29,423 nucleotides of DNA, from IMG/VR virus record IMGVR_UViG_3300006793_000174, positions 1 through 29,423 of that record; one strand, 5' to 3'. The translations under genes and the position numbers were made by a program. Below are positions 1 through 29,423 of this stretch, in pieces. A model generated the notes under the pieces. The model saw only the letters and a list, made by a program, of their open reading frames with translations, made no database searches and had not been told where the DNA came from. The DNA comes from a virus. Each line of letters opens with the position of its first letter. The stretch's first letter is position 1.

Positions 1-1
1 A

Positions 2-130
2 GAAAAACAAACAAAACGTATGAAGGATATTTTATTAAATGAAAATAGTTTTCAAATTGTAGATATAAAAAAAATAAATAATAACACTTTATTAAGTTAT
101 CAATACGGAGAAAATAACAATGAGAAATAA
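2..130 (+). CDS. 3' end of an unidentified gene (partial)
   Basis: An open frame runs in from the left window edge and stops with TAA at 128-130. An internal ATG at 20 would give a 36-residue Asn/Lys-rich peptide, but the frame is open to the edge, so this is more likely the C-terminus of a longer protein. It overlaps the next small gene by 11 bp, as in a tightly packed phage operon. No family recognised. Confidence 0.4.
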   Translation, partial: EKQTKRMKDILLNENSFQIVDIKKINNNTLLSYQYGENNNEK

Positions 131-209
131 AAAAGCAGAAACTATTTTTATAGTTCTATCTTTTCTACTAATTGATTCAGTAATATTTTATATTATTGCA
201 ATCAGATAA
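120..209 (+). CDS. 29-residue single-pass membrane peptide
   Basis: A short ORF starts with ATG at 120, preceded by GGAG about 8 bp upstream, and overlaps the end of the preceding frame. The peptide has a basic N-terminus (MRNKK) followed by an almost uninterrupted hydrophobic stretch (residues 9-28) long enough to cross a membrane once. It is followed within 15 bp by an intrinsic terminator, so it is the last gene of its transcription unit. It could be a lysis-associated membrane peptide, but nothing in the sequence proves that. The ribosome binding site and overlap with the neighbour support it being real. Confidence 0.4.
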   Translation: MRNKKAETIFIVLSFLLIDSVIFYIIAIR

Positions 210-221
210 TTTTTCAATTTT

Positions 222-260
222 TGCAGGCATTTTGAGTTTTTCAAGTGCCTGCATTTTTTA
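222..260 (+). terminator. Rho-independent terminator
   Basis: The arms TGCAGGCA (222-229) and TGCCTGCA (246-253) form a perfect 8-bp stem. The loop can extend it with a short TTGA/TCAA pairing. A run of six T follows immediately (254-259). It closes the transcription unit ending with the membrane peptide and separates it from the early gene block starting at 407. Confidence 0.8.
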
Positions 261-265
261 TAATT

Positions 266-288
266 CTACTATCATCATACCTGCGGAA
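266..288 (+). repeat. ATCATACCTGC motif, copy A
   Basis: Intergenic copy of a motif that recurs in the left part of the window: a CTACTATC-like lead followed by ATACCTGCGGAA. This copy has an extra ATC triplet. The 12-base ending ATACCTGCGGAA is shared exactly with copy B, 27 bp further on. Function unknown; see findings. Confidence 0.6.
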
Positions 289-300
289 CACCAATAGACG

Positions 301-315
301 TTCATACCTGCGGAA
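301..315 (+). repeat. ATCATACCTGC motif, copy B
   Basis: Second intergenic copy, reading TTCATACCTGCGGAA. It lacks the CTACTATC lead seen in copies A, C and E but keeps the complete right half. Copies A and B lie in tandem upstream of the early gene at 407. Confidence 0.6.
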
Positions 316-346
316 TATAATCCTATAAAAAATATATACTACGGGC

Positions 347-375
347 TTGCAATTAAAACGAACTTACACTAGAGT
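347..375 (+). promoter_or_regulatory. Possible host-type (sigma70) early promoter
   Basis: TTGCAA (347-352) and TAGAGT (370-375) are separated by 17 bp. Each matches the sigma70 hexamer at four of six positions, and the pair sits about 30 bp upstream of the first early gene, after a terminator. The ACGAACTT core (358-365) lies between the two boxes. The match is weak and AT-rich DNA gives such matches often. Confidence 0.3.
358..365 (+). promoter_or_regulatory. ACGAACTT element, copy 1
   Basis: Core ACGAACTT in the gap upstream of the gene at 407. The same core (or ACAAACTT) occurs upstream of the genes at 777, 3350 and 5842, always in non-coding DNA and on the same strand. This copy has the core only, without the flanking palindrome arms. 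Confidence 0.35.
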
Positions 376-406
376 CTAAGATATAAACAAAGACTTGGAG
401 GTCTAA

Positions 407-574
407 ATGAAAACAATAACATTAATAGTATATGTTTGTATGGTGTTGAACCAGACTTGTTTTACACTAGAAGAACCACAAGCAAGTATGGAGGAATGTC
501 AAGCGAATGATTTGTTATTACGAACTGAGTTTGAACATGATGAAAATATAACTGTAAGGGTAGACTGCAAATGA
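407..574 (+). CDS. Small secreted or membrane-anchored early protein, 55 aa
   Basis: ATG at 407 follows a strong GGAGG (397-401) at 5 bp. The 55-residue product has a typical signal-like N-terminus: MKT, a hydrophobic core to about residue 14, then a Thr/Glu-rich region. Cysteines lie at 11, 18, 31 and 54. The first two are in or near the leader and the last two could form a disulfide in a short exported domain. The stop overlaps the next start (ATGA at 571-574), so the two genes are translationally coupled. Function unknown. Its first place in the early block fits host take-over or superinfection roles, but that is only positional inference. Confidence 0.7.
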   Translation: MKTITLIVYVCMVLNQTCFTLEEPQASMEECQANDLLLRTEFEHDENITVRVDCK

Positions 575-729
575 AAGATGAAAAAACCTTAGAAAGTTAT
601 AAGAATAAAAACAAAGGAATGACTACAGAACAAAGAAAACAATTAAAAGAACGCAAGAGAGTAGAAAAATATTTTTCAAGCAGACAAGATTATTACAAAA
701 ATAAAAATGTAATTGAGACTGATGAATAA
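571..729 (+). CDS. Small basic hypothetical protein, 52 aa
   Basis: Starts in the ATGA overlap with the preceding gene and encodes 52 residues very rich in Lys, Arg and Glu, with predicted helical character (EQRKQLKERKRVEKYF at about 20-35). No signal peptide, cysteines or recognisable motif. The charged helical profile fits a small nucleic-acid- or protein-binding early protein, but no family is recognised. Coupling to the upstream gene and the phage-like gene density are the main reasons to accept it. Confidence 0.6.
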   Translation: MKDEKTLESYKNKNKGMTTEQRKQLKERKRVEKYFSSRQDYYKNKNVIETDE

Positions 730-740
730 TATTTATTTAA

Positions 741-751
741 CTACGAACTTG
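741..751 (+). promoter_or_regulatory. CTACGAACTTG element, copy 2
   Basis: CTACGAACTTG lies in the 47-bp gap upstream of the gene at 777. It matches the left arm and core of the palindromic copies at 3273-3288 and 5787-5802; the right arm is not kept here. Confidence 0.4.
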
Positions 752-776
752 AAATTTATAAAGGAGTGTATATAAA

Positions 777-989
777 ATGAATAATCAAAATGTTACTTTA
801 CTACCACAAAAATCTACTACTATCATACCTGCCGTATCAAAGAACGGTTACTTAACTGTTCAGGTTGTCTTCACTAGAAGAGAAGCAGACGGCCTAAGAA
901 CATACGGGTCAAAAGAGTTTGATAAGTACAACGTAGAAGGTTTTAAGAGAGCATTAAATAAACTTCAAAGAACTTTAGGAAGTTTATAA
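777..989 (+). CDS. Hypothetical early protein, 70 aa
   Basis: ATG at 777 follows AAGGAG (761-766). The 70-residue protein begins with an Asn/Gln/Thr-rich segment, then a probable beta-strand pair (GYLTVQVVFTRRE, about 24-36) and a basic helix (VEGFKRALNKLQRTL). No family recognised. Codons 14-19 coincide with copy C of the ATCATACCTGC motif, so part of the coding sequence may also be a DNA site. The fold could be a small DNA-binding protein, but that is a guess from charge and size. Confidence 0.65.
   Translation: MNNQNVTLLPQKSTTIIPAVSKNGYLTVQVVFTRREADGLRTYGSKEFDKYNVEGFKRALNKLQRTLGSL
817..837 (+). repeat. ATCATACCTGC motif, copy C (inside a gene)
   Basis: CTACTATCATACCTGCCG lies within the gene at 777, read as Thr-Ile-Ile-Pro-Ala. 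It shares 14 consecutive bases (CTACTATCATACCT) with copy E inside the RNA polymerase gene. Confidence 0.6.
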
Positions 990-999
990 CAAGTTTAAC

Positions 1000-1290
1000 A
1001 TGGAAACTTTACTCATGTTAATTATAGTCGGTGGGGGTGTATTTCTTTGTTTATTCCTCCGTTATAAAATCATCCTCACCGCTATTTATAAGAATTTATA
1101 CACAAAATTTTTTCACTTTATATGTAGAAATTGCAGAGGAAATGGTTACATAAGAGTAACATTTGAAGCGGAGGAACATATACATCAATGTGATATCTGC
1201 AAAAGTGAAGGTATATTGAAAGGAGGTAAATACTATGTCAAAGCTATTGTGCAACTATATAGAACGTACAAAACTAAAGTATCATTTTAG
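1000..1290 (+). CDS. Membrane-anchored zinc-ribbon-like protein, 96 aa
   Basis: The product has an N-terminal transmembrane segment (residues about 3-25). A cytosolic part follows, with two CxxC knuckles: CRNCRGNG (about 42-49) and CDICKSEG (about 64-71). This spacing with trailing Gly-x-Gly resembles a single DnaJ-type zinc-binding repeat. Such a layout suggests a small membrane protein that binds zinc and perhaps a host protein. The ribosome binding site is weak; a second ATG at codon 6 is an alternative start. Its 3' end overlaps the next small gene by 56 bp. Function not known. Confidence 0.65.
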   Translation: METLLMLIIVGGGVFLCLFLRYKIILTAIYKNLYTKFFHFICRNCRGNGYIRVTFEAEEHIHQCDICKSEGILKGGKYYVKAIVQLYRTYKTKVSF

Positions 1291-1369
1291 TGCTACAACA
1301 AAGAGAACAAGTATGTCTTGTGGCAATCAAAATGGTTGGATTGATAATTTAAACAACGCACCCAATTAG
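1235..1369 (+). CDS. Hypothetical protein, 44 aa, overlapping gene
   Basis: ATG at 1235 lies 8 bp downstream of a perfect AGGAGG (1221-1226), one of the strongest ribosome binding sites in the window. The site lies inside the preceding gene and the frame differs, so the overlap is 56 bp. The 44-residue product is basic in its first half and ends in a Gly/Asn-rich segment (CGNQNGWIDNLNNAPN). No family recognised. The ribosome binding site is the main evidence that this is a real gene. Confidence 0.5.
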   Translation: MSKLLCNYIERTKLKYHFSATTKRTSMSCGNQNGWIDNLNNAPN

Positions 1370-1381
1370 AAAGGACGAAAA

Positions 1382-1558
1382 ATGTTTTTTAGATTTTTAC
1401 ATGACATTTCTTTTTGTTTTTTAGGGAGGGAGTTTTATTTAGAAGTTTTCAGAACAAAGTCAAATAGACTTTATGAAACTATTAATATAAATACTTACGA
1501 AAAAATAATAATAATATTTGGTAGTTTACAAATTCATGTGTGTAAATTATCAAAGTAA
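1382..1558 (+). CDS. Hypothetical protein, 58 aa
   Basis: ATG at 1382 follows AAAGGA (1370-1375). The product starts with an aromatic, hydrophobic N-terminus (MFFRFLHDISFCFLG) that could associate with a membrane. A basic middle and a second hydrophobic strand (KIIIIFG, 41-47) follow. It ends 14 bp before the MarR-like gene. No homology recognised; it fills what would otherwise be an empty stretch in a gene-dense phage. Confidence 0.45.
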   Translation: MFFRFLHDISFCFLGREFYLEVFRTKSNRLYETININTYEKIIIIFGSLQIHVCKLSK

Positions 1559-1572
1559 CTATATGGAGGGCT

Positions 1573-1938
1573 ATGAGCAAAAATAATAATTTACGAAGAC
1601 TTCAGAATTTACTTCGTGAATTTGCTACATTAGAAAATTCTTTAGTTAATTCACAAGGTTTACCATTGCAGGTGGCTAGATTATTTATAGCTATTTGCAA
1701 CAAGCTTGGTGAAGAGAATAGTGTATCAACAAGTGATGTAAATGAGTTGTTAGGTTATAATTCAGCAACACTTAGTAGAAATATAAATACACTGTCAAAT
1801 AGACCTAAACGTAGTGGAACAGGTCTAGGGTTAATTACTACAGAAGAGAATATACATGACAGACGTAGTAAGTTAATCAAAATAACCACAAAAGGTAAGG
1901 CACTACAAAATAAACTGCTTGATATAATGAAAGGATAA
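1573..1938 (+). CDS. MarR-like winged-helix transcriptional regulator
   Basis: The 121-residue protein shows the MarR pattern: an N-terminal dimerisation helix, a helix-turn-helix (about 52-74, VSTSDVNELLGYNSATLSRNI), and a wing containing DRRSKLIKIT followed by TTKGKAL (96-110). The Asp-Arg-Arg wing motif is diagnostic of MarR-type proteins, which bind short palindromes as dimers. ATG at 1573 follows GGAGGG very closely. The gene stops 2 bp before the integrase start, so the two are co-transcribed. In this position it is the best candidate for a lysogeny or excision regulator. I see no classical CI/Cro-type repressor, and the inducing signal cannot be inferred. Confidence 0.8.
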   Translation: MSKNNNLRRLQNLLREFATLENSLVNSQGLPLQVARLFIAICNKLGEENSVSTSDVNELLGYNSATLSRNINTLSNRPKRSGTGLGLITTEENIHDRRSKLIKITTKGKALQNKLLDIMKG

Positions 1939-1940
1939 AT

Positions 1941-3044
1941 ATGCCAAGTAATGCGAAACAATCGCCAACAAAAGGTGTTCGCCCTAATTACAACGAGAGG
2001 GGAGAAACTGTAAGTTGGTTTGTAGATGCTAGTTACACTCATGTTGATGAGGTATCTGGCCAGAAGGAAGTCAAAAGAGCTACTGCTACAGTCAAGACCT
2101 ATGAAGAAGCTGTAAATAAAAAACAGCAACTTCAAGAGCAATTAGTGTACGGTATACCTATTGAGAAGAAAGAAAAGAAATGGACTTTGTTAGAAGCCAA
2201 AGACAATGTTTTTAAAAATCATTGGGAAGGTAGTAAAGCTGAGAAGACAGCTCTCATCAACTATCATACCTGCGAAGATTACTTTGGTAAAAACAGACCA
2301 TTAGAAACTATTGACGAAGACTTAATAGATGATTTCAAAGACCATTTGAAAGAGTTAGGTTTAAGTAATTCGACAATCAATCGTAAGCTTTCCGCTTTAA
2401 GTAAATTATTAACTCAAGCTTTAAAGAAAAGAAGGTTAAAGCAAAAACCATACATTGAGTTTTATAAGAAATCTAAAAGTAGGAAGAGGGTACTTAGTGA
2501 TATAGAAGAAAAGATGTTTTTAGATATATGTCAGCAATGGGGTATAGGTGAAGTATCTGATTATTTTATATTTTTGTTAGAGTCTGGTGTCAGACCTTGG
2601 AAAGAAGGTTTGGTAGTTAGAAAGTTAGATGTTGATTTAAAAAATAATACAATTCATGTCTGGCAAACTAAACAAAGTACCGATAGAACCATTTTTATGA
2701 CAGGTAAATTAAGAGAAGTTATCCAGAGAAGAATGAAGATAATTCAAGATCCGCAAGGGAGATTATTTACATTTACTAGAGATACTTTCTTTAACTACTG
2801 GTACAAGGTAAAAGCCCAAATGGACTTGGAGAATGACAAAACATTTATACCATATATGTTACGTCATACTTGTTGTACTAGGTTAGCTAAATCAAATCTT
2901 AGTTTACTTAAAATAAAAGAATGGATGGGTCACAAATCTATATTAACAACTATGGAATATGCCCATCTAAATACACAAAGCTTAATGGATTGTGCCAAAG
3001 CTTTAGAAAATCATAGATTAGATTTGGAATTTTCCAGAAATTAA
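1941..3044 (+). CDS. int: Tyrosine recombinase integrase
   Basis: The 367-residue protein has a SAM-like core-binding domain (about 80-165) and a C-terminal catalytic domain. Catalytic residues can be placed as R218 (SGVRPWKEG), K244 (QTKQSTDRT), R308 in YMLRHT, H331 (MGHKS) and nucleophile Y340 (MEYAHL). The usual His of the HxxR box is Tyr305, a variation seen in other active enzymes. The N-terminal 75 residues look like an arm-binding domain. It recombines attP with a bacterial attB. The gene lies 2 bp after the MarR-like regulator and 33 bp before a tRNA-Leu, the normal place for attP. Copy D of the ATCATACCTGC motif lies within codons 106-112. Confidence 0.95.
   Translation: MPSNAKQSPTKGVRPNYNERGETVSWFVDASYTHVDEVSGQKEVKRATATVKTYEEAVNKKQQLQEQLVYGIPIEKKEKKWTLLEAKDNVFKNHWEGSKAEKTALINYHTCEDYFGKNRPLETIDEDLIDDFKDHLKELGLSNSTINRKLSALSKLLTQALKKRRLKQKPYIEFYKKSKSRKRVLSDIEEKMFLDICQQWGIGEVSDYFIFLLESGVRPWKEGLVVRKLDVDLKNNTIHVWQTKQSTDRTIFMTGKLREVIQRRMKIIQDPQGRLFTFTRDTFFNYWYKVKAQMDLENDKTFIPYMLRHTCCTRLAKSNLSLLKIKEWMGHKSILTTMEYAHLNTQSLMDCAKALENHRLDLEFSRN
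2258..2276 (+). repeat. ATCATACCTGC motif, copy D (inside int)
   Basis: CAACTATCATACCTGCGAA in the integrase gene. Here the motif is read as Asn-Tyr-His-Thr-Cys-Glu, a different reading frame from copies C and E. Similarity between the copies therefore cannot be due to protein constraint. Confidence 0.6.
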
Positions 3045-3077
3045 TCTATAAAATGTTGCAAATGGATTGCAAAACGA

Positions 3078-3164
3078 GGGCGTATGGCGAAATTTGGTAG
3101 ACGCAACGGACTTAAAATCCGTGCCATTTATGGAGTGCCAGTTCGAGTCTGGCTACGCCCACCA
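3078..3164 (+). tRNA. tRNA-Leu (anticodon UAA)
   Basis: A complete 87-nt class II tRNA with encoded CCA can be folded. Acceptor arms are GGGCGTA (3078-3084) and TACGCCC (3154-3160), followed by discriminator A and CCA. The D stem is GCG/CGC. The anticodon stem ACGGA/TCCGT holds loop CTTAAAA with anticodon TAA at 3113-3115. A variable arm of the long Leu type (CCA-TTTA-TGG) follows, and the T arm is GCCAG/CTGGC with TTCGAGT. It lies 33 bp after the integrase. Phage integrases of this kind commonly use tRNA genes as targets, so this copy is probably the attP counterpart of a host tRNA-Leu and may also be expressed. Confidence 0.93.
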
Positions 3165-3167
3165 CAT

Positions 3168-3197
3168 CTACTGGTCTTAAAATCAAGAGACCAATAG
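3168..3197 (+). other. Hairpin downstream of the tRNA
   Basis: CTACTGGTCT (3168-3177) pairs with AGACCAATAG (3188-3197), 10 bp with one mismatch and a 10-nt loop. No T-run follows, so it is not a classical terminator. It could be a tRNA 3' processing or attenuation structure, or part of attP. Confidence 0.4.
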
Positions 3198-3224
3198 AAA
3201 CGCCCTCGTAGTAATCCAAAAAAT

Positions 3225-3238
3225 CCTAGTTATCTAGG
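3225..3238 (+). other. Short hairpin CCTAG-TTAT-CTAGG
   Basis: A 5-bp perfect stem with a 4-nt loop in the gap before the RNA polymerase gene. It is followed by only a short T stretch. It may be a weak terminator or a palindromic protein site. Confidence 0.3.
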
Positions 3239-3272
3239 CTTTATCAAGCAACATTTTTATTATAAACCTATA

Positions 3273-3288
3273 GCTACAAACTTGTAGT
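3273..3288 (+). promoter_or_regulatory. GCTACAAACTTGTAGT palindromic element, copy 3
   Basis: Near-perfect dyad: GCTAC, six-base centre AAACTT, GTAGT (one G-T pair), extendable to 3271-3290. It lies 61 bp upstream of the RNAP ATG. It matches the element upstream of the SSB gene at 14 of 16 bases. It may be an operator, a phage promoter, or an RNA hairpin in the leader. Confidence 0.5.
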
Positions 3289-3349
3289 TATTCAGAAGGT
3301 TTTGCAATCTTTGAAAAATAAGGTTGCAAAATTGCGGGAGCAAATAAAA

Positions 3350-5785
3350 ATGGACTATACAAAATACGTAAGAAATAAAGAACTAGAAGAGGAAATGCAG
3401 TTAGTTGGTCTACGGAGATATCAATCAATAGTAAATAATTCAGTACAAAAGGGTCAAGAAAGTACAACTAAATATGGCTTACAGCTTATCCAGTCGGCTA
3501 TTGACCCTTTATCAAAAGCAATAGTAGATTTTATTGATAGAGCTTTTGGTGGAGCTAAAGGTAGAAGGCATATATCAGCTAAGTATTTACAACTTATACC
3601 CGCTGACATTTGTGCATTTATAACTCTTAAATCATTGATGGATAGTATTACACTAGGCCAGACTCTTAACAAAGCATCAATCAGAATAGGAACAGCTTTA
3701 GAAGACCAGTATAGGTTTCAAATTTTTTCAAATGAAAAGAGTGGGTTGTTTCGTACATTGATGAAAGACTTACAAGCTAAATCTAATTACAGATATAAGA
3801 AGCGTGTACTTACACATACAATGAATAAGAAAGATATCATGTATGATAATTGGACTAATGTAGACAAGCTACACATAGGTACAAAGTGTATTGAGTTAGT
3901 AATAGAAGCTACAGGACTAATTAAAATAGTAATGAAAAATGAAGGTAGTAAAGGTAGAAGAGACACACCAAAATATGTAGAAGCAACAGAGAAAACAATG
4001 GAGTGGATTACAAATAAAAATGAAAGAAATGAAATACTAAGCCCTGCGTTTACACCTACTATCATACCTCCGAAAGACTGGGTACATCCATTTAGAGGTG
4101 GTTATCACAGCCCATTAATTAAACCTATACCGTTTGTTAAGGTTAGAAACCGAGGATTTTTAGAAGAAATATCAAACAGGGTTGGGGATATGCAAACTAC
4201 ATACGAAGCTGTAAATATACTTCAAGCAACACCGTGGAAAGTAGAAAAAAGAACTTATCAAGTATTGGATTATTGTTGGAACTCTTCAGACAGTATAGGT
4301 AAATTACCAACAAGAGAAGACCTACCATTACCACCAAAGCCAGAAGACATAGCAACTAATCTACAAGCAAGAATAGAGTGGAAAAGAAAAAGTGCAAAAA
4401 TATATGATTACAATGCAAAGTTAAAATCAAAGAGAATACAAATAGAAAAGGTAAGACAGATAGCTAATAAATATCAAAATGAACAAGAAATTTATTTTGT
4501 AAAGCAATGTGATTTTCGTGGCAGGATTTATGACGTACCTATGTTTTTAAATCCTAGTGCAAATGATGTAGCTAAAAGTTTATTAGTATTTGCTCATGGT
4601 AAACCTATTGGTAATGAAGAAAGTTTATCTTGGCTTGCCATACATGGAGCAAATTTATATGGCCATGATAAATTAAAATTAGAAGACCGTGTAGAATTTA
4701 TAAAACAAAATACAGAAATGATTTGTAATGTAGGTAGTGACCCATTGAATTACAAATGGTGGCAAAAGGCTGATAGCCCGTGGCAATTTTTAAGTTTTTG
4801 TTTTGAGTTTAATGACTTTATAAAAAGTGGAAGTAGTTCTAATTTTATTACACACTTACCAGTAAGTATTGACCATACTAATAGTGGCGTACAACATTTT
4901 AGTGGTATGTTAAAAGATGAGGTTGGTGGTGCAAGTACAAACTTAATACCTAATGATGAGCCTGCTGACATTTACCAAGATGTTGCAGACTTAGTTATAA
5001 TTAAACTAAAAAACTCTAGTGATCTGTTAGCCCAACAATGGCTTGAGTTTGGTATTAACAGAAAGACAACAAAGAGAGCTACAATGGTAAAACCTTACAG
5101 TGGAACAAGACAAAGTTGTAGAGAATATATTGAAGAACATATTGTAGAACGAGAAGAAAAAGGTGAAGCCCATCCTTTTGGAGATGATTTATTTAAAGCA
5201 TCAAATTATTTATCTAAATATGTTTATGAGTCTATCAATGAAACAGTAGTCAAGGCAGACGAATGTATGAAATGGTTACAACAAGTTAGTAGGTTAGTAT
5301 CAAATGAAAATTTACCAGTTATCTGGACTACTCCAAATGGTTTTCCAGTGTTCATGGCATACTTTGATATGGAAAGTAAAAGAATAAAAACTAAACTTGG
5401 AGACTCAACAATTAAACTAACTGTAAATACAGAAACAAAAAAGATTGCGAAGCGAAGGGTAGCTTCAGCTATTAGCCCAAATTATATTCATAGCCTTGAT
5501 GCTAATATGCTTCAAGACGCTGTAGTTCTGGCTAAGAAATATGGTATTGAAAATATATCAACGGTACATGATTGTTTTTCAGTATTATCTTGTGATGCTA
5601 TCAAAATGCACAATGCAATAAGAGAAGCTTTTGTCTCTATGTATTCCAGACCCGTTTTGGAAAATTTTAAAGCAGAGATTGAGAAGTTACTCAGTGAGAA
5701 GAACAAAAAGAAAATACCACCATTACCAGAATACGGTAATCTTGACCTTGAAAAAGTCAAAGACAGTCTTTTCTTTTGTTCATAA
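3350..5785 (+). CDS. Single-subunit DNA-directed RNA polymerase (T7 gp1-like)
   Basis: An 811-residue T7-type polymerase (T7: 883) that transcribes phage middle and late genes. Using the 811-residue form, catalytic residues are D508 in SIDHTNSG, K575 and Y583 in TKRATMVKPYSG, and D741 in STVHDCF. These correspond to T7 D537, K631, Y639 and D812. The HSLDAN motif and a C-terminal DSLFFCS resembling T7's FAFA foot are also present. ATG at 3350 is preceded by GGGAG at about 9 bp. The frame is open to a TTG at 3302, but those codons lie in an inverted repeat of the att region, so I prefer the ATG. Copy E of the ATCATACCTGC motif lies inside the gene. Placement just after attP means its transcription could change on integration. 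Confidence 0.95.
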   Translation: MDYTKYVRNKELEEEMQLVGLRRYQSIVNNSVQKGQESTTKYGLQLIQSAIDPLSKAIVDFIDRAFGGAKGRRHISAKYLQLIPADICAFITLKSLMDSITLGQTLNKASIRIGTALEDQYRFQIFSNEKSGLFRTLMKDLQAKSNYRYKKRVLTHTMNKKDIMYDNWTNVDKLHIGTKCIELVIEATGLIKIVMKNEGSKGRRDTPKYVEATEKTMEWITNKNERNEILSPAFTPTIIPPKDWVHPFRGGYHSPLIKPIPFVKVRNRGFLEEISNRVGDMQTTYEAVNILQATPWKVEKRTYQVLDYCWNSSDSIGKLPTREDLPLPPKPEDIATNLQARIEWKRKSAKIYDYNAKLKSKRIQIEKVRQIANKYQNEQEIYFVKQCDFRGRIYDVPMFLNPSANDVAKSLLVFAHGKPIGNEESLSWLAIHGANLYGHDKLKLEDRVEFIKQNTEMICNVGSDPLNYKWWQKADSPWQFLSFCFEFNDFIKSGSSSNFITHLPVSIDHTNSGVQHFSGMLKDEVGGASTNLIPNDEPADIYQDVADLVIIKLKNSSDLLAQQWLEFGINRKTTKRATMVKPYSGTRQSCREYIEEHIVEREEKGEAHPFGDDLFKASNYLSKYVYESINETVVKADECMKWLQQVSRLVSNENLPVIWTTPNGFPVFMAYFDMESKRIKTKLGDSTIKLTVNTETKKIAKRRVASAISPNYIHSLDANMLQDAVVLAKKYGIENISTVHDCFSVLSCDAIKMHNAIREAFVSMYSRPVLENFKAEIEKLLSEKNKKKIPPLPEYGNLDLEKVKDSLFFCS
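4056..4076 (+). repeat. ATCATACCTGC motif, copy E (inside RNAP gene)
   Basis: CTACTATCATACCTCCGAAA within the RNA polymerase gene, read as Thr-Ile-Ile-Pro-Pro-Lys. It is identical to copy C over 14 bases and differs from the consensus by C for G in CCTGC. This is the rightmost copy I could find. Confidence 0.55.
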
Positions 5786-5786
5786 T

Positions 5787-5802
5787 GCTACGAACTTGTA
5801 GC
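5787..5802 (+). promoter_or_regulatory. GCTACGAACTTGTAGC palindromic element, copy 4
   Basis: Perfect 5-bp arms GCTAC/GTAGC around GAACTT, in the 56-bp gap between the RNA polymerase and SSB genes. It has the same layout as copy 3. It could be a phage-polymerase promoter for the replication genes, a regulator site, or an RNA processing hairpin. Confidence 0.5.
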
Positions 5803-5841
5803 AATTAAGTACCACCTTAAGACAACAAGAAGGGATGATAT

Positions 5842-6453
5842 ATGAATGAAAATCTTAAATTAACGTCACCAAAAGGTACGTTTGTCTATCCCCATTTGAA
5901 TAAACCAGATACTAAGTTTAATGCAGATGGTGAGTATAAAGTAACTCTATCGCTAACAAGCGAAGAAGCTACGCCTTTATTGAAAACTTTAGAAGAACAG
6001 ATAAGTCTATCAAAGTCTGAAGCAGAAGAAAAGGCCAAAGGTAAAAAACTTAAAGTGGCAGACCCACCTTATGTAGTTAATGAGGAAGACGGTAATTACC
6101 ATTTTAAATTTAAATTAAAAGCAAGAGTTAAAAGCTCTAAGACAGGTAACGAGTGGGAACAAAAGCCCGCTATATTTGACTCTCAACTAAAACCTTTTTC
6201 ACTTGATAAACAAATATGGGGTGGAACACAGGGTAAAATTTCATTTGAGGTTGTTCGTTATTTTGTAGCTACTACTGGAGCAGGCATCACATTACGAATG
6301 AAGGCTGTTCAGATTATTGATTTAGTAGAAGGTAGTGGTGGTGATGGAACTAAACATGGTTTCAACACTGAAGACGGTTATGTTGGAAATGATGTAACTG
6401 ATAGCGAACCAGAAAATGAAATGGTTAGTGAGTCGAATGAAGACGATTTCTAA
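5842..6453 (+). CDS. Single-stranded DNA-binding protein (T7 gp2.5-like)
   Basis: A 203-residue protein (T7 gp2.5: 232) with an OB-type beta-rich body and the hallmark acidic tail. The last 20 or so residues are dominated by Asp/Glu/Ser and end in NEDDF, with the terminal Phe that in gp2.5 contacts the polymerase and helicase. It coats ssDNA at the replication fork and promotes annealing. ATG at 5842 follows GAAGGGATG-like purines. The gene begins the replication cluster, and its tail-coding DNA overlaps the start of the endonuclease gene. Family assignment rests on position, fold-like pattern and tail. Confidence 0.85.
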   Translation: MNENLKLTSPKGTFVYPHLNKPDTKFNADGEYKVTLSLTSEEATPLLKTLEEQISLSKSEAEEKAKGKKLKVADPPYVVNEEDGNYHFKFKLKARVKSSKTGNEWEQKPAIFDSQLKPFSLDKQIWGGTQGKISFEVVRYFVATTGAGITLRMKAVQIIDLVEGSGGDGTKHGFNTEDGYVGNDVTDSEPENEMVSESNEDDF

Positions 6454-6847
6454 ATATAGATTTCGTAGTGGTCTTGAGGTAGATATTTCTAAATTTTTAG
6501 AAGAGAATAAAGTTAAATATGATTATGAAACTTTAACTATTAACTATCTCAAGCCACAACAAAAATCATATTACAGACCAGATTTTATATTGGATAATGG
6601 AATTATAATTGAAGCTAAAGGTTTGTTTTCTAGTGCCGATAGAAAGAAACATAAAATTATAAAAAACCAGTTCGGTGATGAGTACGATATTCGTTTCGTA
6701 TTTTCTAATTCTAAAAACAGAATTGGTAAAAAAAGTAAAACAACTTACGCAAAGTGGTGTGATTTATTTGGGTTTAAATGGCACTGTATAAGAACAACAG
6801 GGGAATACATACCAAGGGAGTGGTTAAAAGAAAATGGCAAGAGATAA
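6437..6847 (+). CDS. Endonuclease I / Holliday junction resolvase (T7 gp3-like)
   Basis: A 136-residue protein (T7: 149) with the phage endonuclease I pattern: FRSGLE (E14), YDYET (E31), YRPDF (D49), and IIEAKG (E59, K61). These correspond to the T7 metal-binding PD-(D/E)XK residues. The later DRKKHKII and DIRFVFSNSKNRIG segments also match. It resolves branched DNA and helps degrade host DNA for nucleotide reuse. I chose the ATG at 6437 because the product then begins like the T7 enzyme. An ATG at 6416 in the same frame would add seven residues. Either start overlaps the SSB gene, so translation is coupled. Confidence 0.92.
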   Translation: MKTISKYRFRSGLEVDISKFLEENKVKYDYETLTINYLKPQQKSYYRPDFILDNGIIIEAKGLFSSADRKKHKIIKNQFGDEYDIRFVFSNSKNRIGKKSKTTYAKWCDLFGFKWHCIRTTGEYIPREWLKENGKR

Positions 6848-7259
6848 AACAGAATATATATTTATTCATTGTTCAGCGACAAGACCTTCAATGGATTGGG
6901 TCAATGCAGATGAAATAGATAAATGGCATAGGGCTAGAGGATTTTTTAAGATTGGTTATACCTTTGTTATTACCCGTGATGGAACTTTAGAAAAGGGTAG
7001 AGATTTATATGAACCTACAGCTAGTCAAAGAGGTTACAATCATAACTCAATTTCAATTTGTATGGTTGGTGGTGTAACAGAAGATGACATACACAAAGCT
7101 GAAAATAACTACACACCAGAGCAATGGTCACAGTTAAAAGATTTATTAACGGAAATGAAAGAAGAATTTCCCAAAGCAAAAATAGTTGGTCACAATGAAT
7201 TTAGTTCAAAAGAGTGTCCAAGTTTTGACGTTCAGAAATACGTAAAAGAGAATTTTTAG
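6834..7259 (+). CDS. N-acetylmuramoyl-L-alanine amidase (T7 lysozyme gp3.5-like)
   Basis: A 141-residue zinc amidase (T7: 151) of the Amidase_2 fold. It cleaves the bond between N-acetylmuramic acid and L-alanine in peptidoglycan. Zinc ligands are visible as H12 (FIHCSAT), H120 (GHNEF) and C128 (ECPSFD), with catalytic Y42 (IGYTF) and K126. The GYNHNSI motif follows T7 lysozyme closely. In T7 this protein also binds and inhibits the phage RNA polymerase; whether it does so here is inference. It overlaps the endonuclease gene by 14 bp. No signal peptide is present, so it needs a holin for access to the wall. Confidence 0.95.
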   Translation: MARDKTEYIFIHCSATRPSMDWVNADEIDKWHRARGFFKIGYTFVITRDGTLEKGRDLYEPTASQRGYNHNSISICMVGGVTEDDIHKAENNYTPEQWSQLKDLLTEMKEEFPKAKIVGHNEFSSKECPSFDVQKYVKENF

Positions 7260-7278
7260 ATACATTTAAGGAGGTAAT

Positions 7279-8868
7279 ATGTTAGCTGAAGAACAATCAC
7301 AATTTATAAAACATGAGAGTTGTCCAAAGTGTGGGAGTAAGGATAATCTAGCTAGATACAGTGACCATGCTTATTGTTTTTCAGATGGATGTGGTTACTA
7401 CGAAAAAGGTGGTGAAGTTGTTCAGTTACCTAAAGCACCTACAAATCCAAAATTAATTAAAGGTGAATATAAAGATTTAATTAAAAGAAAAATTAGTGAA
7501 GAGACTTGTAAAAAGTTTGGTTACAGTGTTGGTGAATACCAAGGCAAGTTAGTACAAATAGCACCATACTTTAATAGTAAATATGAATTAGTTGCTCAAC
7601 ACATACGATATCCAAACAAAGAATTTAAATGGATAGGTGATACAAAAAATTTACAATTTTATGGTCAAAATTTATTTAGAGATACAGGAAAACTTTTAGT
7701 TATTTGTGAAGGTGAAATTGATGCAATGACTGTAAGCCAGTATTGTTTTAATAATAAATATCCAGTTGTATCAATACCAAGTGGTGTAGCTTCAGCGAAG
7801 AAAACAGTATCACAAAACATAGAATGGTTAGAAGGTTTTGATAATGTTGTTTTTTGTTTTGACAATGATGATGTAGGTAAGAAAGCTTCTATTCAATGTG
7901 CGTCTTTACTTAGCCCAAGTAAAAGTAAAGTTGCAGTCTTACCATTAAAAGACCCAAATGAAATGGTACTAGCAGGTAAGACAAAAGAACTGACAGATGC
8001 TATTTGGGGTTCTAAAGTTTACAGGCCAGATGGTATAGTTAGTGGTGAAGATTTATGGGATATACTTATTGAAGATACTGGTGATAGTGATGCTGTATAT
8101 CCTTTCAATGGTTTAAATGAAATTACACAAGGTATACGTAAGGGTGAAATAATTACACTATGTGCAGGTACAGGTATTGGTAAGAGTCAAGTATGTAGAG
8201 AGATTGCATACCATTTAATATCAAAAGAAAATAGAGTTGGATATATTGCATTAGAAGAAAGCGTACAAAGAAGTATAAGAGGTTTAGTTTCTATTGGTGT
8301 GAATACACCGTTACATTTACAGACAGAAAGAAAAAAAGTACCGTTAGATAATCTTAAAAAGGTTTGGTCAGATATAAAATCAAAATGTTTTTTCTATGAC
8401 CATTGGGGTAGCTTAGACTCAGACAATTTATTTAGTAGAATTAAATACTTAGCAGTTGGTTGTAAGTGTGATTACATAGTCTTAGACCATTTAAGTATTG
8501 TTGTAAGTGGAATATCTGAAGGTGATGAACGTAGAACTTTAGATAATTTAATGACTACGTTACGTAAACTTACAGAACAATTAAAAGTTGGATTAATATT
8601 AATATCACATTTGAAAAGACCAGAGGGTAATAAATCACACGAAGAAAATTTAATACCAACAATCTCACAACTTAGAGGTAGTCAAAGTATTGCTCAACTT
8701 AGCGATATAATTTTAGGTTTATCTAGGAACAGTTCAGCAGGTGATAATAATTGTGAAATAAGAGTTTTGAAAAATAGATTCACAGGTGAAACAGGATTAG
8801 CCACAACATTAAATTACAACAAAGATACAGGAAGATTATTTGAGGTAGAAAACTATGAGCAAATTTGA
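7279..8868 (+). CDS. Primase-helicase (T7 gp4-like)
   Basis: A 529-residue bifunctional enzyme (T7 gp4A: 566). The N-terminus has a zinc ribbon (C15, C18, C33, C38) for template recognition. A TOPRIM primase domain follows with E144 (CEGEIDAM) and D195/D197 (FDNDD). The C-terminal DnaB-type helicase has Walker A GTGIGKS (297-303), Walker B ending in D403 (YIVLDH), the SHLKRP sensor (443-448), the QLRGSQSIAQLSD motif and a likely arginine finger R500 in KNRFTG. It unwinds the fork and makes primers. A clear AAGGAGG (7269-7275) precedes ATG 7279. All key residues are intact. Confidence 0.96.
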   Translation: MLAEEQSQFIKHESCPKCGSKDNLARYSDHAYCFSDGCGYYEKGGEVVQLPKAPTNPKLIKGEYKDLIKRKISEETCKKFGYSVGEYQGKLVQIAPYFNSKYELVAQHIRYPNKEFKWIGDTKNLQFYGQNLFRDTGKLLVICEGEIDAMTVSQYCFNNKYPVVSIPSGVASAKKTVSQNIEWLEGFDNVVFCFDNDDVGKKASIQCASLLSPSKSKVAVLPLKDPNEMVLAGKTKELTDAIWGSKVYRPDGIVSGEDLWDILIEDTGDSDAVYPFNGLNEITQGIRKGEIITLCAGTGIGKSQVCREIAYHLISKENRVGYIALEESVQRSIRGLVSIGVNTPLHLQTERKKVPLDNLKKVWSDIKSKCFFYDHWGSLDSDNLFSRIKYLAVGCKCDYIVLDHLSIVVSGISEGDERRTLDNLMTTLRKLTEQLKVGLILISHLKRPEGNKSHEENLIPTISQLRGSQSIAQLSDIILGLSRNSSAGDNNCEIRVLKNRFTGETGLATTLNYNKDTGRLFEVENYEQI

Positions 8869-9142
8869 TGAAAATGAAGTAGATAAATTAGCTATAGTTA
8901 TACTTAGTTATTTAGAAACAAGTGAAAAATTTTCTAATATGACACCAAATGAAAAATCAAAAGTCTTTGAGGTATATCAAGAAATATTAGATTGTATTTA
9001 CAAATGTATTAAACACGAAAATGTTTATCCAATATTATTAGTACAAGATTATGAAGTATCAGTAGCAGTTAAAAATTTAATAGAAGAAACAAAAGAACTT
9101 ATACCTGCATTATCTAGAATAACTGTAAGGACAGTATCTTGA
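8855..9142 (+). CDS. Hypothetical protein between helicase and polymerase, 95 aa
   Basis: A 95-residue, mostly helical acidic protein starting 14 bp inside the end of the primase-helicase gene and overlapping the polymerase start by TTGA. No motif is recognised. Small accessory genes also occur between genes 4 and 5 in T7 (for example 4.3-4.7), most of unknown function. Being sandwiched with overlaps on both sides indicates co-translation with the replisome proteins. A replisome accessory role is possible but unproven. Confidence 0.7.
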   Translation: MSKFDENEVDKLAIVILSYLETSEKFSNMTPNEKSKVFEVYQEILDCIYKCIKHENVYPILLVQDYEVSVAVKNLIEETKELIPALSRITVRTVS

Positions 9143-10902
9143 AATTAGTTTTTGATATTGAAACCAATGGTTTCTTAGAAAACATGGACAAGATATTTAG
9201 TCTAGTTATCCACAATGTAGAGACAAAAGAATTATCTAGTTATAACTACAAAGAAATAGAAATAGGTCTAGAGCATTTATTACAAGCTGATGAAATAATA
9301 GGCCATAACATTATGCAGTTTGATATACCTGCAATACAAAAAATTTATCCTAAGTTTGTTTTTAAGAAAAAAATTTTTGATACATTAATTGCATCAAGAT
9401 TAATATGGTCAGACTTAAAAGAAATAGATTATAAAAAAAGAACTGTTCCAAATAAATCTATAGGTTCACACAGTTTAAAAGCATGGGGTTATAGAATTGG
9501 AGACCACAAAGATGAGTTTGGTGAAACTACCGATTGGAGTGAGTGGTCACAAGAAATGCAAGATTATTGTGAGCAAGATGTAAAACTTACAAGCAAGCTA
9601 TATGATTTAATTATTAGTAAAAATTATAGTGAACAGTCTTTAGAATTAGAACATGAATTTGCTGAATGTATTCGTAAGCAAGAACGATTAGGATTTTGTT
9701 TTGATATACAAAAAGCAAAAGAACTTCATACACAATTAAATACTAAAAGAGTTGAATTATTAGATGAACTACAAAAGATATTTCCACCTTGGAAAAAAGT
9801 TGTAGGTGTACTGATACCAAAAAGAGATAACAAAACTAAAGGTTATACAAAAGGTGTACCAGTAAAAAAGATAAAAGAGATTATGTTTAATGCAGGTAGT
9901 AGAGACCACATTGCAGACAGACTAATGACGTTAAAAGGTTGGAAGCCAACAGAGTTTACACCAGATGGTAAACCAAAAGTAGATGAGAAAGTTTTAGAAA
10001 AATTACAATATCCAGAAGCAGAATTATTATCTGAATATTTACTAATACAAAAAAGATTAGGAATGTTAGCAGAGGGTGACAATGCTTGGATAAAATTAGA
10101 AAGAAGAGGTAAAATTTATGGGAAAGTTATTACTAATGGAACGGCTACAGGAAGGTGTACGCATCATAATCCAAACATTGGTCAAGTATGTAGTGCAAGT
10201 GCCAAATATGGTAAAGAGTTTCGTAGTCTTTTTACTGTACCTAGTGGTTATAAGTTGGTGGGTTGTGATGTTAGTGGCTTGGAATTGCGTTGTCTATCTT
10301 CTTATCTTGTTAGATGGGATTCTGGAGCTTATCGAAAAGAACTCTTGGAAGGAGATATACATACAGCTAACCAAATGGCTTCGGGAGTTCCGACAAGAGA
10401 CAAGGCAAAAACTTTTATTTATGCGTTCTTATATGGGGCGGGAGATAAAAAGATTGGTGAGATTGTCAAAGGAACAGCTAAAGAAGGTAAGATTCTTAAA
10501 CAAACTTTTTTAAGTAAAACACCTGCAATAAAAAAATTAAGAGAAACAGTAATACAAAATTTTAAACAACGAGGGTTTTTATATGCCATAGACAGGAGAC
10601 GTATTCATCCTAGAAGTGAGCATAGTGCTTTAAACTTTCTACTACAATCTTGTGGTAGCATAATAGTTAAAAAAGCAACAATCTTGTTACACAAAAATCT
10701 ATCCCATTTAAAATATGGTGAAGATTGGGGAATGGTAGCACACATACATGACGAGATGCAACTTCAAGTAAAGGAGCATTTAGCGGAGGAGGTAGGAAAG
10801 GTAGCAGTGGACAGCATCAAACAAACTCAAAACTATTTTAAATTTAATTGTGAATTAGATGGTGAATATAAAATAGGTAACAACTGGGCTGAGACACATT
10901 AA
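9139..10902 (+). CDS. Family A DNA polymerase with 3'-5' exonuclease (T7 gp5-like)
   Basis: A 587-residue replicative polymerase (T7: 704). The exonuclease domain has DIETNG (D6, E8), D62 (MQFD) and D147 (CEQDV). The polymerase has motif A CDVSGLELR (D377), motif B KTFIYAFLYGAG (K424, Y428) and motif C HIHDE (H537, D538, E539). The conserved end GNNWAETH matches T7's GPNWAICH. The start is TTG at 9139: AAGGA precedes it, and the first in-frame ATG would delete the exonuclease metal ligands. The region where T7 carries its thioredoxin-binding insertion is much shorter (about 215-250), so processivity may not depend on host thioredoxin. Confidence 0.96.
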   Translation: MKLVFDIETNGFLENMDKIFSLVIHNVETKELSSYNYKEIEIGLEHLLQADEIIGHNIMQFDIPAIQKIYPKFVFKKKIFDTLIASRLIWSDLKEIDYKKRTVPNKSIGSHSLKAWGYRIGDHKDEFGETTDWSEWSQEMQDYCEQDVKLTSKLYDLIISKNYSEQSLELEHEFAECIRKQERLGFCFDIQKAKELHTQLNTKRVELLDELQKIFPPWKKVVGVLIPKRDNKTKGYTKGVPVKKIKEIMFNAGSRDHIADRLMTLKGWKPTEFTPDGKPKVDEKVLEKLQYPEAELLSEYLLIQKRLGMLAEGDNAWIKLERRGKIYGKVITNGTATGRCTHHNPNIGQVCSASAKYGKEFRSLFTVPSGYKLVGCDVSGLELRCLSSYLVRWDSGAYRKELLEGDIHTANQMASGVPTRDKAKTFIYAFLYGAGDKKIGEIVKGTAKEGKILKQTFLSKTPAIKKLRETVIQNFKQRGFLYAIDRRRIHPRSEHSALNFLLQSCGSIIVKKATILLHKNLSHLKYGEDWGMVAHIHDEMQLQVKEHLAEEVGKVAVDSIKQTQNYFKFNCELDGEYKIGNNWAETH

Positions 10903-10909
10903 TGGATAA

Positions 10910-11284
10910 ATGGCTAAATATAATAATGATAAGAAATTTGACATAGATTTAAAATATGGAAAAGTTCGTGAAAAAAGATTAGCTAAAATATTAGAAGAGA
11001 AGAAAATAGAAGTAAAAACAGAAAGAGATTGGTGGAGAAAAACAGGTAACATAGCAATAGAAATAGAAAGCTATGGTAAACCAAGTGGTCTCAAATCTAC
11101 TAAAGCTGATTACTGGGTACACATACTTGCAGACGGAAGAAAAGATTATTGTATTCTTTTGTTTGATGTACCGACACTTAAAAAACTAGCAAGAAAACAT
11201 AAAAAGAATTGGAAGATGATGGGAGATAACAGAGCAAGCAAGTGTATTTTAATACCATTAAAGGAGATGTTTAATGAAAAATAA
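10910..11284 (+). CDS. Probable PD-(D/E)XK nuclease-like protein, 124 aa
   Basis: The protein contains IEVKTERD (33-40), GNIAIEIESYGKPSGL (47-61) and TKADYWVHI (64-72). This pattern is shared by a group of small phage proteins thought to have a PD-(D/E)XK nuclease fold, where the E-x-K and following Asp/Glu residues would hold metal. It lies between the polymerase and an HExxH protein, in the DNA metabolism cluster, 7 bp after the polymerase stop. No clear ribosome binding site. A role in recombination or DNA degradation is plausible; the activity is not proven by sequence alone. Confidence 0.6.
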   Translation: MAKYNNDKKFDIDLKYGKVREKRLAKILEEKKIEVKTERDWWRKTGNIAIEIESYGKPSGLKSTKADYWVHILADGRKDYCILLFDVPTLKKLARKHKKNWKMMGDNRASKCILIPLKEMFNEK

Positions 11285-11603
11285 ATTACCAGAATTTGTT
11301 ACAGTAGGTGCGTTTACGGTAGAAATAATTTTGATACCACATGAATTAAGCTACGAAGTATCAGAACAGCAAGGCTCGTTTGTAGTTAAACCACCCTATA
11401 AAATTTATTTTGATGAAGACATCATAGAACAAGGCGGTGCTGATGCTGTCAATTTAGTAATACACGAATTTCTACATCTTGGTTTTTACCAATACATGTT
11501 GAAAGACAAAGACGAAGAAACAATAGTGAATAGCTATGGTAACTTTTTAACAGAATTACTTACAAGGTCTGAATTAAAAAGTTGGATTAAACATAATATA
11601 TAA
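11274..11603 (+). CDS. HExxH putative zinc metalloprotein, 109 aa
   Basis: The 109-residue protein has VIHEFLHLGFY (62-72), an HExxH zincin signature with H64, E65 and H68. An acidic helix (DKDEETIVN, 78-86) follows that could supply the third ligand. The first half is beta-rich. Length is close to minimal metallopeptidase-like phage proteins. It overlaps the upstream gene by 11 bp and precedes the exonuclease, so it is expressed with replication genes. It may be a protease acting on a host or phage protein, or a non-catalytic metal-binding relative. The substrate is unknown. Confidence 0.65.
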   Translation: MKNKLPEFVTVGAFTVEIILIPHELSYEVSEQQGSFVVKPPYKIYFDEDIIEQGGADAVNLVIHEFLHLGFYQYMLKDKDEETIVNSYGNFLTELLTRSELKSWIKHNI

Positions 11604-11612
11604 GGGGAATAA

Positions 11613-12368
11613 ATGACAACAATATTAATAGATGGTGATTTACTTATTTATAAGAGTGCCATATCTTGTGAAGTTCCTACACAATGGGAAGATAATTTAT
11701 GGACTCTTCATGCTGATGGTAAACAAGGTATAAGTAAATTAAAAAACGAAATAGATTATTTAGTTGATAAGTTAAAAGCTGATAAAGTTATTATGGCTTT
11801 ATCTTCAAAAAATAACTTTAGAAAAACTGTTTCACCGACATATAAATCAAACAGAAAGAAAACTAGAAAACCTATAATATATAAAAATTTATTAGAATGG
11901 GCTGATAATAACTATGAGTGCTTTCAACATGAAGGGTTAGAAGGTGATGATGTCATGGGTATATTAGCAACAAGTGGTGAAATAAAAGATGATTTAATAT
12001 TAGTATCGTCTGATAAAGATATGAAAACTATACCTGCTAATCACATTGGATTAGACGAAGATGATAAGGTAAGTTCTATAACACCTAAAGAAGCTGATTA
12101 CTGGTTTATGATGCAAACATTAACTGGTGATAGTACAGATGGTTATTCTGGTTGTCCAAAGATAGGCCAAGTATCAGCACAAAGAATACTAGCTGACGTT
12201 AAACATGACATTAATTTAATGTGGGAGAAGGTAGTTGATACATTTAAAAAAGCAAAACTAACAGAAGAAGACGCATTAATACAGTCAAGATTAGCAAGAA
12301 TATTACGTAAACAAGACTGGGATGAAGTAAATAAAAAACCAATACTATGGAGACCAATAAATGTATGA
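11613..12368 (+). CDS. 5'-3' exonuclease (T7 gp6-like, FEN/PIN superfamily)
   Basis: A 251-residue protein (T7 gp6: 300) with the FEN-type acidic metal-binding set: D7/D9 (LIDGDLL), E110/D112/D113 (GLEGDDVMG), D134/D136 (SSDKDM) and D173/D176 (TGDSTDGYSGCPKIG). The last runs into the helix-hairpin-helix DNA-binding motif. The basic arch FRKTVSPTYKSNRK (69-82) is conserved. It removes RNA primers and degrades host DNA together with endonuclease I. A good AAGGGG precedes ATG 11613. Its end overlaps the next gene by 8 bp. Confidence 0.93.
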   Translation: MTTILIDGDLLIYKSAISCEVPTQWEDNLWTLHADGKQGISKLKNEIDYLVDKLKADKVIMALSSKNNFRKTVSPTYKSNRKKTRKPIIYKNLLEWADNNYECFQHEGLEGDDVMGILATSGEIKDDLILVSSDKDMKTIPANHIGLDEDDKVSSITPKEADYWFMMQTLTGDSTDGYSGCPKIGQVSAQRILADVKHDINLMWEKVVDTFKKAKLTEEDALIQSRLARILRKQDWDEVNKKPILWRPINV

Positions 12369-12672
12369 CAGAGCAGAAATATTAAAAATAGCACTAAAAT
12401 TAGTTACAGGTAACAGGCAAGAACAGAATGGTAGTATAGATAAAAACCATGAAAACATTGCACGATTATGGACTTCTTATTTACAAAACGAAGGGTTAAT
12501 AAGTAAAGAAAATAACTTAACATCTCTTAATGTAGCTATACTTATGTGTCTTTTGAAGATAGCTAGAAGTCAAGCAGGTGAATATAATCCAGATGATTAT
12601 GTAGATTTATGTGGTTATGGCAGTATTGCAGGACAAATAGCAGACCAAAATAATCCAGATAATGATGTTTAA
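12361..12672 (+). CDS. DUF6378-type conserved phage protein, 103 aa
   Basis: The protein has the arrangement typical of a widespread small phage family (I believe DUF6378). It consists of an N-terminal helix, a VTGNRQEQNGS segment, HENIARLWTSYL (30-41), then a helix with LKIARSQAG and YNPDDYVDLCGYGSIAGQ (75-92). The conserved His/Glu/Asp residues on these helices recall all-alpha nucleotide-processing folds, but no activity can be claimed. It overlaps the exonuclease gene by 8 bp and ends the nucleic-acid metabolism block. Confidence 0.75.
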   Translation: MYDRAEILKIALKLVTGNRQEQNGSIDKNHENIARLWTSYLQNEGLISKENNLTSLNVAILMCLLKIARSQAGEYNPDDYVDLCGYGSIAGQIADQNNPDNDV

Positions 12673-12689
12673 GTGACACTTTTAGAGAT

Positions 12690-12890
12690 ATGTCAGTTGA
12701 TACAAATAAAAATTTACCTAATTTATCCAAAGATTTAGTCGAAGAATTAGATAGATTGTTTCCAGAAAAATCAGCAACATTAGATTTTGATACTAAAGAA
12801 TTGTATTTCAAAGGCGGACAAAGAAGTGTTGTTCGTTATTTAAAAGAACAATTTGATAGACAAAATGAAACAATATTGAAAGGAGAATAG
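12690..12890 (+). CDS. Conserved hypothetical protein upstream of the head genes, 66 aa
   Basis: A 66-residue protein with a pattern seen in marine T7-like phages: LVEELDRLFPEK (16-27) followed by a beta strand and the helix GGQRSVVRYLKEQFDRQNE (42-60). No catalytic residues or membrane segments. The preceding gap is 17 bp with no strong ribosome binding site. It sits where the DNA-metabolism genes give way to the virion genes, so it may be a minor virion or assembly protein; that is only positional. Confidence 0.7.
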   Translation: MSVDTNKNLPNLSKDLVEELDRLFPEKSATLDFDTKELYFKGGQRSVVRYLKEQFDRQNETILKGE

Positions 12891-12893
12891 CTT

Positions 12894-13118
12894 ATGTGTT
12901 TTGGAGGTAGAAGTTCACCCCCACCTAAGCCACAGCCAGTAACACCCACACCACCACCAGTAGCAGAAAATAAACAATCAACACCTGCTCCAGTGGACTA
13001 CAATCAAAATAAAGTAGGGTCAATGGGAGACGAAGTAGGCAGTAAGAAAAAAGGAAAGAAAAGTTTAATTATTCCTTTAGGTGGCTCAAATAGTGGCGGT
13101 ACTGGATTACAAGTTTAA
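12894..13118 (+). CDS. Small virion/assembly protein (T7 gp6.7/gp7.3-like)
   Basis: A 74-residue protein beginning MCFGG, like T7 gp6.7, with a Pro-rich disordered middle (PPPKPQPVTPTPPPV). It ends in GKKSLIIPLGG...GGTGLQV, resembling the C-terminus of T7 gp7.3 (GKKSL... GGGINI). Those T7 proteins are minor virion components involved in particle assembly and adsorption. GGAG lies upstream of ATG 12894, within the previous stop region. Composition (Pro, Lys, Gly) suggests an unstructured protein. Homology is inferred from end motifs and position immediately before the portal gene. Confidence 0.7.
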   Translation: MCFGGRSSPPPKPQPVTPTPPPVAENKQSTPAPVDYNQNKVGSMGDEVGSKKKGKKSLIIPLGGSNSGGTGLQV

Positions 13119-13120
13119 TC

Positions 13121-14689
13121 ATGGATAACATGACTTCAGTTAAAAACAGATATCAATCTTTGGAATTACAAAGAGAAGTATATTTAGAAAGAGCAAGAGA
13201 AAGTTCTAAACTAACAATACCTACTCTTATACCAGAAGAAAGTACAGGTTCTCATACAAGATTCTCAACTCCCTATCAAGGAATAGGAGCAAGAGGTGTA
13301 AATAACCTTTCAGCTAAATTACTATTAGCTTTATTACCACCAAATGCTCCTTTCTTTAGATTACGTATTCAAGATTTTGTAATTAAAGAATTAGACCAAG
13401 ATGAGTCTATGAAAACTGATATTGAAACTGGTCTTGGAGAAATAGAAAGAGCTATACAAACAAATATAGAAACTTCAGCAGATAGAGTAGCTATATTTGA
13501 AGCATTAAAACACCTAATAGTAGGTGGAAATGTATTATTATATGTAGCTGATAACGGCCTTAGAGTATTTCATTTAGATAGATATGTAATTAGAAGAGAC
13601 CCAATGGGTAATGTTCAAGAGATAATTACAAGAGAAACATTAAGCCCAAGAACATTAACACCAGAAGTTGCTAAATTAATAGCAGGTCAAATAACTGAAG
13701 ACGAAAAGACAATAGAACTATTTACTTATGTATGTAGAAAAGGAAATAAGTTTGAAGTTTATCAAGAAGTAAAAGGTATAATTATACCAAGTTCAAAAGG
13801 TAAATTTGATGTAGACAAAACACCTTTTATCCCGTTGAGATGGAATAGAATAGACGGTGAAGATTATGGCCGTGGTTTTGTAGAAGAGTATTTAGGAGAC
13901 TTACAATCTTTAGAAGGACTAACACAAGCTATTGTAGAAGGTAGTAGTGCGTCAGCTAAAGTATTATTTATGGTTGCTCCTAATGGTACTACAAGAGCAT
14001 CTTCAATAGCTCAAAGCCCTAACGGTGCTATTATAGAAGGTTCAGCTCAAGATATTTCTGTCTTACAAGTAAATAAATTTGCAGATTTTAGAATTGCATA
14101 CGACACTATGCAACGTATTGAACAACGATTACAATATGCTTTCTTATTAAATGCTTCAGTACAAAGAAATGCTGAAAGAGTAACAGCAGAAGAAATACGA
14201 TTTATGGCTGAAGAATTAGAAGATACATTGGGTGGTACATACGCAATGTTATCTCAAGAATTTCAATTACCATTTATACAAAGAAAAATGTCTATAATGC
14301 AAAAGAATAAAGAATTACCAGAATTACCTAAGACTGTTTCACCACAAATTGTAACTGGTTTAGAAGCTCTTGGTAGAGGTAATGATAAAAATAAATTAGT
14401 TAATTTTATACAAACATTAGGACAATTTTTAGGTGCAGAAGTGGTACAAAAATATGTCAATATAGATGATGCAATATCAAGATTAGCAACTGCTGATGGT
14501 ATTGACACAAAAGGTTTAGTTAAAACTAAAGAAGAATTAATGGCTGAAGAACAACAGCAAATGATGGCTATGCAACAACAACAAGCTATGTCTAAAGGTA
14601 TAGATGTTGCGGGTAATGTTGCAGGTAATGTAGACCCTAACTCGTTAGACCCACAAGCTATTGCGGAAGCTATTAATCAAGCAACATAA
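13121..14689 (+). CDS. Portal protein / head-tail connector (T7 gp8-like)
   Basis: A 522-residue protein (T7: 536) with the podoviral connector pattern: an N-terminal helical region (YQSLELQREVYLERARE), FSTPYQGIGARGVNNLSAKLLLALLPPN (about 48-75), and the DYGRGFVEEYLGDL region. It also has long C-terminal helices with NAERVTAEEIRFMAEELE and a Gln/Met-rich tail (QQQMMAMQQQQ). Twelve copies form the ring through which DNA enters the capsid. It starts 2 bp after the preceding stop, with ATG at 13121 or 13130; neither has a clear ribosome binding site. Confidence 0.93.
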   Translation: MDNMTSVKNRYQSLELQREVYLERARESSKLTIPTLIPEESTGSHTRFSTPYQGIGARGVNNLSAKLLLALLPPNAPFFRLRIQDFVIKELDQDESMKTDIETGLGEIERAIQTNIETSADRVAIFEALKHLIVGGNVLLYVADNGLRVFHLDRYVIRRDPMGNVQEIITRETLSPRTLTPEVAKLIAGQITEDEKTIELFTYVCRKGNKFEVYQEVKGIIIPSSKGKFDVDKTPFIPLRWNRIDGEDYGRGFVEEYLGDLQSLEGLTQAIVEGSSASAKVLFMVAPNGTTRASSIAQSPNGAIIEGSAQDISVLQVNKFADFRIAYDTMQRIEQRLQYAFLLNASVQRNAERVTAEEIRFMAEELEDTLGGTYAMLSQEFQLPFIQRKMSIMQKNKELPELPKTVSPQIVTGLEALGRGNDKNKLVNFIQTLGQFLGAEVVQKYVNIDDAISRLATADGIDTKGLVKTKEELMAEEQQQMMAMQQQQAMSKGIDVAGNVAGNVDPNSLDPQAIAEAINQAT

Positions 14690-14700
14690 AGGAGAAAAGA

Positions 14701-15441
14701 ATGGTTGAAAAAGTTGTTGTAAACGACCAACAAGAATATAATCCTAGTTTAGAAGAGCAATCAGAAGCACAAGATAAACAGGAAAATCAAGCAGAGCAAA
14801 ATTCTAGTGAAGATAGACCAGATTGGTTGCCAGAAAAATTTGCTAATGCTGAAGAATTAGCCAAAGCGTATGGCGAATTAGAAAAGAAAAATAGTACACC
14901 ACAAGAAGACGCTTTAGAACAAAACAAAGCTGAAGTTGAAAAAGCAACAGGTTTGAGTTTAGATGAATACTATGGAGAGTTTGAACAAAATGGTGAATTG
15001 TCAGACGATAGTTATGGAAAACTAGCACAACAAGGTTTACCAAAAGAATTGGTAGATAGTTATATTGAAGGCCAAAAAGCTATTAGCGATAATCAGACTA
15101 AAGAAATATATAGTGTGATTGGGTCAAGAGATGATTATGATAAAGTTGTTGCGTGGGCTTCTGATAATTTATCTGAAAAAGAAATTAGTGCTTACAATCA
15201 ATCTTTAGATACAGATGTAAACCAAGCTAAGTTAAGCTTACAAGGTATTTACGCAAAGTACCAAGCACAAGCAACTTCTAATGAGCCTAATTTAGTACAA
15301 GGACAAAACATATCTGGTAGAAGTGATGTATTTAATTCTACAAATGAAATAGTTACAGCTATTAATGATAAAAGATATTCTACAGATACAGCATACCGTA
15401 GAAATGTAGAAGAAAAGCTTAAGAGGTCAAACGTACTGTAA
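14701..15441 (+). CDS. Capsid scaffolding protein (T7 gp9-like)
   Basis: A 246-residue, highly acidic, Gln/Glu-rich helical protein with a low-complexity N-terminus (about 1-45). The pattern RPDWLPEKFANAEELAKAYGELEKK (38-62) is typical of podoviral scaffolds, and a short basic C-terminal helix (RRNVEEKLKRS) usually binds the capsid protein. It directs procapsid assembly and is absent from mature particles. GGAG (14691-14694) precedes ATG 14701. It is shorter than T7 gp9 (307). Its stop overlaps the next start by one base (TAATG). Confidence 0.9.
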   Translation: MVEKVVVNDQQEYNPSLEEQSEAQDKQENQAEQNSSEDRPDWLPEKFANAEELAKAYGELEKKNSTPQEDALEQNKAEVEKATGLSLDEYYGEFEQNGELSDDSYGKLAQQGLPKELVDSYIEGQKAISDNQTKEIYSVIGSRDDYDKVVAWASDNLSEKEISAYNQSLDTDVNQAKLSLQGIYAKYQAQATSNEPNLVQGQNISGRSDVFNSTNEIVTAINDKRYSTDTAYRRNVEEKLKRSNVL

Positions 15442-15662
15442 TGCGAGATTACAAGGCTGAGTACAATAATTACCAGTCTAAGAGTGGCCAAAAGAAAAAC
15501 AGAGCTATGCGTAATAAAGCTCGAAGAATATTATCTAAACAAGGGAGAGTAAGTAAAGGTGATGGCAAAGACGTACATCACAAAGACGGAAATCCTCAAA
15601 ATAATTCTTTGAAAAATTTACGTATAGCTTCTAAATCAGCCAATAGGTCAAGGAAAATATAA
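15441..15662 (+). CDS. HNH-like small protein, 73 aa
   Basis: The basic 73-residue protein carries KDVHHKDGNPQNNSLKNL (43-60), matching the first His pair and Asn of the HNH nuclease motif. The position usually occupied by the last His holds Asn68 (SANRSR). It therefore resembles a reduced HNH fold, which may or may not cut DNA. The N-terminal half is Lys/Arg-rich and could bind DNA. The gene is joined to scaffold and holin by one-base TAATG overlaps. Possible roles are DNA packaging or homing-like cleavage; neither is shown. Confidence 0.7.
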   Translation: MRDYKAEYNNYQSKSGQKKNRAMRNKARRILSKQGRVSKGDGKDVHHKDGNPQNNSLKNLRIASKSANRSRKI

Positions 15663-16048
15663 TGTTAAATATATTGGGTGCAGTTGCACCTATGGTTAAA
15701 ACTTTATTTAGTACAATAGATAAGACTATTGATAATAAAGCTGATGCAGAAAAAATGAAACAAGATATTCAACAAAAATTATTGTCTGGTCAGTTAAAAG
15801 AATTAGAAGCACAAGCTTCTATAATAACAGCAGAAGCTAAAGGTGGATGGTTACAAAGAAACTGGAGACCAATATTAATGTTAGTTTTTGCAGGATTAGT
15901 TGTAGCCCATTGGTTTGGGTTTACTGCTCCTAACATACCAGAGTCAGTACAAAACTCTTTACTTAACATAGTGTTAATTGGTGTTGGTGGGTATATCGCA
16001 GGTAGAAGCGGTGAAAAAATGATGGATAAATACAAGGAGAAAAAGTAA
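15662..16048 (+). CDS. Holin, GTA-type three-transmembrane family
   Basis: A 128-residue membrane protein of the family described as holins of three TMs for gene-transfer-agent release. Features are a possible N-terminal hydrophobic segment (1-18), an amphipathic helix (25-50), and the diagnostic AEAKGGWLQRNWRPILML (57-74). TM segments follow at about 70-88 and 99-116, with a basic C-terminus. It would permeabilise the inner membrane so that the early amidase reaches the wall. In T7 the holin (17.5) lies far downstream after the tail fibre; here it sits between scaffold and capsid. TAATG overlaps join it to both neighbours. Confidence 0.85.
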   Translation: MLNILGAVAPMVKTLFSTIDKTIDNKADAEKMKQDIQQKLLSGQLKELEAQASIITAEAKGGWLQRNWRPILMLVFAGLVVAHWFGFTAPNIPESVQNSLLNIVLIGVGGYIAGRSGEKMMDKYKEKK

Positions 16049-16152
16049 TGCCAAATAAAAATAATCAATATTCAAAAGCACAGAAAAAATCACCCGTGCC
16101 TATGAATACTAAATTAAAAATTAAACCTAAAAAGAAACCTAAAAAATATTAA
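16048..16152 (+). CDS. Very basic 34-residue peptide
   Basis: An ORF of 34 codons starting in the TAATG overlap with the holin stop and ending in a TAATG overlap with the next gene. AAGGAG at 16034-16039 gives it its own ribosome binding site. The product is Lys/Pro-rich (KLKIKPKKKPKKY at the end) with no hydrophobic residues to speak of. A DNA- or RNA-binding or internal head role is possible. The double coupling and ribosome binding site make it likely to be translated. Confidence 0.6.
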   Translation: MPNKNNQYSKAQKKSPVPMNTKLKIKPKKKPKKY

Positions 16153-16421
16153 TGAGTACAGAAAATAAACCTTTAAATAAAATTATTAGAGAAAAACAAG
16201 GTAATAAAAAATTTAAAGTGTTTGTTAAAAACAAATCTTCTGGCAACATAAAAACAATTAGATTTGGAGATGCTAATATGAAAATCCGTTCTAATAATCC
16301 AGAAGCTAAAGCGTCTTTTAATGCTAGAATGGGTGGCGTACTTGCAGAAGTAAATGGACAAAAAAATTTATCACCTGCCTACTGGTCATTAAAAGCTTGG
16401 AATAAAAACCTTAAAGTGTAA
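16152..16421 (+). CDS. Conserved small phage protein upstream of the capsid gene, 89 aa
   Basis: An 89-residue basic protein with KKFKVFVKNKSSGNIKTIRFGDANMKIRS (19-47), then a helix with ARMGG and the end PAYWSLKAWNKN. This pattern (K-V-x-V-K ... FGDxNM ... YWSxKxW) is familiar from small proteins of many large and small marine phages, function unknown. The related proteins often have Cys/His residues in the second half that are missing here. It closes the TAATG-linked chain before the capsid leader. Confidence 0.7.
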   Translation: MSTENKPLNKIIREKQGNKKFKVFVKNKSSGNIKTIRFGDANMKIRSNNPEAKASFNARMGGVLAEVNGQKNLSPAYWSLKAWNKNLKV

Positions 16422-16446
16422 TCACCATCTCTCATAAGAGAGGTGA
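16422..16446 (+). terminator. Hairpin at the end of the small-gene chain
   Basis: CTCTC (16429-16433) pairs with GAGAG (16438-16442) over ATAA. TCAC (16422-16425) with GTGA (16443-16446) extends the stem past a small bulge. No U-run follows, so it is at best a weak terminator; it may instead be a processing or stabilising hairpin ahead of the capsid message. Confidence 0.4.
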
Positions 16447-16562
16447 CGCAACTTCATAAACACAAAAAACTAGAATTGCCCTATGCGTAGGATAACTTTT
16501 TTGTATGTTATTGCAGTTTAGAAGAAGCATTAACTAATAACAACATTGAAAGGAAAAATACA
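16447..16562 (+). promoter_or_regulatory. Capsid gene leader
   Basis: This is the longest gap in the virion region. It holds CGCAACTT (a weak look-alike of the ACGAACTT core), a small CCTA-TGCG-TAGG hairpin (16480-16491) followed by ACTTTTTT, and AAAGGA before the capsid ATG. Capsid genes of T7-like phages usually have their own strong promoter, and this is the place for one, but I cannot identify a promoter sequence with confidence. Confidence 0.35.
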
Positions 16563-17513
16563 ATGTCAAACGCAACAGTATCTTTTCTTGGTAAAACTAA
16601 CAATGGTGGAACAGCTAATGACCTTTTCTTAAAAGTATTTAGCGGTGAAGTTCTTGCTAGTTTCCAAAGAGAAAACAAAATGCTTGAGATGTCTACTGTA
16701 AGAACTATTTCTTCAGGTAAGTCAGCTCAATTCCCAGTAGTGGGAAGAACTACAGCATCCTATCACACAGCAGGTAACGAAATCGTTGGTAGTGTGATTA
16801 ATCATGCTGAAAAAGTGATTACTATTGATGATGTACTATTATCAAGTGCATTTATCTCATCTATTGATGATGCAAAAAATCACTATGATGTAAGAAGTAT
16901 TTACTCAAAAGAAATGGGTTCTGCTCTTGCAAAGAAAACAGACCAACACTTATTACAGTTAAGTGTACTTGGAGCTAGAGCTTCAGCTACAATTACTGGT
17001 GGTGATGGCGGTAATGTTATTACTGACGCTGATGCAAACACAAATATGACTTCATTAATTGATAGCATTTTTGAGGGAGCAGAAGACTTAGACAATAATG
17101 ACGTTCCAGAAGATGACAGATATTGTGTGTTAGCTCCAGACGTTTACTATGAGCTAGTACAAAACGATAAAATCCTTAACAGAGATTTCTCAAGTTTAAA
17201 TGGTGATTTCTCAAAAGGTAAAGTGCTTGAAGTAGCAGGTATCAAGATTGTAAAATTAAATACAGCTAACACTTCATACACTGATTTATCTGGTGCATCT
17301 ACAACTGGTCAAAACAACACTTACAATGGAGACTTCTCTACAACTGTAGCAAGTATCTTCCATAAGAGTGCTGTAGGAACAGTAAAATTATTAGACCTAT
17401 CTATGGAGTCAGAATATGACATTCGTAGACAAGGTACACTAATGATTGGTAAATACGCAATGGGTCACGGTATTCTAAGACCAGAAGCGTGTGTAGAAAT
17501 TAAAACTGCATAA
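16563..17513 (+). CDS. Major capsid protein (T7 gp10-like)
   Basis: A 316-residue protein (T7 gp10A: 345) with the HK97-type podoviral capsid pattern. Visible elements are FLKVFSGEVLASFQRENKM (22-40), SGKSAQFPVVGRTTASYHTAG, the VLLSSAFISSIDDAKNHYDVRS segment, RYCVLAPDVYYELVQ, and the C-terminal YDIRRQGTLMIGKYAMGHGILRPEACVEI. Codon use is visibly less AT-biased than the neighbours, as expected for the most highly expressed gene. AAAGGA precedes the ATG. A strong terminator follows, and no frameshift extension like T7 10B is apparent. Confidence 0.96.
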   Translation: MSNATVSFLGKTNNGGTANDLFLKVFSGEVLASFQRENKMLEMSTVRTISSGKSAQFPVVGRTTASYHTAGNEIVGSVINHAEKVITIDDVLLSSAFISSIDDAKNHYDVRSIYSKEMGSALAKKTDQHLLQLSVLGARASATITGGDGGNVITDADANTNMTSLIDSIFEGAEDLDNNDVPEDDRYCVLAPDVYYELVQNDKILNRDFSSLNGDFSKGKVLEVAGIKIVKLNTANTSYTDLSGASTTGQNNTYNGDFSTTVASIFHKSAVGTVKLLDLSMESEYDIRRQGTLMIGKYAMGHGILRPEACVEIKTA

Positions 17514-17533
17514 TCAATAAGGTAATTTAAAGG

Positions 17534-17559
17534 AGACCCTTTCGAGGGTCTTCTTTTTT
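17534..17559 (+). terminator. Strong intrinsic terminator after the capsid gene
   Basis: AGACCCT (17534-17540), tetraloop TTCG, AGGGTCT (17545-17551): a perfect 7-bp GC-rich stem followed by a run of T (17552-17559). It has the same position and role as T7 T-phi, which limits transcription into the tail genes and so sets capsid against tail protein ratios. Confidence 0.92.
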
Positions 17560-17574
17560 ACAAGGATAAAATTA

Positions 17575-18201
17575 ATGAGCATAACAACATCAACTTCAGA
17601 ATTAGAAGCAGTCAATACTATTCTATCTACGATAGGAGAAGCTCCAGTTTCTTCATTAACAGGTACATTACCTGCTGAAGTAAGTGTAGCTCAAACAATA
17701 TTAAATGAAGTAAATAGAGAAGTACAATCTAGAGGATGGCATTTTAATACAGAGTTAAAATATCCATTAACTAGAGATGTAAATAATAAAATTCCTTTAG
17801 GTACTAATATAGTACGTTTAGAATTATTACCTTCTAAATATAATAAAACTACTTATGATTGCATACAAAGAGGTAATTTTTTATACAACAGAGTAGGTAG
17901 AACTTTTACTTTTAGTACAGACTTAGATGGTACAGTTGTCATACTGTTAGATTTTACCGATATACCAGAGACAGCTAGAAGATATATTACTGTACGAGCT
18001 TCTAGAGTATTTTCAGATAGAATGATTGGTTCTAGTGAACTTAGAGGATTTACACAACAGGATGAGGTTATTGCTTTATCAAATTTAAAACATGCTGAAA
18101 CAATGACAGCAGACCATAATATATTTAATAATTACGATACAGCTAAAGTAATAGATAGAAACTCACCTCATAGAATAATTGATAATAGTGAAATAAGTTA
18201 A
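17575..18201 (+). CDS. Tail tubular protein A (T7 gp11-like)
   Basis: A 208-residue protein (T7: 196) with the gp11 pattern: ELEAVNTILSTIGEAPVSSL at the N-terminus, VQSRGWHFNTELKYPL (about 50-65), and ARRYITVRASRVFSDRMIGS. It forms the ring joining the connector to the nozzle. It is the first gene after the capsid terminator, with AAGGA upstream of ATG 17575. One base separates it from the tail tube B gene. Confidence 0.95.
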   Translation: MSITTSTSELEAVNTILSTIGEAPVSSLTGTLPAEVSVAQTILNEVNREVQSRGWHFNTELKYPLTRDVNNKIPLGTNIVRLELLPSKYNKTTYDCIQRGNFLYNRVGRTFTFSTDLDGTVVILLDFTDIPETARRYITVRASRVFSDRMIGSSELRGFTQQDEVIALSNLKHAETMTADHNIFNNYDTAKVIDRNSPHRIIDNSEIS

Positions 18202-18202
18202 T

Positions 18203-20557
18203 ATGCCATTAGTTAATAAATCTATACCAAATTTAATTAATGGGGTCTCTCAACAGCCAGATACATTAAGACTTAGTTCACAAGCAGAGTCACAAACCAA
18301 TGGTTTTAGTTCAGTTGTAGAAGGTTTACGTAAAAGGCCACCAACAAGTTATGTAGCAAAAATATCATCAAGCAATTTAGATGGTGCATTTATTCATACT
18401 ATTAATAGAGATTCAAACGAAAGATATATAGTAACTATTACCAATGGTGCTATTCAAGTTAATGCTATTGATGGTACAACTAGAACTGTTAGTACACCAG
18501 ACGGTGTTGCTTATTTATCTTCATCTAATCCTTACCAAAATTTTAGAGCATTAACTGTAGCTGATTTTACTTTTATAGTTAATAATACAATTACCACAGC
18601 TAAAAGTACAACTACTTCACCTGCTAAAGTTCAAGAAGCAATTTATTCTATAAAACAAGCTGTAGTAAATACTAAATATTCTATAATACTTAATGGTACT
18701 ACTTATTCTACTACAACTGCATCAAGCGGTGATGATAGTAGTGATATTGTAGATAATTTAATTACAGCCATAGGTAGTGTATCAAATTTTTCTTTTACTG
18801 ATTTAGGTAGTAGTATTCATATTAGAAATACAGCAGGTGCAGATTTTACAGTTAAAGCTACTGATGGTTATGGAGACCAAGCTTCACAAGTTATAAAAGA
18901 TAAAGCACAAAATTTTACTGACTTACCCTCTGTAGCTGTAAATAATATGGTGGTAGAAATTACTAATACTGCTGAAAATAATTTTGATAACTATTATGTT
19001 AAATTTGAATCGGGTAATAATAATGATGAAGGTTTATGGGTAGAAACAGTAGAGCCAAATTCTAATATTAGTTTTGACGCTTCTACTATGCCACATCAAT
19101 TAGTACGTAATGCTGATGGCACATTTACTTTTCAACAAGTTACTTATGGGGATAGAGAAGTAGGAGATAGTGAAAGTGCTGAAGACCCATCTTTTATAGG
19201 TAGTAAAATTAACGATATATTCTTTCATAGAAATAGACTTGGGTTTTTATCTTCAGAGTCAGTAGTGATGTCTAGAGCTAGTGAATTTTTTGATTTTTAT
19301 CCAGAAACCGTTACAGATGTTTTAGATACAGACCCTATTGATATAAGTGTTAGTCATACTAAAGTTTCTATCTTACGTCATGCTATACCTTTTAATGAAG
19401 AGTTATTAGTATTTTCTGACCAAACACAATTTACTATTTCTGGTGCTAATACTATTACAGCAAAAAATGTTACGTCAAATGTATCAACTGAATTTGATAA
19501 TAATCAATTTGTAAAACCAGTTAGTGCAGGAAGACAAGTTTATTTTGCATTTAATAAAGGTGAGTTTTCTGGAATAAGAGAATACTTTACAAATATAGAT
19601 GGTGATACAAATGATGCTAATGATATTACTGACGCTGTACCAAAATATATACCAAAGAATTTACAAAAACTTGCAGTAGCATCTAACGAAAATATATTAA
19701 TTGGATTAAGTAAAGATGAGCCAAATGCTTTATATGTTTATCAATATTACTATGCTAACAATGAAAAATTACAAAGTGCGTGGCATAAATGGACTTATGG
19801 TAATACAACAGATACTAAAATATTAAATTTAGATTTTATAGAAACAACTTTATATATTTTATTACAACGGTCTGACGGTGTTTATATAGAAAGTTTAGAA
19901 GTAGCTCCTGCTGTAGTTGATACAGGTAGTACCTATCTTACTCATTTAGATTCTAAAATTGATGAGTCTACGAGTGGTGTATCTACATCTTATAATAGTG
20001 GTACTAACCAAACTACAATTACAATTCCTTATGCTATAGATAATACTATGCAAGTAGTTACCCGATTTGTAAGTGGTAACAGCACTGTAGCAGGCGTAGT
20101 AATACCTACAGTAAGTCAAGTAGATGGTGGTACAAGTATTGTAGTTAATACAGATATAACAGCTAAAAAGTTTTTTATAGGAGAGAAGTATACATTTAAT
20201 TATGAACTTTCTACACAATTTATAAAAACTCAAGATAGCGAAACAGGTTCTAAATCATCAATAAAAGAAGGTAGATTACAAATACGTAACTTTACAGTTT
20301 CTTTTAACAATACAGGATTTTTTAAAACTAAAGTAACACCATTTAGACGAGATACATCAACTGATACATTTTCTGGAGCAGTTGTAAGCTCTACAAAAGT
20401 AAATGATTTAGATTTACAAACAGGTGATTTTAAATTTTCTGTTCAATCTAAAAATGAAAATCTAAAAATAGAATTTGAAAATGACTCTTTCTTACCTTCT
20501 AATTTTGTTAATGCGGAGTGGGAAGGATTTTTCCATCAACGAGGTAGAAATATTTAA
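18203..20557 (+). CDS. Tail tubular protein B / nozzle (T7 gp12-like)
   Basis: A 784-residue protein (T7: 794) beginning KSIPNLINGVSQQPDTLRLSSQAESQTNGFSS, the almost invariant start of podoviral nozzle proteins. NDIFFHRNRLGFLSSESVVMSRASEFFDFYP (about 335-365) and the beta-propeller-rich body follow, ending EWEGFFHQRGRNI. It forms the distal tail tube and contacts the fibres and internal core. Its stop overlaps the next start by one base. Confidence 0.96.
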   Translation: MPLVNKSIPNLINGVSQQPDTLRLSSQAESQTNGFSSVVEGLRKRPPTSYVAKISSSNLDGAFIHTINRDSNERYIVTITNGAIQVNAIDGTTRTVSTPDGVAYLSSSNPYQNFRALTVADFTFIVNNTITTAKSTTTSPAKVQEAIYSIKQAVVNTKYSIILNGTTYSTTTASSGDDSSDIVDNLITAIGSVSNFSFTDLGSSIHIRNTAGADFTVKATDGYGDQASQVIKDKAQNFTDLPSVAVNNMVVEITNTAENNFDNYYVKFESGNNNDEGLWVETVEPNSNISFDASTMPHQLVRNADGTFTFQQVTYGDREVGDSESAEDPSFIGSKINDIFFHRNRLGFLSSESVVMSRASEFFDFYPETVTDVLDTDPIDISVSHTKVSILRHAIPFNEELLVFSDQTQFTISGANTITAKNVTSNVSTEFDNNQFVKPVSAGRQVYFAFNKGEFSGIREYFTNIDGDTNDANDITDAVPKYIPKNLQKLAVASNENILIGLSKDEPNALYVYQYYYANNEKLQSAWHKWTYGNTTDTKILNLDFIETTLYILLQRSDGVYIESLEVAPAVVDTGSTYLTHLDSKIDESTSGVSTSYNSGTNQTTITIPYAIDNTMQVVTRFVSGNSTVAGVVIPTVSQVDGGTSIVVNTDITAKKFFIGEKYTFNYELSTQFIKTQDSETGSKSSIKEGRLQIRNFTVSFNNTGFFKTKVTPFRRDTSTDTFSGAVVSSTKVNDLDLQTGDFKFSVQSKNENLKIEFENDSFLPSNFVNAEWEGFFHQRGRNI

Positions 20558-21018
20558 TGCAACAATATATGAAAGTAGCAACTGAAGATGACGCTATTGC
20601 TTTAGCTAAAAAATTACGTCAAGAAGATATAGACGAAGTAAAAGCAAATAGTAATTTATCACCCGAAGAAGCTTTAGTAGTAGGTATTAAAAATTCAGAA
20701 TTACCTATAGGTATTTATTATAATGATGAATGTGTTAGTATATTTGGAGTTGTACCAGTTTATAAATCTGCATTGATATGGCTTTTAGCTTCTGAAGATG
20801 CGTTTAAATATTTAAAAATACCTTTTTTAAGAAACAATAAAGAACTGGTAAATTTCTTAAATAAAAAACATACAGTTTTATATAACTTTGTAGACGCAAG
20901 AAACAAAGTACATATTAAATGGTTGAAGTGGTTAGGCTTCATTTTTATTAACAAGATAGAAAAGTTTGGTTTTGAACAAAGACCATTTTATGAATTTGTG
21001 AGGTTAAATAATGTGTGA
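20557..21018 (+). CDS. Internal virion protein A (T7 gp13-like, GNAT-like fold)
   Basis: A 153-residue protein in the gp13 position (T7: 138). ELPIGIYYNDECVSIFGVVPVY and NFVDARNKVHIKWLKWLGFIF (about 112-132) resemble the fold of GNAT acetyltransferases, which gp13-type proteins share without known acetylation. Gp13 is needed for infectious T7 particles. TAATG coupling to the nozzle gene and an 8-bp overlap with the gp14-like gene place it in the internal core operon. Confidence 0.8.
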   Translation: MQQYMKVATEDDAIALAKKLRQEDIDEVKANSNLSPEEALVVGIKNSELPIGIYYNDECVSIFGVVPVYKSALIWLLASEDAFKYLKIPFLRNNKELVNFLNKKHTVLYNFVDARNKVHIKWLKWLGFIFINKIEKFGFEQRPFYEFVRLNNV

Positions 21019-21565
21019 CCCTGCTACAATAGGATTAATTATTAGTGGTGCAAAAACAGCCCTTGAGCTTCAATCAGCTAAAAGTGAAGCTGATGCAAAC
21101 CAAAGACAACAAGAAGAACAAAATAGAATAGCTAAAGAAGATGCTATTAATAAAATGGCACAAGAAGATTTACGTATTCGTCAAGAGAAGTTAGCATCTT
21201 TAGATAAACAAGCTGTAGTAGAAAAAGACAGAAGAAAAGCTGAAGCAACTGCTGTAGTTGAAGCAGGTGAAGGTGGTGTTTCTGGAGTGTCTGTTACAAG
21301 ATTATTTACAGATTTCTTAAGACAAGAAGGTGAATACAAAAGTAGTGTCTTAAATAATTTAAATATGGAGATACAACAAAGTATACAAAACAAAAAATCT
21401 ATATCTACTGGTCAGTCAGCTAACTCTACGTTTGTTCAAAAGTTCAATCCTATTCCTGCTTTTGCTAGTGCAGGCTTACGATTTGCAGGTGACTATAATG
21501 ATTACAGAACTAAAAAATTAGAAAAAGAACAAACAAACAAAAAGGCAGGAAAGTATTATGGGTAG
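21011..21565 (+). CDS. Internal virion protein B (T7 gp14-like)
   Basis: A 184-residue protein (T7: 196) starting MCDPATIGLIISGAKTALE, matching the MC...ISGAQ start of gp14. A long Gln/Lys/Glu-rich helix (about 20-80), a Gly/Val patch (VEAGEGGVSGVSVTRL) and a helical C-terminus follow. In T7, gp14 is ejected and forms a pore in the outer membrane of the host during DNA delivery. It overlaps the genes on both sides (8 bp each), consistent with stoichiometric co-translation. Confidence 0.88.
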   Translation: MCDPATIGLIISGAKTALELQSAKSEADANQRQQEEQNRIAKEDAINKMAQEDLRIRQEKLASLDKQAVVEKDRRKAEATAVVEAGEGGVSGVSVTRLFTDFLRQEGEYKSSVLNNLNMEIQQSIQNKKSISTGQSANSTFVQKFNPIPAFASAGLRFAGDYNDYRTKKLEKEQTNKKAGKYYG

Positions 21566-23579
21566 AGCAAGCGATATACGTAAAACTCAATTTGAAGTAG
21601 ATAGAGAAATTACTAATCCAGTCGCTAGAGGATTAAATAATTTTTATGTACCTCAAGCAGAACCCGTAGTGTCACAATCACAAAGAGATTTAATAGACTC
21701 TTTAGCTTATGTTGTACCTTCATTAAACCGTTACCAAGAGAAAAAAGAAGAAATACTAACAGCAGAAGAAACAGCTAAAGGTATAGAAGCATTTCAAAAA
21801 AATAAAATAGGTTTTAAGAAAGCGGTAGCTGATGGTCTTATACCAGAGGGTGCTAATCCACACTTTGTTATAGCTTACAATCAAATGGAGCTAGAAGACA
21901 AAGGCCGTAAGTTTTCTAATATAATTAAACAAAAATATGCTGAACAACAAGGAGCATTACTTGAAAATACAGACCCTAATGTTGTTAATGATTTTATAAA
22001 AAATGAATTAGATGTTTTTATGAAAGATAATAATATTGATGGGTATGACTCAGAAGATATTGTTAATCATTTTTTACCTAAAGTAGATGGTGTAGAAGGT
22101 GAAATAAATAATAATGTAGCTAATGGTAGAATTGCAGTTATCCAAAACAAAGCGGAACAAAGTTACGCATCAAGTATATATGAATTAATTACTGAAGGAT
22201 TTAATATAGATGCTGATAATATTGAAGAGCTTATTGGTGATAAAATTAATGGTGAAATATTAAAATACTCAGATGTTAAAACTACTTCATCACTTAATAA
22301 GATAGCAGTAGAAACTATTATAACTCATGCAAAAGATAATTTAGATATAGAAACTTTAGAAATTATAGGTAGTGTCAAAACTCAAGGTGGTAAAACTTTA
22401 GCTGATATACCAGAGTACAAAGACTTAATTAATACAGCAGAGCAACAAATATATGGTGAATTAAAAGAGATTGACGCATTTAAAAGAAATTATGATGACA
22501 ACAAAAGAAAAGATAAATATAGAGAAGACACAAAGAATTTTAGTGGATTTTTAACTAATCCTACAAAAGATGGTGAAGCAATAAAATTTATTGATTTAAC
22601 ACCAAGAGATATTGAAGATTATTTAGAACAAAATAATATTACTGAACCACAGACTAAAAGAGATATTCGTAGTCTTTATAGTAACAAACTACAATTTTTA
22701 AATAATATTGCTGAAGATGTAAATGTAATCAATGATATTAATGAGTTAATATTTCTAGACCCTTTTAATCCAGAAATAGAAAACTTAATCAGACAAGCCG
22801 TAGAAAATAACGATATTACTAGCGAAAAAGCTATAGGCTATTCTGAAATTATAGAAACACAAAAAGCAGGCTCAAGAAGTATATTTGTAAGTAATCCTTT
22901 AGTAAATGACTTAGAAAATAGCGGTGTAAGATTAATACAAAAAGGTGAGTTCGCTAGTAAAACTGAAATTGCAATAGTATCAAATAGATTTACTTCATCT
23001 TTTACTACAAGTGTTAGAACTATTGCTAGTGAAGTAGAAGCGGACACAAGTATAGCTCCTGCTAACAAAGAATTTGAATTTGAAAAAAGAGTAAGAGCAA
23101 GATACGAAGAGCTTCTAAAAATATATACTTTACCCGCTGTACCATCTAGTGATGAAGTTATAGAAGAAGCTACAATGGAAGCTGATGACCCAGATAAGTT
23201 TAAAATTAAAACAGATTTTGATAATAAAACACAAAAAATACAAGACTTAAGAAATGACCTTAAGGTATTACAAACTAACCTTTCTAAAGTACAAGAAGAA
23301 AACCAAGCTAAAATAGATAAATACATAAAGAAAAAACAAAAAGCTCAAGATAAACTTACAAAAAGCGAAGAGAAACTAGCTAATGCTAAAAGTGAACCAA
23401 TGAAAAAGACTTATCAAGGCCGTATAGATGATTTTAATGAAGACATTGTAGAGTATGATGAAATTATTAATGAAGCACAGTCTAAAATAGATAATTTAAA
23501 ATCAAACATTACTAATAAGTTAAATGAAGTAACAGCACTTAATACTGAAATAAATAATTTAAAGGAACAGTTAAAATAA
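21558..23579 (+). CDS. Internal virion protein C (T7 gp15-like)
   Basis: A 673-residue helical protein (T7: 747) in the gp15 position. The N-terminus (IRKTQFEVDREITNPVARGLNNFYVP) is followed by long amphipathic helices. From about 556 to the end there is strong coiled-coil character, rich in Lys/Glu/Asn/Gln with regular hydrophobic spacing. In T7, gp15 and gp16 form the periplasmic conduit and motor for genome entry. Identification is by order, size and helical content rather than motifs. The stop overlaps the next ATG by one base. Confidence 0.8.
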   Translation: MGRASDIRKTQFEVDREITNPVARGLNNFYVPQAEPVVSQSQRDLIDSLAYVVPSLNRYQEKKEEILTAEETAKGIEAFQKNKIGFKKAVADGLIPEGANPHFVIAYNQMELEDKGRKFSNIIKQKYAEQQGALLENTDPNVVNDFIKNELDVFMKDNNIDGYDSEDIVNHFLPKVDGVEGEINNNVANGRIAVIQNKAEQSYASSIYELITEGFNIDADNIEELIGDKINGEILKYSDVKTTSSLNKIAVETIITHAKDNLDIETLEIIGSVKTQGGKTLADIPEYKDLINTAEQQIYGELKEIDAFKRNYDDNKRKDKYREDTKNFSGFLTNPTKDGEAIKFIDLTPRDIEDYLEQNNITEPQTKRDIRSLYSNKLQFLNNIAEDVNVINDINELIFLDPFNPEIENLIRQAVENNDITSEKAIGYSEIIETQKAGSRSIFVSNPLVNDLENSGVRLIQKGEFASKTEIAIVSNRFTSSFTTSVRTIASEVEADTSIAPANKEFEFEKRVRARYEELLKIYTLPAVPSSDEVIEEATMEADDPDKFKIKTDFDNKTQKIQDLRNDLKVLQTNLSKVQEENQAKIDKYIKKKQKAQDKLTKSEEKLANAKSEPMKKTYQGRIDDFNEDIVEYDEIINEAQSKIDNLKSNITNKLNEVTALNTEINNLKEQLK

Positions 23580-26500
23580 TGGCAATAACACAAGAAGAAA
23601 TAAATCTATTACAAACTAATCCAGATTTAATTAGTAGTTTTAAAATAAAGTACCCTAATGAAAATTTAGAACAGTATATTGGTAATAAAAGTGACACTTT
23701 AAGAGCAACAGAAAGCGAAACTGTAGATAATAACACAGAAAACCAAGAAAATGAAGATGGTAGAGGTTTAATAGCTGATATTGGTTTACAAACTTTAGGT
23801 GGCCTTGCTGATGCAGGCAAAAACACCTTAAATCTTATTGAAAATCTTGGTGATACTTTAGGTGAAAAAACAGGTATTGGTGGTTTTGCTTTTGGAGATG
23901 AAGCACAAGATGGCTTTGTTGATTATTTAAGTTTTGAAGAATTAAAAGAAAGACAAGAAAAAGGCGAAGCCTCAGACTTTTTCTTTGGTAATATTGGTGA
24001 AAGAGATAATTTAGGTCAAGATATACCGAATGTACCAGAAGCCGATACTATGGTAGGTGCATTTATTAGACCTACAGCTCAGTTTTTAGGCTCATATTTT
24101 ACTGGGGGTAAAGCTCTTAAATTTATTAAACCTACAACAACAGCAGGTAAAGTAGGTAAAGGTTTTATTCAAGGTGGTATTGCTGACTTTACTGCTTTTG
24201 ATGAGCATGAAGCAAGACTTAGTGATTTAGTTCAAAATACAGCTTTAGAAAATCCTGTAACAGAATATTTAGCGTCTGATGTAACAGATAGTTATGCTGA
24301 AGGTAGATTTAAAAACTTTATCGAAGGTATGTTTTTAGGTGGTGTTACAGAAAGTGTTTTTGTAGGTTTTAGAAGATATAAAAGATTAAAGAAAGCTAAA
24401 GAAGAAAACAATAAAGCTGAGTTTGATAAAGCTAATAAAGAAGAAACAACAAAATTAAATAAGACTGTAAATCAAACTATAAATGATGCTCAAACTAAAA
24501 AACAAACAACAAAATTAAATAAAAATAAAAAGAAGAAAAAGAAACAATCTGATAAAGCTCTTGATGAGCTAAATAACGGTAAGTTTGATGAAGATTTAGA
24601 TAGATTTGATAACTCTATACAAGCTTGGCGTAATCAAGAAATTAATCCACGAACAAACAAACCTTATAAATTAGGTGAAATACTAGATGAAACTTTTGCT
24701 AGTGGGCAATTTGCTAAATTAACTTCTGACTCAGCTATAGTCTTACTTAATAAAATATACACAACTTTAAGACAAAACAAAGTTGGTAATAATAAACAAA
24801 TTACTAATGAAGAAATTTTAAGACTAGCAGATAAAATGGGTGAAGACCCTATAAAAGTATCTTTTGATATGCTTCGTATGGCAGATGAATTTAAAAATGC
24901 TCCTATTAAAGTAGTAGCAGGCGAAGTTGTCCAAATGGGTTTTTTAGAAAACATGGGTGGAGTAGCTAGAGCTGTTAAAGAAGGTAGAGCTACAGAAGAA
25001 GATTTTGATATAGCTTATAATTTAGTTATGGAATTATCCCAAGCTATAGATGATGTTGTATCTGGCTCTTCAAGAGTTTTAAATGCTAGAAAGATTGCTG
25101 TTACTGAAGGTGCTGATACTATGTCAGCAGATGCTATTTTAAACTTTACTAAACTTAAAAAAGCAGGTGAAGAATACAAATGGAGACCTACAAAAGAACA
25201 AAAGAAAAAACTTATTGATAAGGTAGCACAAATTAATGACCCTGCTAAACAAAGTGCATTTCTAAAAACTATAAGAAAAGTTATTGGTAAAAATGGAGTA
25301 TGGGATAGGTTAAACGAATTTTGGATTAACGCTATTTTATCTAGCCCTAAGACACATTTAATTAACATGACTTCTAATGCTATACAGTCATTTATTACAC
25401 CATTAGAAATGGGTATTGGTGGTTTATTAAGAAGAGACTCAGTAGCTATAAGAGAAGCAGTAGATACTTATTTCGGTTTAGTAAAATACTGGGGTGATGC
25501 TTTTCAAATGGCCAAAGAGTCTTTAGCAACAAATAAAAATATTCTTGATGAGTCTACAAAAATAGATTTAGAAAATAAAAACGCTATTCAATTTGGTGGT
25601 AATGTTGTTCGTTTACCATCTAGATTTTTAGGTGCAGAAGATGAATTTTTTAAACAGATAAATTATAGAGCTAAACTCTATGCTTATGCTGTTCAACAAA
25701 CACGATTAAAAAACCAAGGCAAAAAACTTACTGCTGATGAATTTTCAGAGCAAGTAGAACAAATTTTTAAAGATGGGTTTGACGAAAATGGTAGAGGTAT
25801 AAATTCTTACGCCTTAGAATATGCTCAAGAAAATACTTTTACTAGAAGTTTAAATGAACAAATAGATAATTATTCTAAAGGTACTAAAATAAAACGTAGT
25901 GCTATTGGTGGTAATATACAAAAACTAACAAATGATTTTCCACCATTAAAACAAATTATACCTTTTATACGTACACCCGTTAATATTGCTCGTAATGTTT
26001 GGCAACGAACACCGTTACTGAATTTATTACAAAGAGAATATCGTAATCAATTACGAAGTGCTAATCCTTCAGTAAGAGCTAATGCTTATGGTAAAATGGC
26101 TCTAGGTTCTGCAATATATGTAAATGCAGGTATTTTAGCAGGAGCAGGTAAAATTACAGGTGGTGGTTCTAGAGACCCACAAATTAGAAAACAACAGCTT
26201 GCCACAGGATGGAAACCTTATTCATTTAAAGTTGGTGATAATTATTATTCTTTTGAACGATTAGACCCTTGGGGTATGTTCTTTGGTTTAGTTGCTGACT
26301 ACAATGAAATTGCTAAAGAAGTAGATGACCAAACTAGAGATAATTTAGCTATGATGAATATGATGGCTACTATTATGACTATGGATGGTGAAGAGGTAGC
26401 ATTTCAAGGTGATATAGAAGATGACTACAATCCATTAAGCATGAAAATGGCCAGAGGTATAACAGCAGTAGCTAGTAACTTATCAAGTAAAACATATTTA

Positions 26501-27241
26501 AAAGGTGTGTCTGACTTAATAAGCTTAGTACAATCTGGAGATGAAAATAAAGTAGATAGAATATTAAAATCTAAAGTAGGCTCTTTTGTACCTAATATTA
26601 TTAAGAAATTATCTGGAGACCCTTATTATAGAGAAGTTCGTACATATACAGACTCTATAATGGCAGGATTACCATACTTTAATGAAAAATTAGAGCCTAA
26701 GTATGATTACAAAGGTGAAAAAGTAGAAAGAGTAGGGAGCTATTTAGATAACTTAATATCCCCTATTAGTATCGGGAAAGATAAAAATGATTTTGTAGCT
26801 GATAAAATAGCTGAATTAAATCATAGATTTACTCCACCAGATGAAAGAGTTGGTGTTAATGGTAATATTAATCTTACACAATTTAAAAATGCTGAAGGTA
26901 AAACTGCATACTTAGTTTTAAATGAAAAGATTGGTACTATAAAATTAGGTAATCCAGAAAAAACTTTAAGAGAAAGATTAACGGATTTATTTAATAGTGA
27001 TGATTATAAGAATATGTCTGACCCAGTAAAAGGTTTTGACATGAATATGCAAGGCGGAAAAGTTGTAGAGATACAAAAGATATTATTACAGTACCGTCAA
27101 AACGCTATAAAAGAAATTAAAAGAAGCAAAGCGTTTAAAAATGAAGAAGGTATTGACTTACACAAAATGCTTAACCTCAATAAGCAAACTAATACTGTTA
27201 TAAAATCTAACAGAGCAGAAGACTATTTAAATATTAAGTAA
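23579..27241 (+). CDS. Internal virion protein D (T7 gp16-like), 1220 aa
   Basis: The largest protein in the window (T7 gp16: 1318). The N-terminus begins with a helical segment, then a Gly-rich stretch (IADIGLQTLGGLADAGKN) and a Lys-rich linker (about 290-325). The main body has features shared with podoviral ejection proteins: WINAILSSPKTHLINMTSNAIQSF (about 583-606), IIPFIRTPVNIARNVWQRTPL (about 797-817), a hydrophobic stretch (about 840-858) and WKPYSFKVGDNYYSFERLDPWGMFFGLVADY. I see no lytic transglycosylase signature like that at the T7 gp16 N-terminus. It is expected to be ejected into the cell envelope during DNA entry. Confidence 0.85.
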   Translation: MAITQEEINLLQTNPDLISSFKIKYPNENLEQYIGNKSDTLRATESETVDNNTENQENEDGRGLIADIGLQTLGGLADAGKNTLNLIENLGDTLGEKTGIGGFAFGDEAQDGFVDYLSFEELKERQEKGEASDFFFGNIGERDNLGQDIPNVPEADTMVGAFIRPTAQFLGSYFTGGKALKFIKPTTTAGKVGKGFIQGGIADFTAFDEHEARLSDLVQNTALENPVTEYLASDVTDSYAEGRFKNFIEGMFLGGVTESVFVGFRRYKRLKKAKEENNKAEFDKANKEETTKLNKTVNQTINDAQTKKQTTKLNKNKKKKKKQSDKALDELNNGKFDEDLDRFDNSIQAWRNQEINPRTNKPYKLGEILDETFASGQFAKLTSDSAIVLLNKIYTTLRQNKVGNNKQITNEEILRLADKMGEDPIKVSFDMLRMADEFKNAPIKVVAGEVVQMGFLENMGGVARAVKEGRATEEDFDIAYNLVMELSQAIDDVVSGSSRVLNARKIAVTEGADTMSADAILNFTKLKKAGEEYKWRPTKEQKKKLIDKVAQINDPAKQSAFLKTIRKVIGKNGVWDRLNEFWINAILSSPKTHLINMTSNAIQSFITPLEMGIGGLLRRDSVAIREAVDTYFGLVKYWGDAFQMAKESLATNKNILDESTKIDLENKNAIQFGGNVVRLPSRFLGAEDEFFKQINYRAKLYAYAVQQTRLKNQGKKLTADEFSEQVEQIFKDGFDENGRGINSYALEYAQENTFTRSLNEQIDNYSKGTKIKRSAIGGNIQKLTNDFPPLKQIIPFIRTPVNIARNVWQRTPLLNLLQREYRNQLRSANPSVRANAYGKMALGSAIYVNAGILAGAGKITGGGSRDPQIRKQQLATGWKPYSFKVGDNYYSFERLDPWGMFFGLVADYNEIAKEVDDQTRDNLAMMNMMATIMTMDGEEVAFQGDIEDDYNPLSMKMARGITAVASNLSSKTYLKGVSDLISLVQSGDENKVDRILKSKVGSFVPNIIKKLSGDPYYREVRTYTDSIMAGLPYFNEKLEPKYDYKGEKVERVGSYLDNLISPISIGKDKNDFVADKIAELNHRFTPPDERVGVNGNINLTQFKNAEGKTAYLVLNEKIGTIKLGNPEKTLRERLTDLFNSDDYKNMSDPVKGFDMNMQGGKVVEIQKILLQYRQNAIKEIKRSKAFKNEEGIDLHKMLNLNKQTNTVIKSNRAEDYLNIK
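24444..24522 (+). repeat. 19-bp direct repeat in the Lys-rich linker
   Basis: AAACAACAAAATTAAATAA occurs at 24444-24462 and again at 24504-24522, exactly 60 bp apart and in frame, encoding TTKLNK twice. It marks a small duplication in the linker of the gp16-like protein. Confidence 0.6.
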
Positions 27242-27249
27242 AGGAAATA

Positions 27250-28737
27250 ATGGCACTATCGTATGTAAAATATACGGCAGATGGTTCTACTAACCAATTT
27301 GCTGTAACATTTAGTTATATTCAACAATCAGACGTAAAAGTATTTATTGATGGAGTTGAAGACAATAGCAGAACTTTTGTCAATAGTGCATTAGTTCAAA
27401 CCTCTACTACACCATCTAATGGAGCTATTGTTAATGTTAAAAGAACAACATCTAACACAGCAAGACTTGTAGATTTCCAAGATGGGTCTGTTTTAACAGA
27501 ATCAGATTTAGATACGTCAGCTAACCAAAACTTTTTTACAGTTCAAGAAAACTTTGACCGTACAGAAGATACTATACAACTAACTACTGCTGATGTGTGG
27601 GATGCTCAAAGTAAAAAACTTAGTAATGTAGCTGACCCCGTATCTGACCAAGATGCTGTAACTAAAATTTATTTATCAAATACCTTTTTAACTGATGCAA
27701 ATAAAACAGCTTTAACAAATGTAAATGCAAATATTTCTAACATAAACGCTGTTAATTCTAATAGTTCTAATATTACTACTGTTGCAGGTAATAATACAAA
27801 TATAAATACTGTAGCAGGTATATCTTCTAATGTTACAACTGTAGCAGGCATAAGTTCAGACGTTACAACTGTAGCGGGTATTTCTAGTGCTGTATCTTCA
27901 GTAAATTCTAATGCTACAAATATTAATACCGTTGCAACAAATATAAGTTCAGTTAATACCGTAGCTACTGATATTACAAAGGTTATTGCAGTTGCTAATG
28001 ATTTGGCCGAAGCTGTTTCTGAAGTAGAGACAGTTGCAAACGATTTAAATGAGTCTACAAGTGAGATTGATACAGTAGCTACTAACATTGCTAATGTAAA
28101 TACTGTTGGCGGAGCTATAGCTAACGTGAATACAGTAGCGGGCATTTCTTCTAATGTTACAACCGTTGCGGGTATATCGAGTGATGTAACTGCTGTAGTA
28201 GGAATATCTAGTGCTGTAAGTGGTGTTAATTCTAACTCAACAAATATTAATGCTGTAAATTCTAACGCTACAAACATTAATACTGTAGCGGGAATATCAA
28301 GTAACATTACAACTGTAGCAGGAGTATCTAGTAACATCACAACAGTTGCAGGTATATCTAGTGATGTAACTACAGTAGCAGGAGCTAACTCTAATATTTC
28401 TACAGTAGCTTCTAATATATCTGGCGTAAATAGTTTTGCAGAAAGATATAGAATAGCATCTAGTGACCCTTCTTCATCATTAAATGAGGGTGATTTAGTT
28501 TATAATTCAACAGATAACGTATTAAAATTTTATGATGGTAGTTCTTGGAACAGCATCACTGCTGATACAGATGTAAAAACAAAAGTATCAGCTAACGACA
28601 CTACAGCAGGTTTTCTTAACGGTAAACTTGTTGCAGGGTCAAACGTAACTTTCACTGAAAATTCAGACGGTGGAAATGAAACATTAACAGTAGCAGTCAC
28701 GGATAATAGTATTCCGTTTGCTATAGCATTAGGATGA
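27250..28737 (+). CDS. Tail fibre protein (T7 gp17-like N-terminus)
   Basis: A 495-residue fibre. Residues 1-115 match the T7 fibre N-terminal domain that anchors to the tail, including YVKYTADGSTNQFAVTFSYI and TARLVDFQDGSVLTESDLD. A short DAVTK linker leads into about 20 decapeptide repeats of the form I-S-S-N-V-T-T-V-A-G (161-388), expected to form an elongated beta or coiled shaft. The C-terminal part has DPSSSLNEGDLVYNSTDNVLKFYDG and a beta-rich end domain. It recognises the host surface as a trimer. AAAGGA precedes ATG 27250. The shaft end and receptor domain differ completely from T7. Confidence 0.92.
   Translation: MALSYVKYTADGSTNQFAVTFSYIQQSDVKVFIDGVEDNSRTFVNSALVQTSTTPSNGAIVNVKRTTSNTARLVDFQDGSVLTESDLDTSANQNFFTVQENFDRTEDTIQLTTADVWDAQSKKLSNVADPVSDQDAVTKIYLSNTFLTDANKTALTNVNANISNINAVNSNSSNITTVAGNNTNINTVAGISSNVTTVAGISSDVTTVAGISSAVSSVNSNATNINTVATNISSVNTVATDITKVIAVANDLAEAVSEVETVANDLNESTSEIDTVATNIANVNTVGGAIANVNTVAGISSNVTTVAGISSDVTAVVGISSAVSGVNSNSTNINAVNSNATNINTVAGISSNITTVAGVSSNITTVAGISSDVTTVAGANSNISTVASNISGVNSFAERYRIASSDPSSSLNEGDLVYNSTDNVLKFYDGSSWNSITADTDVKTKVSANDTTAGFLNGKLVAGSNVTFTENSDGGNETLTVAVTDNSIPFAIALG
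27730..28413 (+). repeat. 30-bp tandem repeats in the tail fibre shaft
   Basis: Residues 161-250 and 279-388 fall into consecutive 10-residue units (consensus roughly x-x-S-N-[IV]-x-T-V-A-G), about 20 in all. Between them two 14-residue units (251-278, ending in TVAN and TVAT) break the register. At the DNA level units are 30 bp and diverged in third positions, so most are old duplications. Confidence 0.85.
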
Positions 28738-28743
28738 TAACAC

Positions 28744-29067
28744 ATGGCAAATAACTTTTCAGAATCAGACGCAAGTCTAACTAACGATACCTTGACCACA
28801 GTTGTCTCTACTACTAGCAACAAACAGATTATAGTTGGATGTCTTGTATCTAATACAGGAACTTTAGCAATTAATGTTGATGTTGTTTTAAATAACGGAA
28901 GTAACGATAGATATATTGTTAAAGGAAGCCCAGTAAGTGTAGGCGGAGCTTTAGAATGTGTTGAAGGTAAAATCGTTATTCCAAGTGGTGGGTCAATTAA
29001 AGTAAAGTCAGATAACGCTAGTGGCAATGCAGATGTAATTGTTTCTTTATTAACAGATGTAGCATAG
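28744..29067 (+). CDS. Small beta-rich protein after the tail fibre, 107 aa
   Basis: A 107-residue protein rich in Ser, Asn, Val and Gly with alternating hydrophobic residues. Examples are NKQIIVGCLVSNTGTLAINVDVVLNNGSN (26-54) and KIVIPSGGSIKVKSDNASGNADVIVSLL (76-103). The pattern predicts a single beta sandwich. Proteins of this sort near fibres of marine phages are usually virion-surface or fibre-associated; no specific family is certain. The ATG at 28744 lies 6 bp after the fibre stop, with weak purines upstream. Confidence 0.75.
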   Translation: MANNFSESDASLTNDTLTTVVSTTSNKQIIVGCLVSNTGTLAINVDVVLNNGSNDRYIVKGSPVSVGGALECVEGKIVIPSGGSIKVKSDNASGNADVIVSLLTDVA

Positions 29068-29076
29068 GAGATAGCA

Positions 29077-29423
29077 TTGGGATATTTAGGTAACGTACCT
29101 TCAGAGAAATTTTTAACTACACAGAAGGATAGATTTACTGGCCTTACAGGTTCTACAGTAACACTTTCTCATAGTGTCAGTTCAATTTCAGACATAATTG
29201 TTTGGGTCAATTCAGTAAAACAAGATTACAATAGTTTAAGTGTAAGTGGTACTACACTAACTCTTGGTGGTGCTTTAGTTTCAGATGATGTGGTACAAGT
29301 TGCTTATATAGGCCGTACAGTTGGAACAAAAGCTCCCGCAGTCGGTACAGTTACGAACTCTATGTTAGCTAACTCATCTATTACTTTAAATGGTTCTGCT
29401 GTTTCTTTAGGTGGTAGTGCTAC
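29077..29423 (+). CDS. Second fibre-like protein, 5' part (cut by window end)
   Basis: The frame opens with TTG at 29077, 6 bp after AGGAG (29066-29070), and runs to the end of the window (115 codons). It begins GYLGNVPSEKFLTTQKDRFTG, continues with beta strands (STVTLSHSVSSISDIIVWVN) and reaches NSMLANSSITLNGSAVSLGG. These segments are characteristic of tail fibre or fibre-adaptor proteins of marine phages. No in-frame ATG occurs before the NSMLANSS segment, supporting the TTG start. Its length and receptor-binding end cannot be seen. Confidence 0.7.
   Translation, partial: MGYLGNVPSEKFLTTQKDRFTGLTGSTVTLSHSVSSISDIIVWVNSVKQDYNSLSVSGTTLTLGGALVSDDVVQVAYIGRTVGTKAPAVGTVTNSMLANSSITLNGSAVSLGGSA

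Follow-up and report, generated by a model that had tools for sequence, protein, structure and literature searches.

Why should a temperate phage carry several copies of one short sequence both between and inside the genes of its left end? The window analysed here, 29,423 nucleotides in full (IMG/VR record IMGVR_UViG_3300006793_000174), comes from a temperate, T7-like marine phage, probably of SAR11 bacteria. An earlier note had reported five same-orientation copies of a motif at this end, and an exact-match scan bore this out: the 8-mer TCATACCT occurs at positions 275, 302, 823, 2264 and 4062, in the left 4.1 kb only and with five of five copies on the + strand, and neither strand of the 29.4 kb window has a sixth. 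All copies are co-oriented with the genes and lie 5' of, or inside, the RNA polymerase (RNAP) gene (Table 1). The conserved core, (AC)TATCATACCTGC, is asymmetric, with CCTCC in the RNAP copy, and the copies of the window lack the palindromic form expected of MarR-family operators. Two details of the earlier description need small corrections, namely that ATACCTGCGGAA is common to the two leader copies only and that the CTACTA extension is absent from the copy at 302.

Table 1. Motif copies and other features of the left end of the window
Feature	Position	Strand	Description
Intrinsic terminator, probable	222..259	+	TGCAGGCA...TGCCTGCATTTTTT; RNA fold -17.2 kcal/mol
Motif copy 1	266..288	+	Leader, non-coding: CTACTATCATCATACCTGCGGAA
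Motif copy 2	301..315	+	Leader, non-coding: TTCATACCTGCGGAA; 27 bp past copy 1
ORF3	777..989	+	70 aa, no known family; carries copy 3
Motif copy 3	817..837	+	Inside ORF3, codons 15-20 (TIIPAV): CTACTATCATACCTGCCGTAT
MarR-like winged-helix regulator	1573..1938	+	121 aa; PF13463 2.5e-5, PHROG 9665 2.3e-16
Tyrosine integrase	1941..3044	+	PF00589 4.3e-19
Motif copy 4	2258..2276	+	Inside integrase gene (NYHTCE): CAACTATCATACCTGCGAA
tRNA-Leu (TAA)	3078..3164	+	Inverted TTGCAA repeats at 3056-3072 and 3300-3331
T7-type single-subunit RNAP	3350..5785	+	811 aa from ATG; PF00940 2.2e-105; T7 RNAP 4e-130
Motif copy 5	4056..4076	+	Inside RNAP (TIIPPKD; aligns with T7 RNAP VVPPKPW): CTACTATCATACCTCCGAAAG

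The bare 8-mer was observed 5 times against 1.06 expected, and one of 100 shuffles also reached 5; the significant object is the extended motif. The best five-copy set of 18-mers in the left 4.2 kb scored 111.8, compared with 80.9 +/- 1.9 (maximum 84.7) in dinucleotide shuffles, a check that had been set beforehand and in which no shuffle gave an equally good five-copy motif. Of the other 4.2 kb stretches, only that with the tail-protein coding repeats at 27.8-28.3 kb was not outscored by this region. When codons were resampled synonymously, leaving the proteins unchanged, the maximum of the null was 88.0 and none of 100 resamplings reached the observed five-copy score. These two nulls reject a chance origin, and the motif is confirmed as real.

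The motif is retained in one independent relative, L006, whose integrase is 90% identical in amino acids. L006 has kept the ORF3, integrase and RNAP copies with 0/14 differences at each, an outcome with a joint chance of about 3e-4 when all windows are considered and about 8e-3 for amino-acid-identical windows only. The 14 identical nucleotides of copy 3 (14/14) are the longest conserved run in ORF3, a gene with 66% DNA identity, and the core is identical in the integrase and RNAP copies. ATCATACCTGC is also present in the leader of L006, at an expectation of 5e-5 copies per 760 nt, even though the rest of that leader is unrelated and the first genes encoded there differ. A further copy in the L006 integrase gene, at RHTCC (2838), looks fortuitous. 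No copies were found in the sister phages, whose integrases are about 49% and RNAPs 57-67% identical in amino acids, or in four pelagiphage isolates. The earlier concern that related phages might lack the motif is therefore answered differently by clade, the motif being present in L006 and absent from more distant phages. The N-terminal domain of the integrase diverges in the motif-less sister phages.

A scan of IMG/VR with the paired-leader pattern returned at least 120 matches; the ones examined resemble repeats that run in phase through unrelated coding sequences, with spacings that are mostly multiples of 3, rather than leaders. The longer ORF3-type pattern retrieved 8 contigs, L006 being the only relative among them, and a search for the integrase in 84,980 genome species yielded distant integrases of unrelated bacteria only and no prophage of this clade. 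A homologue of ORF3 itself was found only in the motif-bearing L006 (63% aa identity). The AF2 model of ORF3 (mean pLDDT 72.8), two helices with a low-confidence N-terminus, had no significant PDB match, and the idea of an AP2-like DNA-binding fold was dropped.

Translation confirmed the frames given in the earlier note, Thr-Ile-Ile-Pro in ORF3 and RNAP and Tyr-His-Thr-Cys in the integrase. At the integrase and RNAP sites, the sister phages use different codons for almost the same residues: the integrase site of L008 is AATTATAAAACTTGTGAA (NYKTCE, within INYKTCE), and the RNAP sites read PTIVAPRDW or PTVIAPRDW. Since these motif-less phages encode nearly the same residues, the signal resides in DNA or RNA, not protein. 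The protein-preserving null, L006 and the sister phages all support the earlier claim that selection acts at this level, and a protein-level explanation is rejected by the synonymous-codon null together with the codon divergence in L008 and L010.

We tentatively favour a reading that is plausible though somewhat short of probable, in which the five copies are binding sites of one sequence-specific, phage-encoded regulator, most likely a lysogeny or early-gene repressor. The copies are confined to the region that the host RNAP should transcribe under a T7-like scheme, as in LUZ100. The leader pair stands at the head of this unit, just past the probable terminator, which appears to end the upstream unit, and copy 2 is immediately 5' of TATAAT (316-321), a putative -10 box. 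The promoter scan found no consensus -35 with the leader copies, and the terminator scan, with its loop limit of 8, did not report the terminator. The repressor would recognise the asymmetric core in double-stranded DNA; the leader pair would stop initiation at the head of the host-polymerase-transcribed early unit, and the single copies in ORF3, integrase and RNAP, facing with transcription, would form roadblocks or sites of pausing. Transcription reading through from host promoters would then yield no active phage RNAP, either during lysogeny or prematurely in an infection. Protein binding, repression, the stop of elongation at the intragenic copies and the identity of the reader are inferred. 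Among the three functions offered earlier, an operator set is best supported, and a phage-promoter class and a recombination or arm site are disfavoured.

Candidate readers are the MarR-like gene, ORF3 or a gene outside the fragment. The MarR-like gene lies directly 5' of the integrase gene, and the AF2 model of its product has MarR-like secondary structure (mean pLDDT 81). L008, which has no exact motif, shares the recognition helix of this protein (SATLSRNINTL) without change, so that either the motif has drifted or something other than the MarR-like protein reads it. Better candidates for MarR operators may be the CTAC-N6-GTAG dyads 5' of RNAP and ssb, which look more like such sites than the motif does and occupy positions comparable to those of the TTGCA-N4-TGCAA dyads in HTVC041P; the dyads that we found in HTVC041P and HTVC025P are palindromic and mostly intergenic. 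Profile searches recognised no L5-type repressor among the left-end proteins.

An asymmetric, co-oriented operator with further sites downstream is a known repressor design, that of the operators and stoperators of cluster A mycobacteriophages such as L5 and TipsytheTRex (PMC9283540). The likeness lies in multiple copies of one short asymmetric site, in an orientation that follows transcription, and in sites at the early promoter and downstream of it in a temperate phage. However, cluster A phages have more than 20 sites across the genome, with stoperators described in short intergenic spaces (PMC9283540), whereas the five sites here belong to the early region only, two adjoining the -10-like box, three deep inside genes and none in the right 25 kb. 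The host, the phage type (here T7-like with its own RNAP) and the sequence are unrelated as well.

Another parallel, in gene content, is the MarR switch of temperate T7-like phages (LUZ100, Pasto and the HTVC019P type), which have the same module, with a MarR-like gene and an integrase gene before RNAP and tRNA-Leu near, and in which the MarR-like regulator has been proposed to silence RNAP (PMC10134795). The proposed sites of that switch flank the promoter 5' of RNAP (PMC10134795), whereas the motif is largely intragenic and asymmetric. It seems rather unlikely that both operate in parallel, a monomeric repressor on the asymmetric site silencing the early promoter and forming roadblocks within the integrase and RNAP genes, and a MarR switch acting at separate palindromic sites. 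If this were true, a stoperator-like system would safeguard against any phage polymerase expression during lysogeny. Integrase-bearing T7-like SAR11 phages are known and some lysogenize, but silencing of their own RNAP in lysogeny, by a MarR-type repressor, is only hypothesised; a second set of sites, partly within the polymerase gene, would make this question directly testable. The sites would also provide a sequence marker for immunity groups among these phages, as one clade carries the motif and its sisters do not.

The main rival to the repressor reading, itself improbable, is that the motif acts in early mRNA, as an element for an RNA-binding protein, an RNase, an antitermination factor or a base-pairing small RNA, jointly on the leader, ORF3, integrase and RNAP messages. 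Every copy lies in the sense orientation within what is presumably a single early transcript, the intragenic location would be natural for an RNA target, and a strong hairpin (z -4.46) has the L006 leader copy as one of its arms. By contrast, folding is not unusual at the copies of the window (z 0.31, -0.12, -0.19 and 1.07), no Rfam family besides tRNA matches in 1-6000, and no sequence complementary to the core occurs elsewhere in the window. An inverted partner accompanies only the L006 leader copy and, weakly, the L006 ORF3 copy.

Considerably less likely is a class of promoter, either for the phage RNAP, as ACTAT resembles CACTATAG of T7-type promoters, or for the host, with TATCAT as -10. 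The motif is asymmetric, co-oriented and about 20 bp long, as T7-type promoters are, and TATCAT gives weak sigma70-like matches at some copies (797-826 and 2239-2267; 40-68 and 785-813 in L006). These matches are not in excess, however (23, compared with 26.7 in shuffles), and copy 2 is without ACTAT. T7-like phages position phage promoters before the ssb, replication, capsid and tail genes, as described for LUZ100 (PMC10134795), yet no copy lies 5' of any of these; no middle or late gene of the window has the motif, there is none past 4.1 kb or in the 23 kb transcribed by the phage polymerase, and three of the five copies are in coding sequence. A repeated intergenic sequence, CTACRAACTTG..., at 342, 741, 3274 and 5788 is better placed as a phage promoter.

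Coincidence combined with protein conservation, already disfavoured, is very improbable: TIIP of ORF3, TIIPP of RNAP and HTC of the integrase would share codons by chance, and the leader pair would be a local duplication. The coding copies do specify conserved residues, the PP-W motif of RNAP being found in T7 too, and the fortuitous look of the additional L006 integrase copy fits such an origin. The synonymous-codon null (0/100), the independent occurrence in the L006 leader and the different codons of the sister phages all oppose it.

Least probable of all are arm-type or accessory integrase sites for integration and excision: phage lambda has five arm sites and this phage has five asymmetric sites with an adjacent integrase and a tRNA as presumed attP, the integrase N-terminal domain differing in the sister phages without the motif, but the copies are 0.8-2.9 kb from tRNA-Leu (the nearest at about 0.8 kb), farther than arm sites normally lie from the att core (a few hundred bp), and it is the inverted GATTGCAAAA / TTTTGCAATC and TTGCAAAA repeats that directly flank tRNA-Leu, as arm sites should. 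These tRNA-flanking repeats are retained in L006, and TTGCTTA counterparts are present on both sides in L008.

We recovered the five copies of the 15-20 bp motif claimed in the earlier note, each at the position given there, all on the + strand and confined to the left 4.1 kb, and the window holds no sixth, as that note had stated. With a seed-based score (for any seed, its four best non-overlapping matches are summed), 18-mers of the left 4.2 kb reached 111.8, against 80.9 +/- 1.9 in dinucleotide shuffles, and the motif thus survives comparison with sequences of equal composition. A protein-preserving null, in which synonymous codons were redrawn from the phage's own usage and only non-coding parts were shuffled, gave a mean of 82.2 (sd 2.0, maximum 88.0), with 0/100 at 111.8, bearing out the proposal that selection acts on nucleic acid rather than protein. 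Elsewhere in the window, only the array of coding repeats in the tail protein (27.8-28.3 kb) is comparable. Its tandem-like repeats (27767-28320; spacings of ~30 bp or multiples) encode TNINTVAGISSNVTTVAG-like repeats of a tail-fibre-like protein.

One relative, IMGVR_UViG_3300022183_001449 (L006), which the earlier note had no means of drawing on, shares the module (amino acid identities of 90% for the integrase, 88% for the RNAP, 86% for the MarR-like regulator and 63% for ORF3) and keeps the motif. The three intragenic sites show 0 differences in 14 nt each, with silent changes nearby in every gene; jointly, windows conserved to this degree make up a fraction of ~3e-4, or ~8e-3 when the comparison is restricted to amino-acid-identical windows. 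Taken by itself, conservation in the integrase and RNAP is not significant, and the strong case is ORF3, a gene whose longest identical run is this site. The leader copy is more telling than the intragenic ones: the two left ends retain just short matches and their first genes differ, and L006 has ATCATACCTGC at 64-74 (5e-5 copies expected in 760 nt). This copy is part of a long, almost perfect inverted repeat at L006 38-89 (CTTTTATAA.CT.CTGCAGGT / ACCTGCAG.GG.TTATAAAAG; fold z -4.46), which has no counterpart in the window. L006 has one more copy, at RHTCC of the integrase (2838), probably a chance match, since the window reads CATACTTG there.

Whether relatives lack the motif, a check raised earlier, thus has a divided answer. 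It is absent from the sister phages L008, L010 and L131/L325 (integrase ~49%, RNAP 57-67% identical), whose integrase and RNAP sites, where read, encode near-identical residues (INYKTCE, PTIVAPRDW, PTVIAPRDW) with other codons, and ATCATACCTGC is absent from the pelagiphages HTVC041P, HTVC025P, Gjalp and HTVC011P. The motif therefore marks one clade, as is often the case with immunity-type operators. CATCCYTG, one base off CATACCTG, occurs on the + strand, both in leaders and within the integrase gene (L008 49, 88, 2187; L325 4736, 5206, 6720); it is possibly the sister-phage version, a weak post hoc lead that we do not count as evidence.

The copies occupy, in one orientation, precisely the part of the genome where transcription by the host polymerase is expected. 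They cluster at the head of the early unit, directly after a probable terminator and adjoining TATAAT, and recur within genes up to and including the phage polymerase. Among known designs, these properties belong to the operator/stoperator system of cluster A mycobacteriophages: its repressor is monomeric and recognises an asymmetric site whose reversal abolishes the block (PMC9283540). Because the properties match, we propose that the copies would serve as operator plus roadblock sites, a bound protein causing repression and blocking elongation. Of the functions suggested earlier, the regulator operator is the best supported. Both systems have asymmetric one-way sites at the unit head and downstream (PMC9283540); however, the window's downstream sites lie within genes, whereas those of cluster A lie in short intergenic spaces, and they are not spread genome-wide. 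We therefore propose that the set works like the cluster A system, and do not class it as a member.

The main rival is that the motif acts at the RNA level. None of the window's copies shows unusual folding; the L006 leader copy does belong to a long hairpin. Nor is the motif a known structured RNA: within 1-6000 the tRNA alone matches an Rfam model. A role as recombination or accessory site, also suggested earlier, gives way to other repeats: tRNA-Leu, the presumed attP, has GATTGCAAAA (3065) on one side and, on the other, the inverse TTTTGCAATC (3300) plus a direct TTGCAAAA (3324), all kept in L006; in L008, TTGCTTA-type repeats take their place on either side. With further TTGCAA repeats they occupy 3056-3077 and 3300-3331, and these flanking repeats are probable integrase arm-type sites. 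The suggested class of phage promoter fails, as the 23 kb beyond the RNAP, the phage polymerase's expected territory, contain no copy.

Under the operator and roadblock proposal, the first candidate for recognising the motif is the MarR-like protein, but L008, a phage without the motif, has an identical recognition helix. The only phages in which ORF3 was found are the two that bear the motif, but its predicted model gave no fold match. The recognising protein may possibly be encoded in the right end of the phage, since the fragment lacks that end. A second repeated element, in intergenic DNA, could be either a phage promoter or a MarR-type operator. Before the RNAP and ssb it forms a palindromic CTAC-N6-GTAG dyad, and at ssb the arms change together between L006 and L008 (GCTAC/GTAGC, CCTAC/GTAGG). 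TTGCA-N4/5-TGCAA palindromes of pelagiphage isolates are good candidates for MarR-like repressor operators, and the HTVC041P dyads at 4095, 4146 and 6809 correspond in place to those of the window. Both dyads look more like MarR sites than the motif does.

Coordinates of repeated elements and two-ORF polymerases
Feature	Genome	Positions	Location
CTACRAACTTG..(A/T)ATTAA	window	342-360 (weak copy), 741-761, 3274-3294, 5788-5808	~35-75 nt before gene starts
TTGCA-N4/5-TGCAA	HTVC041P (L201)	1473, 1497, 4040, 4095, 4146, 6809	upstream of early genes, RNAP, ssb
TTGCA-N4/5-TGCAA	HTVC025P (L202)	263, 3516, 3621, 3677, 6936	upstream of early genes, RNAP, ssb
Two-ORF T7-type RNAP	L008	3234-3956 and 3917-5632	
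Two-ORF T7-type RNAP	L010	266-2721	
Two-ORF T7-type RNAP	HTVC041P (L201)	4185-5162 and 5131-6804	
Two-ORF T7-type RNAP	HTVC025P (L202)	3767-4756 and 5254-6930	
Two-ORF T7-type RNAP	L203	7222-9841	

The window, an IMG/VR-type virus record, covers 29.4 kb of a temperate T7-like phage and is a fragment of its genome. From the left end it carries small ORFs, a MarR-like regulator, a tyrosine integrase, tRNA-Leu, a T7-type RNAP, a single-stranded DNA-binding protein, and then replication and structural genes, an arrangement of the type seen in LUZ100 and other temperate T7-like phages (PMC10134795). The nearest annotated relatives of the RNAP belong to pelagiphages and related marine phage records (Gjalp, Eyrgjafa, HTVC025P, HTVC041P; ~43% amino acid identity), which makes a SAR11-type host likely. 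The RNAP is a single intact ORF in the window and L006, and two ORFs in several relatives, with overlaps of 20-40 nt in most and two ORFs between the pieces in HTVC025P. In L008 and L010 the break falls right after the conserved GGYH segment, which corresponds to residue ~253-260 in the window's RNAP, and the two-ORF arrangement would reflect either a split polymerase or a frameshift.
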